From positions 62,001-126,000 of the forward strand of contig NZ_JAIWNC010000010.1 in assembly GCF_020216025.1 (NCBI RefSeq): 64,000 nt of DNA, given 5' to 3'. A program made the translations under genes and the position numbers. The notes beneath the pieces were generated by a model that searched no databases, was not told where the DNA came from, and saw nothing but the letters and a program-made list of their open reading frames with translations. Shown here one piece after another: positions 1 through 64,000 of this stretch (position 1 is its first letter; each line of letters opens with the position of its first letter). This DNA is from Jidongwangia harbinensis (lineage in GTDB: Bacteria; Actinomycetota; Actinomycetes; Mycobacteriales; Micromonosporaceae).

Positions 1-333
1 CGGCGTCCCACTGGAGCGCTCCAGTGGAGCGATATCAACGCGGCGGGGCGGCTGCGCTCGTCCGTGGCGGCGTCGGCTTCGAGGCGCGGGGTAGGGGCGC
101 AAGCTGCTGCACGACCTCGACTCGCCCGGCGCCTGCGACGGCCACGTGGTCCGCAGCGCCTCACTCGCCCCCTTTTCGGCTGGGGCGTGTGGAGCAGTGG
201 CGCGCTGCGCACCTGAGAACTACACGGGGCGTCGCGCTCGACCGGCGATGCTGCGGGCAGCGACGTGCGTACCCAGCCTCCCGGTCGGAGTGGTGGGCCG
301 GAGCCGGGTGGCTCCGGCCCACCGGGCGACGGG
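1..333. other. Left-edge non-coding stretch
   Basis: No gene is supported here. Open frames exist on both strands but have the low-complexity Arg/Ala/Gly-rich composition of GC-rich shadows and no start signals. The only structure is the palindrome at 8-27. The stretch lies downstream of the beta-helix gene, which reads toward the left edge. Confidence 0.6.
8..27. repeat. Dispersed palindrome, copy 1
   Basis: Perfect 20-nt palindrome CCACTGGAGCGCTCCAGTGG. The same core with longer arms recurs at 26252, 39108 and 55564. This copy has lost the outer GGTGT/ACACC arms seen in the others: the right flank reads AGCGATATC. It could be a REP-like intergenic element or an operator for a LacI-family repressor. 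The sequence alone does not decide. Confidence 0.75.
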
Positions 334-2241
334 CTACGGTGCGGGGTAGTCCGTCACGTACACCGGGACGCCGATCTTCGTCGTGTCGGCCGCCGCGCCC
401 ACGCTGTTGACCACGTGGTCGATGATGCCGGCGCTGAGGTTGACGGTCATGATGTGGTGCAGCTGCACGCCGGGACGCTTCGGCACCTCGAAGCCGTTCT
501 CGGTGTGGATCGCCGGGTTGTTCTGGTTGAACACGTACACGCCGGCGCCGTACAGCTTGTGGTTGCGGACGTGGTCGCCGACCTTGTAGCCGGCCCAGCC
601 CTCGGTGCCGTCGTCGTTCATCCAGTCCGCCTGCGTCGGCGGGTCGTACGGCAGTTCGTTCTGGTACAGCACGGTGGTGCCGTTGTTGCCGTTCCAGATC
701 GTGTTGTACTCCTGGAAGTGCTCCACGAACAGGCCGGTCGCGGTCACGTGGTCGCCGTTAATGACGGCGCCGTTGCGGCCGGTGTTGGTACGCCAGCGGT
801 CGGTGTCACCGTTGACGCCCTCGGTGAAGCCCTCGACGCCGTGGTCGCCGCGCCACACCCAGGTGTGGTCGATCAGCACGTTGTCGCTGTTCACCTCGAG
901 CGCCACGTCGGTCTTGCCGATGTGCGGCCCGCCGACCCGGAAGTACACGTCGGACAGCGTGGTCGGGTTGACCGGGGAGCTCTGGCCGCCGGCACCGGTG
1001 CGGCTGCCGACCCGCAGCAGGGTCTTCGACTCCGTCAGGCCGGCGTCGACGGTCACGCCGGCCACGATGACGCCGGGCACGTCGCCGACCACCAGCGGGG
1101 TGGCGCCGTCGACCGCGGTGAGCGTGGCGTGCCCGATGCCGAGCACCACGGTGCCGGGGCGGCGGACGTTGATGCTGCGGGCGATGTCGTACACGCCGGG
1201 GGTGAGCAGGAGGTGCTTGCCCCGGTTGAGCTGGGCGTTGATGGTCTGTACCGAGTCGCCCGGCCGGGCGATGTGGAAGTCGCCGATCGGGAGGGTGCGG
1301 CCCGGCGTGACGCCGTCCGCCCAGGAGGTGCCGCTGGTGTTGCGCTTGGCGGCCGGCACCCGGACCTTGTAGTTGCCGCGGTCGTCCACGAACAGGTACG
1401 GCTTCTCCCGGCTCAGCGGGGTGGTCGCCAGCGTGGTGTACGGCGGGTTCGGGAACGCGGCGTCGTCCGGGGCGCCGACGACGCCGGAGAACACCTGGTT
1501 CCACACGCCGTTGGACCAGGTGCCGACCTGGCTGTTGCGGGTCAGCCACTGCTGCTGGGAGCCGTTGGTGACGTCGCCGAACCTGGAGTCGGCGATGAAG
1601 CCGCCGCTGGCGTACTGCGGGCCGGCGGTGCAGTAGTCCATCAGCGTGAAGCCGCCGTCGACCTGGAGCCGGCGCAGCGACACCGCCTGGGACACGGCCC
1701 AGAAGTTCGCGCCCTTGCGGCAGTCGTCCTGGCCGGTGCCGTTCACGTTGATCGACAGGTTGGACAGGGTGCGCCAGAAGTTGACCAGCGCGAGGCAGTT
1801 GCCGGTGCCGTTGTCGGCGAGGCAGCGGTTGTAGACCTCGACCTTGCCGTTGATCACGACGTCGGTGGGCGACGCGCCCAGGCCGGAGACCTCGGTGTAG
1901 TAGCCCACCTTGATCTGCAGCGGGTTGGTGGCGGTGCCGTAGCTGCCCGGCTTGAAGAGGAAGGCGTACCGGGCCGTACCCATCTCGTTGTCGACCTGTT
2001 TGGCGTGTGCGGCGTCCAGCGTCGCCTGGATCTCGTCGACCGGCATGGCGGGGTCGAAGACCGTGACGTTGACCCCGAGGTCCGGCACGGCCGGAGCCGG
2101 GCGCGCCGGGGCGGCGGTGGCCGTGCCGGTCACCGCTCCGGCGGTCGCCAGCGCCAGGCCGAAGGCGATCAGGCGGCCGAGAGACCGGTGGCGCTCCGGT
2201 GGCCCGGCGCGACGTCCACTGCCGGTGGGGCGTGTCGTCAT
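334..2241 (-). CDS. Secreted right-handed beta-helix protein
   Basis: About 635 aa. ATG at 2241 is chosen because AAAGGA lies 9 nt upstream; an in-frame ATG at 2286 lacks such a site. A basic N-terminus and hydrophobic stretch (LIAFGLALATAGAVTGTATAAPA) form a signal peptide, so the product is exported. The rest alternates short beta-strand motifs typical of parallel beta-helix polysaccharide-active proteins (GH55/pectate-lyase-like superfamily): VINGKVEVYNRC, VLGIGHATLTAV, VLIDHTWVWRGDHGVEGF. Close relatives are often labelled adenylyl cyclase or coagulation factor 5/8-type proteins in databases; no cyclase domain is visible. A carbohydrate-degrading or -binding role outside the cell is inferred from fold and secretion. 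The substrate is unknown. Confidence 0.8.
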   Translation of the reverse strand: MTTRPTGSGRRAGPPERHRSLGRLIAFGLALATAGAVTGTATAAPARPAPAVPDLGVNVTVFDPAMPVDEIQATLDAAHAKQVDNEMGTARYAFLFKPGSYGTATNPLQIKVGYYTEVSGLGASPTDVVINGKVEVYNRCLADNGTGNCLALVNFWRTLSNLSINVNGTGQDDCRKGANFWAVSQAVSLRRLQVDGGFTLMDYCTAGPQYASGGFIADSRFGDVTNGSQQQWLTRNSQVGTWSNGVWNQVFSGVVGAPDDAAFPNPPYTTLATTPLSREKPYLFVDDRGNYKVRVPAAKRNTSGTSWADGVTPGRTLPIGDFHIARPGDSVQTINAQLNRGKHLLLTPGVYDIARSINVRRPGTVVLGIGHATLTAVDGATPLVVGDVPGVIVAGVTVDAGLTESKTLLRVGSRTGAGGQSSPVNPTTLSDVYFRVGGPHIGKTDVALEVNSDNVLIDHTWVWRGDHGVEGFTEGVNGDTDRWRTNTGRNGAVINGDHVTATGLFVEHFQEYNTIWNGNNGTTVLYQNELPYDPPTQADWMNDDGTEGWAGYKVGDHVRNHKLYGAGVYVFNQNNPAIHTENGFEVPKRPGVQLHHIMTVNLSAGIIDHVVNSVGAAADTTKIGVPVYVTDYPAP

Positions 2242-2426
2242 GCGGAGAAGTCCTTTCGGTAACAGGGTTGCAATAAACCGAGTCACAGAAAGCTATAGGC
2301 GAAGTCGCATGTCAAGTGCGGTGTGGAGGCCGGGAGCCGCATTCACGCAGGGATCCGGACAAGTCGCCGGAGTTCCGGAACCGGGTGTCCGAACGGACCA
2401 TGGCGGCTGCCCCGGAACCGGTACCG

Positions 2427-3392
2427 TCAGAGGGGCACCGCGGGGCCGGGCGGCACCGGGGCGACCGGCTCTCCGGTCTGCCGCCGCCGTGGCCACATCC
2501 GGCGGAGCAGGCGCCAGCCGGTGGTGGTCACCTCCCCGGCGTCGGTCACGAACCGGTCCGTGACCACCAGCCACTCGCCGAGCAGCGACGCGGCCCGGTC
2601 CATGGTGAGCCGGGCGGCCTCGAACTCGTCGGGGTCCGCGCGCAGTTTCCACAGCCGGCGGGCCTGTTCCCAGGCGCGGGCCCGGGTGACGGTGACCAGG
2701 ACGCGCTGGCTCCAGTCGTCGAGCGGCCCGACGAAGCCGTCGATCGCCAGCTGCCACTCGGTGGAGAATCCCTTGCGCAGCGGCGGGATCTCCTCGTAGA
2801 AGATGTCGTTCACCACCAGGTAGTCGGGGTGCACCTCGTCGTCGTCCTCGTCCGGCGCGCCCATCCCGTCCCAGGTGTCGATCAGCGCCAGCGACAGGTC
2901 GTGGTTGATGTGCGCGTTGACCCCGAGCATCGCCGCCACCAGCGGGCTCACCTGTTCGTCGCGGGCCCGCTTGAACAGCACCTCCCAGACGTCCGGGGTG
3001 GTGTCGTCGTCGCAGTTCCACAGGTGCAGGGCGATGAAGTAGCGCTTGGCGAACTCGACGTCGAGCAGTTCCAGGAACTCCGGCGAGGTGGCGTGGGTGA
3101 CCAGCGCCTCGTCGACCCGGCGGGTGATCCGCAGGTAGAGGTTGTTGAAGGCGGCCGCACGGTTGTTGGCGCGGCTGGGCGGCAGGTCGTCCAGGATCGA
3201 CTGGAGGTTCTGCAGTTTCGCGATCACGCCGGCGATGGTCGTCGGGTGTTCCTGCAGGCAGTCGGCCATGGCCACGCCGGCCGGCTCCCAGCCACGCCCC
3301 GGCGGGATGGCCAGGGAGGACAGCTCCTGCCGCTTCAGCCGAAGCTTCTGGGCACTGTCGGACGCGCGTACGCGGTCGAAGGGTTCCGCCAT
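2427..3392 (-). CDS. DUF5995 family protein
   Basis: About 321 aa, starting at MAEPFDRVR (3392); an upstream in-frame ATG at 3428 is possible. No signal peptide or membrane segment, so probably cytosolic. Sequence features such as LYLRITRRVDEAL, FIALHLWN and the aspartate-rich stretch GAPDEDDDEVHPDYLVVNDIFYEE match the actinobacterial DUF5995 family, a helical protein of unknown function. The conserved acidic and histidine residues (HINHDLSLAL) suggest metal binding, which is inference. It is divergent from the GH97 gene across about 145 bp and sits upstream of, and in the same direction as, the beta-helix gene, with 185 bp between, so it is probably a separate transcript. Confidence 0.75.
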   Translation of the reverse strand: MAEPFDRVRASDSAQKLRLKRQELSSLAIPPGRGWEPAGVAMADCLQEHPTTIAGVIAKLQNLQSILDDLPPSRANNRAAAFNNLYLRITRRVDEALVTHATSPEFLELLDVEFAKRYFIALHLWNCDDDTTPDVWEVLFKRARDEQVSPLVAAMLGVNAHINHDLSLALIDTWDGMGAPDEDDDEVHPDYLVVNDIFYEEIPPLRKGFSTEWQLAIDGFVGPLDDWSQRVLVTVTRARAWEQARRLWKLRADPDEFEAARLTMDRAASLLGEWLVVTDRFVTDAGEVTTTGWRLLRRMWPRRRQTGEPVAPVPPGPAVPL

Positions 3393-3467
3393 GGTGTCAG
3401 CCTGCTGCTGATGACCATGTGGCGCCACTGTTTTGTCGCGGACCCGTCGCAGGCCAGGGCCCGGGGA

Positions 3468-3496
3468 TTGCGGCTGACAACGATGTCACATAACGT
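3468..3496 (+). promoter_or_regulatory. Candidate promoter of GH97 gene
   Basis: TTGCGG at 3468-3473, a 17-nt spacer and TAACGT at 3491-3496 resemble a housekeeping-sigma promoter. The predicted start would be near 3503, leaving a leader of about 35 nt with GGGAGG just before the GH97 ATG. The surrounding sequence contains an imperfect inverted repeat (ACAACGATGT near 3478, ACATGTCGTTG near 3514) that could be an operator. Confidence 0.45.
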
Positions 3497-3537
3497 CCTG
3501 GACATCTCATCGACACATGTCGTTGCCGGGAGGGTCC

Positions 3538-6153
3538 ATGCTCGTACGGCTGTCCGTTGCTGTCCTCGTCGCCGCCGGGCTGATACCCGCCGCGCCCGCC
3601 TCCGCCGCGCCGCCACCCGGGTCCTGGACCGTGGCCGCTCCGGCCGGGGCGCCGGTCACCGCGCGGCTGACCCTGACCGACGGGCGGCTCGGCTTCGGCG
3701 TCGACCGCAACGGCGCCGCGGTGCTCGCCCCCGCCCCGATCGGCCTCACCACCACGGCGGCCGACCTGAGCAGCGGGCTCACCTTCATCTCCCGGCACAA
3801 CCGCACCGTCCGTGAGCGCTACACCATGACCACCGGCAAGCAGCTCCGGCGGGACACCACGCTGACCGAGTCGACGTTCTCGTTCGCCGGCGCCGGCGGG
3901 TCCCGTCTGGACGTCGTGGTCCGGGTCTCCGGCTCCGGCGCCGCCTACCGCTACGTGCTTCCGGCCGGCGGCACCGTGACCGGCGAGACCTCCTCGTACG
4001 TCCTGCCCGCGGACGCGCCCGCGTGGCTGCTGCCGTACTCGCCGAACTACGAGGAACCGCGGATCGAGACCACCGCCGGAGGCGCACCGGCCGGCGACTA
4101 CGGGTTTCCCTCGCTGTTCCGGGTCGGCGGGGAGTACGCACTGGTCACCGAGGCCGATGTGGACGGCCGGTACGCCGGCGCCCGGATGACCCACGCCGGC
4201 GGCGGCGTGTACCGCACCACCTTGCCGGACCCGCAGATCACCGCCACCGGCGCGCTGTCCACGCCGTGGCGCGTGGCGGTGGTCGGCGACCTCGCCACGG
4301 TCACCACGTCCACGCTGGTCGACGACCTGGCACCGCCGTCCGGACTCGCCGACACCTCGTGGATCCGGCCCGGTCTGGTCGCCTGGTCCTGGCTCTCCGA
4401 GCACAGCAGCCCGGCGGACCCGGTGCGGCAGCGGCAGTACATCGACTTCGCCGCCCGCAACGGCTGGCCGTTCGTGCTGATCGACGAGGGCTGGAACGCC
4501 CAGTGGGTGCCCGAGGTGGTCCGCTACGCCCGGGCCCGCGGTGTCGACGTGGTGCTCTGGTTCCACTGGACCGCGCTGGACACCGAGCAGGAACGCGCGA
4601 CGGTCCTACCGCGCATCCGGTCCTGGGGGGTGGCCGGCGTCAAGGTCGACTTCATGGACTCCGACGTGCAGGCCCGGTTCCAGTGGTACGACGCCATCCT
4701 CCCGGCCACCGCCGAGCAGCGCCTGATGGTGAACTTCCACGGCGCCACCGTCCCGCGTGGCATCCAGCGCACCTGGCCGCACGTGATGACGCTGGAGGGC
4801 ATCCGCGGCGCCGAGCAGATGCGCACCGGGGCCGCGACCAACACGATGTTCCCGTTCACCCGCAACGTGGTCGGCGGCATGGACTACACGCCGGTCACCT
4901 GGGTGGTGCCGGACCGCGACACCACCGACGCGCACGAGGTCGCGCTGGCCGTGGTCTACGAGTCCGGCTGGACCCACCCGGCCGACAGGCCGGAGACGTA
5001 CGAGGCGCATCCCGAGGCGCTGCGCACGCTGAACCAGCTGCCCACCGCCTGGGACGAGACCCGGCTGCTGGCCGGCGAGCCGGGGCGGGAGGCGGTGTTC
5101 GCGCGCCGCAGCACCGACCACTGGTGGATCGGCGGCCTCTCGGCGACCGGGGCGCGTACGTTCGGCACCGCGCTGGACTTCCTCGGCAGCGGGCGGTTTC
5201 TCGCCGAGACGCTGCGCGACGGCGACCACGGGCTGGTGCGGGAGACCCGGATCGTCCGGCGTACCGACACGCTGACCGTGCCGCAGGCGGCCAACGGCGG
5301 TTTCGTCACCGTGCTGTGCCCGTACACCGGCGCGGCGACCTGCGACCGGCCGGTCCGGCGGGTGCCGGCCACCACGCTCACCGTGGATCCGGCCACCGCC
5401 ACCGCCCGGCCCGGTGAGCCGGTCGCCGTCGCGGCGTCGTTCACGCTGCCCGCCGGTGGCCCGCTCACCGACGTGACGATGGCCCCGGTCGCGCCGCCCG
5501 GCTGGACCGTCGAGGGCGAGCCGGTCCGGCGGTCCGTGCTGCGTCCCGGTCAGACGCTCGGCGGCACCTGGCGGTTCACCGCACCGGCGGACGGCGCCGT
5601 CGGCCACACCGACCTGCCGGTCGCGGTCACGTTCGGGTTCCGTGGCGACCCGCAACGCCGGCCGGTGCACGTGGAGAAGGCCACCCGGGTCCTGGTGCCA
5701 CCGCCGGCCCCGGAGGGCAACGCCGCCGTCAGCGACCTGCCGTTCCTGGCCAAGAGCAACGGGTACGGCCCGGTCGAGCGGGACCGGTCGAACGGCGAGC
5801 AGAGCGGCGGCGACGGCAACCCGCTCACCGTGAACGGCACCGTGTACCCGAAGGGCCTCGGCACCCACGCCCCGGCCGAGGTCACCGTCTGGCTCGACGC
5901 GGCGTGCACCCGGTTCATCGCCGAGGTGGGGGTGGACGACGAGGTCACCGGGCCGGGCTCGGTGGCGTTCGAGGTGCTCGGCGACGGCCGGGCGCTGGCG
6001 TCCACCGGGGTGGTCCGCCGCGGTGAGCCGGCGCGACCGGTCGCCGCGGACGTGACCGGTGTGCGGATGCTCACGCTGCGGGTGACCGACGGCGGCGACG
6101 GCAAGAACTGGGACCACGCCGACTGGGGTAACCCGTCGCTGTCCTGCCGGTGA
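3538..6153 (+). CDS. Secreted GH97 glycosidase, NEW3 + NPCBM
   Basis: About 871 aa. ATG at 3538 is preferred over 3517 because GGGAGG precedes it. The signal peptide ends around ASA (residue 23). Residues 25-600 are a GH97 catalytic region with the family's N-terminal beta-sandwich and a barrel containing GLVAWSWLS, FVLIDEGWNAQW and GVKVDFMDSD. Asp371 in KVDF sits where retaining GH97 members carry the nucleophile; inverting SusB-type enzymes lack this Asp. Glu420 in LEGIRGAE is a candidate acid/base. This favours a retaining alpha-galactosidase-like activity. Residues ~615-715 look like a NEW3 domain (alpha-galactosidase-associated) and ~727-871 an NPCBM carbohydrate-binding module (YPKGLGTHAPAEVTV, FIAEVGVDDEV). 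It acts extracellularly on alpha-galactosides or related glycans. The promoter candidate is at 3468. Confidence 0.88.
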   Translation: MLVRLSVAVLVAAGLIPAAPASAAPPPGSWTVAAPAGAPVTARLTLTDGRLGFGVDRNGAAVLAPAPIGLTTTAADLSSGLTFISRHNRTVRERYTMTTGKQLRRDTTLTESTFSFAGAGGSRLDVVVRVSGSGAAYRYVLPAGGTVTGETSSYVLPADAPAWLLPYSPNYEEPRIETTAGGAPAGDYGFPSLFRVGGEYALVTEADVDGRYAGARMTHAGGGVYRTTLPDPQITATGALSTPWRVAVVGDLATVTTSTLVDDLAPPSGLADTSWIRPGLVAWSWLSEHSSPADPVRQRQYIDFAARNGWPFVLIDEGWNAQWVPEVVRYARARGVDVVLWFHWTALDTEQERATVLPRIRSWGVAGVKVDFMDSDVQARFQWYDAILPATAEQRLMVNFHGATVPRGIQRTWPHVMTLEGIRGAEQMRTGAATNTMFPFTRNVVGGMDYTPVTWVVPDRDTTDAHEVALAVVYESGWTHPADRPETYEAHPEALRTLNQLPTAWDETRLLAGEPGREAVFARRSTDHWWIGGLSATGARTFGTALDFLGSGRFLAETLRDGDHGLVRETRIVRRTDTLTVPQAANGGFVTVLCPYTGAATCDRPVRRVPATTLTVDPATATARPGEPVAVAASFTLPAGGPLTDVTMAPVAPPGWTVEGEPVRRSVLRPGQTLGGTWRFTAPADGAVGHTDLPVAVTFGFRGDPQRRPVHVEKATRVLVPPPAPEGNAAVSDLPFLAKSNGYGPVERDRSNGEQSGGDGNPLTVNGTVYPKGLGTHAPAEVTVWLDAACTRFIAEVGVDDEVTGPGSVAFEVLGDGRALASTGVVRRGEPARPVAADVTGVRMLTLRVTDGGDGKNWDHADWGNPSLSCR

Positions 6154-6357
6154 GGGGGTTCCGGCCGGGACCGACTCTGACGGGCGACACCCGCGGAACG
6201 TTGCCCGGCCGGGCCAACCTGCGTACAAGAGGCAGTTTTTGCCGGTGCGCTTGCGCATCGCGATGATTTCTCCGCTTCCGGGGTAGCGCGGCCGTGTCAG
6301 CCTCGGAACATCGACCGATCGAACGCATCGATCGGGATGAGCGGAGGGAGACGGCCG

Positions 6358-7371
6358 GTGCGACGCGGAGTCACCGTGCTGGTGGCGTTGCTGCTACTCG
6401 TCGCCGGCCTGGACCTGGTCCGGCCCGCGCCGGCGCAGGCGATCGCGAACGGCCAGAACGTCGCGGAAGGCCGGTACCGGTTCGCGGTCAAGCTCACGAT
6501 GATCGACATTCCGACCCTCGAGGGCGGGACCCGGACCAGCTACTGCACGGGCAGCCTGCTCACGCCGCAATGGGTGATCACCGCCGGGCACTGCTTCCGC
6601 AACGCCCGGAGCCAGCGGGTGTCCCGGCCGGTGGCCCGCAAGACCACGGCCACGGTGGGACGCACCATCCTCAGCGGCAAGGCCGGCCACGTGTCGACCG
6701 TGGTGGCGGTGAAACAGTCGTCGACCCACGACGTCGCCCTCGCCAAGATCAGCCCGCCGATCACCGACATCGAACCGATCCGGCTACGGTCCACCGCGCC
6801 CAAGGTGGGTTCGGTGGTGCGGCTGGCCGGGTACGGCTTCACCCGCGGCAAGTCGAACCTGGCGAAGCGTCTGCAGACCGGCCAGTTCAAGGTGGTGACG
6901 AAGAACAAGCTCGTCCTCGGCATGACCGGACGGGCACCGAAGCGCAGCACCAGCCCGTGCTCGCACGACTCCGGCGGGCCATACTTCACCGAGCGCAGCG
7001 ACGGCACCGCCGAGTTGGTGGGCGTGGTCAGCCGCGGGCCGACGTGCCCGCACCGCGACGTCGACGAAAGTGCCCGGATCGACACCATCCGAGCCTGGAT
7101 CACACGCGTGGTCGGCCGGGCCGCACTGCAGCGGCCGGCGAAGTCCGCGACACCGTCCCGGCCGGCCGGGACGAGCCCGTCGCCGAAGCCGTCGTCGCTG
7201 ACCAGCCGGCCCGCCTCGTCCCACGGCCCGCCCCTGGGGCTCGGCGTCTGGGTGGCGGTGGCCGGGCTGATCGTGCTGGGCGTCGGCACGGTGCTGCTGG
7301 GCAGCGCGGCCGGACGCCGACGGCGCCGCGAGTACCGCAGCCGCGGAGTCCGCAACCACCGCCGCGCCTGA
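6358..7371 (+). CDS. Trypsin-like S1 protease, membrane anchored
   Basis: About 337 aa from GTG at 6358, which has GGAGGGAG 7 nt upstream; the in-frame ATG at 6337 overlaps that site and has none of its own. A signal sequence ends near PAQA. The catalytic triad is visible: His78 (ITAGHC), Asp125 (THDVALAKI), Ser205 (CSHDSGGPYF). The residue before the Asp-Ser-Gly-Gly-Pro motif is His rather than the usual Gly. After the protease domain comes a Pro/Ser-rich linker, one transmembrane segment (GVWVAVAGLIVLGVGTVLLG) and a short Arg-rich tail, so the mature enzyme is probably tethered to the outer face of the membrane. Mature N-terminus AIANG resembles the IVGG-type start, implying activation by signal peptidase alone. 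Confidence 0.9.
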   Translation: MRRGVTVLVALLLLVAGLDLVRPAPAQAIANGQNVAEGRYRFAVKLTMIDIPTLEGGTRTSYCTGSLLTPQWVITAGHCFRNARSQRVSRPVARKTTATVGRTILSGKAGHVSTVVAVKQSSTHDVALAKISPPITDIEPIRLRSTAPKVGSVVRLAGYGFTRGKSNLAKRLQTGQFKVVTKNKLVLGMTGRAPKRSTSPCSHDSGGPYFTERSDGTAELVGVVSRGPTCPHRDVDESARIDTIRAWITRVVGRAALQRPAKSATPSRPAGTSPSPKPSSLTSRPASSHGPPLGLGVWVAVAGLIVLGVGTVLLGSAAGRRRRREYRSRGVRNHRRA

Positions 7372-7610
7372 CCGCCCGGGAGCGACGCGGCCGGCACGCT
7401 TCCGGCCTGCGTGCTACGCCGGTTCGTGGTTGCCCGAACAGCGCGGCCGTGGGTCGTCGGGAGGTTGCGGGCCAGCGGGCCCGCGGGCCGCGTGTGGCGC
7501 GGCGGGTGCTGAGCGCGTGTGGTTTGCGGGTGCGGAGCGCGCCTCGGTTTCACACGTCGCGCTTGGGAGCCGCCTGAGCCGCCTGAGCCGCGCCAGGATC
7601 CAACGACGCT

Positions 7611-9212
<1,602 letters not shown>

Positions 9213-9237
9213 CGGCCGCCCGTCCGCCGGTCACCGG

Positions 9238-11088
9238 CTAGTGCGCCGCGTTCTGCGCCACCTTCTCGGCGAACGCGCGGTGCAGCAGGGTACGGATGGC
9301 CAGCGGCGTGTCGCTGCGCAGCACCGCGGCCACCACCGGGTGCCGGAACGTCAGGCGCGGGCCCTGCTCGTACAGGAATCCCGCGGTCAGCGCCTCCTCG
9401 ACGGCCCGGACGAGGTCCGGAGCGGTGCGCCCGGTCATCGCGGAGATCTCCGCGACGGTGCCGGCGCCGCCCGCGAACGCCACCGCGCGCAGCACCTCCC
9501 GGGTGTCCTCGGCGACCAGTTCCAGGTGATCGCCCACCGCGGCGACCAGCTCCGGGCGCGGGTCGACGTCCGGGTCCGGCCCGGGAGATCCGGCCGCGAC
9601 GGCGAGGTGCCGCAGGTAGTACGGGTTGCCGGCGCCGGCGGACACCAGCCCGGCGATCCGCCGGTCCTCGGCGATCCCGGGCGCGAGCACCCGGACCAGG
9701 CGTTCGGACTCGGCCGGGCGCAGCGGTGCCAGGTCGAGCATGTGTGCGTTGTCCGGTTCGATCGCCCGGCGCAGCAGGGCCACCGACCGGTTGCGCGGGA
9801 TCGGCCGGCACGCGGCCACCAGCAGCAGCGGCAGCGTGCGGGTGAGCCGGTGCAGCATCCGCCAGCCCAGCAGCGAAGCCTCGTCGGTCCACTGCAGGTC
9901 GTCGATGACCAGGACCAGCGGCCGGTCGGCGCAGAACGCGCGCACCTGGGTGGTGGCCCGTTCCAGCGCGGCGGCGGTGGCGTAACCGGCGGCCGTGTCG
10001 CTGAGCGCGGCGCCCGCGTCGTCCGGCGGCGCCGGCGTGACGTCGAGGCCGAGCACCCCGAACAGCACGCTCAGCGGCATCGGCTGGGTCAGCTCGTCGC
10101 CCACCGCCCAGCCGATCCGGCAGCCCAGCGCGGCGGCCTCGCGGAGGCCCTCGGTCAGCAGCGCGGTCTTGCCGATGCCGGGTCCGCCCTCGACCCAGAG
10201 GCTCGCTCCCCGCCCGGCGGCGACGTCCCGCACGGCGCCGCGGATCCGGTCCAGTTCGGCGGCCCGGCCCACGAACGGCACGCCCGGCGCGGCCGGCGCC
10301 GGTCCCGGTTCGGCGGCCTCCGGTCCGGTCAGGATCGCGTCGTGCACGGACCGCAGCACCGCACCCGGTTCGGTGCCCGTCTGCTCGATCAGGCGGGCGC
10401 GCAGCCGCCGGTGCACGTCCAGCGCCTCGGTGCGCCGTCCGCCGCGGTGCAGGGCCGTCATCAGCAGCGCGTGCAGGGTCTCCCGGAGCGGGTGCTGCTC
10501 GGCCAGCGACCGCAGCTCCTCGATCGCGTTCTCCGGATGGCCCAGTTCCACGGTGAGCGCGGCCCGGCGTTCCATCGTGGCCAGCCGCAGCTCGCTCAGC
10601 CGCAGCCGCTGCGTCTCGGCGAACGGGCCGGGCACCCCGGCCAGCGGCTCGCCCTGCCAGAGGTCGAGCGCCGCGTCGGCGGCGCGGAGCTCGGCGGCCC
10701 GGTCGCCGACCGCCGCGTGGCGCTGGATCTCCTCGCGCAGCGCGTCGAAGCGCAGCGCGTCCACGTCGTCGGCCGCGACGTGCAGCCGGTAGCTGCCCGG
10801 CAGGGAGCTGAGCAGTCGGGTACCGGACTTCCGGCCGCGGGCCGGTTCCAGGATCTGCCGCAACGCCGACACGTACGTATACACATTTCCCATGGCACTG
10901 GCCGGCGGATTGTCCCCCCACACCGCGTCGACCAGTTCCTCGCGGGTCACGGCTTCCCCGGCGCGCAGTGCGAGCACGGTGAACACCGCCTGCCGTCGTG
11001 CGCTGCCCAGCGACAACTCCATGCCGTCTCGCCAGACCTGCACCGGCCCCAGCAGGCGTACCCGCAACCCCTCCTCGTCTGCCGCCAT
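9238..11088 (-). CDS. AfsR/SARP-type regulator with AAA ATPase
   Basis: About 616 aa from ATG at 11088 (GAAGGAAG upstream). Residues ~8-90 form an OmpR-like winged helix (RVRLLGPVQVWRDG, SARRQAVFTVLAL, LVDAVWGDNPP), ~95-245 a BTAD domain, and the rest an AAA/STAND ATPase with Walker A GGPGIGKTA (~301-308) and Walker B LVLVIDDLQW (~390). The protein stops after the ATPase lid and winged-helix region (TFRHPVVAAVL); the long TPR sensor domain of AfsR and the LuxR end of LAL regulators are absent. It is expected to be a cytosolic transcriptional activator, with ATP-dependent control. It is followed by the histidine kinase gene on the same strand. Targets are not evident here; the divergent neighbour is the LuxR-type regulator. 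Confidence 0.88.
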   Translation of the reverse strand: MAADEEGLRVRLLGPVQVWRDGMELSLGSARRQAVFTVLALRAGEAVTREELVDAVWGDNPPASAMGNVYTYVSALRQILEPARGRKSGTRLLSSLPGSYRLHVAADDVDALRFDALREEIQRHAAVGDRAAELRAADAALDLWQGEPLAGVPGPFAETQRLRLSELRLATMERRAALTVELGHPENAIEELRSLAEQHPLRETLHALLMTALHRGGRRTEALDVHRRLRARLIEQTGTEPGAVLRSVHDAILTGPEAAEPGPAPAAPGVPFVGRAAELDRIRGAVRDVAAGRGASLWVEGGPGIGKTALLTEGLREAAALGCRIGWAVGDELTQPMPLSVLFGVLGLDVTPAPPDDAGAALSDTAAGYATAAALERATTQVRAFCADRPLVLVIDDLQWTDEASLLGWRMLHRLTRTLPLLLVAACRPIPRNRSVALLRRAIEPDNAHMLDLAPLRPAESERLVRVLAPGIAEDRRIAGLVSAGAGNPYYLRHLAVAAGSPGPDPDVDPRPELVAAVGDHLELVAEDTREVLRAVAFAGGAGTVAEISAMTGRTAPDLVRAVEEALTAGFLYEQGPRLTFRHPVVAAVLRSDTPLAIRTLLHRAFAEKVAQNAAH

Positions 11089-11650
11089 ACGGCTTCCTTC
11101 GCCCCCCTCGTCGCTCGCCGCCGGCCCCCGGCGACGCTGCGCCGTGTCCCCCCGAACACGTCGCATGTTGCGCAACCTAGCGTCGCGGCGCAAGGCCGCC
11201 AACTGCAGTTACAGAGCGTGGTCGATGGGTCGACGATACTGGTCAGGCGACTCGTGATACCTCAACCTGCAACCAATTTCGGGGTACGTCGCTCGATGCC
11301 TGCGCCGCCGCGGCCGGTGTCCGCCGGGCCGGCCCGCGCGGGACGTGCGCGGTTGTGCGGGCAGAGCTGCCGGAAGGGGCGGGCAACCCGGTGGGTACGC
11401 CCTTCCGCGCCGGATGCCGTGATGGTCAACTCTTCCGGTGCGTTGCGGCCGAGCTTACTTTCCAGTAGCTTTTCATGAGCGCTTCTCACAACTCCGGTGA
11501 CAGTGGTAAGACATCTTTCCTAAACGGTCTGAGCTGCTGATCTACATTCACCGTGACCATTCCTACAGATCTTGGCCGGCCCATGAAGAATTTATGGAGC
11601 CGTGGTCCTGAAACTGTGCCCCGCTCACGTCGGACGTGCCGGAGGTCGCA
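11089..11650. other. Divergent regulatory intergenic region
   Basis: A 562-bp gap between the divergently transcribed SARP-ATPase and LuxR-type regulators. The segment from about 11450 to 11600 is clearly AT-richer than its surroundings and holds a promoter candidate for the rightward gene. A 75-codon frame on the minus strand (11262-11489) has no start signal or recognisable similarity and is not called. No repeats were seen. Confidence 0.5.
11497..11526 (+). promoter_or_regulatory. Candidate promoter of LuxR-type regulator
   Basis: GTGACA at 11497-11502, an 18-nt spacer and TAAACG at 11521-11526, in a locally AT-rich patch. Transcription from here would give a leader of about 120 nt before the GTG start at 11651. 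This is based on pattern match only. Confidence 0.35.
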
Positions 11651-12274
11651 GTGGAACAGGTTCGGGTCGCGCTACAGGCATCGGATCCGCTCAGTCATGC
11701 CGGGCTTGCGCAGTACCTCGGATCCCGCCCTGAGGTCACCCTGCTCCGCGCCGATCAGCGGGCCGCCGCGGACGTGACGGTGGTCGCCGCCGACCGGCTC
11801 ACCGCCGAGGTCGTCGCCGGGCTGCGCCGTGCCGCCGCCGAAGAGGGCACCCCGGTGGTCCTGGTCACCGGTGACATCACCGAGGCCGAGCTGCTCACCG
11901 CGGTGGAATGCCGGGTGGTCGCCGTGCTGCCCCGCCCGGCCGTCTCCGCGGACCGGCTGGTGCACAGCATCACCGCCGCCGCGGCAGGCGGCGGCGTGAT
12001 GCCGCCGCACCTGGTCGGCGAGTTGCTCAAGCACATCGAGCGGCTGCAGCGCGACATGTTCGCCTCGTACGGAGTGAACCCGTCCGGGCTGACCGCCCGG
12101 GAGATCGACGTCCTGCGCCTGATGGCGGACGGCATGGACACCGCCGAGATCGCCGGCAAGCTGTGCTACTCGGAGCGGACCGTGAAGAACGTCATCTACG
12201 GCATCACGCACCGGCTGAAACTGCGCAACCGGTCCCACGCCGTGGCGTACGCGCTCCGCTCCGGGATGATCTGA
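11651..12274 (+). CDS. LuxR/NarL-type regulator, degenerate receiver
   Basis: About 207 aa. GTG at 11651 is chosen because GGAGGT lies 5 nt upstream; the GTG at 11636 overlaps nothing comparable. The N-terminal ~115 residues have the length and strand pattern of a receiver domain (VRVALQASDPLSHAGLAQYL, TPVVLVTG) but the segment ADVTVVAADRL lacks Asp at the usual phosphorylation position. Residues ~143-207 are a GerE/LuxR helix-turn-helix (LTAREIDVLRLMADGMDTAEIAGKL, SERTVKNVIYGI). No cognate kinase is adjacent in the same orientation; the kinase at 7611 belongs to the divergent unit. It is probably an orphan, phosphorylation-independent transcription factor. Confidence 0.88.
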   Translation: MEQVRVALQASDPLSHAGLAQYLGSRPEVTLLRADQRAAADVTVVAADRLTAEVVAGLRRAAAEEGTPVVLVTGDITEAELLTAVECRVVAVLPRPAVSADRLVHSITAAAAGGGVMPPHLVGELLKHIERLQRDMFASYGVNPSGLTAREIDVLRLMADGMDTAEIAGKLCYSERTVKNVIYGITHRLKLRNRSHAVAYALRSGMI

Positions 12275-12282
12275 CCGGCCGG

Positions 12283-12471
12283 TTACCTGGTCCGGAGCCC
12301 GTCTCCGGGCCGCCGGTCGTCCGGCCCGGACGGCACGAAGCCGAGCAGCACCATCAGGATCAGGGCCGCCCAGGCCCACCACGGCACCACGGACTCCTGG
12401 CCGATGCCGAACACCGGACCGATCAGATCGACCGCACGGTCGACCCAGGACGTACCGCCGTCCGCCGCCAT
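12283..12471 (-). CDS. Small single-pass membrane protein
   Basis: A 62-aa hypothetical protein. ATG at 12471 has GAGGAGG 7 nt upstream, a good ribosome site. One hydrophobic segment (WWAWAALILMVLLGFV) is followed by a charged tail, giving a single transmembrane helix. It converges with the LuxR-type regulator gene, the two stop codons being 8 bp apart. No family is recognised and no function is proposed. The Shine-Dalgarno match and the membrane segment make it more likely real than a shadow. Confidence 0.55.
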   Translation of the reverse strand: MAADGGTSWVDRAVDLIGPVFGIGQESVVPWWAWAALILMVLLGFVPSGPDDRRPGDGLRTR

Positions 12472-12547
12472 CACCCGGCCTCCTCGCTCGACATCGGTGC
12501 CAGATATCGGCCGTCCGGTGTCGCGCCTGAGGAATTCCGCCGGGGCG

Positions 12548-13234
12548 TCAGGTGGTCTGGTCGGCCCGGGCGGACCGGCGCTGCCGCAGCCACGGGCCCA
12601 GGCCGTGCCCGTCCTCGGTGGCGATGAACGCGCTGCGCGCGTTGATCAGGGCCTCGTCCGCGTGGGTCAGGCAGCCCCACACCGTCTCGCCCCAGGGATC
12701 GGCCAGCTTGACCTCGGCGGGCCGGGGGCACGCGGCGCCGTCGGGTGCGCCCACCTGGCAGCCGGCCGGGGCACCGCCGCGCCGGCCCACCGCCTCGGCG
12801 GCCTGCTGGATCAGCGACGAGCGGGCGGCCTCGTCGGTGGGCCGGCGGCGCGCCTCGCCGGGCACCGCCACCCGCTGGCCGAAGAGCACCACGTTGCCGT
12901 CCGGGTCGTGGGTGCGCGCCTCCCCGCCGGGCGCGTGGTCGGGGTAGCCGACCAGGTCGGACGGGTGGCCGGCGGCCTCGAAGCGGGCCTGCACCGCGAC
13001 CAGGTCGTCGACGTACAGGTAGATCAGCAGGGGTAGCGCGGCCGGGATCAGCGGCGGGTGCACGACGGCGAGCAGCAGGGTGTGGTCGCCGGACTGCTGG
13101 TACGACCACTGCGCGCCGGCGTCGTCCGCCCCGGACCGCTGCTCGGCGTACCCGAACAGGCCGTAGAAGGTCTTGGCCTGCGCCAGGTCCCGCACGTAGA
13201 GGACCGGAACCGCAGCCGACACACCACTGAACAT
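12548..13234 (-). CDS. VOC/glyoxalase-fold protein
   Basis: About 228 aa from ATG at 13234 (MFSGVSAAVPVLYVRDL). The first ~125 residues form a VOC (glyoxalase/bleomycin-resistance) module: VPVLYVRDLAQAKTFYGLFGY, a middle strand LLIYLYVDDL, and HDPDGNVVLFGQ. The C-terminal ~100 residues (CQVGAPDGAACPRPAEVKLADPWGETVWGCLTHADEALINARSAFI) contain several Cys and an additional conserved region, not an obvious second VOC module. Such proteins bind small molecules or metals; the substrate is unknown. No ribosome site is visible upstream of the chosen start, so the N-terminus is uncertain. Confidence 0.8.
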   Translation of the reverse strand: MFSGVSAAVPVLYVRDLAQAKTFYGLFGYAEQRSGADDAGAQWSYQQSGDHTLLLAVVHPPLIPAALPLLIYLYVDDLVAVQARFEAAGHPSDLVGYPDHAPGGEARTHDPDGNVVLFGQRVAVPGEARRRPTDEAARSSLIQQAAEAVGRRGGAPAGCQVGAPDGAACPRPAEVKLADPWGETVWGCLTHADEALINARSAFIATEDGHGLGPWLRQRRSARADQTT

Positions 13235-13415
13235 GCCGGGAACGTACCGTACGCCGGGGACCGGAGCGTACCTACCGGACATATAACGGCTTCGCATCAA
13301 CGGTTTGCGTGGGCGCGCGGCGGCGCCAGGCTGTGATCGGCGGGGGCGCGATCCGGCGGCCTGTGCACGACGCCGGGACGATGCGGATGCGGGGGCAGAT
13401 GTTCACGGTGATCCT

Positions 13416-16400
13416 GTGTTCGCGGTGATCCTGGGCGCGGTCCGGATGCGGACCGGCCAGGCGGCGATGGTCGCGGTCCTGGCCGCGCTGGCGGCGGCGA
13501 CCGCGGCCGCCGCACCCTGGTACGCGCTGGCGGTCGCCTCCCGGACCACCACCGCGGACGTGACCGCGGCGCCGCCCGCGCAGCGGGTGCTCACCGCCAG
13601 CCGGTCCGGCCCGGTCGGCCGGGACCCGGCGGGCGCCCTGCGCGACTTCGGTGCCGAGCTGCGCGGACTGCTGCCGATCGATGGCGGCGTACCCGTCCTC
13701 GGTCTGCGCGCGGCCACGATCCACCGGCCCGCGACCCCCGGCGTGGCGGTGTCCGGGTTCGCCACGGCCTACCGGGACGGGTTCTGCCGGCACGTCCGCC
13801 TGGCCGGTGCCTGCCCGGCCGCCGCGACCGACGCGGCGATCAGCCGGGACGTGTCCCGGCGGCTGCGGCTCGACGTCGGCGACGAGGTGGCCGTGCGGGC
13901 GACCGCGACCGGCCCGCCGGTGGCGTTCCGGGTGGTCGGCCTCTACGAGCCGGCCGATCCGGACGACGGGTACTGGAGCAGCCGGCTGTTCCGCGCCAAC
14001 GGCGAGCTGGACCCGCTGTTCACCACGGCCGCCGGCTTCGCCGATCCGCGGCTGGGCGAGGCCACCTTCGCGTACGAGGTGGAGGTGCCGGCCCACCTGC
14101 TGCGCGGGGACAACGGGTACGACCTGAACGCCGCGCTCGACGACGCCGTGCCGGGCATCGCCGCCGCCGGGATCCGGCTCACCAACCCGACGGGCGAGAT
14201 CCTGGACTCGGTCCGGGCCGGCCGGGCGACCATCTGGCGCGGCGTGCTGATCGCGCTGTGCCAACTGCTCCTGCTGGCCTGGTTCGCGCTCGGCCTGGCC
14301 GGCCGGTACACGTTGCGGGACCGCCGTGCCGACGCCGGCCTGCTGAAGCTGCGCGGCGGCAACCGGGCCCGGATCCTGCTGCTGACCTCCGGGCAGCACC
14401 TGATCCCGCTGGTCGCCGGGACGCTGCTGGGCCTGCCGGCCGGCCTGGCCGCCGCCCGCCTGCTCGCCGGCGCCGCCCCGGTGCCCGCCGAGATCTGGCC
14501 CGCCCTCGGCCTCGCCGCGGCCGCGGCCGGGGTGGCGCTGGCCGGCGGGCTCCTCGTGCTGACCGTGGTGGACGCGGTGATGCTGCGCCAGCCGGTCGCG
14601 GCGCTGCTGCGCCGGGTGCCGTCGGTGGCCCGGACCCGGCGCGCCGACGTGGTCGACCTGGCCCTGGTGACGGTCGCGGCGGGCGCGGTCTACCAGGCCC
14701 GGTCCGACGGCCCGGACCGCGGCCTCGGCGTCGTCGCGCCGTCGCTGGTGGCGCTGGCGGTCGCGCTGGTGCTGGCCCGGCTGCTCGGCCGGCTGGCGAA
14801 CCGGGCCGGCGGCGCCGCGATGCGCGGCGGCCGGCTGCGCCTGGGCCTGGCCGCGGTCCAGGTGTCCCGGCAACCCGGCACGGACCGGGTCTTCGCGCTG
14901 CTGGTCGTCACGGTGGCGATGGTGACGCTTGCGCTGGGCACGATCCTGGCCGGGCGTACCGCCCGGGTCGAGCGCAGCGACGTCGAACTGGGCGCGGCCC
15001 GGGTCCTGACCGTCGACGCCGACACCCGCACCGGCCTGCTGTCCGCGGTCCGCCGGGCCGACCCGGGCGGCCGGCAGGCGATGGCGGTGGTCACCGACCT
15101 GAACAGCAACCCGCCGGTGCTGGCGGTGGACAGCACCCGGCTAGCCGCGGTGGCCCGGTGGCGCGGCGAGTACGGCCCGGTGCAGGCCCTGCCGGCCGCG
15201 GTGGCCGCGGCCCGGGTCCCGGCCCCGCTTCCACCGGTCACCGGCGACCGCCTGACCCTGCGGGTCCGCAACGACCGGACCGTGCCCACCCCGCTGGTGG
15301 CGGTGCTGCAACACGAGGGCACCGGCGCGGTCGTCGAGGTCCCGTTCGGCGCCGTCCGTCCCGGCGAGCGGACCGTCTCGGCGCCGGTGGACGGCTGCCG
15401 GCCGCCGCCCGGGTGCCGGCTGGTCCGCTGGCAGATGGCCACCCCGCCGGACGCCACCGGCAGCCCGGCCCGGGGCGCGCTCACCATCCGGTCGCTGACC
15501 CAGCCCGGACCGCGCCCGGAGATCCTCGGACCCGGCCAGCTCGCCGACGCCGCCCGGTGGCGCACCGACGTGACCGGCCTGGGGCTCGAGGTGTCCGCCA
15601 CCGCCCGCGGCCTCACCCTGGCGGCCGGCGGCCGGACGGACCGGCCGGTCGGCGACCGGGTGTACGCGGTGGACAGCCCGCTCCCGCTGCCGGTGGTGCT
15701 GGCCGGCCCGCGACCGGCGGAGTGGCGCTTCGAGGAACCGTTCTCGGCGCGCTTCGGTCCCGGCCCGACGCCGGTACGCCCGGTCGGCGCCGCGGCCGTG
15801 CTGCCGGTCCTCGGCCCGGCCGGCGTGCTGGTCGATCTGGACGCCGCCCGGCGGGTCGCCGCCGACGCCGAACTGGGCGGCACGTACCAGGTCTGGCTGG
15901 CGCCGGACGCGCCACCGTCCATCCTGGACGCGCTGCGCGCGGCCGGCCTCACGGTGACCGGCGAGGCGTCCGCGGCGGACCGGGAGGAACAGCTGGCGCG
16001 GCAGGGCCGCGTGGTGGCCGCCCGGTTCGGCGTGCTGACCGCCGCCGCCGGGCTGCTGCTGGCCGCCGCGGTGCTGGCCGTCGCGGCCGCGGTGGAACGC
16101 GCGGCGTACCTCGAGCAGCTCACCGCGCTGCGGGTGCAGGGCCTGCCGCGGCCGGTCGCGGTCGCCGCCGGATACGCGGGCATCGGCGGGCTGGCCCTCG
16201 CCGGGCTGGCCGGCGGACTGGCCGCCGCGGTCCTCGCCCGCCCGGTCGCCGGCCCGGCGGCGGCGCCGTTCGCCGACGGCTGGGGCGTGGTCGCGCCGCC
16301 GGACCCGCTGGGCCGGGCCGCGCTGGCGACGGCCGCGCTGCTCGGGCTCGCCGCGCTGGGCGCCACGGCGTGGTGGTCGGTGCGGCCGCTGGTCCGCCGG

Positions 16401-16421
16401 TTGCGGGGGCGGGTCCGATGA
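13416..16421 (+). CDS. Large FtsX-type ABC permease 1
   Basis: About 1001 aa. GTG at 13416 is chosen because the protein then aligns from its first residue with the next gene (VFAVILGAVRMRTGQAA against MIALVLAMVWHRRGQAV). Layout: N-terminal TM helix, large extracellular domain, three TM helices around residues 270-390, a further set near 430-520, another extracellular domain, and three TM helices at the C-terminus: two FtsX-like modules in tandem, as in actinobacterial MacB/FtsX-type exporters. It has no ATPase domain. The stop overlaps the next start as ATGA, so the two permeases are translationally coupled and probably form a heterodimer. The only nearby ATPase gene is convergent (19506). 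Confidence 0.85.
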   Translation: MFAVILGAVRMRTGQAAMVAVLAALAAATAAAAPWYALAVASRTTTADVTAAPPAQRVLTASRSGPVGRDPAGALRDFGAELRGLLPIDGGVPVLGLRAATIHRPATPGVAVSGFATAYRDGFCRHVRLAGACPAAATDAAISRDVSRRLRLDVGDEVAVRATATGPPVAFRVVGLYEPADPDDGYWSSRLFRANGELDPLFTTAAGFADPRLGEATFAYEVEVPAHLLRGDNGYDLNAALDDAVPGIAAAGIRLTNPTGEILDSVRAGRATIWRGVLIALCQLLLLAWFALGLAGRYTLRDRRADAGLLKLRGGNRARILLLTSGQHLIPLVAGTLLGLPAGLAAARLLAGAAPVPAEIWPALGLAAAAAGVALAGGLLVLTVVDAVMLRQPVAALLRRVPSVARTRRADVVDLALVTVAAGAVYQARSDGPDRGLGVVAPSLVALAVALVLARLLGRLANRAGGAAMRGGRLRLGLAAVQVSRQPGTDRVFALLVVTVAMVTLALGTILAGRTARVERSDVELGAARVLTVDADTRTGLLSAVRRADPGGRQAMAVVTDLNSNPPVLAVDSTRLAAVARWRGEYGPVQALPAAVAAARVPAPLPPVTGDRLTLRVRNDRTVPTPLVAVLQHEGTGAVVEVPFGAVRPGERTVSAPVDGCRPPPGCRLVRWQMATPPDATGSPARGALTIRSLTQPGPRPEILGPGQLADAARWRTDVTGLGLEVSATARGLTLAAGGRTDRPVGDRVYAVDSPLPLPVVLAGPRPAEWRFEEPFSARFGPGPTPVRPVGAAAVLPVLGPAGVLVDLDAARRVAADAELGGTYQVWLAPDAPPSILDALRAAGLTVTGEASAADREEQLARQGRVVAARFGVLTAAAGLLLAAAVLAVAAAVERAAYLEQLTALRVQGLPRPVAVAAGYAGIGGLALAGLAGGLAAAVLARPVAGPAAAPFADGWGVVAPPDPLGRAALATAALLGLAALGATAWWSVRPLVRRLRGRVR

Positions 16422-19414
16422 TCGCCCTGGTGCTGGCCATGGTGTGGCACCGGCGGGGGCAGGCCGTCACGCTCGCCCTGCTGTCGCTGCTCGCGGTCAC
16501 CGCCGCGGTCGCCGCGCCGGCCTACCTGCGGGCCGCGGACCGGGCCGTGGCGAGCGGCCAGGCCGCGACCGCCACCGCGCCGGAGCGCAGCTTCGCGCTC
16601 AGCCAGAGCGAGCCGGACCGGCGCGGCCAGGCCGGCGCCGAGGCCCGGCGCACCGGCCTGGAACAGTCCCGGTCCGCGCTGCTGGAACTGCCCGGGTTCG
16701 AGTACGTGTACGCCACCCAGTTCCCGGCCGTGGGCATCGAGCCGGACGAGCGGTTCCGGACCCTGGTGGTGCACCGCCAGAACGCCTGCGCGCACCTCGT
16801 CATGGTCACCGGCCGGTGCCTGGTCGGCGAGGCGGACGTGGTCATCGGCGAGGACACCGCACGCCGGCTCGGCATCGCGGCCGGCGACTCGATCACGCTC
16901 ACCTGGGCGTTCTTCAACGACGACCCGGCCATGCGGGTCTGGGAGGCGGCCGGGACCGGCAAGCGGCTCCTGGTGGCGGGTGTCTACCGGGTGCCCGACC
17001 CGGACGCGGACTACTGGGGCGCGAACGGCTACTTCTCGTACGGTGAGCGGGTCGGCGAACCCGCGTTCGTGGGCGCCGCCACGTTCGCCGCGACGGACCG
17101 GGGCGCCATCCAGGTGTCCATCGACGGCATCGCCGGACCGGGCGCGCTGGCGGTGGACCGGCTGCCCGCGGTACGCGACCGGCTGGCCGCCCTGCAGACC
17201 CAGCTCACCACGCTCGGCACCCCGGTGCGGCTGGAGACCGGCATCCCCGGCCTGCTGGACCGGATCGAGCGGGGCCGGGACGCCGCGCATCTGATCGTCC
17301 CGGTGCTGTCCACCGCCCTGGTGCTGCTGGCCTGCCTGACCATCTTCCTGGCCGTCGGGCAGAGCGCCGAGGCGCGCCGCCCGGAGATCGCCGTGGTGGC
17401 CCTGCGCGGCGCCCGGCCCGGTCCGCGCTGGTGGTTGGCGACCGGCGAGAGCCTGGTCGCCATCGCGGCCGGCGCGGTGGCCGGATGCCTGACCGGCCAG
17501 CTGCTGGTGAACGCGATCGCCGCGGCCCGCTTTCCCGGCGTGGGCGCGGATCCCAGCCTCACCTCGCTGCGGTACGCCCCGCTGGCGGCGCTGGCCGCCG
17601 TGCTGACCGCGGTGCTCGCCCAGGTCCGCCAGCTGCGCGGGGCGGCCGGCGCGCTGCTGCTGCGGGCTCCGGCCACGCCGTCCGGGGTGGCGGCCGCCGC
17701 GGTCCCGGCCGCGGTCGCCGGCCTCGCCGTCGCCGCCGCGGTTCAGCTGGCCCTGTCCGGCGGCGCGCTCGCCGGTATCGGCACGTTCGCCGCCGGCCTG
17801 CTGATGATCGCCGCCGCCCAGCTGGTCGCCCGGGCGGTGCTCCCGGTGGTGACCCGGTACGCGGGCCGCGCGCTGCGCACCGGGCGGCTCGGGGTGGCGC
17901 TGGCCGCCTTCCCGCTGTCCCGCCGGGCCGGCGCCACCCGGTTGTTCGCGCTGCTGGTCGCCGCGGTCGCGGTGATCGGTTACGCCGCCTGCGCGGTGGA
18001 CGTCGGGCGGCAGGGGCGCGTGCTGCAGGCCGAGGTGGGCACCGGCGCCGACCGGGTGCTGACGCTCCAGCCGGTCGGGCGCCGGCAGCTGCTCACCGCG
18101 GTCCGCTCGGCCGACCCGCAGGGCCGGTACGCGATGGCGGTGATCCGGCTGCCCAGCGCCGGAAACCAGCCGGCCGGCCTGGCCGTGGACAGCACCCGCC
18201 TGGCCGCGGTGCCCGCCTGGCCGGGCGGCGGACCGGCACCGGCGGCGGTGGCCGCGGCCCTGCGCCCACCCGCCGCAACCTCGGTCACGGTCGGCGGCGC
18301 CGCGCTGTCGCTCGACGTCACGGCGACCGGGCTGGCCGGGAACAAGCCGGTCGGCCTCGGCGTGGTGCTGTCCGCACCGGGCGGCGCCGGCGACGTCGCG
18401 GTGCCGTTGGGCGACGTCCGCAACGGGCGGCACACCTACCGCCGGACCGTCGCCGTCTGCCGGGACGGGTGCTTCGTCAAGGCGCTGCGCTTCACCGAGG
18501 GCGAGGGCATCTCGCTGGTGACCGGACGGGTCACCGTGCACGGTCTGGGCGACGCCGGGCCGGACTCCCGCCTCGGCGACCCGGGCCGCTGGCGGGCCTC
18601 GACGGATGGCACCGTCGCCGCGGCACCCGACGGCCTGGCCATCGACGTCACCACGCTCAACGGCCCGCCGGACCACCTGCTGCTGCAGCCGGCGGACACG
18701 CCGTACCCGCTGCCCGCGGCGACCGCCGGACCGGTGCCGCAACGGGCGGTGGAAGGGCTCGACCGGCGGGTGGTGCCGGTCGACCCGGTGCACCGGCTGG
18801 CCGCCGTGCCCGGTGCCGGCGCCCCGGCCACCCTGGTCGACCTGGAATACCTGGAACGGCTCTCGGTGGACGTCGGGCAGACCGCCGACGCGGAGGTGTG
18901 GCTGTCCGACGAGGCGCCGGCCGGCGTGCTGCGCGCTCTCCAGCAGCGCGGCCTGGAGATCGTCGCGGACACCCGTGCCACCCAGGTACGCGAGCGGCTG
19001 GACCGGCAGGGCCCGGCGCTGGCGCTGTGGTACTTCCTGCTCGCGGCGGCGCTGGCGGCCGGGCTGGCGGCGGGCGCCCTGGTGCTGGCGGCCACGGTGG
19101 ACCGGCGCCGGCTGGTCGAGGACCTGTCCGCGCTGCGGGCCCAGGGACTGTCCCGCCGGGTGGTGGCCGGGGCGACGCTCGGCACGTACCCGGCCCTGGT
19201 CGTCGCGGCCGTCCTGGCCGGAATGCCGATCGCCGCGGCGGTCTGGGGCCTCACCGGGTGGGCGCTGCCGCTGGCCGGGCTGGACCCGCCGCCGCTGCCG
19301 CTGCCACGGTGGCCGCGCCCGGAGGTGCTGGCCCTGGTCGCCGCCGCCGTGGTGGCGGTGCTCTCCGCGGTCGCCGGGGTGACCGCCCGGCGGACCCGCG
19401 GCGGAATCCGCTGA
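16418..19414 (+). CDS. Large FtsX-type ABC permease 2
   Basis: About 998 aa, starting at the ATG in an ATGA overlap with permease 1. It is paralogous to permease 1 along its whole length: same order of TM helices and extracellular domains, shared motifs such as LAVDSTRLAAV, VRSADPQGRYAMAV and a C-terminal LSALRAQGLSRRVV. Expected to pair with permease 1 in an ABC exporter or mechanotransmission-type complex. An upstream frame open to 14258 is a shadow over permease 1. The 3' end is followed by a diverged in-frame duplicate of its last ~58 nt (19441-19498). Confidence 0.85.
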   Translation: MIALVLAMVWHRRGQAVTLALLSLLAVTAAVAAPAYLRAADRAVASGQAATATAPERSFALSQSEPDRRGQAGAEARRTGLEQSRSALLELPGFEYVYATQFPAVGIEPDERFRTLVVHRQNACAHLVMVTGRCLVGEADVVIGEDTARRLGIAAGDSITLTWAFFNDDPAMRVWEAAGTGKRLLVAGVYRVPDPDADYWGANGYFSYGERVGEPAFVGAATFAATDRGAIQVSIDGIAGPGALAVDRLPAVRDRLAALQTQLTTLGTPVRLETGIPGLLDRIERGRDAAHLIVPVLSTALVLLACLTIFLAVGQSAEARRPEIAVVALRGARPGPRWWLATGESLVAIAAGAVAGCLTGQLLVNAIAAARFPGVGADPSLTSLRYAPLAALAAVLTAVLAQVRQLRGAAGALLLRAPATPSGVAAAAVPAAVAGLAVAAAVQLALSGGALAGIGTFAAGLLMIAAAQLVARAVLPVVTRYAGRALRTGRLGVALAAFPLSRRAGATRLFALLVAAVAVIGYAACAVDVGRQGRVLQAEVGTGADRVLTLQPVGRRQLLTAVRSADPQGRYAMAVIRLPSAGNQPAGLAVDSTRLAAVPAWPGGGPAPAAVAAALRPPAATSVTVGGAALSLDVTATGLAGNKPVGLGVVLSAPGGAGDVAVPLGDVRNGRHTYRRTVAVCRDGCFVKALRFTEGEGISLVTGRVTVHGLGDAGPDSRLGDPGRWRASTDGTVAAAPDGLAIDVTTLNGPPDHLLLQPADTPYPLPAATAGPVPQRAVEGLDRRVVPVDPVHRLAAVPGAGAPATLVDLEYLERLSVDVGQTADAEVWLSDEAPAGVLRALQQRGLEIVADTRATQVRERLDRQGPALALWYFLLAAALAAGLAAGALVLAATVDRRRLVEDLSALRAQGLSRRVVAGATLGTYPALVVAAVLAGMPIAAAVWGLTGWALPLAGLDPPPLPLPRWPRPEVLALVAAAVVAVLSAVAGVTARRTRGGIR

Positions 19415-19440
19415 GCCGGGGTGATGCCGGGCGGACCCGC

Positions 19441-19498
19441 GGTGCTCCTCGCGGTCGCCGGGGAGATCGCCCCGGCGGGCCCGCGCGGGATCCGCTGG
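19441..19498 (+). repeat. Diverged duplicate of permease 2 3' end
   Basis: This segment aligns without gaps to 19357-19414, the last codons of permease 2 (shared blocks GCGGTCGCCGGGG and ATCCGCTG), at an offset of exactly 84 nt, i.e. 28 codons. It lies after the stop codon, so it is not translated. It looks like an old tandem duplication now decaying. It also contains GC-rich inverted repeats that could terminate transcription between the convergent genes. Confidence 0.55.
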
Positions 19499-19505
19499 GT
19501 GCCGG

Positions 19506-20348
19506 TCAGGCCGCGGGTTCGCTGCCGCCGGGCACCAGCGTCACCTCGCCGTCGACGTGCTCCACGGTGAACAGGGTGCCGGGCGGGTAGCTGCCCAGGA
19601 CGTCGGGCGGCAGCTGGACGGTGCCGTCGCCGGCCACCACGGCGAAGTCGCGGCCGTCCCGGCCCTCGGCGCCGACCCGGCCGTCCCGGATGGTGACGGC
19701 CCGCCCGAGGCGGGCGCCGACGTGGTCGTCGTGGGTGACCACCACGATGGTGGTGTGGTGCTCGGCGTTGACCGTGTCGAGCGCGTCCAGCACCTCGTCC
19801 CGGCCGTGCGTGTCCAGCCGGCTGGTCGGCTCGTCCACCAGCAGCAGGCCGGGACCGGCGGCGATGCCGACGGCCAGCGCCGCCCGCTGGCGTCCGCCCG
19901 GGGTCAGGTCGGCCAGCAGCGCGCGTCCCTGGCCGGGCAGGCCGACCAGGTCGAGAATCCGGTCCGGGTGGTCCAGCGTCTTGCCGCGGGTGTGCGCGGC
20001 GCGGCGCTGGGCGAGCGCGATGTTGCGGTGCAGCGTGGTGTACGGGAGCAGGTTGCGGGCGGCGCCCTGCAGGACCACGCCGATGTCGGTGCCGCGCAGC
20101 CGGCTGATCTCGGTGTCGGTCAGCTTGGTCATGTCGTGGGTGCCGATGCTGATCAGGCCCGCCGAGGGACGCATCAGCCCGGCGAGCAGCGCGATCAGCG
20201 TGGACTTGCCGGAACCGGACGGGCCGACCAGGGCCAGCGTCTCGCCCGGAGCGATGGACAGGTCGACGCCGGCGAGGGCGACCACGTCCCCCGCCTCGGC
20301 GCGGTAGATGTGCACGACGCGCCGGCATGCCACGGCCAAACCGTTCAT
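19506..20348 (-). CDS. ABC transporter ATPase with AbrB-like tail
   Basis: About 280 aa, LolD/MacB-type ATPase. ATG at 20348 overlaps the stop of the upstream membrane protein gene as ATGA, so they are coupled. Motifs: Walker A GPSGSGKST (42-50), Q-loop VLQGAARNLLP, signature LTPGGRQRAAL in place of LSGGQ, Walker B LLLVDEPTSRLD, switch VVTHDDH. After the ATPase, the last ~45 residues (AVVAGDGTVQLPPDVL, GTLFTVEHVDGEVTLVP) have the swapped-hairpin pattern of SpoVT/AbrB domains. It is the natural partner of the two FtsX-type permeases encoded convergently, which lack an ATPase. That partnership is inference from proximity and type. Confidence 0.85.
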   Translation of the reverse strand: MNGLAVACRRVVHIYRAEAGDVVALAGVDLSIAPGETLALVGPSGSGKSTLIALLAGLMRPSAGLISIGTHDMTKLTDTEISRLRGTDIGVVLQGAARNLLPYTTLHRNIALAQRRAAHTRGKTLDHPDRILDLVGLPGQGRALLADLTPGGRQRAALAVGIAAGPGLLLVDEPTSRLDTHGRDEVLDALDTVNAEHHTTIVVVTHDDHVGARLGRAVTIRDGRVGAEGRDGRDFAVVAGDGTVQLPPDVLGSYPPGTLFTVEHVDGEVTLVPGGSEPAA

Positions 20349-22816
20349 GACCGGCATGGTGTCACGTCGGCGCCGCCCGTGGGCACCACCGGACCGGAGT
20401 CGCGCCCGGCGGCCTCGGTCCGCAGCTGCAGGACGGCCTCGCCGAGCTGCCGCCCGTACGCCGCGGACCGGGGGTAGTCGCTGTGCCGGCGGATCGGCGG
20501 ATCGAGCACCTCGCCGCCGGTCGGGGCCAGCCGGTCCGGGTCGTCCACCCGTACGTCGATCCCGTCCGGCGTGCCGATCGCCCAGCCCAGCTGGTCGGTG
20601 GGCCGGTACAGGCTGCGCCAGCGCGCGGCCGCCGAGTCACCGGTCAGCACGGTCTTCACCCGGACGCGGGCGTCCGCGCCGAAGCACGCCGGGAAGAGGC
20701 GGCCGTACAGCCGGGTGAGCTGGGTGCCGAAGGTCAGCAGGTAGACGTCCCGGCGCCGGTCCGCGGGCATCTGCAACACGGCCGCGACGGCCAGCACCGC
20801 GCCCTGGCTGTGCCCGGCCAGCACGATCGAGCGGTCGGTGTGGCAGATCCGGGTGAGCAGCTGCGGCACGGCGCGCTCGCCGTAGCAGGGTGGCGCGAAC
20901 GGGTGCGCGCCGCGCGGCCAGAACGTGGCCAGGTCCCAGATCATGCCGAGCGTGCGGCGCGGTTCGGCGGACCGGTAGGCGAGCCCGATCAGCCCGGCCA
21001 GCCCCACCAGCAGCAGACCGGCGAGCACACTCCCGGCGTCGGTCAGCCACTTGACCACCGGGATGCCGGGCGTGCCGGGCCAGGCGTCGGCCAGCAGGCC
21101 CTGCGGGGGCAGACCGGTGGCGGAGCCGGCCACCCCGACGGCGGCGTACCCGAGCACCGCCGCGCCCAGCAGCCCGAGCAGCCCGACCGCGTCCCGGCCG
21201 ACGAACTCGTGGGTGGCCACCGCGGCCGCCACGTCCCGGGCCCGGCGCCGCTCGTGCGGGCTCAGCCGGGGGTCCGACAACGACGGCGCCGCCCGCGCCT
21301 CCCGGCGGCGCCGGCGCAGCAGCCACGCCGCCCGCGCCGCGACCAGCGCCACCGGTACCCCGAAGGCGACCAGGCCGGTGGCGCACCAGAGCAGCGCGGG
21401 CGACATGCCGACCCGGCTCACGCTGCTGGTCACGGTGGCGCCGCCGTTGAGCCAGTCCGCCACCCAGAACAGCACCGCCGCCGAGTACAGCGTCCCGGTC
21501 GCCCAGCCGGCACCGGCGAACAGGGCGACGGACCGGCCGCCCCAGATCGGGCTGGAGTGCGTCTCGTCGCGGGCCCGGCGGCCCGCGACCGCCACCGCCG
21601 CGGCGCCCAGGGCCAGCCCGGCGACCACCCGGAACAGCGTCTGCCGGGACCAGTCCGTGGTCACGCCGGAGACCGCCAGGGCGAGCCCGCCGAGCGCCGC
21701 CGCACCGATCACGGCCGTCCGCCAGCGGGCCGAGACCAGCGCGCCGAGCAGCAGGATCAGGACGAACTGCCCGACGAACAGCCACTGACCCACCGGGCCG
21801 AACCCGGGCAGCGGCTCCGGCGGGCCGCCCGCCGGGACCAGCGGCACCGTGGGCCGCGCCGGAACCAGCAGGAACACCAGCGCGGCCAGCAGCGCCCCGA
21901 CCGCGCACCACAGCGCGGCGCCCCGCCACCTGTGGCCACCGGACGTGGCGGCGCGGTCCCGGACGCCCGGCGTCAGCAGCGACACCAGCACCAGCGCGAA
22001 CGCGGCCAGCGCGCCGGCGGCGGCCGCCACACCGAACGCGCCGGCCACCGCGCCGGGCTGGGCGGCACCCGGGCGGCCGTCCACCAGCAGACCGGCCAGC
22101 GCGGCCACGCCCGCCACCGACGCCAGCGCCGCCGCCGCGTGCACCACGGTGAGATGCCGGACCTGCTCCTCACCGCTCCAGAAGTACGGCTCCTCCAACG
22201 GCGTGCCGGCGTCCCGGGGCGGCGCCGAGGTCGGGATCTCCGCCTCGTACACGAACGAGCGCCGGGCCAGCACCCACAGACCGGCCAGCACCAGGACCGG
22301 CGCCAGCATGCCCACCGCGACCGGCCGCAGCCCCGCCGACCAGAACGTGCCCTCGGTCAGGAACCCGGTGCCCGGCACGGTCCGCGGGCAGCCGTCCCGG
22401 CACTGCCAGCCCACCTGGTCCATGCCGGCCCCCGCGGCGGCCAGCACCAGCGTCACGGTCAGCGTCACGGCCAGCACCCGGACTCCGAACGCGGCCGCCT
22501 CGGACCGGCGCGAGCGGGAGATCTCCGGACGGGCCCAGAGCGCGACGTTGACGAACGCGAACGGCAGCAGCAGCGCCCAACCGGCACGCTGCAGATCCTT
22601 CCGGGTCCGGTGGCCGGAGGTGAGCTGACCCCAGCTGTACGCCTCGGTCACCAGTCCGGCCCGGTCGTCGTCCGCGCAGCGCCGGTAGAAGCCGGTCTGC
22701 TCGTCGCCCGCGCACCGGCGTACCGGCGGGGCGTCGCCGAGCCAGCGTTCCCGCAACATCGACTCCGGCGGGGTGTTGGACACCCCGTGCACGCGAATCT
22801 CCAGCACCTCTCGCAT
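20345..22816 (-). CDS. Polytopic membrane protein with GHSQG motif
   Basis: About 823 aa from ATG at 22816 ([18 protein letters not shown]). The opening VHGVSNTP is typical of alpha/beta-hydrolase-like proteins, then come roughly ten or more TM helices between residues 75 and 610, and a cytosolic C-terminal region with [16 protein letters not shown] (Ser670), a nucleophile-elbow motif, followed by [17 protein letters not shown] as in lipase-like folds. So the hydrolase halves appear split around a membrane domain. A lipid- or ester-related role at the membrane is inferred. It is translationally coupled to the ABC ATPase downstream. No characterised homologue is recognised. Confidence 0.78.
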
Positions 22817-22959
22817 CCGCCCATGCTGCGGCACCGGCCCGGCACGCGGAGCGACCGGGTGCCGGATCCGGCCGTCCGTCGCCCACGGCTGCACGTTTCC
22901 CCCGCGCAACGGGGGTGAATTGCCGCCGGCGCCGGTCCGCAATGGCCGATGATCGGACG

Positions 22960-24339
22960 ATGACCCAGGAAGCGGACCACGCCGCCACCAAGATCCTGCT
23001 GTCCGAAGCGGAGATGCCGCGCCGCTGGTACAACATCATCCCGGACCTGCCCAGCCCGCCCCCGCCGGTGCTGCACCCCGGGACGCGGCAGCCGGTCGGC
23101 CCGGACGACCTCGCCCCGCTGTTCCCGATGGCGCTGATCGAGCAGGAGGTGACCACCGAACGGTACGTTCCCATCCCCGACGAGGTGCTGGACGTGTACC
23201 GGCTGTGGCGCCCGTCGCCGCTGTTCCGCGCCCGCCGGCTGGAACGCCTGCTCGGCACGCCGGCCCGGATCTACTACAAGTACGAGGGCGTCTCGCCGGC
23301 CGGCTCGCACAAGCCCAACACGGCGGTGCCGCAGGCGTTCTACAACGCGGCGGCCGGTATCCGGCGGCTGACCACCGAGACCGGCGCCGGACAGTGGGGC
23401 ACCGCGCTCGCGTTCGCCAGCGCGCAGTTCGGACTGGAGTGCGAGGTCTGGCAGGTCCGGGCGTCCTACGATCAGAAGCCGTACCGGAAAATCATGATCG
23501 AGACGTTCGGCGGCACCATCCACCCGTCACCGTCCGACCGCACCGAGGCCGGCCGCCGGGTGCTCGCCGCCGACCCGGACTCGCCGGGGTCGCTGGGCAT
23601 CGCGATCAGCGAGGCGGTCGAGGTGGCGGTGCAGCACGCCGACACCAACTACGCGCTGGGCAGCGTGCTCAACCACGTCCTGCTGCACCAGACCGTGATC
23701 GGCGAGGAGGCGCTCGCCCAGCTCGCCAAGGTGGACGCCCGGCCGGACGTGATCGTCGGCTGCACCGGCGGCGGCTCCAACTTCGCCGGGCTGGCGTTCC
23801 CGTTCCTGCGCGAGAAGCTGGCCGGCCGGATGGACCCGGTGATCCGCGCGGTCGAGCCGACCGCCTGCCCGTCGCTGACCAAGGGCGTGTACGCGTACGA
23901 CTTCGGCGACACCGCCGGAATGACCCCGCTGATGAAGATGCACACGCTGGGCCACGACTTCATCCCCGATCCGATCCACGCCGGCGGCCTGCGCTACCAC
24001 GGCATGTCCCCGTTGCTCTCGCACGTGTACGAGCTGGGCCTGATCGAGGCGGTGGCCAAGACGCAGCGGGAGTGCTTCGAGGCGGGGGTGACGTTCGCGC
24101 GTACCGAAGGCATCATCCCGGCCCCGGAGCCGACCCACGCGCTGGCCGCCTGCATCTCCGAGGCGTTGCGCTGCAAGGAGACCGGCGAGCCGAAGGTCAT
24201 CCTCACCGCGCTCTGCGGCCACGGCCACCTGGACCTGCCCGCGTACGGGCGCTTCCTGGCCGGCGACATGGTCGACCACGCCCTGTCCGACGACGCGGTT
24301 GCGGCGGCCATGGCCGCCCTCCCGTCCGTGCCGGCCTGA
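22960..24339 (+). CDS. trpB2: TrpB2-type tryptophan synthase beta chain
   Basis: About 459 aa from ATG at 22960 ([14 protein letters not shown]); earlier in-frame ATGs at 22942 and 22915 are possible. It belongs to the TrpB2 branch: long N-terminal extension before [31 protein letters not shown] lysine Lys118 in GSHKPNT, PLP-phosphate loop GCTGGGSNF and the TrpB2-type C-terminus with [13 protein letters not shown]. TrpB2 enzymes join indole and serine to form tryptophan, or act as serine/phosphoserine-linked enzymes, often without TrpA. There is no trpA or other trp gene here, so it may salvage indole. It is divergent from the membrane protein gene and convergent with the pectate lyase gene. 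Confidence 0.9.
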
Positions 24340-24343
24340 CCCG

Positions 24344-24361
24344 CCCGCCGCGGTCGGCGGG
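24344..24361 (+). terminator. Hairpin after trpB2
   Basis: CCCGCCG, a 4-nt loop, CGGCGGG: a perfect 7-bp GC stem 4 nt after the trpB2 stop. There is no U-tract, which is usual for actinomycete terminators. Confidence 0.45.
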
Positions 24362-24383
24362 GTCGACGTGGTGGCGGGGGGGT

Positions 24384-24459
<76 letters not shown>

Positions 24460-24475
24460 GCCGTGGGGGTGGGGG

Positions 24476-25456
24476 TCAGAGCGAGATGCGGCCGGCGCCG
24501 GCGTTCGCGGTCACGACGGACTTGACGTTCGCGGCGGCGTCAGGGGTGTACGAGTAGGGGATCGAGGCGACGCTGCCACCGGTCTGCCCGGAGCCCGAGT
24601 TCACCAGCTGGTTGTTGCGCGCCACCAGGCTGCCCGGGCCGGAGTCGCCTTCGCCCAGGTGGAACGGGTCTTCGACATTCTCGAACGAGTTCGCCTCGAC
24701 GAGTACGCCGGCGCCCTCGGTGGAGGCCACGCCGTACCCGCTGTTGTTGAAGTAGTAGTTGTTGTAGACGTGCACCGGGTTACCGAACCGGACTCGCGGG
24801 TGCCGCTGCGTCGACGCGTCGAACCAGTTGTGGTGGTACGTGACCCGCAAATGTCCGCGGTCCTGGCTCGCATTGTCGTCGCTGTGGCCCAGCAGCATTG
24901 ACTTGTCGTGGCCGAACACCCGGTTCCAGGAAACCGTGATGAAGTCCGACCCGCGCTTGATGTCGACCGCGCCGTCCTTGCCGCCGGTGAAGGAATTGTG
25001 ATCGACCCAGATGTTGGTCGCCGATTCCTGCACGTTGATGGCGTCGTCGTTCCAGCCGCGGAACGTGATGTTGCGGATGATGACGTTACGGTCGCCGTTG
25101 ACGTTCAGGCCGCAGCCGGAGATGGTGGCGCCCGCGTTCCCGATGATGGTCTTGTCGGACCGCACCCGCAGCATGCCGGAGCAGCTGATGGTGCCGGATA
25201 CCCGGATGACCGCCGGCGCGGTCGCGCCGACCGCCGAGGTCAGCGCGGACGCACTGGTCACCGTGGTGGCAGCGGCGTTGCCACCGCCGGTGGTGCCGCC
25301 GTTCTGGGTGGCCCAGCCGACGAGGTCGAGGACCCCGAAGGTCTGCGGCGGCGCGGCGGTCCCGCCGTGGGCGACCCCGACGACACCGACGGCGAGCAGG
25401 ACGGGGACGGCGGCGGCGGAGGCGTACTTCACGACCTTTTGAATACGGCCAGACAT
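24476..25456 (-). CDS. Secreted pectate lyase, family PL1
   Basis: About 326 aa. ATG at 25456 has AAAGGAG 9 nt upstream; the frame open to 25720 is a non-coding extension. Signal peptide: KYASAAAVPVLLAVGVVGVAHGG. PL1 motifs are clear: KTIIGN, NVIIRNITFRG, the calcium-binding WNDDAINVQ region, WVDHNSF, RGSDFITVSWN, and RHPRVRFG with the catalytic Arg, followed by VYNNYYFNNSGYGV. It cleaves polygalacturonate by beta-elimination outside the cell, using Ca2+. It has no carbohydrate-binding module and is single-domain. A LacI-type operator-like palindrome lies 300 nt upstream (25756). Confidence 0.93.
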   Translation of the reverse strand: MSGRIQKVVKYASAAAVPVLLAVGVVGVAHGGTAAPPQTFGVLDLVGWATQNGGTTGGGNAAATTVTSASALTSAVGATAPAVIRVSGTISCSGMLRVRSDKTIIGNAGATISGCGLNVNGDRNVIIRNITFRGWNDDAINVQESATNIWVDHNSFTGGKDGAVDIKRGSDFITVSWNRVFGHDKSMLLGHSDDNASQDRGHLRVTYHHNWFDASTQRHPRVRFGNPVHVYNNYYFNNSGYGVASTEGAGVLVEANSFENVEDPFHLGEGDSGPGSLVARNNQLVNSGSGQTGGSVASIPYSYTPDAAANVKSVVTANAGAGRISL

Positions 25457-25755
25457 TACTGTGTGCTCCTTTGCGGTAGCGGGAAGTTGCAATTTCGCGG
25501 AGCGGCATGGTCGATTGGCGGACCGGCTCGGCCCGCGTGCGCCCGGTATCGACTCGCGTCGTCCGCGAACTGCGGATCTGTCGATGGATCGACGGCTTCG
25601 GTCGACCCTCGTTGGAACGGCTCCCGACCACAGAGAAACATAGGTGTCGATTGATGGGAAGGCATTGACGTTTGCAGGTTTTTTGCATTCCTCGAGCGTT
25701 TGTGAAGAGCCGAACCTCATCGTTGACAGTCGATGAAGCCGTGCGTACCCTGCCC

Positions 25756-25771
25756 AGGAAAGCGCTTACCT
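25756..25771. promoter_or_regulatory. LacI-type operator-like palindrome
   Basis: AGGAAAGCGCTTACCT, a near-perfect 16-nt palindrome with a central GCGC and the AAAGCGCTT core common to LacI-family operators (cre-like). It lies 300 nt upstream of the pectate lyase start, in the AT-richer promoter-side region. Control of the lyase by a LacI-family repressor is inference. Confidence 0.4.
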
Positions 25772-25870
25772 CGGGAGGCAGGCTCGGGGGAGGGTTCGGG
25801 TGGTGCGGCGCATGGGGCTCGCGGGTGCGAGCGCGCCATGTGTCCTGCGCGCGCGGCTCGGGACGACGGG

Positions 25871-26047
25871 GTGTGTTGCGCTGCGGTGCGGTGCGAGCCG
25901 TAGGTCTGCACGCGCGGGTTGGGGCGACCGGGTGTGTTGCGCTGCGGTGCGGTGCGAGCCGTAGGTCTGCACGCGCGGGTTGGGGCGACGGGGTGTGTTG
26001 CGCTGCGGTGCGGTGCGAGCCGTAGGTCTGCACGCGCGGGTGGGGAC
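25871..26047. repeat. Three 61-bp tandem repeats
   Basis: Units begin at 25871, 25932 and 25993 with GTGTGTTGCGCTGCGGTGCG and run through GAGCCGTAGGTCTGCACGCG to the next unit. The first two are identical except for one or two bases at the junction; the third is cut short by one T and diverges after the GCGCGGGT segment. No spacers separate the units, so this is a minisatellite, not a CRISPR array. Confidence 0.85.
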
Positions 26048-26214
26048 GGCGGGCCGTGTCGAGGTGCGGCGCTACCCGAGCCGTTCCTCCACACACGCCC
26101 GGGGGCGGGAGTCGGCGGGGCGGCACGCCCGTCACGGGTTTGGGTGCCGCACGGAGACACGACGAGGAAGTGGTGGTGCCGGCGCCCGGTCCGCGACCCT
26201 CCGGCCGGCCGCCT

Positions 26215-26228
26215 CAGTGGTACACCAC
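26215..26228. repeat. Half copy of dispersed palindrome
   Basis: CAGTGGTACACCAC matches one arm of the dispersed palindrome (compare 55587-55600). It lies 23 nt before the full copy at 26252, which suggests insertion, duplication or recombination between copies. Confidence 0.55.
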
Positions 26229-26251
26229 AGCGGTTATCCGGCGCTCATGAC

Positions 26252-26295
26252 GACGTTGGTGTACCACTGGAGCGCTCCACTGGTACACCAACGTC
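26252..26295. repeat. Dispersed palindrome, copy 2
   Basis: A 44-nt palindrome with perfect 15-nt outer arms (GACGTTGGTGTACCA) around CTGGAGCGCTCCAC, in which only the outermost pair of the core mismatches. It is 133 nt upstream of the C15-like gene start. Confidence 0.8.
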
Positions 26296-26427
26296 CCCAC
26301 CGCAACACCGGCCGCCGCCGCTCGGCGTGCGGAACTGGATCTGTCGGGTGGGCGTGCGGGCGGTGCGCCGGGAGGCTCCGGACCGCTATCGTCATGGTTC
26401 GATGCTCTTCGTGCCGGAGGTAGCCGC

Positions 26428-27750
26428 ATGACCGCTCCGTTGCGCACCGCAGCGCGCCTCCTCACCGCCGCCGCGGTCGCCGTCCTTCTCGCCGCCGCGC
26501 CGGGCGCCGCCCTGGCCCGGACCGGCGCGCCGACCAACTGCTTCGACCGCGCCGCCCCGGTCACCTATGAGGAGGGTCGCATCGAGACCCCGGCCCTGCC
26601 GGGCGGACAACGGGTGCCGTATGCGCTGGTGGAGGCGGGCGGGTTCAACACGTACGTGGAGCGGCTCGCCGCCGACCTGTGCCGCGCCAAGTCCACATCG
26701 GCCGCCGAGCAGCTGGCCCGGTTGCGTGGCGCGGTGCTCTGGCAGACCGCGGTGGAACGCGCGCAGGGCACGCGCTGGATGGGCACGATCGAGAGGTACG
26801 ACGACCGGCCGCTGTACTGGGCCCGGCTGATGGGCACCCGGGACCTGCGCCAGTGGCGGCCGGCCTTCCCGGTGTCCGACGAGGTGCGCGCCACGCTGGT
26901 GCGGGCGTTCGAGTACGCGGCCCGCGGGGTGTTCTCCACCGACTTCCCCGGGCGCACCGCCGTCACCCGGGTCCTGGTCAGCGGCTTCGACCCGTACCAG
27001 TTGAACAACGAGATCCGCCGGTCCAACCCGTCCGGCGCGTCCGTGCTGCAGTTGGACGGCACGCAGTACCGGGTCGGCAACCGGCTGGTCCGGATCGAGG
27101 CGGTGGCGCTGCCGGTCACCTGGAGCGGGTTCGACGCGGGCATCGTCGAGGAGGCGTTCGGGCCGCATCTGCTTCCGGAGTCGCCGCAGCGCGCCGACCT
27201 GATCATGACGATCAGCCAGGGACTGCGCGGCACCATGAACATCGAGCAGTGGGCCGGCGCGTGGCGGGGCGGCGGCCTGGACAACAACAACGAGGGCGAG
27301 GCGGAACTCGTGCCGCCGGCGGCGGGGTGGCCGCAACCCCAGCCGCAGCCCGAGTTCATCGAGACCACGCTGCCGGCCGCCCAGATGATCGCGGCCGGGA
27401 CCACGCCGTGGCCGGTCCGGCTGAACCCGCAGCTGTGCGAGTGGGCCGCCGGGGACCGGCCGGACCCGGCCGGGATCAGTTGCCACAGCCGGGGCCCGAC
27501 GCCCGGTTCGCAGGCGCATTCCGGTGGTGGTGGCGACTATCTGTCGAACGAGAGCATGTACCGCTCCAACCGGCTGCGGCTGGCGCTCGGCGCGACCGAC
27601 GTCGCCGGCGGGCACCTGCACATCTCCGCGCTGGTGTACCCGTCCGACCCGTTGATCGTCCTGGACCAGGCGTTCGCGGCCGACCGGGCCCAGACGATCG
27701 AGCAGACCATGGCGCTGGTCCGGGCGGCAGGCGCCGCGGCCGCCGGATAG
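26428..27750 (+). CDS. Secreted pyroglutamyl-peptidase-like protein
   Basis: A 440-aa product with GGAGG 7 nt before the ATG and a signal peptide ending near ALA-RTG. From about residue 185 it resembles pyroglutamyl peptidase I (C15): VLVSGFDPYQLNNEIRRSNPSG (family GFDPFGG..NPS), DLIMTISQGLRGTMNIEQWA with the equivalent of catalytic Glu (Glu273), and GGHLHISAL with the equivalent of catalytic His (His398). The Cys motif (TYVCNH in true enzymes) is DYLSNES here, so Cys is replaced by Ser373. Classical C15 enzymes are cytosolic and about 215 aa; this one is exported and has a ~180-aa N-terminal extension of unknown fold. It may be a serine variant or an inactive binder. Confidence 0.75.
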   Translation: MTAPLRTAARLLTAAAVAVLLAAAPGAALARTGAPTNCFDRAAPVTYEEGRIETPALPGGQRVPYALVEAGGFNTYVERLAADLCRAKSTSAAEQLARLRGAVLWQTAVERAQGTRWMGTIERYDDRPLYWARLMGTRDLRQWRPAFPVSDEVRATLVRAFEYAARGVFSTDFPGRTAVTRVLVSGFDPYQLNNEIRRSNPSGASVLQLDGTQYRVGNRLVRIEAVALPVTWSGFDAGIVEEAFGPHLLPESPQRADLIMTISQGLRGTMNIEQWAGAWRGGGLDNNNEGEAELVPPAAGWPQPQPQPEFIETTLPAAQMIAAGTTPWPVRLNPQLCEWAAGDRPDPAGISCHSRGPTPGSQAHSGGGGDYLSNESMYRSNRLRLALGATDVAGGHLHISALVYPSDPLIVLDQAFAADRAQTIEQTMALVRAAGAAAAG

Positions 27751-27824
27751 CGCCACCGGGCGAACGTCACGAAGCGGGAGCGGCACGCGGCGCGGTCCGG
27801 GCGGTAGCACCGCGCGCCGGTGGG

Positions 27825-27830
27825 TATTAC
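27825..27830 (+). promoter_or_regulatory. -10 element for leaderless LigD-like gene
   Basis: TATTAC ends exactly 6 nt before the GTG at 27837 and no ribosome site precedes that codon. The spacing places the transcript start on the start codon, as in leaderless actinobacterial genes. Confidence 0.45.
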
Positions 27831-27836
27831 CTGGCC

Positions 27837-29459
27837 GTGCCCACACGCCGCGCCGCACCGGAGCCGTCGGACCGGCTGACGACGTACCGGCGGAAACGCG
27901 ACTTCGCCCGCACCCCGGAACCCGCGGGACGGGTGGCGGCGGCCGCCGTCGGTGCGCGGCGGTTCGTGGTGCAGCGGCACCGGGCCACCCGCCTGCACTA
28001 CGACTTCCGCCTGGAGATCGACGGGGTGCTGGTGAGCTGGGCGGTGCCGAAGGGCCCGACCCTGGACCCGGGGGTGCGGCGTGCCGCGTTCCACGTCGAG
28101 GACCATCCGCTGGAGTACTTCGACTTCGAGGGCGTGATCCCGGCCGGCCAGTACGGCGGCGGCGACGTCGTGGTCTGGGACGTCGGCACCTGGGAGCCGC
28201 ACGCTCACCGGCGCGGCGCGGACGCCGATCCGCGGCAGGCGGTGGCCGACGGGGAGCTGCACTTCGACCTGCACGGCGAGAAGTTGCGCGGGCGGTTCGC
28301 GCTGGTCCGGACGCACGCCGGCCGGTCCGGCAGGGACGGCTGGCTGCTGATGCACAAGCGCGACGAGTACGCCGAGACGGGCTGGGACGCCGAGGACCGG
28401 CCGTGGTCGGTGCTGACCGGGCGTACCAACGACGAGGTCAAGGCGGACCCCGACCGGCTGTGGCGGTCCGGTGTGCCGGCCGCCCGGGCCGCGGTCGTGC
28501 TCCGGGCGCCGCCCGTCACCGCGGCGGAACTGGCCGCGCTGGACGACCTTCCGGCGGCCGGGACGTGGCCGGTGTTCGGGCGCCGGGTGCGGGTCACGAA
28601 CCTCGACAAGGTGTTGTTCCCGCCGCGGCCGGGGGAGGACCCGGTCACCAAGCGGGACCTGCTGCGCTACACCGCGCAGATCGCCCCGACGCTGCTGCCG
28701 TACCTGAGCCGGCGGGCGCTGAACCTGCACCGGTTCCCGAACGGCGCGCAGACCAAGGGTTTCTGGCACAAGGAGTTGCCGGGGCACGCGCCGGAGTGGG
28801 TGCCGCGCTGGGACAACCCGGACGCCGACCCGGGGGAGACGCGCACCTATCTGGTGGTCGACGAGCCGGCCGCGCTGGTGTGGGCGGCCAACTTCGGCGC
28901 CCTGGAATGGCATCCGTGGACGTCGCGGGTGGACGCGCCGGACCGTCCCACGTACGCACTCATCGATCTTGACCCGGGTGGCACCACCTCCTGGGACGAT
29001 CTGCTGGTGCTGGCCCGCCTGCACCGCACCGCCTTCCAGCATCTGGGGGTGACCGCCCGGCCGAAGGTGACCGGCCGGCGGGGCATCCAGATCTGGGTGC
29101 CGATCGCCGCGGGCCCGAGCTTCGACGAGACCCGGGCGTGGGTGGAACGGCTGTCCCGGACGGTCGGTGCGGTGGTGCCCGAGTTGATCAGCTGGAAGTG
29201 GCAGCGCACCGACCGGGACGGCCTGGCCCGTCTGGACTACACCCAGAACGCGATCAACAAGACGCTGGTGGCGCCGTACAGTCCGCGCCCGGCGCCGGGT
29301 GCCCCGGTGTCCGCGCCGATCGACTGGGACGAGTTGGACGACCCGGCGCTGCGGCCGGACGGGTTCACCATCCGTACCGTGGTGTCCAGATTGGCCGAGC
29401 GCGGCGACCTGTTCCGCGACGTGCTCGACCACCCGCAGCACCTACCCCCGCTGAGCTGA
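27837..29459 (+). CDS. LigD-like 3'-phosphoesterase + polymerase, no ligase
   Basis: About 540 aa, GTG start. Residues ~15-190 are a LigD phosphoesterase domain: RRFVVQRHRATRLHYDFRLEIDGVLVSWAVPKGP (HxxxxxHYD-R motif, metal ligands), FEGVIPAGQYGGG, WLLMHKRDEYA. Residues ~240-530 are a LigD-type primase-polymerase: VRVTNLDKVLFP, LNLHRFPNG, KGFWHKELP, the YALIDLDPG metal-binding DxD, KVTGRRGIQIWVPI and a C-terminal LDYTQNAINKTLVAPYS. The ATP-dependent ligase domain of full LigD is absent and the domain order is PE then Pol. Role: end-processing and fill-in during non-homologous end joining or related repair, in the cytosol. No ku or ligase gene is in the window, so partners must be elsewhere. 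Confidence 0.9.
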   Translation: MPTRRAAPEPSDRLTTYRRKRDFARTPEPAGRVAAAAVGARRFVVQRHRATRLHYDFRLEIDGVLVSWAVPKGPTLDPGVRRAAFHVEDHPLEYFDFEGVIPAGQYGGGDVVVWDVGTWEPHAHRRGADADPRQAVADGELHFDLHGEKLRGRFALVRTHAGRSGRDGWLLMHKRDEYAETGWDAEDRPWSVLTGRTNDEVKADPDRLWRSGVPAARAAVVLRAPPVTAAELAALDDLPAAGTWPVFGRRVRVTNLDKVLFPPRPGEDPVTKRDLLRYTAQIAPTLLPYLSRRALNLHRFPNGAQTKGFWHKELPGHAPEWVPRWDNPDADPGETRTYLVVDEPAALVWAANFGALEWHPWTSRVDAPDRPTYALIDLDPGGTTSWDDLLVLARLHRTAFQHLGVTARPKVTGRRGIQIWVPIAAGPSFDETRAWVERLSRTVGAVVPELISWKWQRTDRDGLARLDYTQNAINKTLVAPYSPRPAPGAPVSAPIDWDELDDPALRPDGFTIRTVVSRLAERGDLFRDVLDHPQHLPPLS

Positions 29460-29481
29460 TCGTGGCGGTACGGTTTCGCGC

Positions 29482-30093
29482 ATGCCCCGTACCCATGAGA
29501 TTGACGCGCTGCCGTTCGTCCTGACCGCGGACGGTCCCGAGGTCGCCTGGCATTACCGGGACGGCACGCTCGCCGCCGAGGCGCCGCCCCGCAGCGACCT
29601 GTTCGTCGACCCGGCCACCGACGGCGAACGCCCGGACGCACCCCGCCTGCTGGGCAGCGTCACCGGCGACTTCCAGCTGTCCGCGACGGTCACCGTCGGC
29701 TTCGCCAGCGCCTTCGACGCCGGCGTGCTGACCGTGTACGTCGACGAGGCGAACTGGGTGAAGCTGTGCTTCGAGTTCACCCCGCAGGGGCGGCCCAGCG
29801 TGGTCACCGTGGTCACCAACGGCGTCTCCGACGACGCGAACGCGTTCGAGCTGGACGAGAACACGGTGCGCCTGCGCCTGTCCCGGGTGGGCCGCACGTT
29901 CGCCTGCCATGCGTCCACCGACGGCACCTGGTGGCGGCTGGTCCGGTACTTCACGCTGGTGGCGCTTCCGGTGGACGCGCCGGCCCGGGTGGGTTTCCTG
30001 GTGCAGTCGCCGACCGGGCCCGGCTGCCCGGTGTCGTTCAGCGATCTGGCGTTCGTGCCGTCGCCGCCGTCCGACCTCCGGGACGGCAGCTGA
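29482..30093 (+). CDS. DUF1349 protein
   Basis: A 203-aa cytosolic protein of the DUF1349 family (concanavalin-like beta-sandwich; one yeast member is called regulation of enolase 1). Typical features are DLFVDP, GDFQLSATVTVGFASAFDAGVLTVYVDEANWVKLCFEF, RLSRVGRTFACHASTDGTWWRLVRYF and VGFLVQSPTGPGCPVSF. These proteins probably bind a carbohydrate or other ligand; no activity is established. The ATG has no ribosome site but TACGGT ends 7 nt upstream, compatible with a leaderless transcript. It is 22 bp downstream of the LigD-like gene. Confidence 0.85.
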   Translation: MPRTHEIDALPFVLTADGPEVAWHYRDGTLAAEAPPRSDLFVDPATDGERPDAPRLLGSVTGDFQLSATVTVGFASAFDAGVLTVYVDEANWVKLCFEFTPQGRPSVVTVVTNGVSDDANAFELDENTVRLRLSRVGRTFACHASTDGTWWRLVRYFTLVALPVDAPARVGFLVQSPTGPGCPVSFSDLAFVPSPPSDLRDGS

Positions 30094-30190
30094 CCGGCTG
30101 TCGGCTGTTTGTCAGTGGCCGCACCGAACCGATCCCGGCGGTGGCGTGACGAACCAGGTGAGTAACTCCTACCGAACAAGGAGAACCACC

Positions 30191-30772
30191 ATGCACCGTC
30201 CGTCCATCCGTCATCTCGTCACCGCCGGTCTGCTCGCCCTCGCCGTGGTCGCCACCGCGGCCGGGCCGGCGACCGCATCTCCGGCCGCCACCCGCGGCGG
30301 CCCGTCCGGCGTCGTCCTGGACGGGCCGGCGGGCACGGTCCTCAGCGTCGAGGGCGCCGGCCCGTACCGGATCGGCGCCCGGCAGGAGGTGCTGGCGGCG
30401 GCCGGTCTCCTCGACTGGGTCGCGCCGCAGCCCGGCTGCGACGTCGTGCACGCCGGCGCGACCGGCGACTGGGCCGGCGTGATCCTGCTGGCGTTCCGCA
30501 ATGGACGCCTGGTCGAGGTGGGCACCGCGACCACGCCGCCCACCTCGCCGGCCGGTGCCTCGGTCGGGATGTCCTGGAGCCAGCTGGAGGACATCTACGG
30601 CAGCCGGGGCGACCTGGTCCACAACCCCGCGGGCGAGCAGGGGTACGCGGTGCGGATCGGTTCCCGGGTCGAGCTGTACACCGGGCACCCGATCCGGGCC
30701 GGTGTCGGCTACTTCCAGGTGGGGCCGGCCAACTTCGTGCTGCGGAACTTCGTACGCGGACCGGCCTGCTGA
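30191..30772 (+). CDS. Small secreted protein, unknown function
   Basis: A 193-aa product from ATG at 30191, with AAGGAG 7 nt upstream. A signal peptide (IRHLVTAGLLALAVVATAAGPATA) precedes a mature region of about 165 residues containing SWSQLEDIYGSRGDLVHNP and GCDVVHAGATGDWAGVILLAFRNGRLVEVGTA. The pattern resembles small actinobacterial exported proteins with a short alpha/beta domain that often follow other exported proteins, but no named family is recognised. Two Cys residues (mature region and C-terminal PAC) could form a disulphide. Confidence 0.8.
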   Translation: MHRPSIRHLVTAGLLALAVVATAAGPATASPAATRGGPSGVVLDGPAGTVLSVEGAGPYRIGARQEVLAAAGLLDWVAPQPGCDVVHAGATGDWAGVILLAFRNGRLVEVGTATTPPTSPAGASVGMSWSQLEDIYGSRGDLVHNPAGEQGYAVRIGSRVELYTGHPIRAGVGYFQVGPANFVLRNFVRGPAC

Positions 30773-30785
30773 TCCGACATCGGAT
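30772..30785. promoter_or_regulatory. Inverted-repeat operator candidate 1
   Basis: ATCCGACATCGGAT: half-sites ATCCGA and TCGGAT in inverted orientation, overlapping the stop of the preceding gene. It shares its half-sites with the palindrome at 30852, in the only gap upstream of the racemase operon. Confidence 0.35.
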
Positions 30786-30851
30786 GCGCCCGTGCTCCGG
30801 GGCCGGGCGCATCCGCCTGCCGGCCCGCCCCTGAGCCTCGGGCGGCGCGTT

Positions 30852-30863
30852 GTCGGATCCGAC
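30852..30863. promoter_or_regulatory. Inverted-repeat operator candidate 2
   Basis: GTCGGATCCGAC, a perfect 12-nt palindrome 69 nt before the start of the S9-S12 gene. It uses the same TCGGAT/ATCCGA half-sites as the element at 30772, in swapped order. Possibly bound by the PucR regulator of the operon; this is untested inference. Confidence 0.4.
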
Positions 30864-30931
30864 GAACCGGGCGACGGTTCCCGGTGCCGGCGACCAAAGA
30901 CACGCCGCAGGGGTACGGGCACGCTGTCCCC

Positions 30932-33900
30932 ATGCGCATCGAGGATCTGCTGACGATCGCGGTGCCGGAACAGCCGGCGCTCGCCCCGGACAGCACCGCG
31001 ATCGCGTACGTGCTGCGTACCGCGGATCCCGGCGCCGACCGCACCGCGCGCGGCATCTGGCGGGTCGGCACCCACCGCGGCGAGCCGCACCGGCTGACCC
31101 GCGGGCCCGGCGACACCCACCCGGCCTGGTCCCCGGACGGCGACCGCCTCGCGTTCCTGCGTACCCCGGCCGGCGGCCCGGCGCAGCTGTGGATGCTGCC
31201 GTCCGCGGGCGGCGAGCCGGATCAGCTCACCGCGCTGCCGCTCGGCGCCGGGCCGGCGGCGTGGAGCCCGGACGGCACCCGGATCGCGTTCACCGCGCCG
31301 GTGGACCTGCTCGGCGACCCGGCCACCGCGCCGGTGGCCACCGCCCGCCTGGACTACCGGTCCGACGGGACCGGTCTGCACCGCGGGAGACGTAGGCACG
31401 TGCACGTGCTGGACGTCGCGACCGGACGGTGCCGGCGGGTTACCGACGGCGACTGGCACGCCGGGGAACCGGCCTGGTCGCCGGACTCCGCCTGGCTGGC
31501 CTTCCCGGCCGCCACCGCACCGGACGCCGACGTCCGGTACCGCGCGCCGGTGTACGTCCTCGACGTCACCGACGACACCGCGGCGCCGGCGGTCGCGGGA
31601 CTCGCCGACGGGGTGGGCGGACCGCTGGCCTGGCCGGCCGGGGACGACGCGCTGCTGGTCGTGGGCCATGCCGGTGCGCCGGTCGGGCACGCCGCTCTGC
31701 TGCGCGTGCCGCTCGACGGCGGGCCGGTCACCGACCTGACCGCCGGGCTGGACCGCAACGTGATGCCGGGCGGACCGGCGTACCCGGGTGCCCGGCCGCA
31801 GCTCGCCGACCAGGGCCGCACCGTGCTGTTCTGCGTCCGCGACCGCGGCTGCACCCACCTGTACGCGGTCCCGGCGGCCGGCGGCACGCCCCGTCCGGTC
31901 CTGACCGGCGACGGCCGGGTGGTGTCCGGCCTGTCCGTGGCCGGCGACACCGCCGCGACCGTGCTGGCCACCCCGGACTCCTACGGCGAGGTGGTCGCCG
32001 TGGACCTGGCCACCGGCGCCGCGACGGTCCGGTCCGGGCACGACCCGGGCGGGGCGGCGCGGTTCCGGCGTACCCCCCGCGACTTTCCCGTCTCCGACGG
32101 CGCGGTGGTGCCGGGCTGGGTGATCCGTGACCCGGCCGCCACCGGCGCCCAGCCGCTGTTGCTGGACATCCACGGCGGCCCGCACAACGCCTGGCACGGC
32201 GCGGCCGACGACGTGCACCTCTACCAGCAGGAGCTGGCCGCCCGGGGCTGGACCGTGCTGCTGCTCAACCCGCGCGGCAGCGACGGCTACGGGGAGGCGT
32301 CCTTCACCGCCACGGCGGGCGCCTGGGGCGAGGCGGATGCCCGGGACCTCCTGGAACCGGTCGACCGGCTGGTCGCCGACGGGCTCGCCGACCCGGACCG
32401 GCTCGCGGTCACCGGCTACAGCTACGGCGGCTACCTGACCTGCTACCTGACCAGCCGGGACGACCGGTTCGCGGCGGCCGTGGCGGGCGGCGTGGTCGCC
32501 GACCTGACCAGCTTCACCGGCACCTCGGACGAGGGGCACAACCTGGCCGGGTACGAGCTGGGCGGCCACCCGTGGACCCACCCGGACCGGTACGCGGCGA
32601 TGTCCCCGCTCACCGCCGTGGACCGGGTCCGCACGCCGACGCTGATCGTGCAGGGCGACGCCGACCTGACCTGCCCGGTGGGACAGGCCCAGCAGTGGCA
32701 CGCCGCGCTGCGGGCCCGGCACGTACCCACCGAACTCGTCCTCTATCCCGGCGGGGACCACCTGACGGTGATCGACGGACCGCCGTCGCACCGCCTGGAC
32801 TGGAACCGGCGGGTGGCCGGGTGGGTGCAGCGGTACGCCGGCGACGCCACCGGCCCGCGCCCGCGCCCGCTCGACGCCGCGCACTGGCAGCGCCGGCTCG
32901 CCGCCCTGGCGGCCCGGCACCGGGTGCCCGGCGCCGCGCTCGGCGTCCTGCGGCTGCACCCGGGCGCGGACGACGAGCGGATCGAGGTCGCCCACGGCGT
33001 CCTGAACACCGTCACCGGCGTGGCCGCCACCGCCGACTCGCTGTTCCAGATCGGCTCGCAGACCAAGGTGTGGACCACCACGCTGGTCCGGCAACTCGTC
33101 GAGGAGGGCCGCCTCGACCTGGACGCGCCGCTCCTGGAGGTGCTGCCCGAGCTGCGCCTGGCGGACGACGACGCCACCCGGCGGGTCACCATGTGGCACC
33201 TGCTCACCCACACCAGCGGACTCGACGGCGACGTCTTCACCGACACCGGCCGCGGCGACGACGCGCTGGAGCGGTACGTGGCCGGGCTCGCCGAGGCCGG
33301 GCAGAACCACCCCCTCGGCGCCACCTGGTCCTACTGCAACTGCGGCTTCGTGCTGGCCGGCCGGGTGATCGAGAAGCTCACCGGCGGCACCTGGGACGAG
33401 GCGGTCCGGACCCGCCTGGTACGACCGCTCGGCCTGCGGCACACCGTCACGTTGCCGGAGGAGGCGCTGCTGCACCGGGTCGCGGTGGGGCACGTGCCCG
33501 GACCGGACGGGCAACCGGTCCGGGCGCCGGTCGCCATGCTGCCGCGCTCGATCGGACCGGCCGGCCTGATCGCGTCGACGGTCGGCGACGTCCTGACCTT
33601 CGCCCGGCCGCACCTGGCCGGCGGGCTGGCCGCGGACGGCACCCGGATCCTCGGCGCGGACGGCGTGGCCGAGATGGCGGCCCGGCAGGTCGACCTGCCG
33701 GAGCCGGACACGCTCGGGGACTCGTGGGGGCTCGGCTGGAACCGCCGACGCTGGGGCGGGCACCGGCTCATCGGGCACGACGGCACCACCATCGGGCAGT
33801 CCGCGTACCTGTGGCTGCTGCCCGCCGCCGGGCTCGCGGTCACCCTGCTCGCCAACGGCGAGAACACCCGGGACCTGTACCACGACCTGTACCGCGAGGT

Positions 33901-34246
33901 CTTCGCGGAGGTCGCCGGGGTGACCATGCCGGCACCGCTGGCGCCGCCCGCCGACCCGGTACCGGTGGACGCCACCGCGCACCTGGGCCGGTACGAACGC
34001 GCCGGCCACCGGATCGACGTCACCGACGACGTGGGCGGGCTGCGGCTGCGGCTGGAGGTCACCGGTCCGCTCGCCGAGCTGGCCCCGGAGAAGGTCCGCA
34101 CGATGGCCCTGACCCCGGTGGCGGAGAACCGGTTCGTGGTACGCCTGCCGCACAGCCGTACCTGGGTCCCGGTGCTGTTCCTCACCCTGCCCGGCGGCGC
34201 GAAATACCTGCGTTTCGGTGCCCGGGTCACGCCTAAGGTGGCCTGA
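30932..34246 (+). CDS. S9 peptidase fused to S12 beta-lactamase-like domain
   Basis: About 1104 aa from ATG at 30932, with no signal peptide, so cytosolic. Residues ~1-380 are a beta-propeller of WD40-like PD40 repeats (HPAWSPDGDRLAF, AAWSPDGTRIAF). Residues ~390-640 are an S9 prolyl-oligopeptidase catalytic domain: Ser497 in GYSYGGYL, Asp in QGDADLTCP, His in GGDHL. Residues ~650-1010 are a class C beta-lactamase/S12 domain with Ser709-Gln-Thr-Lys712, Tyr801-Cys-Asn and HDG, followed by a beta-sandwich tail. S12 includes D-aminopeptidase and D-Ala carboxypeptidases. Each domain normally occurs alone. It heads an operon with M20, GNAT and racemase genes, so release of amino acids, possibly D-residues, from peptides is inferred. 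Confidence 0.88.
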   Translation: MRIEDLLTIAVPEQPALAPDSTAIAYVLRTADPGADRTARGIWRVGTHRGEPHRLTRGPGDTHPAWSPDGDRLAFLRTPAGGPAQLWMLPSAGGEPDQLTALPLGAGPAAWSPDGTRIAFTAPVDLLGDPATAPVATARLDYRSDGTGLHRGRRRHVHVLDVATGRCRRVTDGDWHAGEPAWSPDSAWLAFPAATAPDADVRYRAPVYVLDVTDDTAAPAVAGLADGVGGPLAWPAGDDALLVVGHAGAPVGHAALLRVPLDGGPVTDLTAGLDRNVMPGGPAYPGARPQLADQGRTVLFCVRDRGCTHLYAVPAAGGTPRPVLTGDGRVVSGLSVAGDTAATVLATPDSYGEVVAVDLATGAATVRSGHDPGGAARFRRTPRDFPVSDGAVVPGWVIRDPAATGAQPLLLDIHGGPHNAWHGAADDVHLYQQELAARGWTVLLLNPRGSDGYGEASFTATAGAWGEADARDLLEPVDRLVADGLADPDRLAVTGYSYGGYLTCYLTSRDDRFAAAVAGGVVADLTSFTGTSDEGHNLAGYELGGHPWTHPDRYAAMSPLTAVDRVRTPTLIVQGDADLTCPVGQAQQWHAALRARHVPTELVLYPGGDHLTVIDGPPSHRLDWNRRVAGWVQRYAGDATGPRPRPLDAAHWQRRLAALAARHRVPGAALGVLRLHPGADDERIEVAHGVLNTVTGVAATADSLFQIGSQTKVWTTTLVRQLVEEGRLDLDAPLLEVLPELRLADDDATRRVTMWHLLTHTSGLDGDVFTDTGRGDDALERYVAGLAEAGQNHPLGATWSYCNCGFVLAGRVIEKLTGGTWDEAVRTRLVRPLGLRHTVTLPEEALLHRVAVGHVPGPDGQPVRAPVAMLPRSIGPAGLIASTVGDVLTFARPHLAGGLAADGTRILGADGVAEMAARQVDLPEPDTLGDSWGLGWNRRRWGGHRLIGHDGTTIGQSAYLWLLPAAGLAVTLLANGENTRDLYHDLYREVFAEVAGVTMPAPLAPPADPVPVDATAHLGRYERAGHRIDVTDDVGGLRLRLEVTGPLAELAPEKVRTMALTPVAENRFVVRLPHSRTWVPVLFLTLPGGAKYLRFGARVTPKVA

Positions 34247-34247
34247 C

Positions 34248-35390
34248 ATGGACACCCTGCTGCCCGACCTGCTCACCGACATCGAGGACCTGGTGACCTG
34301 CGAGTCGCCCTCGGAGGACCTGGCCGCGGTGGCCCGCAGCGCCGAGGTGGTGGCCCGGGTCGGCGCCCGCCGCCTGGGCGCCGAACCGGACCGGCTGGTG
34401 ATCGACGGCGTCAGCCATCTGCGCTGGCGGTTCGGCGCCGGGCCGTCCCGGGTGCTGCTGCTCGGCCACCACGACACCGTGTGGCCGATCGGCTCGCTGC
34501 GCACCCGGCCCTACCGGGTGTCCGGCGGGGTGCTGCACGGGCCGGGCTGCTTCGACATGAAGGCGGGGCTGGTGCTGGCGTTCCACGCGGTCGCCGCGCT
34601 CGCCGACCGGGCCGGCGTGACCGTGCTGGTCACCGGGGACGAGGAGATCGGCTCGTCGACGTCGCGGGCGCTGATCGAGGCGGAGGCCGCCGGGTGCGAC
34701 GCGGTGCTGGTGCTGGAGGCGTCCGCGCCGGGCGGCGCGCTCAAGACCGAGCGCAAGGGCGTCTCCGGATACGTGGTGCGGGCGGTCGGCCGGGCCGCCC
34801 ACGCCGGACTGGAGCCGGAGCGCGGCGTGAACGCCGCCGTGGAGCTGGCCCACCAGGTGCTCGCGGTGCAGGGCCTGGCCGATCCGGTACGCGGGACCAC
34901 CGCCGTGCCCAGCATGCTGACCGCCGGCACCACCTCGAACACGGTCCCGGCCGGCGGCGAGTTCAGCATCGACGTCCGGGTCCGGGACGCCGCCGAACAG
35001 CAGCGGGTGGACGCGGCCGTGCGGGCGCTGCGGCCGGTGACGCCGGGGGCGCGGCTGGAGGTCACCGGTGGGCCGAACCGTCCGCCGCTCGACGCGCACG
35101 CCTCCGCCGCGCTCTACGACCGGGTGGTGGCGGTGGCCGCCGGGCTGGGCCGGCCCGCTCCCGGCCGGGCCGCGGTCGGCGGCGCCTCGGACGGCAACCT
35201 CACCGCCGGCCTCGGCGTTCCGACGCTGGACGGGCTGGGCGCGGTCGGCGGCGGTGCGCACGCCGACGACGAGCACGTCGAGGTCGATGCGCTGGCGCCG
35301 CGGGCGACGCTGCTCACCGCGCTCGTCGCGGACCTGCTCACCGGCGACCGCACCGGTCGCCCGTACCCGTCGGAGATGGTGCAGCCATGA
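34248..35390 (+). CDS. M20 family amidohydrolase (desuccinylase candidate)
   Basis: A 380-aa M20 peptidase (glutamate carboxypeptidase/ArgE/DapE type), starting 1 nt after the preceding stop. Zinc ligands and catalytic acids are present: HHDTVWP, GPGCFDMKAG, GDEEIGS, VLEASAPGG, and C-terminal GGGAHADDEHV. The dimerisation domain begins near KGVSGYVVRAVGRAAHAG. No signal peptide. Genes of this kind next to an N-succinylamino acid racemase encode the L-specific desuccinylase that frees L-amino acid in the last step of D-to-L conversion. Assignment to that step is from context; acyl specificity cannot be read from sequence. The stop overlaps the next ATG (ATGA). Confidence 0.85.
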   Translation: MDTLLPDLLTDIEDLVTCESPSEDLAAVARSAEVVARVGARRLGAEPDRLVIDGVSHLRWRFGAGPSRVLLLGHHDTVWPIGSLRTRPYRVSGGVLHGPGCFDMKAGLVLAFHAVAALADRAGVTVLVTGDEEIGSSTSRALIEAEAAGCDAVLVLEASAPGGALKTERKGVSGYVVRAVGRAAHAGLEPERGVNAAVELAHQVLAVQGLADPVRGTTAVPSMLTAGTTSNTVPAGGEFSIDVRVRDAAEQQRVDAAVRALRPVTPGARLEVTGGPNRPPLDAHASAALYDRVVAVAAGLGRPAPGRAAVGGASDGNLTAGLGVPTLDGLGAVGGGAHADDEHVEVDALAPRATLLTALVADLLTGDRTGRPYPSEMVQP

Positions 35391-36262
35391 CCGATCCGCC
35401 CGCCACCGGCCTGCGGTCACCGGCCGGCGCCGCCGAGGCCGCGGCCGGTGCCGCCGGGGTCCGCATCCGCCCGCTCACCGGGCTCGACGAGTTCGACCAG
35501 GTGTACCGGCTCTACCAGGCGATCTGGCACCCGGACCCGACGAACCCGCCGGTCACCGGGGAACTGCTGCGGGCGCTGACCAAGGCCGGCAACTACGTGG
35601 CCGGTGCCTACGCGGACGGCGAACTGGTCGGCGCCGGCGTCGGGTTCTTCGGCGCACCGGCGCACCGCGAGCTGCACAGCCACATCGCCGGGGTGTCCGC
35701 GGCGGCGCGTGGCCGCAACGTCGGTTTCGCGCTCAAGCTGCACCAGCGGGCCTGGGCGCTGGACCGCGGCGTCGCGGCGATCACCTGGACGTACGACCCG
35801 CTGATCGCCCGTAACGCCTACTTCAACGTGGTCAAGCTGGGCGCCGAGCCGGTGGAGTACCTGCCGAACTTCTACGGCGGCATGCTCGACGGCATCAACG
35901 CCGGCGACGAGACCGACCGGCTGCTGGTGCGCTGGGACCTGACCGCCCCGCACGTCGAGGACGCCGCCGCCGGCCGGATCCGCCGCGTCGACGCCGCCGC
36001 CCTGCGCGCGGCCGGGGCGGTGGTCGGGCTGGACCGCGCCGGCGACGGCACGCCGGTGGCCGGTTCGCCGGACGGCGGGACCGTTCTGGTCGCCGTACCC
36101 CCGGATGTCGGCGCGCTGCGCGGCACCGACCCGGGCCTGGCCCGGCGGTGGCGGATCGCGGTCCGCGACGTGGTGCGGCCGTTGCTCACCGGCGGGGGCC
36201 GGATCACCGGCTTCGACCGGACCGGATGGTACGTCGTCACGCGCGAGAGGACCGAGGCATGA
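35387..36262 (+). CDS. COG3375-type GNAT acyltransferase
   Basis: A 291-aa protein starting in an ATGA overlap with the M20 gene and ending in an ATGA overlap with the racemase gene. The GNAT core spans residues ~25-180: RPLTGLDEFDQVYRLYQAIW, LVGAGVGFFG, SHIAGVSAAARGRNVGFALKLHQRAWAL (acyl-CoA pyrophosphate loop region), AITWTYDPLIARNAYFNVVKLG. The C-terminal ~100 residues form a second domain ending in ITGFDRTGWYVV. COG3375 members are characteristically linked to menC-like racemase genes. In the described pathway the partner N-succinyltransferase acylates D-amino acids with succinyl-CoA. That reaction is assigned here by context. Confidence 0.83.
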   Translation: MTDPPATGLRSPAGAAEAAAGAAGVRIRPLTGLDEFDQVYRLYQAIWHPDPTNPPVTGELLRALTKAGNYVAGAYADGELVGAGVGFFGAPAHRELHSHIAGVSAAARGRNVGFALKLHQRAWALDRGVAAITWTYDPLIARNAYFNVVKLGAEPVEYLPNFYGGMLDGINAGDETDRLLVRWDLTAPHVEDAAAGRIRRVDAAALRAAGAVVGLDRAGDGTPVAGSPDGGTVLVAVPPDVGALRGTDPGLARRWRIAVRDVVRPLLTGGGRITGFDRTGWYVVTRERTEA

Positions 36263-37365
36263 AGCTGACCGGGGTGGAGTTGCGCCGGATCCGGATGCCG
36301 TTGGTGGCACCGTTCCGGACGTCGTTCGGCACCGAGACGTCCCGCGACATCCTGCTGCTGCGGGCGGTCACGGACGTCGCCGAGGGCTGGGGCGAATGCG
36401 TCGCGATGGCGGACCCGCTGTACTCGTCGGAGTACGTCGACGCGGCCGCCGACGTGCTGCGCCGGTTCCTGGTGCCGGCGCTCACCGGGTACCGCCGTCT
36501 CGACGCCGCCGCGGTGGGACCGGCCCTGCACCGGTTCAAGGGGCACCGGATGGCCAAGGCGGCGCTGGAGACCGCGGTGCTGGACGCCGAGCTGCGGGCC
36601 GAGGGCCGGCCGCTGTCCCGGGAACTGGGCGCGGTGCACGACCGGGTACCGGCCGGCGTCTCGGTCGGCATCATGGACTCGATCGGTGAGCTGCTGGACG
36701 CGGTCGGCGGCTACCTGGCCGAGGGCTATCTGCGGATCAAGCTGAAGATCCAGCCCGGGTGGGACGTCGAGCCGGTCCGGGCGGTCCGCGAGCGGTTCGG
36801 CGACGACGTGCTGCTGCAGGTCGACGCGAACACCGCGTACACCCCGGGTGACGGACCCCGGCTCGCCCGGCTCGACCCGTTCGATCTGCTGCTCATCGAG
36901 CAGCCCCTGGACGAGGAGGACCTGCTCGGCCACGCCCGCCTGGCCCGGCAGGTGCGCACCCCGATCTGCCTGGACGAGTCGATCACCTCGGCCCGCGCCG
37001 CCGCCGACGCGATCACGCTCGGCGCCTGCCAGATCGTCAACATCAAGCCCGGCCGGGTCGGCGGCTACCTGGAGTCCCGCCGCATCCACGACGTGTGCGC
37101 CGCGCACGGCGTGCCGGTGTGGTGCGGCGGCATGCTGGAGACCGGGATCGGCCGGGCCGCGAACGTGGCCCTCGCCGCGCTGCCCGGCTTCACCCTGCCC
37201 GGCGACACCTCCGCCTCGGACCGCTACTACCGCACCGACGTCACCGCGCCGTTCGTGCTGGCCGACGGGCACCTCGACGTGCCGACCGGCCCGGGCATCG
37301 GTGTCGAACCGCTCCCGGCGGCGCTCGACGAGGTGACCACGAGCACCGAGTGGCTGACGCCGTAA
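36259..37365 (+). CDS. N-acyl/N-succinyl amino acid racemase (MenC2 family)
   Basis: A 368-aa enolase-superfamily protein of the o-succinylbenzoate synthase/N-succinylamino acid racemase group. All catalytic residues are present: Lys161-x-Lys163 (RIKLKI), metal ligands Asp189 (QVDANTAY), Glu214 (LIEQPLD), Asp239 (CLDES), and Lys263 (NIKPGRVGG). Numbering coincides with that known for the Amycolatopsis N-acylamino acid racemase (Lys163, Asp189, Glu214, Asp239, Lys263). It interconverts D- and L-N-acyl amino acids by 1,1-proton transfer with Mg2+, and may also have OSBS activity. There are no other menaquinone genes here. Flanked by GNAT and M20 genes, it fits the irreversible D-to-L conversion pathway. 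The start lies in an ATGA overlap. Confidence 0.9.
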   Translation: MKLTGVELRRIRMPLVAPFRTSFGTETSRDILLLRAVTDVAEGWGECVAMADPLYSSEYVDAAADVLRRFLVPALTGYRRLDAAAVGPALHRFKGHRMAKAALETAVLDAELRAEGRPLSRELGAVHDRVPAGVSVGIMDSIGELLDAVGGYLAEGYLRIKLKIQPGWDVEPVRAVRERFGDDVLLQVDANTAYTPGDGPRLARLDPFDLLLIEQPLDEEDLLGHARLARQVRTPICLDESITSARAAADAITLGACQIVNIKPGRVGGYLESRRIHDVCAAHGVPVWCGGMLETGIGRAANVALAALPGFTLPGDTSASDRYYRTDVTAPFVLADGHLDVPTGPGIGVEPLPAALDEVTTSTEWLTP

Positions 37366-37379
37366 CGCCCGCACCGCCC

Positions 37380-37385
37380 TACGGT
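37380..37385 (+). promoter_or_regulatory. -10 element for leaderless PucR gene
   Basis: TACGGT ends 6 nt before the GTG at 37392, with no clear ribosome site. This would give the regulator its own leaderless promoter in addition to read-through from the operon, whose stop is only 26 bp upstream. Confidence 0.4.
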
Positions 37386-37391
37386 GGACCC

Positions 37392-39152
37392 GTGGCCACC
37401 GGGAATCTGCGACCTCCGACCAGCCTGCGCCGGGTCCTCGACGACCTCGGCGCCACCCTGCTGGACCTCGTGCACGGCGACCCGGACGCCGCCGGGGTGA
37501 TCGGCGGCGTGGCCATCCACGACCCGCTCGAGGAACCGGTGCTGCCGCGGCACGCGCTGGTGCTCGGCGTCGGGCTGCGCGACCCGGCCGGGATCGCCGG
37601 GCTGCTGCGCGCGCTGGGCCGGCACGGCGCGGCCGGCCTGGTGGTGCGCGCCCCGGTCCCGGCGGCGGGCGTCCCGGCGCCGGTCGGGCCGGTCGAGGCC
37701 GGGCCGGTTGAGGTCGGGCCGGTCGCCACCGGGCCGGTCGCTCCGGCGGAGGATCTCGCCGCCGCGGTGGCGGACAGCGGGGTGGCGCTGCTCGGGCTGG
37801 CCCCGGGTGCGTCCTGGGCGCAACTGGCCGCCCTGCTGCGCGGACTGCTCGCCGAGGGCGACATCGGCGACGCCGGCCCGGAGACGCTCGGCGGCGTGCC
37901 GTCCGGCGACCTGTTCGCGCTCGCCAACGCGGTCGCCGCGCTGCTCGACGCGCCGGTGACCATCGAGGACCGCAGCTCCCGGGTGCTGGCCTTCTCCGGC
38001 CGCCAGGACGAGGCCGATCCGTCCCGGGTGGCGACCATCCTGGGCCGGCAGGTGCCCGAACGGTACGCCCGCCTGCTCACCGAGCGCGGCACGTTCCAGA
38101 CCCTGTACCGCAGCGCCGGGCCGGTCTACCTGGAGCCCGTGGTGGCCGAGCGGGGCGAGGCCTCGCTGCCCCGGGTCGCGGTCGCGGTCCGGGCCGGCGA
38201 CGAGATCCTCGGGTCGATCTGGGCGGCGGTGCGCGGCCCGCTCAGCGACGAGCGGATGCGGGCCCTGGCCGACGCCGCCCCGCTGGTGGCCCTGCACCTG
38301 CTGCGCGTCCGGGCCGGCGCGGACGTGCAGCGCCGGCTGCGCGCGGACCTGCTCAGCACCGCACTGGAGGGCGGCACCGGCGCCCGCGAGGCGCTGCACC
38401 GGCTCGGCCTGGCCGACCAGCCGGTGACCGTCCTGGCGCTGGCCCTCGTCGACGCACCGGACCCCTCCGCCGAGCTGATCACCGAGCGGGAGCGGCTGGC
38501 CGACGCGTTCGCCATGCACCTGTCCGCGGTGCACCCGCGCTGCTCCGCGGCGCTGATCGGCGACGTGGCGTACGGGCTCGTCCCGGTGGCCGCCGAGGCG
38601 GACGGCGAGCAGCGTGCCGTGCGGATCGCCACCGACTTCCTGGACCGGGTCGGCGCCCGGGTCCGTGCGGTGGCCGGCGTCGGGCCGGTGGCACCGGACG
38701 TGGCCGGGCTGGCGGCCGCGCGGGCCAGCGCCGACCGGGCCCTGCGGGTGCTGCGGACCGGCGACGGACCGCGGCGGGTGGCCACACTGGCCGACGTGCA
38801 CGTGGAGGCGCTGCTGCTGGAACTGCGGGACCTGGTGGCGGCGCGCGGCGACCGGCCGACCGGTGCGGTGGCGCGGCTGGCGGCGTACGACGAGCGGCAC
38901 CGTACCCACCTGGTCGAGACGCTGCGCACGTGGCTGGACTCGTTCGGCGACGTGATCGCGGCGGCGTCGGCGCTGTACGTGCACCCGAACACGTTCCGGT
39001 ACCGGCTGCGCCGGCTGGCCGAGATCGGCGGCATCGACCTCGCCGATCCGGAGGCCAGGTTCGCGGCGATGCTGCAGTTGCGGGTGGTGTCGCCGCGGGC
39101 GGACGGTGGTGTTCCAGTGGAGCGCTCCAGTGGAACACCGGCGTCGTTCTGA
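37392..39152 (+). CDS. PucR family transcriptional regulator
   Basis: About 586 aa from GTG at 37392. The N-terminal ~170 residues form a purine-catabolism-regulator-like ligand domain containing a short degenerate repeat (GPVEAGPVEVGPVATGPVAPAE). Next come a GAF-like region (ALLDAPVTIEDRSSRVLAFSGRQDEAD, ILGSIWAAVRGPLS), a GGDEF-like central domain of CdaR type (~330-480), and the PucR helix-turn-helix at the C-terminus (ALYVHPNTFRYRLRRLAEIGGIDLADPEARFAAMLQL). The last residues, GVPVERSSGTPASF, are encoded by the dispersed palindrome at 39108, so the original stop has probably been overrun. It sits directly after the racemase gene and is the likely local regulator of amino acid or peptide use. 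Confidence 0.88.
   Translation: MATGNLRPPTSLRRVLDDLGATLLDLVHGDPDAAGVIGGVAIHDPLEEPVLPRHALVLGVGLRDPAGIAGLLRALGRHGAAGLVVRAPVPAAGVPAPVGPVEAGPVEVGPVATGPVAPAEDLAAAVADSGVALLGLAPGASWAQLAALLRGLLAEGDIGDAGPETLGGVPSGDLFALANAVAALLDAPVTIEDRSSRVLAFSGRQDEADPSRVATILGRQVPERYARLLTERGTFQTLYRSAGPVYLEPVVAERGEASLPRVAVAVRAGDEILGSIWAAVRGPLSDERMRALADAAPLVALHLLRVRAGADVQRRLRADLLSTALEGGTGAREALHRLGLADQPVTVLALALVDAPDPSAELITERERLADAFAMHLSAVHPRCSAALIGDVAYGLVPVAAEADGEQRAVRIATDFLDRVGARVRAVAGVGPVAPDVAGLAAARASADRALRVLRTGDGPRRVATLADVHVEALLLELRDLVAARGDRPTGAVARLAAYDERHRTHLVETLRTWLDSFGDVIAAASALYVHPNTFRYRLRRLAEIGGIDLADPEARFAAMLQLRVVSPRADGGVPVERSSGTPASF
39108..39139. repeat. Dispersed palindrome, copy 3
   Basis: A 32-nt palindrome (GGTGTTCCAGTGGAGC and GCTCCAGTGGAACACC) with one mismatched pair. 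It overlaps the 3' end of the PucR coding sequence and supplies its last codons. A further partial arm ACGACGCTGGTGTACC lies at 39164-39179. Confidence 0.8.
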
Positions 39153-39231
39153 GTGCCGGACAACGACGCTGGTGTACCGGTGACGGGTCCCTGGGTGTGT
39201 CGCACCCAGCCGGGCGGTGCCGGTGCCTGCC

Positions 39232-39237
39232 TACCAT
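39232..39237 (+). promoter_or_regulatory. -10 element for leaderless XRE gene
   Basis: TACCAT ends 6 nt before the ATG at 39244; no ribosome site is present between them. Confidence 0.45.
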
Positions 39238-39243
39238 CGGGTC

Positions 39244-40080
39244 ATGGCTTCCAGTCCGCTCGGCGACTACCTGCGCGGCCGCCGCGCCGCGGTCACCCCC
39301 GGCCAGGCCGGCCTGCCCGCGGGCGGCACCCGCCGCGTCGCCGGGCTGCGGCGGGAGGAGGTCGCGCTGCTCGCCGGCCTGAGCGTGGACTACTACATCC
39401 GGCTCGAGCAGGGGCGCGAGCGCCATCCGTCGGCGCAGGTGCTGGACGCGCTCGGTGCCGCGCTGCGCCTGGACGACGACGGCCGCCGGCATCTGTACCG
39501 GCTGGCCGGGCTCGGTCCGCGCCCGCCGGTGGCGGCTCCGGAACGGGTGGACCCGGACCTGCGGCAGCTGCTGGACGGCTGGCCGGACAACCCGGCGCTG
39601 GTGCTCGGCCGGGCGTACGACGTGCTGGCCCGCAACCGGCTCGGCGCGGCGCTGTTCGCCGGGTTCACCTACTCGGAGAACCTGGTGCTGAACATGTTCC
39701 TGGACCCGTTCGCCCGGTCGTTCTACCGGGACTGGCCGGCCGCCGCGGTGAACACGGTGGCCGGGTTCCGGCTCGCCGAGGGCGCCACTCCGCACGATCC
39801 GCGGATCGCCCGGGTGCTGCGGGAGTTGCGGGAGGAGAGCGCCGAGTTCGTCCGGCTGTGGAAGCGGAACGAGGCCCGGGGCAAGCGGGCCGAGGTGAAG
39901 ACGTTCGTGCACGGCGAGGTCGGTGAGCTGACGCTGCGCATGCAGACCTTCGATGTGCGGTCGGCGCCGGGGCAGCAGCTGGTGGTCTACCACGCGGAGC
40001 CGGGCTCGCCGGCGGCGCAGGGCCTGCGGCTGCTGGGCAGCATCGCGGCCACGCGGGACTCGACGGTCGCCGCGGACTGA
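39244..40080 (+). CDS. XRE regulator with MmyB-like ligand domain
   Basis: A 278-aa protein from ATG at 39244. Residues ~1-80 hold the helix-turn-helix, with the hallmark RRVAGLRREEVALLAGLSVDYYIRLEQGRERHPSAQVLDALGAALRLDDDGRRHLYRLAG of this actinobacterial family. Residues ~105-275 are an MmyB-like PAS-type ligand-binding domain (ALVLGRAYDVLARNRLGAALFAGF, ENLVLNMFLDPFARSFYRDW, VGELTLRMQTFDV, QQLVVYHAEPGSPAAQ). Such regulators usually control a neighbouring oxidoreductase gene; none is adjacent here, so its target is unclear. The start is probably leaderless. Confidence 0.9.
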   Translation: MASSPLGDYLRGRRAAVTPGQAGLPAGGTRRVAGLRREEVALLAGLSVDYYIRLEQGRERHPSAQVLDALGAALRLDDDGRRHLYRLAGLGPRPPVAAPERVDPDLRQLLDGWPDNPALVLGRAYDVLARNRLGAALFAGFTYSENLVLNMFLDPFARSFYRDWPAAAVNTVAGFRLAEGATPHDPRIARVLRELREESAEFVRLWKRNEARGKRAEVKTFVHGEVGELTLRMQTFDVRSAPGQQLVVYHAEPGSPAAQGLRLLGSIAATRDSTVAAD

Positions 40081-40252
40081 CGGCCCGGGTCGCAACCGGG
40101 TCGGTGGGTGTCGGTTATGGGGTGCGGGGTCGGGGACGAGGAGGGCGACCCTCGTCCCGGCCGTGTGCGATCTCGCGCGGGAGCCGGCCACGCGGTGGTG
40201 GGTAGCGTCGGCCTCCCTTCCTGCCGGAAACCTGCCGGAACCTCGATGGACC

Positions 40253-40272
40253 ACATGGGAGCGCTCCCATGT
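40253..40272. promoter_or_regulatory. CebR/CelR-type operator, box 1
   Basis: ACATGGGAGCGCTCCCATGT, a perfect 20-nt palindrome containing TGGGAGCGCTCCCA, the known binding site of the LacI-family cellobiose-responsive repressors CebR (Streptomyces) and CelR (Thermobifida). It lies about 340 nt before the GH48 cellulase start and upstream of the weak promoter candidate. No lacI-family gene is in the window, so the repressor is encoded elsewhere. Confidence 0.85.
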
Positions 40273-40394
40273 GTTGTCCGTGACTGTAACCGTCGTCACC
40301 GGGTTGTCAAAGCCTGCACACGAGTTTGAAACATAGCGAAATCCCGGCCGCCCCCGTGCTGGTCACCGGAAATACCCCGTCTGTCCATCTTGAT

Positions 40395-40410
40395 ATGGGA
40401 GCGCTCCCAT
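40395..40410. promoter_or_regulatory. CebR/CelR-type operator, box 2
   Basis: ATGGGAGCGCTCCCAT, containing the exact 14-nt TGGGAGCGCTCCCA. It lies about 200 nt before the GH48 start and 140 nt after box 1, a spacing compatible with repressor looping or roadblock. TTGATA directly precedes it. Confidence 0.85.
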
Positions 40411-40611
40411 GGAAGGCTGTCGATATCGCGAGAGGGAGCTGACCCCCCGCACGGGTGGCCGAGGGCTTCCGGGTTTCCCGGACCGGCACCCCGCACCGCC
40501 GCATCCGCCGGCCCCGGCGCGGTGCGGACCGAGACCGTCCCCGCGCCTTTCCCTGTCCTCGTGGCCCCGGCCACGTCGAAGGCGCGCTCTCTCGAGGAGA
40601 CCACGAACGCA

Positions 40612-43533
40612 ATGAGACTTGACAGAATGAGACGCCGCGCGGCTTACGTCGCGGCCGGCGTGCTGGTCACCGCTGGGGTGGTGAGCGTGCCCATGGCGGC
40701 GCACGCGGCCGTCTCGTGTGACGTCGTGTACGCCACCAACGACTGGGGCAACGGTTTCACCGCGGACGTCACCATCCGGAACCTCGGTGACCCGCTCACC
40801 AGCTGGAACCTCGGATGGACGTTCCCGAACAGCGGCCAGCGCGTCACCCAGGCGTGGTCGTCCACTGTCACCCAGTCCGGCAGCCAGGTCACCGCGTCCA
40901 ACGCGGCCTGGAACGGCAGCGTGCCGGCCAACGGCTCGATCAGCTTCGGCTTCAACGGCACCCACAGCGGCGCCAACCCGAAGCCGACGGCGTTCACGCT
41001 GAACGGCGTGGCCTGCGGTGGCGCACCCACCAACCAGGCGCCGTCGGTGTCGCTCGGCCTGCCGGCCGGACCGTTCGAGGCGCCGGCCGACGTGCCGCTG
41101 ACCGCGAACCCCGCCGACGCGGACGGCACGATCAGCAAGGTCGAGTTCTACCGCAACGGCCTGCTGATCAACACCGACACCACCGCGCCGTACACCTACA
41201 CGCTCGAGGATCTGCCGGCCGGTGACTACACCGTGCAGGCCAAGGCGTACGACAACGCCGGCGCCGCGGTGACCTCGGAGCGGGCGTTCACGGTCACCGG
41301 TGCCTCCGGCCCGGCCCTGATCGCCACGCCCTCCTCGGTGAGCGTCGCCGAGGGCGGCACCGCCTCGGTCAACCTCAAGCTCAGCGCCGCGCCCAGCGCC
41401 AGCGTGTCGGTCGGCCTGGCCCGTACCGGCGACGCCGACATCACGGCGACGGCGACCGCTTCCACGCTGACCTCGTCCAACTGGAACACCGGCGTCACCG
41501 TGAACGTGGCGGCGGCCCAGGACGAGGACACCGTGAGCAGCACCGCCACCATCACGGCGACGGCCACCGGCTACGCGCCGCTGGCGATCACCGCCACCGA
41601 GATGGACGACGACGCACCGGGCGGCGCCGCGGACGAGTACACCGAGCGCTTCCTGGACCAGTACGGCAAGATCAAGAACTCCGGGTACTTCAGCCCGGAC
41701 GGCGTGCCGTACCACTCCATCGAGACGCTGATCGTCGAGGCGCCGGACCACGGCCACGAGACCACGTCCGAGGCGTTCAGCTTCTGGATCTGGCTCGAGG
41801 CGCAGTACGGCCGGGTCACCCAGAACTGGGCCCCGTTCAACAACTCGTGGACCGTGATGGAGAAGTACATCATCCCGTCCCACGCCGACCAGCCCACCGC
41901 GGGCGTGGACGGCACCCCGCAGTACGCCGCCGAGTACAACCGGCCCGACCAGTACCCGTCGGCGCTGCAGCAGAGCGTCCCGGTGGGTAAGGACCCGCTG
42001 CGCAGCGAGCTGCAGTCCGCCTACGGCACCGGCGACATCTACGGCATGCACTGGCTGCTCGACGTCGACAACACCTACGGTTTCGGCCGCTGCGGCGACG
42101 AGACCACCAAGCCGGCCTACATCAACACGTTCCAGCGTGGGCCGCAGGAGTCGGTGTGGGAGACCGTGCCGCAGCCGTCCTGCGAGACGTTCGCGCACGG
42201 CGGCCCGAACGGGTTCCTGGACATCTCGATCAAGGACTCGGGCACCCCGGCGAAGCAGTGGAAGTACACCAACGCCCCGGACGCCGACGCCCGCGCCGTG
42301 CAGGCCGCGTACTGGGCGCTGAAGTGGGCCAAGGAGCAGAACAAGCAGGCCGACGTCGCCGCCACCGTCGCCAAGGCGGCCAAGATGGGTGACTACCTGC
42401 GGTACGCGATGTTCGACAAGTACTTCAAGAAGATCGGCAACTGCGTCAACCCGAACTCGTGTGCGGCCGGCACCGGCAAGGACTCGGCGCACTACCTGAT
42501 GTCCTGGTACTACGCCTGGGGCGGCGCGACCGACCCGGCGGCCGGCTGGTCGTGGCGGATCGGTTCCAGCCACGCCCACTTCGGTTACCAGAACCCGTTC
42601 GCGGCGTGGGCCCTGGTCAACACGCCGGAACTGTCCTCGGCGATGAAGGGTTCCACCGCGAAGGCGGACTGGACCAAGAGCATGGAACGGCAGCTGGAGT
42701 TCTACACCTGGCTGCAGTCGGCCGAGGGTGCCATCGCCGGTGGCGCGACGAACAGCTGGGACGGCGCGTACGCCCAGCCGCCGTCGGGCACGCCGACGTT
42801 CTACGGCATGCCGTACACCGAACACCCCGTGTACCACGACCCGGGCAGCAACAGCTGGTTCGGCATGCAGGTGTGGTCGATGCAGCGCATCGCCGAGCTC
42901 TACCACGAGACCGGCAACGCCAAGGCCAAGGCCCTGCTCGACAAGTGGGTGCCGTGGGCGATCGCGAACACCACGATCGGTACCGGCAAGGACTACCAGG
43001 TGCCGTCCACGCTGGAATGGCGTGGCGCCCCGGCCACCTGGAACCCGACCAGCCCGGCTGCCAACAGCAACCTGCACGTCACGGTCGCGAACCACACCCA
43101 GGACGTGGGTGTGACCGCGGCGTACGCCCGGACCCTGATCTGGTACGCGGCGAAGGCGAACAACGCCTCCGCCAAGGCGACCGCCAAGGGCCTGCTCGAC
43201 GGCATGAACGCCAACGCCGACGCTCAGGGCGTGTCGGTGGCGGAGACCCGCGAGGACTTCAAGCGGTTCGACGACAAGTTCGACTCCGCGACCGGCCAGG
43301 GCCTGTACCTGCCGCCGGGCTGGAGCGGCACCATGCCGAACGGTGACCAGATCGCTCCCGGAAAGACCTTCCTGGACATCCGGTCGTTCTACAAGAAGGA
43401 CAAGGACTGGGCCAAGGTTCAGGCGTACCTGGACGGCGGACCGGCCCCGGTCTTCAACTACCACCGGTTCTGGGCGCAGTCCGACCTCGCGATGGGGTAC
43501 GCGGACTACGGCCGGCTCTTCCCCAACGGCTGA
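40612..43533 (+). CDS. Secreted GH48 cellulase with CBM2
   Basis: About 973 aa, with GAGGAGA 11 nt before the ATG. The signal peptide ends at AHA-AVSC. Order: CBM2 (~34-135, [23 protein letters not shown], conserved Trp and flanking Cys), Ig-like domain (~143-235, [23 protein letters not shown]), a second beta domain of Calx-beta-like type (~240-335), and a GH48 catalytic module (~345-973: [39 protein letters not shown] with candidate acid Glu387, [38 protein letters not shown]). GH48 enzymes are processive, reducing-end cellobiohydrolases (inverting) and are central to bacterial cellulose degradation. Two CebR-type boxes upstream indicate induction by cellobiose. A strong hairpin follows the stop. 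Confidence 0.95.
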
Positions 43534-43547
43534 TCTCTGATCGGCAC

Positions 43548-43582
43548 GCGGCGCCCGGCAGGGTCTCCCTGCCGGGCGCCGC
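43548..43582 (+). terminator. Strong terminator after GH48
   Basis: GCGGCGCCCGGCAGGG, a TCT loop and CCCTGCCGGGCGCCGC: a perfect 16-bp stem with a 3-nt loop, 14 nt after the GH48 stop, followed by CCGTTTGTC. It should isolate the cellulase gene from the DUF402 gene. Confidence 0.85.
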
Positions 43583-43614
43583 CCGTTTGTCCCGGCGGGC
43601 TAAGGTCGTCGATC

Positions 43615-44265
43615 ATGGTGTGGACGTACGGCGACACCGTTCTGTACCGGTACGGCCGCCACGGCCGCACCCGGTTCCTGCGCATGGCCCGGGTGATCCA
43701 GGACGACGCGGACGGGCTGCTGCTGTGGATCGGTCCCGGCACCCCGCAGGTCGAATCCGTCCTGGTCGACGGGCGGGGACTGCACGACGTACCGGTCGCC
43801 GACCAGCTGTCCGCCCCGCGCACCCGCCGGGTCACCCCGTGGCGCGGCGCCGGCATCGTCAAGTACGCCCCCGCGGCGGGGGACTGGTCGGTGTGGTGGT
43901 TCTTCACCGAGGCCGGCGACTTCACCGGCTGGTACGGCAACCTGGAATCCCCGCGCGTCCGCTGGGAGTCCGGCGAACTGCTCGGCGTGGACACCTCGGA
44001 CCGGGCGCTGGACGTCTGGATCACCCCGGACCGCAGGTGTACCTGGAAGGACGAGGACGAGTTCGCCGAGATGACCGGCCACCCCGGCCGCTGGACCGCC
44101 GAGCAGGTCCCGGCCATCCGCGCCGCGGGGGAGCACCTGATCGCCCTGGCCGCCGACGGCGCGTTCCCGTTCGACGGCCGGTGGACCGACTACCGCCCGG
44201 ATCCGGCCTGGGGCACGCTGATGCTGCCGGACGGCTGGGACCGGCCGCACCTGGCCACGCCGTGA
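43615..44265 (+). CDS. DUF402 (FomD-like) protein
   Basis: A 216-aa protein with the DUF402 fold: WYGNLESPRVRWESGELLGVDTSDRALDVWITPDRRCTWKDEDEF includes the conserved Asp residues that bind divalent metal in nucleoside-diphosphate/phosphate hydrolases of this family, such as FomD. It is cytosolic. A phosphatase-type reaction on a nucleotide or nucleotidyl compound is suggested by the family; the substrate is unknown. TAAGGT ends 8 nt before the ATG, so a leaderless transcript is possible. The stop overlaps the GTG of the P1 peptidase gene (GTGA), indicating coupling. Confidence 0.88.
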   Translation: MVWTYGDTVLYRYGRHGRTRFLRMARVIQDDADGLLLWIGPGTPQVESVLVDGRGLHDVPVADQLSAPRTRRVTPWRGAGIVKYAPAAGDWSVWWFFTEAGDFTGWYGNLESPRVRWESGELLGVDTSDRALDVWITPDRRCTWKDEDEFAEMTGHPGRWTAEQVPAIRAAGEHLIALAADGAFPFDGRWTDYRPDPAWGTLMLPDGWDRPHLATP

Positions 44266-45122
44266 GCGGACCGCAGCTGTCGTCGGCGTACGCCGGCCAC
44301 GCACCGGGTGTCACGGTGATCCTTCCTCCGCCCGGCACGGTCGGCTCCGGCGAGGTACGCGGCGGCGCGCCGGCCACCCGCGAGTTCGCGCTGCTCGACC
44401 CGGCCCGCCTGGTGGACCGGGTGGACGCCGTGGTGCTCACCGGCGGTTCCGCGTTCGGGCTGTCCGCCGCGGACGGCGTGCTGGCGCTGCTGCGCGACCG
44501 CGGCACGGGCTTCGCCACCCCGGCCGGCCCGGTGCCGATCGTGGTCGGCATGTCGATCTTCGACGACTCGGTGCGCACCGGCCCGCCGGACCCCGCCGCC
44601 GGCCGCGCGGCGGCCCGGTCGGCCTGGCACGGCACCCCGCTGGCGGCCGGCCCGGTCGGCGCCGGCGCGGGCGCGTCCACCGGCACCTGGCGCGGGCGGC
44701 GCGACCCGGGCGGCGTCGGCATCGCGGTACGGTCCGCCGGCCCGGCCACGGTGGCCGCGCTCATCGTGGTCAACGCGTGGGGTGACGTTCTCGGCCCGGG
44801 CGGCCGGCCGGTGTTCGGCGGACCGGTCCCGGACGCGGAGCTGCCGGTCGCGCCGGGCTTCCTGCAGAACACCACGGTCGGCGTGGTGCTGACCGACGCG
44901 CGGCTGTCCAAGACCGACTGTTTCCTGCTGGCCCAGAGCGGCCACACCGGGGTGGCCCGGGCGGTCCATCCGGCGCACTCCCGCTACGACGGCGACGCGC
45001 TGGTGGCGCTGGCCAGCGGGGAGGCGGGGGAGGCGAACGTCGACCTGCTCCGGGCCGTCGCGACCGAGACGGTGGCGGCGGCGGTACGGGACGCGGTGCG
45101 GCCGGACGTGCGGCCCGCCTGA
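44262..45122 (+). CDS. P1/S58 family peptidase (DmpA-like)
   Basis: A 286-aa protein, GTG start inside a GTGA overlap with the DUF402 gene. It belongs to the P1 (DmpA, L-aminopeptidase D-Ala-esterase/amidase) group of self-processing N-terminal-nucleophile hydrolases: AVVLTGGSAFGLSAADGV, GAGAGASTGTW, LIVVNAWGDVLGPGG and FLQNTTVGVVLTDARLSKTDC, where cleavage would expose Thr204 or Thr205 as nucleophile (Ser in DmpA itself). It is cytosolic, with no signal peptide. It would hydrolyse N-terminal residues of small peptides or amides. It is another peptidase within 15 kb of the S9-S12 fusion and racemase operon, but on its own transcript. Confidence 0.87.
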   Translation: MSGPQLSSAYAGHAPGVTVILPPPGTVGSGEVRGGAPATREFALLDPARLVDRVDAVVLTGGSAFGLSAADGVLALLRDRGTGFATPAGPVPIVVGMSIFDDSVRTGPPDPAAGRAAARSAWHGTPLAAGPVGAGAGASTGTWRGRRDPGGVGIAVRSAGPATVAALIVVNAWGDVLGPGGRPVFGGPVPDAELPVAPGFLQNTTVGVVLTDARLSKTDCFLLAQSGHTGVARAVHPAHSRYDGDALVALASGEAGEANVDLLRAVATETVAAAVRDAVRPDVRPA

Positions 45123-45435
45123 CGGCCCGCCCGACGATCGGGCGCCCGGGCATCCGCGCGGCTCCGTGGGAGCGGGGGACGGGGTGGGCGCCCCGTCCCC
45201 CGCGATGTCCTGCGAGGACGTGTTGCTGTGGAACTGGAGCCGTGCCACGCGGAATGCGGTGAGGTCTCGCCTCCTCCTGGGGACGATCGGAGAACTTTGG
45301 GAGCGCTCCCATGTCAATGTAACAGCTGTCACGCGGACATAACAGACGTGTTTCGATCCCTAGTTCCGGCGATCGCCGCGATTTCTCGGATATGGTCGGT
45401 GATCAATGTGAACGCGGCTCGGGTTGGGGGAGTGG
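45123..45435. other. Promoter region of S37/GH operon
   Basis: A 313-bp gap between the P1 peptidase and S37 peptidase genes, with no gene. It contains a small inverted repeat (TCCTGCGAGGA near 45207) and the CebR-type box overlapping a promoter at 45297-45325. Confidence 0.6.
45297..45325 (+). promoter_or_regulatory. CebR-type operator overlapping a promoter
   Basis: TGGGAGCGCTCCCA (45298-45311) is a perfect CebR/CelR-type box. TTGGGA at 45297-45302, inside the box, is followed by a 17-nt spacer and TAACAG at 45320-45325, a good -35/-10 pair. Repressor binding would cover the -35 element. The predicted start is near 45332, about 105 nt before the S37 gene. Confidence 0.75.
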
Positions 45436-46839
45436 ATGAGGCGGATCTGGGCAGTGCTCCCGGTCCTGGCGACGATGGTGGCCACGGTCGCGGTGGCCAC
45501 TCCGGCCGCGGCCACCGAGGACGATGTCGTGGCGCGGCTCCGGGCCGTACCCGGGCTCACCGTGCTGGAGGAGCAGCCGGTGCCCGCGCCGTACCGGTTC
45601 TTCGTGCTGGCCTACACCCAGCCGGTCGATCACCGCCGGCCCTCGGCCGGGACGTTCCAGCAGCGGATCACGCTGCTGCACCGCGGGCCCGACCGGCCCA
45701 CGGTCCTGCACACCACCGGGTACGGCGTTCCCGGCCAGCCCTTCCGCGCCGAACCGACCCGCCTGGTGGACGGCAACCAGCTCTCCGTCGAGCAGCGGTT
45801 CTTCACCCCGTCCCGCCCCGAACCGGCCGACTGGTCCAGGCTGACCGTCTGGCAGGCGGCCACCGACCACCACCGCATCGTCACCGCGCTGGACTCGCTC
45901 TACCCGGCCGCCTGGCTCTCCACCGGTGCCAGCAAGGGCGGCATGACCTCGGTCTACCACCGCCGCTTCTACCCGTCCGACGTGGACGGCACCATCGCCT
46001 ACGTGGCGCCGCAGGACGTGCGGAACCAGGAGGACTCCCGGTACGACCGGTTCTTCACCACCGTGGGCAGCGACCCGGCGTGCCGCGCCGCGCTGGACGC
46101 CGTCCAGGTCGAGGCACTGCGCCGCCGCGCCGCCCTGGTCGAGTTGTACACCGCGTGGGCCGCGCGGAACCAGCGCACGTTCGGCATCGTCGGATCGGCC
46201 GACCGCGCGTTCGAGTTCATGGTCAACGGCACCACCTGGGCGTTCTGGCAGTACGGCGACGAGAGCCAGTGCTCCGCGGTGCCGGCGACCACCGCCTCCG
46301 ACGAGGCGATCATGGGCTGGCTGGACGCGGTCTACGGACTCGACGCGAACACCGACCAGGGCACCGGCCAGTTCGTGCCGTACTACTACCAGGCCGCCAC
46401 CGAACTCGGGTACCCGTACCTCAAGCTGCCCCACCTGCGCCGGCTGCAGCACTACCGCGGGCAGGACGTCGCCGCCTCCTACCTGCCGGACCCGCTGCAA
46501 CCGCGGTTCCGGTCGCGGACCATCGATGACGTCGACCGCTGGGTGCGCGGTTCCGGCCGGCAACTGCTCTTCGTGTACGGCGAGAACGACCCGTGGGGCG
46601 CCGAACCGTTCCGGCCCGGCCGGGGCACCCGCGACTCGCTGTGGTTCACCGCGCCCGGCGCCAACCACGGCGCGTCCATCGAGGCGCTGGCCGCCGGGGA
46701 CGCGGCGACCGCCACCGCCGCCGTGCAGCGCTGGGCCGGCGTGGCGGCGCCGGCGCGGCGGGCGGCGGCACCGGCTGCGCCCTACGATCCGGGGCTGGAC
46801 GACTACCAGCCGGCCCTCGACCGCCGCGTCAACCGGTGA
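45436..46839 (+). CDS. Secreted S37 tripeptidyl aminopeptidase-like protein
   Basis: About 467 aa from ATG at 45436 (a TTG at 45424 is the alternative; GGGGGAG lies between them). The signal peptide ends near AAA-TEDD. It belongs to the S37 (PS-10) family of Streptomyces-type secreted aminopeptidases: PYRFFVLAYTQPVDHRRPSAGTFQQRITLLHRG, Ser166 in STGASKGGMTSVYHRRFYP, Asp in YGENDPWGAEPF and His in GANHGASI form the triad. It removes N-terminal peptides extracellularly. Its promoter carries a CebR-type box, linking it to cellulose growth. The stop overlaps the GTG of the glycoside hydrolase gene (GTGA). Confidence 0.88.
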   Translation: MRRIWAVLPVLATMVATVAVATPAAATEDDVVARLRAVPGLTVLEEQPVPAPYRFFVLAYTQPVDHRRPSAGTFQQRITLLHRGPDRPTVLHTTGYGVPGQPFRAEPTRLVDGNQLSVEQRFFTPSRPEPADWSRLTVWQAATDHHRIVTALDSLYPAAWLSTGASKGGMTSVYHRRFYPSDVDGTIAYVAPQDVRNQEDSRYDRFFTTVGSDPACRAALDAVQVEALRRRAALVELYTAWAARNQRTFGIVGSADRAFEFMVNGTTWAFWQYGDESQCSAVPATTASDEAIMGWLDAVYGLDANTDQGTGQFVPYYYQAATELGYPYLKLPHLRRLQHYRGQDVAASYLPDPLQPRFRSRTIDDVDRWVRGSGRQLLFVYGENDPWGAEPFRPGRGTRDSLWFTAPGANHGASIEALAAGDAATATAAVQRWAGVAAPARRAAAPAAPYDPGLDDYQPALDRRVNR

Positions 46840-49271
46840 TCGCGATGCGCGCCCACCGCCGCACCGCGGCCACCGTCGCCGGCCTGCTGATCGCCACCAC
46901 CCTGGTCGCCGCGCCCGCCCCGGTGCGGGCGGCCGCCGCGCCGCCGCCGGTCTATCCGGCGGTCGGCGCCGGCACCCGGTTCCTGGACCACGCGGCGCTG
47001 CTCGGCGACACCCCGGAACCGGCCTGGTACGAGGCGAACATCCCGTTCGTGGACGTGCCCGACACCGAGATCCGGGACACCTACTACTACCGGTGGCGCA
47101 CGTTCAAGGAGGCGCTGAAGTACACCGGGCCGGCGGACGGCTGGATCGTGTCGGAGTTCCTCGGCCCGGTCGGCTACTCGGCGCCCAACGGCGGCATCAA
47201 CGCCGCGGCCGGCCACCACCTGTACGAGGGTCGCTGGCTGCGCGACACCCGCTACCTCGACGACTACCTGGAGTACTGGCTGCGCGGCTCCGGTTCGGGA
47301 CCGAAACCGGCCACCGAGCACCTCGGCAAGGACACCACCGACTGGGCACACCAGTACTCGTTCTGGGCGGTCGACGCGGCCGTGGCCCGGGCCGAGGTGA
47401 CCGGCGACTGGCGGTTCCTGCTGGACCGGCTGCCCGAGCTGGAACGGCAGTACCGCACCTGGCAGGACAAGCACCTCAACCGGGACCTCGGGCTGTACTG
47501 GCAGACCCCGGTGTGGGACGCCATGGAGTACACCGCCAGCTCCTACCAGAGCAGCGACCCGTACCACGGCGGCGACGGCTTCCGGCCCACCCTCAACGCC
47601 TACCAGTACGGCGACGCCCGCGCCCTGGCGGCGCTGCAGCGCCGGGCCGGCAACCCGGACAAGGCGGCGCGGTACGACCGGGAGGCCGACGCCCTGCGCA
47701 CCGCCCAGGAACGGTACCTCTGGGACCCGGCCGGATCGTTCTACAAGCACGTGATGCGCGACGGCAACCCGTCCCGCACCCGGATCGTGGACCGCGAACA
47801 GATCGGCTTCGTGCCGTGGTACTTCCACATGGCACCGGCCGCCAACGCCGCCGCGTGGGCGCAGCTCACCGATCCGCAGGGCTTCGCGGCGGCGTACGGG
47901 CCGACCACCGCGGAACGGCGCAGCCGGTGGTTCATGCACGAGGCGTCGAACGGCTGCTGCCGGTGGAACGGGCCGAGCTGGCCGTACGCCACCAGCCAGA
48001 CGCTCACCGCGATGGCGAACCTGCTGATCGACTATCCGGCCCAGCCCTATGTGGACCGGCAGGACTTCCACCAGGTGCTGCGCGGGTACGCGCTGACCCA
48101 GCGCAAGGGCGGCAGGCCGTACGTCGCCGAGGCGCACCACCCGGACGAGAACCGCTGGATCTACGACGGTTTCAACCACAGCGAGGACTACAACCACTCC
48201 ACGTTCGCCGACAACGTGCTGTCCGGGCTGCTCGGCGTGCGTCCGCAGCGGGACGACACGGTGCGCGTGGCGCCGCTGGTCCCGGACGGCTGGGACCACT
48301 TCGCGGTGGAGAACCTCGCCTACCACGGGCACAACGTGACCGTGCTGTGGGACCGTGACGGCACGGCGTACCGGCAGGGCGCCGGCCTGCGGGTGTGGGT
48401 GGACGGCGAGCTGCGCCACCAGCAGCCCGGGCTCGCCCCGGTCACCGTGCCGGTCGGCGCCGCACCGGCCCCCGGGCTGCCGGCCATGGTCGACGACGCC
48501 GCGAACGTCACCGAGACCGGCTATCCGACCGCCCGCGCGTCGTACACCTGGCGTGGCGACTCGACCGCGAACGCGATCGACGGCCAGGACTTCCACCTCG
48601 ACGTGCCGACCACCCGGTGGACCACCTGGCAGTCACCGAACACCACCGACTGGCTGGAGGTCGACCTCGGCGCCGCCACCGAGGTCTCCGACGTGCGTAT
48701 CGTGTTCTACGACGACGGCGGCGGGGTGCGGACCCCGCAGCGGTACGCGCTGCAGCACCAGCGGGCCGACGGCTCCTGGCAGGACGTGCCCGGCCAGACC
48801 CGGGCACCGGCCGCACCGGTGGGCCGCGCGGTCAACCGGATCCTGATCGATCCGCCGCTGGTCACCGACCGGCTGCGGGTGGTGGCGTCACGCGCGGACG
48901 GCGGCGCGGTCGGCATCACCGCGCTGCAGATGTGGCGGCCCACCGATCCGGCGCTGACCGCCGGGTTCACCGGGCTGCGCGACGGCGCGGTGGCGGTGCA
49001 GCCGGGACAGTCGGTGACGGTGCGGACCCGGGTGACCGCGATCCGGCGTACCGCCGGGGTCCGGGTGTCGCTGTCCGTGCCCCGGGGCTGGACGGCGCAC
49101 GCCGTGACCGCGGCCGGCGCGGACCGGCTGAGTGCGGGCGAGACGCTCGGCACCACCTGGCGGGTGACCGCGCCGCCCGGCGCCGACCCGGGTGCCGGGC
49201 CACCGCTGCGGGTCCGGGCCTCCTCGACGGCGGGCGGGGTGAGTGCCGCGCTGGCGCCGACCCGGTCCTGA
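46836..49271 (+). CDS. Secreted MGH1-like glycoside hydrolase, F5/8C domain
   Basis: About 811 aa. GTG at 46836 overlaps the S37 stop (GTGA); ATG at 46845 is an alternative. After the signal peptide, residues ~45-560 form an (alpha/alpha)6-barrel of the MGH1-like/GH63-related type: GPVGYSAPNGGINAAAGHHLYEGRWLRDTRYLDDYLEYW, DWAHQYSFWAVDAAVARAEVTGD, WMH-type FMHEASNGCCRWNGPSWPYATSQTLTAMANLL, GFNHSEDYNHSTFADNVLSGLLGV. Residues ~560-735 contain an F5/8 type C (discoidin) carbohydrate-binding domain (WQSPNTTDWLEVDLGAATEVSDVRIVFYDDG), and ~745-811 a NEW3-like domain. It is predicted to act on plant or microbial glycans outside the cell; specificity is not evident. It shares the CebR-type promoter. 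Confidence 0.83.
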   Translation: MIAMRAHRRTAATVAGLLIATTLVAAPAPVRAAAAPPPVYPAVGAGTRFLDHAALLGDTPEPAWYEANIPFVDVPDTEIRDTYYYRWRTFKEALKYTGPADGWIVSEFLGPVGYSAPNGGINAAAGHHLYEGRWLRDTRYLDDYLEYWLRGSGSGPKPATEHLGKDTTDWAHQYSFWAVDAAVARAEVTGDWRFLLDRLPELERQYRTWQDKHLNRDLGLYWQTPVWDAMEYTASSYQSSDPYHGGDGFRPTLNAYQYGDARALAALQRRAGNPDKAARYDREADALRTAQERYLWDPAGSFYKHVMRDGNPSRTRIVDREQIGFVPWYFHMAPAANAAAWAQLTDPQGFAAAYGPTTAERRSRWFMHEASNGCCRWNGPSWPYATSQTLTAMANLLIDYPAQPYVDRQDFHQVLRGYALTQRKGGRPYVAEAHHPDENRWIYDGFNHSEDYNHSTFADNVLSGLLGVRPQRDDTVRVAPLVPDGWDHFAVENLAYHGHNVTVLWDRDGTAYRQGAGLRVWVDGELRHQQPGLAPVTVPVGAAPAPGLPAMVDDAANVTETGYPTARASYTWRGDSTANAIDGQDFHLDVPTTRWTTWQSPNTTDWLEVDLGAATEVSDVRIVFYDDGGGVRTPQRYALQHQRADGSWQDVPGQTRAPAAPVGRAVNRILIDPPLVTDRLRVVASRADGGAVGITALQMWRPTDPALTAGFTGLRDGAVAVQPGQSVTVRTRVTAIRRTAGVRVSLSVPRGWTAHAVTAAGADRLSAGETLGTTWRVTAPPGADPGAGPPLRVRASSTAGGVSAALAPTRS

Positions 49272-49327
49272 CAGCTTCCACACAACTCGCTGCCACGCTC
49301 CTCCGGACCACAAAGGAGGGACTGGCG

Positions 49328-49885
49328 ATGGCTTCAACTGTGTGGCGGCAGCTGCCGGTGCTGATCGCGGTGCTGGCAGCCGGCGTGGCCTGCTCGTCGG
49401 ACGCCCCGGACTCCGGGACGCCGCGGGTGGCCACGCTGAGCAGCGCCGGCAGCACCCCGTCGGCGTCGGCGGCGGCGGAACGCCCCCGGGAACGGCTGGA
49501 CACCACGCCCGAGGAGGCCGAGGCGATGCGGAGGCCGTACGACAAGTGCCTGACCGAGAACGGCGCGCCGAGCAAGAGCGACTCCGTCCGGCTGACCGGC
49601 GCCGCGCGGGACAAGGCGGCGAAGAAGTTCGAGGCGGCGAACCGGATCTGCGAACCGTTGTACCTGCCGCTGCCACCCTGGGAGAAGGACCCGGCCAACC
49701 CGGAGGCCAAGGACTTCGCCCGCGACGTGGTCACCTGCATCAAGGGCAAGGGCGTCCGGTACGTCGAGGTGAGCGAGGACGGCATCAACCTGTCGTTCGG
49801 CGGGAAGAACAACCACGCCGAGTCGATCCGCAAGGGCCTGGACGTGTTGCCCGACTGCGAACGCGAGGTCGCCGCCCGGAACTGA
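49328..49885 (+). CDS. Lipoprotein, unknown function
   Basis: A 185-aa protein from ATG at 49328, with AAAGGAGG 8 nt upstream. Lipobox AGVACSS with Cys22 marks it as a membrane-anchored lipoprotein. After a Ser/Ala/Pro-rich linker, the domain (~55-185) carries Cys residues at KCLTENGAP, RICEPLY, VVTCIKGKGVRYVEV and PDCERE, which could form two disulphides. The pattern (conserved Cys, CIKGKGV-type motif) is common among small actinobacterial lipoproteins of unknown role. It follows the glycoside hydrolase by 56 bp and may be in the same transcript, though its own ribosome site is stronger. Confidence 0.85.
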   Translation: MASTVWRQLPVLIAVLAAGVACSSDAPDSGTPRVATLSSAGSTPSASAAAERPRERLDTTPEEAEAMRRPYDKCLTENGAPSKSDSVRLTGAARDKAAKKFEAANRICEPLYLPLPPWEKDPANPEAKDFARDVVTCIKGKGVRYVEVSEDGINLSFGGKNNHAESIRKGLDVLPDCEREVAARN

Positions 49886-49891
49886 TCCTGG

Positions 49892-50275
49892 TCAGGCCCG
49901 TCCGGTCAGCCAGCTCATGACGTGCGCGACATGGGCGCTGAAACGTACCCATTTGACGGTCTGTGTCTCCGGCTTCCGACTGACCTCTTCCCGCAACTGG
50001 GTGTACCGATTGACAAACTCGTCCGGTTCCTCGGCAAAATGTTCGTCCGCCGGACCCACTGGTGGGCAGACCGCCACTTCCGGATCGTCGGCCTCACGTT
50101 TGAGGCTACGCAACGTCAGGTCCCAGGCGCGTTCCAGGCGCTGCGGGTCGTCGAACAGGGACTCCTTGACGGCCGGTTCCAGATCGACGTAGTCCTGCCG
50201 TGCCACCACCCAAATCGCGTCGTTGATGACAATCCGGTCCGGACGGCTGGCGGGGGACTTCTCGGATTCGGTCAC
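49892..50275 (-). CDS. Hypothetical protein, operon with membrane protein
   Basis: A 127-aa protein, GTG start with a GGGAG site 4 nt upstream, 14 bp downstream of the membrane protein gene and so cotranscribed. It is soluble, helical and Trp/acid-rich: IVINDAIWVVARQDYVDLEPAVKESLFDDPQRLERAWDLTLRSL, FVNRYTQLREEVSR, VKWVRFSAHVAHVMSWL. No family is recognised. The gene and its partner look less GC-rich and less biased at third positions than their neighbours, which suggests relatively recent acquisition. It converges with the lipoprotein gene, with 6 bp between stops. Confidence 0.72.
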   Translation of the reverse strand: MTESEKSPASRPDRIVINDAIWVVARQDYVDLEPAVKESLFDDPQRLERAWDLTLRSLKREADDPEVAVCPPVGPADEHFAEEPDEFVNRYTQLREEVSRKPETQTVKWVRFSAHVAHVMSWLTGRA

Positions 50276-50289
50276 GATGCTCCCATCCC

Positions 50290-52134
50290 TCAGTCCGCCG
50301 AGTGTGCCGAGCGGTCAGGCTGTCGGCGCAGCAGATCCCGGTAGTGCACCAACTTCAGTGCGAACCGGTAGTAGATGTACAGGAAGTTGGTGAGCGACAG
50401 AATCGACAGGACGACCCAGGGCGTCTCGGTCACGCCCAACAGCGACCAGCCTGGGTGGTGCGCCGGTGTCACGGGGCCTCCACTGGTCGGTGCGGTCATC
50501 AGGTACGTCATCATCGAGATGATCGACACTGTCCCGGTCACTATGAGGGATAGCCGGGCCAGAAGCGACCCGCCGACGAGCGCGTTCCGTTCGGCGGAAA
50601 GGCCGAACCAGGACGCCACGACGGCCGGTAACGCCAGGGCCACCGCGGGATAGTCGCTTTCCGGGGACACCCGGTTCTGCGATATGAGATAGCCGACCAC
50701 CATGATCAGTGCAGTGGTGACCAGCGCCGTCACAGCGGCCTGCGCGCGTGAGCCCGGCGGGACCTCCTTGAAACGGACGACCAGGCCCAGACCCTCCATG
50801 GGTACGGTGGTCCGGCCGAAGCCGCGCATGTAGACATGGACGAAGTTCTGCCCACGGCGTCGTTGCAGGCGGAAGTAGTGCCGGTCGGAGAAGCACTGCT
50901 GCGGGACCGATTCGTCGTCGTGCCGGCACTCCTCGGTGGGGCCGTCTGTCCGGTCGCTGCCGTTCCACTGCTCCCTAACCAGCCGCCGGCAGTGACGGCA
51001 GACCAGGCTCTGCTCGAAAACGTACTTGCTCTCCGGCGCATTCAAGCGGAGGTGGTAACTAGCCGTGGTCAGGGCGAGATCAACGCCGACGCCGACCTGG
51101 GACGGCTGCACGCCCAGCCCGATGCGGGCCAGGCCCCGCCAGCGCTTCAGCACCCGGGTGAGGCGGTTCGCCGATCTGTCGTGCGGATCGGGGTCCGCGC
51201 TCAGCGACGCGGGCGTGAACGCACGCTCGTACTTCAGGAGGACCCGCCCGCCGGTCACCAGCGCGGGATTGACGACCGCCACGATCGGGTAGGTGCCGCA
51301 CAGCGTGACGACGTACTTTTTGATCTGCCGGTGCGCCGTCTCCGGTAGACCCAGCGGCACCAGCTCCTCCTCCACCTGCCGGCGGGCTGCCTCCATCTCC
51401 AGCTGTCCCCGGGCGGCGAGGAGCCGGAGCAGATGGTTCTCCACCCCCTGCAGCTTCTCGTCCGGCCAGTTGGGGTCGGCGGTCAGGTCGGTGTCGGCCC
51501 GGGCGTTGGCCAGCAGCAGCCGCAGGCCCGCGGCGGCGAGGCGAGTCGTCTCCTCGTAGGTCAGGTCTGCCAGGGAGTTGTTCTCCGCGTCGCGAAGGTG
51601 GAATCCGTCCAGCAGCTCACCCTTGCGCGGGTAGAGGAGCGGCACGTAGAGGAACGTGTCCGGGTCTTCCCGTCCGGTCGGCAGGTCGAACTCGACGACG
51701 ACGTGCTGCCGCATCGACCGACCGTCCAGATCAATGGTCTCCACCACCCGGACCCGATGGTCGACCGGCTTGGTCAGTAGCTCCACGAACGTCGACACGG
51801 CCTGCTTGTAGTCGTCCTGCAGGCGCTGGGCGGCCTGCTTCTTGGTGGCCCGGATCCAACGGGGTAGGGGGAACGAGACGGTGGAGGGCGCCGCCGTGTG
51901 GCCGTCGAGCTGTCCCCGCCGGAGCGCGAACAGCACCAGCGCGATGACCGCTCCCGCCAGGGCGAAGCCGATGCGTGCGAACAGTTCCCAGATCTGCCAC
52001 CCGGCGTCCGAGCTGCGCAGAAACCCGCTCGCCAGGGACATCGCCAGGCAGCCGACGGCGACCACGGCAAGCAGGCACTTCCCGGCGAAGGCGAGAACGG
52101 AAGCGCGACCCGGCTCTCCGGCGTACGGCGCCAT
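50290..52134 (-). CDS. Large membrane protein with Cys motif
   Basis: A 614-aa protein from ATG at 52134 (GGAAGGGAAG upstream). Two N-terminal TM helices (~13-38, 54-70), a soluble region of about 370 residues, and four C-terminal TM helices (~455-585). The soluble part contains YKQAVSTFVELLTKPVDHRVRVVETIDLDGRSM, LYVPLLYPRKGELLDGF, and CRHC at ~379-382 followed by two more Cys (EECRHDD, QQCF), a possible zinc site. No known family is recognised; the order (TM pair, soluble domain, TM block) suggests a sensor or scaffold at the membrane. It forms a two-gene unit with the 127-aa protein. Base composition is milder than in the flanks. Confidence 0.75.
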   Translation of the reverse strand: MAPYAGEPGRASVLAFAGKCLLAVVAVGCLAMSLASGFLRSSDAGWQIWELFARIGFALAGAVIALVLFALRRGQLDGHTAAPSTVSFPLPRWIRATKKQAAQRLQDDYKQAVSTFVELLTKPVDHRVRVVETIDLDGRSMRQHVVVEFDLPTGREDPDTFLYVPLLYPRKGELLDGFHLRDAENNSLADLTYEETTRLAAAGLRLLLANARADTDLTADPNWPDEKLQGVENHLLRLLAARGQLEMEAARRQVEEELVPLGLPETAHRQIKKYVVTLCGTYPIVAVVNPALVTGGRVLLKYERAFTPASLSADPDPHDRSANRLTRVLKRWRGLARIGLGVQPSQVGVGVDLALTTASYHLRLNAPESKYVFEQSLVCRHCRRLVREQWNGSDRTDGPTEECRHDDESVPQQCFSDRHYFRLQRRRGQNFVHVYMRGFGRTTVPMEGLGLVVRFKEVPPGSRAQAAVTALVTTALIMVVGYLISQNRVSPESDYPAVALALPAVVASWFGLSAERNALVGGSLLARLSLIVTGTVSIISMMTYLMTAPTSGGPVTPAHHPGWSLLGVTETPWVVLSILSLTNFLYIYYRFALKLVHYRDLLRRQPDRSAHSAD

Positions 52135-52272
52135 CGCACGCTTCCCTTCCGGGACGACAGCACCGGCCGGCGGCGTGACTGCACCGTCTTTGCGCTGAGT
52201 GTCGGTATCAACCCGAACTGTAATCGGAGTCCGGCTCGTTGTCCGTCGTTCCCGAGCACCGCCCCGGCCCGG

Positions 52273-54369
52273 TCAGTCCTCGTCCGGGCGGAAGCTGTCG
52301 AAGACCAACTGCAGGTCGGAGCGGGCCTCGTCCCATTCGGAGTCCTGGGTCTGCCACCAGATCCCGTACGCCTGCTTGTCGGACACCACGACGCCACGGT
52401 TGTTCACGTGCTGGCGGGAGCCCTCGTTGAAGGTGAACTCCCAGTCCGCCGCCTTGCGGAAGTACCGGACCGGGTCGATGCGGATCTCGTCGTACCCCGG
52501 GAAGTCACCGATCGACACCCGGTACTCGGCCTTGCCCTTCCAGTCGGCGACCGGGTCGGACTCGGGCTCGTCGGTCTGGTCGATGCCCAGCGTCCGGCCG
52601 TTGCCGCGGAAGTACACCCTGCCGTCCTCGTCGATGGAGTGCCGCCAGGAGCGGTGGACGTAGACCGAGAAGCCGGTCGGGTCCTTGTGCTCCCGCCAGC
52701 CCGAGGGCAGCGGCGGCCGGGTGCGGGCCGTGGCGTTGCCGTTGCGCGGCGGCGTGCTGGTCGCCGGCGCCGCGCCGCCGCCGTCGCTGCCGCCCGGGGC
52801 GGTCGGGCTCGGCGCGGCGGACGTGGGCGCGGTGGTGGCCGGGGTGCTCGGCGGAGCGGCCGTGGTGGTGGCCGGTGCGGCGGGCGGGTCGGCGGTGGTC
52901 CGGCCGGACTCCTCCGAGCGCAGCGCCCACCAGGACACCGTGCCGACGACCAGGGCCAGAAGGGCGGCCGCGACCACCACGAGCAGGCGGCGGCGCCGGG
53001 CCGGAGCGGACGCGGGCCGGGCGGCCGGTGCCGTCGGCGCCGGCGCCACGGCCACCGCGGCCGCCGGCGGGGCCTCGGGCGGCCCGGCGGTGGGTGTGTC
53101 GCTCGGCCGGGCCTCCGGCGATGCGGCGGAGGATGCCTCGGTCGGCTGGGCCTCGGCCGATACGGCGGTGGGGACATCGGTCGGTCGGGCCTCGGGCGAC
53201 GCGGCGGTGGGTGTGCCGGTCGGTCGGGCCTCGGCCGACGCGGCGGTGGGTGCGTCGGATTCGGCCGGTTCGGCCGACTTCTGCGCCTCGGCGGGTTCCG
53301 AGACCTCGGCGGGTGCCGGCGTTTCCGTGGGTTCCGGCGCCTCGGCGGGTGCGGGCGCCTCGGCCGGGGATGCGGCGGTGGTCCCGTCGGCGGCCTCGGG
53401 TGCCTCGGCGGCCGACGCCCTCGGGCCGTCGGCAGCCTCGGCCGGAGCTGCCGGGGACTCGTCGGCCCCGGTAGCCGCTGCGGCCCCGGCGGCGGCGGCC
53501 GAGCGGCGCGGCCGGGGAACCCCGCGCCGGCCCCGGCGTTCGGCCGGGACCTCCGCACCGGCGGCGACGCGCAGCAGCCGCTCGGTCTCGGCGGCGTCGA
53601 TCCGCTGCTCCGGGTCCTTGCGGAGCAGCCCGTCCAGCACCGGCGCCAGCACCCCGGCGTGCTCCGGCGGGTCCGGTTCGTCCGCGGCCAGCGCGGTCAG
53701 CGTGCCGAGTGTCGACTCGCGGTGGAACGGGGACCGGCCCTCCACCGCGGTGTACAGCGTGGCGCCCAGCGACCACAGGTCGGAACCGGGGGTGGCGACG
53801 CCGTTACGGGCCCGTTCCGGCGACATGAACTCCGGCGAGCCCAGCACCAGGTCGGCGCGGGTGACCACGCTGTCGCCCTCGATGGTGGCGATGCCGAAGT
53901 CGGTCAGCACCACCCGGCCGTCGTCGGCGAGCAGCACGTTGGCCGGCTTGACGTCACGGTGCCGGACCCCGGCGCGGTGCGCGGCCCTCAGTGCGGCGAG
54001 GATCTGCAGGCCCATCTGGGCGGCGCGGCGCGGTTCCAGCGGTCCGTCGGCCGCCACCACCTCCTGCAACGAGCGGGAGGGCACGTACTCCATGACGATC
54101 CAGGTGCGGCCGTCGGCCTGCAGCACGTCGTACACCTGGACCACGTTCCCGTGGCTGAGGCGGGCCGCGGCCCGCGCCTCGCGCAGCGTGCGCCGCTGCA
54201 CCGCATCCCGTTCGCCGGCCATCAGCTCCGGCGGCAGGATGATCTCCTTGACCGCGACGTCGCGGTCCAGCGTCTCGTCGCGGGCCAGCCAGACCTGGCC
54301 CATGCCGCCCCGGCCGAGCGACTCGCCCAGCCGGTATCGACCGACGAGGAGGGTGGGGGCGGTGGGCAT
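52273..54369 (-). CDS. PknB-type Ser/Thr protein kinase
   Basis: About 698 aa from ATG at 54369. Kinase domain residues ~8-265: GRGGMGQVW (P-loop), VAVKEI (Lys), HRDVKPAN with catalytic Asp139, DFG at 157-159, GSPEFMSPERARNG (activation segment end), SDLWSLG. A Pro/Ala/Glu/Thr-rich linker of ~170 residues contains degenerate ~12-residue repeats of the form ASAEARPTGTPTA. One TM helix (~460-480, RRRRLLVVVAAALLALVVGTVSWWAL) is followed by an extracellular Ser/Thr/Pro-rich stalk and a folded C-terminal domain (~570-698, PSGWREHKDPTGFSVYVHRSWRHS) instead of PASTA repeats. That last domain recurs in actinobacterial kinases. Extracellular input is likely; the ligand is unknown. Confidence 0.92.
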   Translation of the reverse strand: MPTAPTLLVGRYRLGESLGRGGMGQVWLARDETLDRDVAVKEIILPPELMAGERDAVQRRTLREARAAARLSHGNVVQVYDVLQADGRTWIVMEYVPSRSLQEVVAADGPLEPRRAAQMGLQILAALRAAHRAGVRHRDVKPANVLLADDGRVVLTDFGIATIEGDSVVTRADLVLGSPEFMSPERARNGVATPGSDLWSLGATLYTAVEGRSPFHRESTLGTLTALAADEPDPPEHAGVLAPVLDGLLRKDPEQRIDAAETERLLRVAAGAEVPAERRGRRGVPRPRRSAAAAGAAAATGADESPAAPAEAADGPRASAAEAPEAADGTTAASPAEAPAPAEAPEPTETPAPAEVSEPAEAQKSAEPAESDAPTAASAEARPTGTPTAASPEARPTDVPTAVSAEAQPTEASSAASPEARPSDTPTAGPPEAPPAAAVAVAPAPTAPAARPASAPARRRRLLVVVAAALLALVVGTVSWWALRSEESGRTTADPPAAPATTTAAPPSTPATTAPTSAAPSPTAPGGSDGGGAAPATSTPPRNGNATARTRPPLPSGWREHKDPTGFSVYVHRSWRHSIDEDGRVYFRGNGRTLGIDQTDEPESDPVADWKGKAEYRVSIGDFPGYDEIRIDPVRYFRKAADWEFTFNEGSRQHVNNRGVVVSDKQAYGIWWQTQDSEWDEARSDLQLVFDSFRPDED

Positions 54370-54375
54370 GACACC

Positions 54376-54381
54376 GCTGTA
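54376..54381 (-). promoter_or_regulatory. -10 element for leaderless kinase gene
   Basis: TACAGC (minus strand) ends 6 nt before the kinase ATG at 54369, and no ribosome site lies between them. Confidence 0.4.
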
Positions 54382-54489
54382 CCCGATCCGGGCGCATGCC
54401 ACTCCACCCATCCGTGATCATCCGGCGGGATTGTCCGATCACTCATAGGGTGGCGGTGTTCATCCATCGCCCTCGATCAGGGAGGCCTG

Positions 54490-55554
54490 GTGCGATCAAA
54501 GCTGCTCGCCGCCGCGTCCGCGGCCGCGCTCACCTCGGTCCTGCTCGCCGCGCCGGGGACGGCCGCCGCCGAGCCCGTTCCGCGGCCGGTGGCCGCCGAC
54601 CGGTTGTCCGTCCTCGTACCCTCGGATCTGGTTCCGCCCGCACCAACCCCGGAGGAACTGCGCCGCGCGCTCGGCCGGATCGCCCGGGCCAGCGACGGGC
54701 GGGTCCGGATCGGCTCCGCGGGCCGCACCAACGAGGGCCGTCCGATCCGGCTGGCCACGGTGGGCCACGGCGGCACCCGCCTGCTGTACGTCACCCAGCA
54801 GCACGGCGACGAGCCGCTCGGCACCCCGGCCGCGGTCCGGGCGCTGTGGGCGCTCGGCGTGCCGGACACCGCCTGGCACCGCTGGCTGCGCAGCCGGATC
54901 ACGGTGGACGTCGTGGTCCAGGCCAACCCGGACGGCGCGGTCCGCAACCAGCGCTACAACCACGACCCGGGCGCGTCCGGCCCGTACGCGGAGCCGGGCG
55001 TCGGGTACGACATCAACCGCTTCCACAATCCGCTGACGCCGGCCGCCGAGAACCCGGTGCCGGAGTCGCGTGCGGTGCTGCGGCTGTGGCGGGCCACCCG
55101 GCCGGCGGTCGTGGTCGACTACCACATGCAGGGCCGGTACCTGCAGCCTGACGGGCGGGAGACCACCGCGTCGATCCTGTGGCCGACCAGCCCGCTGGCC
55201 GGGGAGGCGGCGGTCACCGCGTCCCGCCGGCTGGCGGTCCGCAACTACGACGCCATGCGGTTGCTGGCCGGTGCGAACGTGACGCGCTACCCGGGCGGCG
55301 ACTACGAGGGCATCGCGCGCAACGCGTACGGCATCCTGGGCAGCGCCTCGCTCCTGGTGGAGCTGAGCAACCTGCCGGCCGACCGGGTGGAGTTCCAGAT
55401 CCGGTCGGCGTTCGTGTCGATGATCGCCACCGCGCAGGGCGCGGCGGACCGGACGCTGTGGCGCGCCGACCCGGCCCGCGCGGACACCGTCGAAGAGCGC
55501 GGCCCGGAGCTGCCGGGCGCGGCGACCGCGCTGCGCCGGGCGGACGCGGCCTGA
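54490..55554 (+). CDS. Secreted M14 zinc carboxypeptidase
   Basis: A 354-aa protein with GTG start and GGGAGG just upstream. The signal peptide ends near AAA-EPV. M14 zinc ligands and catalytic residues: His105 and Glu108 (QQHGDEPLG), His212 (DYHMQGRY) and Glu291 (LLVELSNLP). The substrate-binding Asn-Arg element may be QANPDGAVRNQRYN and GYDINRFHNP. It removes C-terminal residues from peptides, or acts on a modified peptide, outside the cell. It is divergent from the kinase gene across 120 bp. Confidence 0.9.
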   Translation: MRSKLLAAASAAALTSVLLAAPGTAAAEPVPRPVAADRLSVLVPSDLVPPAPTPEELRRALGRIARASDGRVRIGSAGRTNEGRPIRLATVGHGGTRLLYVTQQHGDEPLGTPAAVRALWALGVPDTAWHRWLRSRITVDVVVQANPDGAVRNQRYNHDPGASGPYAEPGVGYDINRFHNPLTPAAENPVPESRAVLRLWRATRPAVVVDYHMQGRYLQPDGRETTASILWPTSPLAGEAAVTASRRLAVRNYDAMRLLAGANVTRYPGGDYEGIARNAYGILGSASLLVELSNLPADRVEFQIRSAFVSMIATAQGAADRTLWRADPARADTVEERGPELPGAATALRRADAA

Positions 55555-55563
55555 CCGGCCGCT

Positions 55564-55609
55564 CGACGGTGGTGTGCCACTGGAGCGCTCCAGTGGTACA
55601 CCACCGTCG
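55564..55609. repeat. Dispersed palindrome, copy 4
   Basis: A 46-nt palindrome (left arm CGACGGTGGTGTGCCACTGG, core AGCGCT, right arm to CACCACCGTCG) with one mismatched pair, 9 nt after the carboxypeptidase stop. As RNA it would form a 20+ bp hairpin and might act as a terminator. Confidence 0.8.
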
Positions 55610-55670
55610 GTATCGGGCCCCGACAGGCGCACTGGTGTTCCCCTCGGGCGCGACCGGACATGATTGACCG

Positions 55671-56153
55671 ATGAGGCTAGTGCCGTACGCCGAGGACCAC
55701 CGGGACCTGACCCTGGCGCTGGAGTCCGACCCGCGGGTGATGGGCCACCTCGGCGGCGTGTCCACCCCCGAGGTGGCGGAACGGGTGCACCGCTGGCGGG
55801 TCGAGGCGCCGGCGCGCGGGGACCTGTTCGTCGGCGTCGTGCCGGACGGTGCGACCGCGCCGGTCGGTCTTCTCGGGGTGTGGCGCAGCGAGATCGGCGA
55901 CGACACCGTGTACGAGCTCGGCGCGATGATCCTGCCCGACTTCCAGGCGCAGGGTGTCGCCTCCGGGGCGTTCTACCTGCTGCTGCCGCAGGTGCGGGCG
56001 GCCGGAATCACCCGCCTGGACTCGTTTCCCGGGGTGGACAACGTGGCGTCCAACGCGATCCTGCAGCGGATCGGGTTCGTCCGGGTGGGCGAGCGTGACC
56101 TCGACTACGAGGGTCGGAGCCTGCGCTGCGCCCACTGGACCCGCGACGTCTAG
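55671..56153 (+). CDS. GNAT N-acetyltransferase
   Basis: A 160-aa GNAT protein of the RimJ/RimL-like group: MRLVPYAEDHRDLTLALESDP, GLLGVWRSEIGDDTVYELGAMILPDFQAQGVASGAFYLLL (the acetyl-CoA loop QAQGVASGA) and LDSFPGVDNVASNAILQRIGFVRVGERD. It transfers an acetyl group from acetyl-CoA to an unknown amine. No ribosome site precedes the ATG. Its stop TAG shares the palindromic CTAG with the stop of the convergent synthase gene, so the two coding regions overlap by 4 nt. Confidence 0.85.
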   Translation: MRLVPYAEDHRDLTLALESDPRVMGHLGGVSTPEVAERVHRWRVEAPARGDLFVGVVPDGATAPVGLLGVWRSEIGDDTVYELGAMILPDFQAQGVASGAFYLLLPQVRAAGITRLDSFPGVDNVASNAILQRIGFVRVGERDLDYEGRSLRCAHWTRDV

Positions 56154-57400
56154 CTCTCCCGGGCCCGCAGCATCGGGGTGCCGGTCGGGCCGGCGGCCAG
56201 CCAGCTCAGCGTGCCGAGCAGGTCGTCGATCTGTGCGTCGGAGTGTGCCGCGGTCATCTGGACGCGGAAGCCGACCTGGTCGCGCGGCACCCCCGGGTAC
56301 GGCGCCAGGGTCACGTACACGCCGCGTTCGAGCAGCCGGTGCGCCACCCACACCAGGTCGTCCGGGTCGTGCAGCGGGATCTCGATCAGCGGCAGGCCGG
56401 ACCGGTTCGGGGTGTACACGCCGAGCGCGGCCAGGTGGTCGAGCACCCGGGCGGTCTTGCGGTGCAGGTCGCCGCGGAGCGCGTCGCCGCGGGTCTCGTT
56501 GATCTCCAGTCCGGCGAGGACGGACGCCAGCGAGGCGGTCGGCACCGGCCCGGAGTAGAGGTACGGCGGCGCCGCCACCTTGAGGTGTTCCTTGACGTCG
56601 CTGGGGCAGGCGATGAAGGCCAGCAGTGACGAGTACGCCTTGGAGAAGCCACCGACCAGGATGATGTCGTCGTAGCTCTCGCCCTGGTGTCGGACCACCG
56701 CGTTGCCGCGGGAGCCGTACGCGGACGTCTCCCCGGGGTGCCGTTCGCCGATGATGCCGAAGCCGTGCGCGTCGTCGAGGTACAGCCGGGCGCCGTGCCG
56801 GCGGCAGACCGCCGCGATCGTGGCCAGGTCCGGGGTGTTGCCGGTCATGCTGTTCACGCCGTCCATGCAGACCAGCCGGGCCGCTCCGGCGGGCGCGGCG
56901 GACAACAGGTCCTCGAGGTGGCCGGCGTCGCCGGAGCGGAACCGGTGCACCGTCGCACCGCGGCCGCGGGCGTGTGCGCAGCCGTCGTAGATGGTTCGGT
57001 GCGCCCGCGAGTCCAGGAAGATGTGCCCGCGCCCGGCCAGCGCGGGGATCACCGACAGATGGATCTGGCTGATCGTCGGCAGGACCAGGGTGTCCGGTGC
57101 GCCGACCAGTTCGGTCAGCCGTTCCTCGATCATCGGGTACAGGCGGGGGTTGCCGAGCATCCGGGACCACCCGGGGTGGGTGCCCCAGCGGCGGACCTGG
57201 TCGTCGATCGACGCCATCACCTCGGGGTCCAGGTCCAGGCCGAGGTAGTTGCAGGAGGCGTAGTCGGTGAGCCAGCGGTCGCCGATCCGGATCCGGCGGC
57301 CGTCGACCTCGTCGATCACCTGATCCCAGAGGCCGGCCTTGGCGAGCTGGGAAACGTTCTGGTACGCGGACAGGGCCGGGTCGTCGATCTCCAGCGTCAT
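56150..57400 (-). CDS. Alpha-oxoamine synthase-like PLP enzyme
   Basis: A 416-aa fold-type I PLP enzyme of the alpha-oxoamine synthase family (BioF, serine palmitoyltransferase, KBL, CqsA). Motifs: NYLGLDLDPEVMASIDDQVRRWGTHPGWSRMLGN, HRTIYDGC, CMDGVNSMTGNTPDL, LYLDDAHGFGIIG and GGFSKAYSS with PLP-binding Lys254. The DGVNSMTGN and GGFSKAYSS forms differ from BioF. It would condense an amino acid with an acyl-CoA/acyl-ACP thioester with loss of CO2. No biotin or lipid genes are nearby, so the product is unknown; the GNAT gene converges on it and is not cotranscribed. The start probably belongs to a leaderless transcript. Confidence 0.85.
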   Translation of the reverse strand: MTLEIDDPALSAYQNVSQLAKAGLWDQVIDEVDGRRIRIGDRWLTDYASCNYLGLDLDPEVMASIDDQVRRWGTHPGWSRMLGNPRLYPMIEERLTELVGAPDTLVLPTISQIHLSVIPALAGRGHIFLDSRAHRTIYDGCAHARGRGATVHRFRSGDAGHLEDLLSAAPAGAARLVCMDGVNSMTGNTPDLATIAAVCRRHGARLYLDDAHGFGIIGERHPGETSAYGSRGNAVVRHQGESYDDIILVGGFSKAYSSLLAFIACPSDVKEHLKVAAPPYLYSGPVPTASLASVLAGLEINETRGDALRGDLHRKTARVLDHLAALGVYTPNRSGLPLIEIPLHDPDDLVWVAHRLLERGVYVTLAPYPGVPRDQVGFRVQMTAAHSDAQIDDLLGTLSWLAAGPTGTPMLRARES

Positions 57401-57406
57401 GCCTAG

Positions 57407-57412
57407 ATGTTA
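57407..57412 (-). promoter_or_regulatory. -10 element for leaderless synthase gene
   Basis: TAACAT (minus strand) ends 6 nt before the ATG at 57400; no ribosome site is present. It lies within 10 bp of the 3' end of the upstream GGDEF-EAL gene (stop at 57410). Confidence 0.45.
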
Positions 57413-60400
57413 GGTGGAATGCATGATGCGGTGGAGGGTTGCGCTTTCACTGAGCGGGCGGTCGAACAGATATCCCTGGCCCAGCCGGCAACCCGCCTCG
57501 GCCAGCAGGCCCTGCTCGGCGGCGGTCTCCACGCCCTCCGCCACCACGTCCAGCGACAGCGTGGCGGCCAGCTGGATGATGCCCCGGACCAGGTCCAGCT
57601 GCTTCGGTGAGGTGGTGATGGTGTCCACGAACGACTTGTCCAGCTTGAGGGTGTCCACCGGGACCCGGTGCAGGTAACTGAGCGACGAGTAGCCGGTGCC
57701 GAAGTCGTCGATGGAGACCTTGATGCCGGCCTCGCGCAGCCGGGCGATGTCGGTCTGGATGTCGTCGTGCTCGCCGAGCAGCAGGCTCTCGGTGATCTCC
57801 ACGGTCAGCAGGTGCGCGGGCAGGTCGCGCCGGGCCAGCTCGGCGAGGACCTGCGCGACGAAGCCGGGGGAGCGGAACTGCCGCACCGAGACGTTGACGC
57901 TGACGTACGGCGGGTCGTCCGGCCGGCAGCGGCGCCACTCCGCCGCGGTGGCCACGGCCGTGCTGAGCACCCAGGCGCCCAGCTGCACGATGAGGCCGGA
58001 CTCCTCGGCAACCGGGATGAAGGTGGCCGGAGGCACCATGCCGCGGGTCGGGTGCGGCCAGCGGGCCAGGGCCTCGAAGCCGACGGTACGGCCGGACACC
58101 ATCTCCACGATCGGCTGGTAGTGCAGCAGGAACGAGTCGTCCGCGAGCGCCAGGTCCAGCTCGGTCCGCAGCTGCATCCGCTCGATCACCTGGGCGTGCA
58201 GCGACGCCTCGTACCGGCGCCAGCGGGCGCTCGTGCCGCTCTTCGCGTTCGCCAGCGCCACGTCCGCCTGGCCGAGCAGCTGCTTCGCGGTGGTCGCGTC
58301 GTGGGTGGTGGCCACGCCCACCCGCAGGCGCGCCGTGACGACGCTGCCGCCCACCTGGAACGGGGTCCCGGACACCGCCACGATCCGCGCCGCGAGGTGT
58401 TCGAGGCTCTCCGCGTCCGGCGCGTCGTCGATCACCGCGCCGAACTCGTCGGCACCCAGCCGGCACACCGTGCCGTGGCCGGCGACCGCCGCGGACAACC
58501 GCCCGGCCACCGCGACGAGCAGCTGGTCGCCGACCTCGTGTCCCATGGTGTCGTTGACGATCCGGAAGTCGTCGATGTTGATGATCATGACGCCGGCGGT
58601 CTGCTTCCCGATCGCCGCGGCCGCCGCGGCCGTGCTCACCAGGTCCTGGAACCGCAGGCGGTTGCCCAGGCGGGTGAGCGGGTCGAGGTACGCCCGGTCG
58701 ATCAGCTCCTGCTCCAGCCGGCGGCGCTCGGTGACGTCGCGGACCGTGATCACCAGGCCGTGCACGCCCGGTTCCCCGCGCATGTCCCGGACCGCCACCT
58801 CGACGTGCACGTGTCCGCCGTCCGGCCGGCGGACCAGCCACAGGTGCAGGCCGTCCGGGTCGCCGCCGGCCCGCGCCGCGTCCAGGGCGGCCCGGACCTC
58901 GGTGCGGCGGTCCGGATCGATCACGTCGAGGATGTCGCCGCCGGTGAGGTCGGGCGTGCCGAAGACCGGTTCGGCGGCCGGGCTGGCGTACGTCACCCGG
59001 TTGTCGTCGTCGATGATCGCGATGACCTCGGTGGCGTTGAGCACCAGCGTGCGGAAGTACGCCTGGCTGTCCCGGCGGCCGATCTCCCGGCGCAGGGCGA
59101 TGTGCCCGAGCATGGTGGCGGCCTGACCGGCGAGCACCGGCAGCGAGTCCTGCAACGAGATCAGCGGCAGTTCGTCCGCGCCCACGAACAGGTCACCGAC
59201 GCGCTGCGTGCCGACCGCGAGCTGGCAGTGCAGCGCGAGTTCGTAGTCGGCCAGGTCCGCGGCCACGTGCTCGGGCAGCGTCCGGACGTACCGCAGCGTC
59301 ACCGCCTCGGTGGGGTCGGCGGGCTGCTCGCACGGCCCCTCGGGTGACTGGACGTGCAGCACCACCCGGTGCACGGTGCCCGGCGGCAGCATCTGCCCGA
59401 CCGCGTGCCGCAGCACGCTGCTGACCTGAGCGGTGTCCGTGGAGACGAGCAGCGCCTCGCAGGCCAGCCGCAGCTGCCGCTCGCGGGCCAGGGTCTGCCG
59501 GAGGCTGGTGGCGACCGCCGACATCCGGGCCAGGGCGAGCAGGATCATCACCGCGGACACCGCGGCGATGACGATGCCGTCCAGCACCGGTCCGCGCAGC
59601 GCCTGGATCAGCAGCGCCGCCGGGGCCAGCAGCGACGCCACCGCCAGTACGCCGCGGCGCAGCGCGACCTGGCTGCGGGTCAGCACCCGCGGCTCGGTCA
59701 GCGCGGTCATCGACGGGTGCAGCACGGCCGCCCCGCCGATGAAGGTGAACGCCATCCAGCCCACGTCGAGCGGGCCGCCCAGCTGCCAGTCGCCGTTCAG
59801 CCGGTCCAGGCCGTAGAGGACGTCCGCGGTCAGCAGCGCGGCGCCGGAGGCCAGCAGCAGCGTGACGCTCCAGCTGCGGGCCGCGGTGAGCGCCAGCCGG
59901 GCCAGGATCGCCAGGATCAGCACGTCGGTCATCGGGTACGCGACGGAGACGGCCTTCTGCGCCGCGGTCAGGTCCGGGTTCTGCAGGTTCGGGTTGATCA
60001 GGAACGTCCACGCCAGGAAGCCGGCGCCGATGGTGAGGATGACCGCGTCGATCACCGCGGCCCGGTCCGACACCGCGGCGCCGGAGCGGGCGAGCATGAC
60101 CAGCCCGATCAGGAACAGCGGCAGGGACACGCCGAGGAAGACCAGGTCGGCCGGGGACGGGTACTGGCCGGGCGGACCGGTCAGCGCCACCACCGTGCCG
60201 ATCGGGAACGCCAGGTGGCCGGCGCAGAGGAACAGCCAGGGCAGGTACCGCCGGGGCTGGTTGACCACCAGGCCGCCGATCAACGCGGCGATCGCGGACG
60301 TGATGATCAGGAACCAGATCGGCACGACCAGGTCCGGCATGGCGAGGTAGGCCACGCACAGCAACGAGGTCCAGATGCCGTACGCCACCAGCACCGCGCG

Positions 60401-60544
60401 CACGGTCAACCGCCCGCGGTGGGGTGGCCTCGGGTACGCCGCGCTGAACCGCTCGACCTCCGCCAGCGTCACCAGGTCCGGTCGGTCGGCCGGCCGGTGG
60501 TCGGCATCGACCGCCGCGACCATACGGCGTTCGTCAGTGCTCAC
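57410..60544 (-). CDS. Membrane PAS-GGDEF-EAL protein
   Basis: About 1044 aa from GTG at 60544; ATG at 60523 and GTG at 60550 are alternatives. The N-terminal region (~45-340) has about ten TM helices (MASE-like), then a coiled and GAF-like segment, a PAS domain (~520-640, NATEVIAIIDDDNRVTYASPAAEPVFGT), a GGDEF domain with DPLTRLGNRLRF and signature GADEF at 697-701, and a C-terminal EAL domain with Glu824 (GFEALARW), NVSVRQF, EITESLLL, DDFGTGYSS and AEGVET. The EAL domain retains its catalytic motifs and should hydrolyse cyclic di-GMP. The GGDEF signature has Ala in place of the second Gly, so synthase activity is uncertain. It probably senses a membrane signal and controls development or secretion. 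Confidence 0.9.
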   Translation of the reverse strand: MSTDERRMVAAVDADHRPADRPDLVTLAEVERFSAAYPRPPHRGRLTVRAVLVAYGIWTSLLCVAYLAMPDLVVPIWFLIITSAIAALIGGLVVNQPRRYLPWLFLCAGHLAFPIGTVVALTGPPGQYPSPADLVFLGVSLPLFLIGLVMLARSGAAVSDRAAVIDAVILTIGAGFLAWTFLINPNLQNPDLTAAQKAVSVAYPMTDVLILAILARLALTAARSWSVTLLLASGAALLTADVLYGLDRLNGDWQLGGPLDVGWMAFTFIGGAAVLHPSMTALTEPRVLTRSQVALRRGVLAVASLLAPAALLIQALRGPVLDGIVIAAVSAVMILLALARMSAVATSLRQTLARERQLRLACEALLVSTDTAQVSSVLRHAVGQMLPPGTVHRVVLHVQSPEGPCEQPADPTEAVTLRYVRTLPEHVAADLADYELALHCQLAVGTQRVGDLFVGADELPLISLQDSLPVLAGQAATMLGHIALRREIGRRDSQAYFRTLVLNATEVIAIIDDDNRVTYASPAAEPVFGTPDLTGGDILDVIDPDRRTEVRAALDAARAGGDPDGLHLWLVRRPDGGHVHVEVAVRDMRGEPGVHGLVITVRDVTERRRLEQELIDRAYLDPLTRLGNRLRFQDLVSTAAAAAAIGKQTAGVMIINIDDFRIVNDTMGHEVGDQLLVAVAGRLSAAVAGHGTVCRLGADEFGAVIDDAPDAESLEHLAARIVAVSGTPFQVGGSVVTARLRVGVATTHDATTAKQLLGQADVALANAKSGTSARWRRYEASLHAQVIERMQLRTELDLALADDSFLLHYQPIVEMVSGRTVGFEALARWPHPTRGMVPPATFIPVAEESGLIVQLGAWVLSTAVATAAEWRRCRPDDPPYVSVNVSVRQFRSPGFVAQVLAELARRDLPAHLLTVEITESLLLGEHDDIQTDIARLREAGIKVSIDDFGTGYSSLSYLHRVPVDTLKLDKSFVDTITTSPKQLDLVRGIIQLAATLSLDVVAEGVETAAEQGLLAEAGCRLGQGYLFDRPLSESATLHRIMHST

Positions 60545-60763
60545 AGTCACCCACCCGCGGCGCCTCCCGGTACGCCAGCCTGGACATGGCTGACAGTCTG
60601 CACCTCTCTTCGGCCCTGTGGACACGGAACTGAGTCTTGATCGAATCGAACGCCCGGCTCGTACCGGTAAGCGAAGTTCCCGACCTCGTGACCGGGCCGG
60701 GCAGCGAGCAGAAGAATACGACCCGGGGGTATTCCGGTCCACCCGCGGGTACGGTTGCCACCC

Positions 60764-61885
60764 ATGGGCGCGGGCGGCACGGTCGTACGAGCCGAGGCGA
60801 GGCGCCGATGGGCCCTCGTCCTGGCCGTCGTCGTCCTGCTCGGCAGCGTGCCGGCGGTGCTCGCCGCCTGGCCGGTGCGCGCCGCCCGGATCGACGCCGG
60901 AGTGCTGCGGGAACGGATCGCCGCCTCGGCCGCCCAGCCGTACCACGGTTTCGCGCAGAGCACCGGGCTGCTCGGCCTGCCGCCGCTGCGCAACCTGGAA
61001 CAGGTCACCGCGCTGGTCAGCCGCACCACCCAGATGCGCACCTGGTACGCCGGCCCGGACCGTGGCCGGGTGGACGTCGTCGGCGGCGGCACCGAGCGCG
61101 ACCTCTACCGCACCCCGGACGGCCAGTACGTCTGGGACTACGGCGCCAACCAGCTCACCCGCGTCGTCGGCGACCAGCCGGTCCGGTTGCCCACCGCGGC
61201 CGACCTCACCCCGCCGGAACTGGCCCGCCGGCTGCTCGCCCTGGCCGCCGGCGACCGGGTCGAGCCGCTCGCCGGGCGCCGGGTGGCCGGTGTCGCCGCG
61301 GCCGGGCTGCGGATCGTGCCGGCCGCGCCGGGCACCACCGTGGCGCACGTCGACGTCTGGGCCGACCCGGCCAGCGGACTGCCGCTGCAGGCCGAACTGA
61401 CCGCCAAGGGCGGCGCCCGCCCGGTGTTCGTCAGCCGGTTCCTCGAGGTCACGCTGGGCGTGCCGGACGCGCGGGTGCTCACCCCGCCGGCCGCGCGCCC
61501 GGGCATGGGGTTCACGGTCACCGCGGTGCCGGACGTGCTCGGCGCGCTGAACCGCTGGCAGCGCTCCGCCGGGCTGCCGGACCGGCTGGCCGGCCAGCCG
61601 CGCCGGGACGCCGTCGACGGCACCGACGCGGTCGGCGTGTACGGCACCGGCCTGGCCCGGTTCGTGGTGCTCGGCGTGCCCCGCCGGTTCGGCGCCGAGG
61701 CGTACGACAACGCCGAGGCGTTCGGCCGCAGCATCGAGATGCCCGGCGGGCGGGCCGCGCTGCTCGCCACCGGTCTGCTCACCGTGCTCGTGGTGCAGGG
61801 CGACCGCACGTACCTCGCGGCCGGCCTGGTCGAGCCGGCCACGCTGGAACGCGCCGCCGCCGACCTCGCCGGAGCCGCCGCATGA
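60764..61885 (+). CDS. LolA/RseB-like exported protein
   Basis: About 373 aa from ATG at 60764; TACGGT ends 8 nt upstream and no ribosome site is seen. An N-terminal signal anchor (RRRWALVLAVVVLLGSVPAVLAAWPV) precedes an extracellular domain resembling actinobacterial LolA/RseB-like lipid-binding folds: QMRTWYAGPDRGRVDVVGGGTERDLYRTPDGQYVWDYGANQLTRV, HVDVWADPASGLPLQAELTAKG. There is no lipobox. It is coupled (ATGA) to the ABC ATPase gene and probably delivers or senses a lipid or signal for that exporter. Confidence 0.8.
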   Translation: MGAGGTVVRAEARRRWALVLAVVVLLGSVPAVLAAWPVRAARIDAGVLRERIAASAAQPYHGFAQSTGLLGLPPLRNLEQVTALVSRTTQMRTWYAGPDRGRVDVVGGGTERDLYRTPDGQYVWDYGANQLTRVVGDQPVRLPTAADLTPPELARRLLALAAGDRVEPLAGRRVAGVAAAGLRIVPAAPGTTVAHVDVWADPASGLPLQAELTAKGGARPVFVSRFLEVTLGVPDARVLTPPAARPGMGFTVTAVPDVLGALNRWQRSAGLPDRLAGQPRRDAVDGTDAVGVYGTGLARFVVLGVPRRFGAEAYDNAEAFGRSIEMPGGRAALLATGLLTVLVVQGDRTYLAAGLVEPATLERAAADLAGAAA

Positions 61886-62790
61886 TCGTCACCCGGGGCC
61901 TCACCAAGACGTACGGCCGGGTCACCGCGGTGGACGGGGTCGGCCTGGACGTGCACGCCGGCGACCGGTACGGACTGCTGGGCCCGAACGGCTCCGGCAA
62001 GACCACGCTGGTCCGGATGCTGCTCGGTCTGGTCTTCGCCACCCGCGGCGAGATCGAGGTGCTCGGCCTGCCGGTGCCCCGCCGGGTCCGGGACGTGCTG
62101 CCGTCGGTGGGGGCGATGGTGGAGGGGCCGGGCGCGTACCCGCACCTGTCCGGCCGGGCCAACCTCACCCTGTTCGACGCGGCCGGGCCGGGCGGCGGGC
62201 GGCGGGACCGGCGGCGGCGGGTGGACGAGGCGCTGGACCGGGTCGGGCTGGCCGGCATCGACCGGCGGCCGGTGCGGGCGTACTCGCTGGGCATGCGGCA
62301 GCGGCTGGGCCTGGCCGCGGCACTGCTGCGCCGGCCCCGGCTGCTCATCCTGGACGAGCCCACCAACGGCCTGGACCCGCGCGGCATCCGGGAGATCCGG
62401 GACCTGCTCACCGAGCTGAACACGGACGGCACCACGGTCTTCCTCTCCAGCCACCTGCTCGGCGAGATCGAGGCGCTGTGCACCCGGGTCGGCGTGATGG
62501 ACCGGGGCCGCCTGGTGCTGCAGGACGACCTCGCCACGCTGCGCGCACCCACCGGCCGCGTGCTGGTCGGTACGCCGGACACCGACCGGGCGGTGGCCCT
62601 GCTCGACGGCCGGGTGGAGCGGAGCGACGGCGGGACGCTGACCGTACGGCACCCGGACCCGGCCGCCCTCAACGCCGAACTGGTCGCGGCCGGGGTCCGG
62701 GTCAGCGCGGTGGCGGCCGAGCGCCGGTCGCTGGAACAGGTCGTCCTGGACGCCACCACGACCAGCGCGGACCGGGTGGAGGCGGCGTGA
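61882..62790 (+). CDS. ABC transporter ATPase, multidrug/bacitracin type
   Basis: A 302-aa ATPase of the CcmA/DrrA type, starting in an ATGA overlap. Walker A GPNGSGKTT, Q-loop region GAMVEGPGAYPHLSGRANL, signature YSLGMRQRLGLAAALL, Walker B LLILDEPTNGLD and switch FLSSHLL are all intact. The C-terminal ~80 residues form the usual regulatory extension. It energises the permease encoded next, whose GTG overlaps its stop (GTGA). The substrate is unknown; similar systems export antibiotics or modify membrane lipids. Confidence 0.93.
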   Translation: MIVTRGLTKTYGRVTAVDGVGLDVHAGDRYGLLGPNGSGKTTLVRMLLGLVFATRGEIEVLGLPVPRRVRDVLPSVGAMVEGPGAYPHLSGRANLTLFDAAGPGGGRRDRRRRVDEALDRVGLAGIDRRPVRAYSLGMRQRLGLAAALLRRPRLLILDEPTNGLDPRGIREIRDLLTELNTDGTTVFLSSHLLGEIEALCTRVGVMDRGRLVLQDDLATLRAPTGRVLVGTPDTDRAVALLDGRVERSDGGTLTVRHPDPAALNAELVAAGVRVSAVAAERRSLEQVVLDATTTSADRVEAA

Positions 62791-63617
62791 TCCGGGTCGA
62801 GCTGGTGAAGATGTTCCGCCGCCCCCGCACGTACGTCGTCGCCGCCCTGCTCTGCGGGCTGCCGCTGATCGTGGCGGTGTTCCTGGCCACCACCCGGATC
62901 CCGCCGCCACCCGGGCAGGGCGGCGCGTTCCTGTCCGCGGTGCTGAGCAACGGCGCGCTCTACCCGGCCGCCGCCATGGCCCTGGTGATGCCGGTGTTCC
63001 TGCCGGTGTCGGTGGCGGTGCTGGCCGGCGACGCGGTGGCCGGCGAGGCGTCCGCGGGCACGCTGCGGTACCTGCTCGTCCGGCCGGTCGGGCGGACCCG
63101 GCTGCTGGTGGCCAAGCTGGTCGCGCTGGTCGCCTTCGTGCTGTTCGCGATCGTCGCGGTGCTGGTCACGTCGTACCTGACCGGGGTGGCCCTGTTCGGC
63201 TCGGAACCGGCCGCCGGGGTGGCCCTGCCGGCGGACGTCACCTCGATGTCCGGCGTCACCATCACGCCAGCCGGGCTGGCGCTGCGCCTGCTCGGCACGG
63301 TGGCGTACATCGTGGTCTCGATGCTCGGGGTGGCCGCCATCGCGCTGTTCCTGTCCACCGTGACCGACTCCGCCCTGGGCGCCGCCATGGGCGCGCTCGC
63401 CGTCCTGGTCACCAGCCAGGTGCTGGTCACGCTGGACGCGGCCGCGGCGGTCCAGCCGTACCTGCCGACCCGCTACTGGCTGGCCTGGATCGACTTCTTC
63501 CGCGATCCGATCCTCTGGCGCGACATCGAACGCGGCGTCGGCATCCAGGTCGTCTACCTGCTGGTGCTGCTCGGTGCGGCGTGGGCCAACTTCACCACCC
63601 GCGACGTGACCAATTAG
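62787..63617 (+). CDS. ABC-2 type permease
   Basis: A 276-aa protein with six predicted TM helices (near 17-38, 58-82, 108-132, 168-193, 200-222, 245-268), the topology of ABC-2 permeases such as ABC-2 membrane_3 types. The EASAGTLRYLLVRPVGRTRLLVAKL segment is the conserved coupling region. GTG start in a GTGA overlap with the ATPase gene. It is the third gene of the LolA-like/ATPase/permease operon. Its stop overlaps the convergent lipase stop by 4 nt. Confidence 0.9.
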   Translation: MIRVELVKMFRRPRTYVVAALLCGLPLIVAVFLATTRIPPPPGQGGAFLSAVLSNGALYPAAAMALVMPVFLPVSVAVLAGDAVAGEASAGTLRYLLVRPVGRTRLLVAKLVALVAFVLFAIVAVLVTSYLTGVALFGSEPAAGVALPADVTSMSGVTITPAGLALRLLGTVAYIVVSMLGVAAIALFLSTVTDSALGAAMGALAVLVTSQVLVTLDAAAAVQPYLPTRYWLAWIDFFRDPILWRDIERGVGIQVVYLLVLLGAAWANFTTRDVTN

Positions 63618-64000
63618 GCGGGACAGGAGTCCGGTGCGGCCAGCGGCGCGGTGCCCAGGCCCTGCAAGACCAGCCCGGTGACCGCCGGATCGGTGGGCAG
63701 GGCGCCGTGCGAGACCCGCGACTGCGGGCAGAGGCTCTGCACCGGTACGTTGACCGCGCCGTCGAGCCGGGCCGAGTCCGGTGGCTGCACCGTCTCGTCG
63801 TTCTCGGTCCAGATCGACAGCCAGGGCAGGCCGTCCGGCAGCGGGGTGTCGTCGAGTTCCTCGAGCAGGGCGCTGCCCGGGGCGAGCTGCCGGCAGGCCG
63901 GCGGGCACGAGTCCGGGGCCAGGGCCGCGCCGAGACCGGCGACCCGGGTGCCGTGCAGCGGGGACCCGAGCGTGACGATCCGGCGGGCCACGGTGGCGCC
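63614..64000 (-). CDS. Lipase-like alpha/beta hydrolase, C-terminal part
   Basis: The gene runs off the right edge; only the last ~128 codons are visible and the frame is open to the edge. The segment ARRIVTLGSPLHGTRVAGLG is typical of secreted lipases and triacylglycerol-lipase-like proteins just after the nucleophile region, followed by SIWTENDETVQPPDSARLDGAVNV with the catalytic Asp (ENDETV) and SRVSHGALP with the probable catalytic His. Several Cys (DSCPPACRQL, LCPQ, DSCPA) suggest disulphides, hence export. It is convergent with the ABC permease. Confidence 0.8.
   Translation of the reverse strand, partial: GATVARRIVTLGSPLHGTRVAGLGAALAPDSCPPACRQLAPGSALLEELDDTPLPDGLPWLSIWTENDETVQPPDSARLDGAVNVPVQSLCPQSRVSHGALPTDPAVTGLVLQGLGTAPLAAPDSCPA

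Follow-up and report, generated by a model that had tools for sequence, protein, structure and literature searches.

An apparently reduced operon in Jidongwangia harbinensis, widespread in actinobacteria and probably for mixed-chirality peptide use

Five genes lying in one direction (+ strand) at positions 30932–39152 of the window, the 64,000-nucleotide stretch of Jidongwangia harbinensis DNA analysed here, appear to be a reduced copy of a wider actinobacterial operon, and we put the probability that this operon serves the use of mixed-chirality peptides at about 63%. In order, they specify an S9-S12 fusion peptidase, an M20 hydrolase, a GNAT acyltransferase, an enolase-superfamily racemase and a PucR-type regulator. 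To the observed gene content, order, conservation, motif residues and lack of MenD we add a pathway in which each activity, substrate, location and regulatory step is predicted from sequence. In its full form an Opp/Dpp-type ABC importer would take up peptides, and the presumably cytosolic fusion would degrade them, its S9 half acting at L-residues and its S12 half at D-residues. The GNAT enzyme would N-succinylate the freed D-amino acids, the racemase would convert the N-succinyl-D to the N-succinyl-L derivatives, and the M20 enzyme would hydrolyse the L-form, pulling the balance from D to L, with PucR sensing substrate or product and controlling the operon. The locus of the window genome has no importer genes, and uptake there would need a different Opp/Dpp system. 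The further proposal, that the Amycolatopsis-type "MenC" racemases naturally serve a self-contained system of this sort, with L- and D-peptidases fused in front of stereoinversion through a succinyl cycle, stands at marginally less than even odds.

The five genes and their products

The genes lie on one strand, the first four joined by ATGA or 1-nt junctions, as the original prediction had them. The first (30932..34246, +) encodes a 1104 amino acid protein in which Peptidase_S9 (143 bits) and Beta-lactamase (S12; 202 bits) domains, both over the Pfam cut-offs, occupy one ORF; a beta-propeller and Peptidase_S9 cover residues ~1–640 and the S12/beta-lactamase fold ~641–1104. The candidate S9 triad (Ser497, Asp578, His610) and the S12 motifs (Ser709xxLys712, Tyr801xAsn803, His949xGly951) are invariant in 13 operon homologues, and we assume for these residues the roles of an S9 triad and of SxxK, YxN and HxG-type motifs. 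The S12 domain best matches IS11 among solved structures, its solved relatives including the R61 DD-peptidase and alkaline D-peptidase, as well as the nonribosomal peptide cyclases Ulm16 and one that we take to be SurE. Among the best 25 of 51 NCBIfam matches of the fusion, all under their cut-offs, are models for esterases and class C beta-lactamases, which also belong to the S12 family, so that the S12 half is only predicted to be D-specific. A simple scan detected no strongly hydrophobic N-terminus in the fusions or stand-alone S12 proteins examined, and the fusion is probably cytosolic. Modelling of the full-length fusion gave a poor structure (pLDDT 62.4, pTM 0.44), which was left out of all conclusions.

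After a 1-nt gap follows the M20 gene (34248..35390, +), with Peptidase_M20 and M20_dimer domains over the Pfam cut-offs and carboxypeptidase G2 (CPG2; 1cg2) as the closest solved structure of its product. No NCBIfam model was over cut-off, the best being glutamate carboxypeptidase PRK06133. Residues His74, Asp103, Glu132, Glu133, Glu157 and His338 are invariant in 12 homologues. The amidohydrolase encoded near a GNAT and a racemase on one Priestia plasmid is of the TIGR01891 type, which the window protein is not, and the two score 32 bits against each other, a weak comparison with Bacillaceae in that it uses this one record and not the characterised Geobacillus enzyme. Since the M20 protein is CPG2-like rather than of the TIGR01891 type, its proposed function as an N-succinyl-L-amino acid desuccinylase is put forward as a prediction.

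The GNAT gene (35387..36262, +) overlaps the M20 gene by ATGA. Its product gave weak Pfam matches to Acetyltransf_6 (26.5 bits, cut-off 22) and Acetyltransf_1 (23.6 bits, cut-off 20.7), and no match among NCBIfam models or PDB sequences. The structure model (pLDDT 91.9) fits solved GNAT acetyltransferases over ~175 of 265 residues, the C-terminal third being without a match, and a D-amino acid N-succinyltransferase is proposed. An enzyme of the GNAT kind making N-succinyl- or N-acetyl-D-Phe, D-Tyr or D-Trp is credited to Sakai 2006 in the accessible part of PMC8762209.

The racemase gene (36259..37365, +) likewise overlaps its predecessor by ATGA and ends in TAA; GNAT, racemase and an M20-type hydrolase are thus encoded together at 34248–37365. 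The protein matched MR_MLE_C (Pfam, 187 bits, over cut-off) and, with 312.7 bits against a cut-off of 200.65, the model TIGR01928, which bears the name o-succinylbenzoate synthase. Its residues 1–366 align without gaps to 1SJA (629.8 bits), the solved N-acylamino acid racemase of Amycolatopsis. All catalytic residues had been claimed at the Amycolatopsis numbering, and the ungapped alignment confirmed Lys163, Asp189, Glu214, Asp239 and Lys263 there; at 1SJA numbering the two lysines would be catalytic and the three acidic residues would bind the metal. They and Lys161 are invariant in 17 operon racemases. Arg266, presumably the second-shell determinant of the NSAR/OSBS subfamily, is present in the window racemase and in 17/17 operon racemases; 7s8w differs from 1SJA at this position. 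By these features the racemase is assigned to the NSAR/OSBS subfamily of the enolase superfamily, and it would racemise N-succinylamino acids.

The PucR-type gene (37392..39152, +) lies 26 nt beyond the racemase stop, its most likely start being the GTG at 37392, and carries HTH_30 and GGDEF_2 domains over the Pfam cut-offs. Judging by gene position alone, the protein probably controls the operon, sensing substrate or product. The last codons of this ORF contain a copy of a genome-specific dispersed palindrome (39106..39141, no strand assigned), which is probably unrelated to operon function.

Conservation and the fuller operon of relatives

Linkage in related genomes had been named beforehand as one half of the test of the prediction, and it proved to be conserved. 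A class sample of 296 genomes held 25 full S9-S12 fusions, the window's included and two S9-only matches (one stop each) left out. In 25/25 the GNAT gene lies less than 7 kb from the fusion on the same strand, and in 23 of these within 2.8 kb (distances compared by hand). Near the 24 fusions other than the window's were found M20 (24), GNAT (24), racemase (23), PucR (21), a full importer (21) and a D-aminoacylase (14), in a set where 18 of the 24 come from one family (f21), as do all 14 loci with a D-aminoacylase. Counted as misses were a substrate-binding protein gene located downstream in two loci, a DppF under the score limit in one, and three loci (L099–L101) ending at a contig edge before PucR, L100 also before the racemase. 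The clustering is not due to chance, because the same gene order recurs in other actinobacterial genera.

The family sample (200 genomes of the family to which the window belongs) contained 26 fusion copies, among them one (G032) matching positions 1–899 of 1103, with 2 S9-only and 14 S12-only matches left out. Linkage was looser than in the class sample, 18/26 copies lying near a GNAT gene and 8/26 not. One genus (six genomes) has the importer, fusion and PucR genes, joined by M20 in five of the six, away from those for GNAT and racemase, which are located elsewhere in the genome. For fusion versus racemase genomes (24/25 against 56/175) a Fisher test gave p ~4e-10, with relatedness ignored. 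M20 matches occurred in 79/200 genomes; the 32 places scoring at least 540 bits, sorted by hand within each assembly, comprised 23 at less than 2 kb from GNAT, 4 beside the fusion only and 5 beside neither.

Another search matched exact peptide patterns of the GNAT protein encoded in the window and consequently favours close relatives; its 34 loci included the fusion in 24, the racemase in 32, some S9 or S12 peptidase in 32 and at least one gene of an Opp/Dpp-type importer in 24. At many GNAT-racemase loci a peptidase of this sort is absent from the neighbourhood. Fusion and GNAT occur without an adjacent racemase at L028, L037, L065 and L066, of which L037 and L065 seem to represent a single contig. 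Several operons lack M20, among them the three Amycolatopsis loci.

In most relatives an Opp/Dpp-type ABC importer precedes the fusion (21/24 fusion loci in the class sample, 19/25 in the family sample, 18/24 among the GNAT-found loci), and an annotated Streptomyces plasmid carries the ten operon genes in one direction. The genes originally listed are all present, but most relatives have a longer operon; the idea that the list represents the whole operon was rejected. The importer proteins of two loci contain SBP_bac_5, BPD_transp_1 and ABC_tran/oligo_HPY domains (Pfam). No NCBIfam model was over cut-off for them, the best for the substrate-binding protein being TIGR04028 and then NikA; since nickel and oligopeptide models scored close together, peptides are the presumed cargo. 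A search of the window's own genome, in which 150 of 245 candidates were scored, gave one weak importer match (32 percent, three stops) spanning the permease-ATPase border, which was taken as not homologous throughout. Homologues of D-aminoacylase, scoring 285 and 309 bits against solved enzymes of that name, are encoded beside the operon in one sampled family, where the gene is often added, and after GNAT-racemase in one genus.

Alternative roles

The racemase could be the o-succinylbenzoate synthase (MenC) of menaquinone synthesis and its neighbours incidental: TIGR01928 is an equivalog of that name matched above cut-off, annotated plasmid records label the operon racemase menC, and the PDB names of near-identical relatives list both activities. 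A menaquinone role is nevertheless unlikely, because the genome has mqnC (462 bits, over cut-off) and no menD over cut-off (best 53.5 bits against 244.2), as judged by these models rather than full men or mqn sets. Nor did any additional MenC of the PRK02901 type exceed its cut-off, and this reading was set aside; the linkage to peptide-type genes and Arg266 in all 17 operon racemases also speak against it, and we regard it as highly improbable. Some carriers of the operon are antibiotic producers, and the S12 matches to nonribosomal peptide cyclases would suit a defensive operon, whose D-stereospecific peptidases destroy nonribosomal peptide antibiotics with amino acid recovery being secondary. 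According to the accessible part of PMC9541196, a D-stereospecific serine peptidase activity, suggested to be an S12 enzyme, hydrolyses gramicidin A. That activity was found in culture supernatant, whereas the proteins examined here show no strongly hydrophobic N-terminus; to import an antibiotic in order to destroy it would be unusual, and the conversion module points to nutrition, all of which makes defence an unlikely main function.

Somewhat less unlikely, although still improbable, is that peptidoglycan peptides are the principal substrate as in Bacillus subtilis, where YkfABC, including an enolase-superfamily epimerase, adjoin dppB-E (PMC2954226, accessible part). In seven M20-GNAT-racemase loci without the fusion a transglycosylase-like gene comes next on the same strand, and the one such protein scanned has Transglycosylas and LysM domains (Pfam); the neighbours of these loci are generally conserved, however, and synteny may explain the gene. 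No LD-carboxypeptidase or NlpC/P60 domains appeared in a Pfam scan of 20 relatives' proteins, drawn from a minority of clusters, and the GNAT activity cited in PMC8762209 (accessible part) concerns aromatic D-amino acids. Genomics supports what was originally predicted of a D-to-L module beside a peptidase fusion with a linked PucR; peptidoglycan debris is no more than a possible source for it.

Known systems and significance

The N-succinylamino acid racemase pathway of Geobacillus, reportedly described by Sakai et al. in 2006, is said to convert D- to L-amino acids irreversibly. It shares the GNAT acyltransferase, racemase and hydrolase with the operon, and we know of no peptidase fusion or importer in it. 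The Priestia plasmid has an RpiR-type regulator beside its TIGR01891 amidohydrolase, in place of the PucR and CPG2-like M20 of the window. Racemases of the 1SJA group share the catalytic residues and Arg266 over 366 ungapped residues; the Amycolatopsis enzyme is known mainly as a biocatalyst, whereas its close homologues at three Amycolatopsis loci (L009, L013 and L025) sit in the importer-peptidase operon. Its kinetics are tabulated in PMC8142540 (accessible part).

The B. subtilis dpp-ykf region, as presented in the accessible part of PMC2954226, likewise places D-residue peptidases and an enolase-superfamily epimerase next to the genes of a dipeptide ABC transporter, and the murein peptide permease is there termed unidentified. 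It epimerises the dipeptide L-Ala-D-Glu directly, whereas the operon would act through N-succinyl amino acids; it uses an NlpC/P60 endopeptidase and an LD-carboxypeptidase instead of S9-S12, and that part of the source describes no GNAT and M20 cycle. The antibiotic-attacking peptidases of PMC9541196 (accessible part), where BogQ is named as an S12 member, share the suggested S12 class and the D-residue theme, but their activity is extracellular, while in the operon S12 shares one chain with S9, and the genes for amino acid conversion are linked to it. The kind of system is thus already known. The combination had been called undescribed, and none of the literature matches listed describes this composition, subscription journals being thinly covered and absence from print not established; the accessible parts of PMC4922564 and PMC7431475 hold nothing on such an operon.

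If true, the proposal would give a natural role to a racemase family that has found use in biocatalysis and whose members often carry the label of a menaquinone enzyme. The fused S9-S12 peptidase would offer chiral peptide chemistry a new lead, and the operon suggests how soil actinobacteria may feed on D-residue peptides from cell walls or nonribosomal peptides.

Gene content and palindromes of the window

The window belongs to a genome of 9.74 Mb. ORF reading and Pfam searches bore out the five-gene set of the original prediction, all five genes being intact and in one direction. A single ORF (30932–34246) specifies the 1104 aa peptidase fusion, with S9 and S12 domains, and the M20 gene, with M20 domains, starts 1 nt past its end. 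The genes for the GNAT-domain protein and the racemase (MR_MLE) each start in an ATGA overlap, and the gene with PucR domains most likely starts at GTG 37392, 26 nt past the racemase stop. No importer gene was found in this locus; the best matches in the same genome to the DppC-DppD fusion of relatives reached 46 percent and covered just the ATPase half.

A near-perfect dispersed palindrome with the core CCASTGGAGCGCTCCASTGG, inside an inverted repeat of ~44 bp, occurs at four places in the window (8–27, 26264–26283, 39114–39133 and 55577–55596; 0.01 expected), one copy forming the end of the PucR ORF. Exact core matches number 77 genome-wide, and none was found in the 19 relatives searched, 11 of the same genus. 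These palindromes may be a strain-specific repeat family or an operator set. Three exact TGGGAGCGCTCCCA palindromes (40256–40269, 40396–40409 and 45298–45311; 0.02 expected), two of which lie upstream of a large ORF with its end at 43533, resemble CebR-type (LacI family) operators.

Linkage and layout in relatives

Using the window's GNAT as query, with one genome per species, 34 loci were found, including those in Amycolatopsis, Streptomyces, Kribbella, Pseudonocardia, Nonomuraea, Actinomadura and Microbacterium. Among these were 24 with the fusion, 32 with the racemase, 25 with M20, 30 with PucR and 24 with one or more importer genes of the SBP/Dpp type. The conserved linkage expected from the original prediction was evident in an even class sample of 296 genomes (GNAT threshold E up to 1e-60), which yielded GNAT in 62 and the full fusion in 25. 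For all 25 fusions, the window's included, GNAT lay no more than 7 kb away and on the fusion's own strand, the distance being at most 2.8 kb in 23. Each of the 24 copies from other genomes had M20 and GNAT with it; the racemase accompanied 23, a full importer and PucR 21 each, and a D-aminoacylase 14. The sample of the window's family comprised 200 genomes (thresholds: GNAT E up to 1e-30, racemase 1e-120), of which 92 carried GNAT, 80 the racemase and 25 the fusion (26 copies, 18 with GNAT within 2 kb). Six of the eight copies away from GNAT belong to one genus, in which importer, fusion and PucR (with M20 in 5/6) stand apart from GNAT and racemase, both present elsewhere in the same genome.

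The usual order in relatives is S12 (present or absent), SBP, DppB, DppC-DppD fusion, DppF, S9-S12, M20, GNAT, racemase and PucR; one Streptomyces plasmid record has all ten genes in this order and a single direction, and in a second the operon parts are rearranged. By Pfam, importer proteins from two loci belong to the families of oligopeptide and dipeptide systems; no NCBIfam model scored above its cut-off and nickel models scored near the peptide models, so peptides are a putative cargo. In four loci (L032–L034 and L038) S12 replaces the fusion, and four others (L015, L017, L019 and L031) carry a prolyl oligopeptidase together with another kind of importer on the opposite strand. Genes for class A beta-lactamase-like proteins or serine hydrolases occur within or adjoining the operon in some lineages (L099:3088–3918, L137:11405–12298 and L137:20475–21377), neither L137 protein having a clear signal-type N-terminus. 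Deinococcus radiodurans plasmid MP1 (L133) carries the racemase, an SBP gene split in two and GNAT, which places the racemase-GNAT pair in a further import setting. A Sulfitobacter indolifex plasmid (L135) has, in a row, an RpiR-type regulator, an amino acid ABC transporter, racemase and GNAT.

Racemase and proposed route

Ungapped alignment with the solved N-acylamino acid racemase 1SJA placed the catalytic residues at the predicted numbers (Lys163, Asp189, Glu214, Asp239 and Lys263) and revealed Arg266; all are invariant across 17 operon racemases. The racemase falls in a subfamily for which a table in PMC8142540 gives measured N-succinylamino acid racemase activity. A menaquinone role is unlikely, since in model searches of the window's genome MenD fell below its cut-off and MqnC scored above its own. 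In the annotated public plasmid records examined, racemases of this type adjoining GNAT genes are labelled menC, o-succinylbenzoate synthase, possibly a widespread mislabel.

Gene content, order, conservation and conserved motif residues are directly observed, and the following route is proposed from them. Since a simple scan found no strongly hydrophobic N-terminus, the fusion would work on imported peptides in the cytosol, its two halves perhaps dealing with L- and D-residues. The D-amino acid would be succinylated by GNAT, the N-succinyl forms interconverted by the racemase and the L-form hydrolysed by M20, with PucR as putative regulator. The least secure steps are the D-specificity of the S12 domain, the importer cargo and M20 as desuccinylase, the last because M20 resembles carboxypeptidase G2 (CPG2) and is absent from some operons.

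Several further observations point to D-amino acids. D-aminoacylase homologues (285 and 309 bits against solved D-aminoacylases) adjoin the operon in one family (f21), at 14 of its 18 sampled fusion loci, and lie downstream of GNAT-racemase in two loci (L080 and L081) of another genus. The S12 relatives with solved structures are IS11 and SurE-like proteins, followed by DD-peptidase R61 and alkaline D-peptidase among others. A GNAT enzyme is cited, in PMC8762209, as making N-succinyl- and N-acetyl-aromatic D-amino acids. In seven fusion-less loci (L036, L073–L076, L082 and L083) a transglycosylase-like gene lies 3' of the racemase on the same strand, with kinase and lectin-domain genes recurring nearby; the seven transglycosylase-like genes belong to one cluster, and Transglycosylas and LysM domains are present in the one from L036. 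This neighbour hints, as one extra clue, at a peptidoglycan source.

Relation to known systems

No description of this operon was found among the literature matches listed. Its logic would join Bacillus subtilis dpp-ykf, as outlined in PMC2954226, to the N-succinylamino acid racemase pathway, although the examples compared differ in peptidases, M20 type and regulator. The operon is best regarded as a variation on these two known themes.
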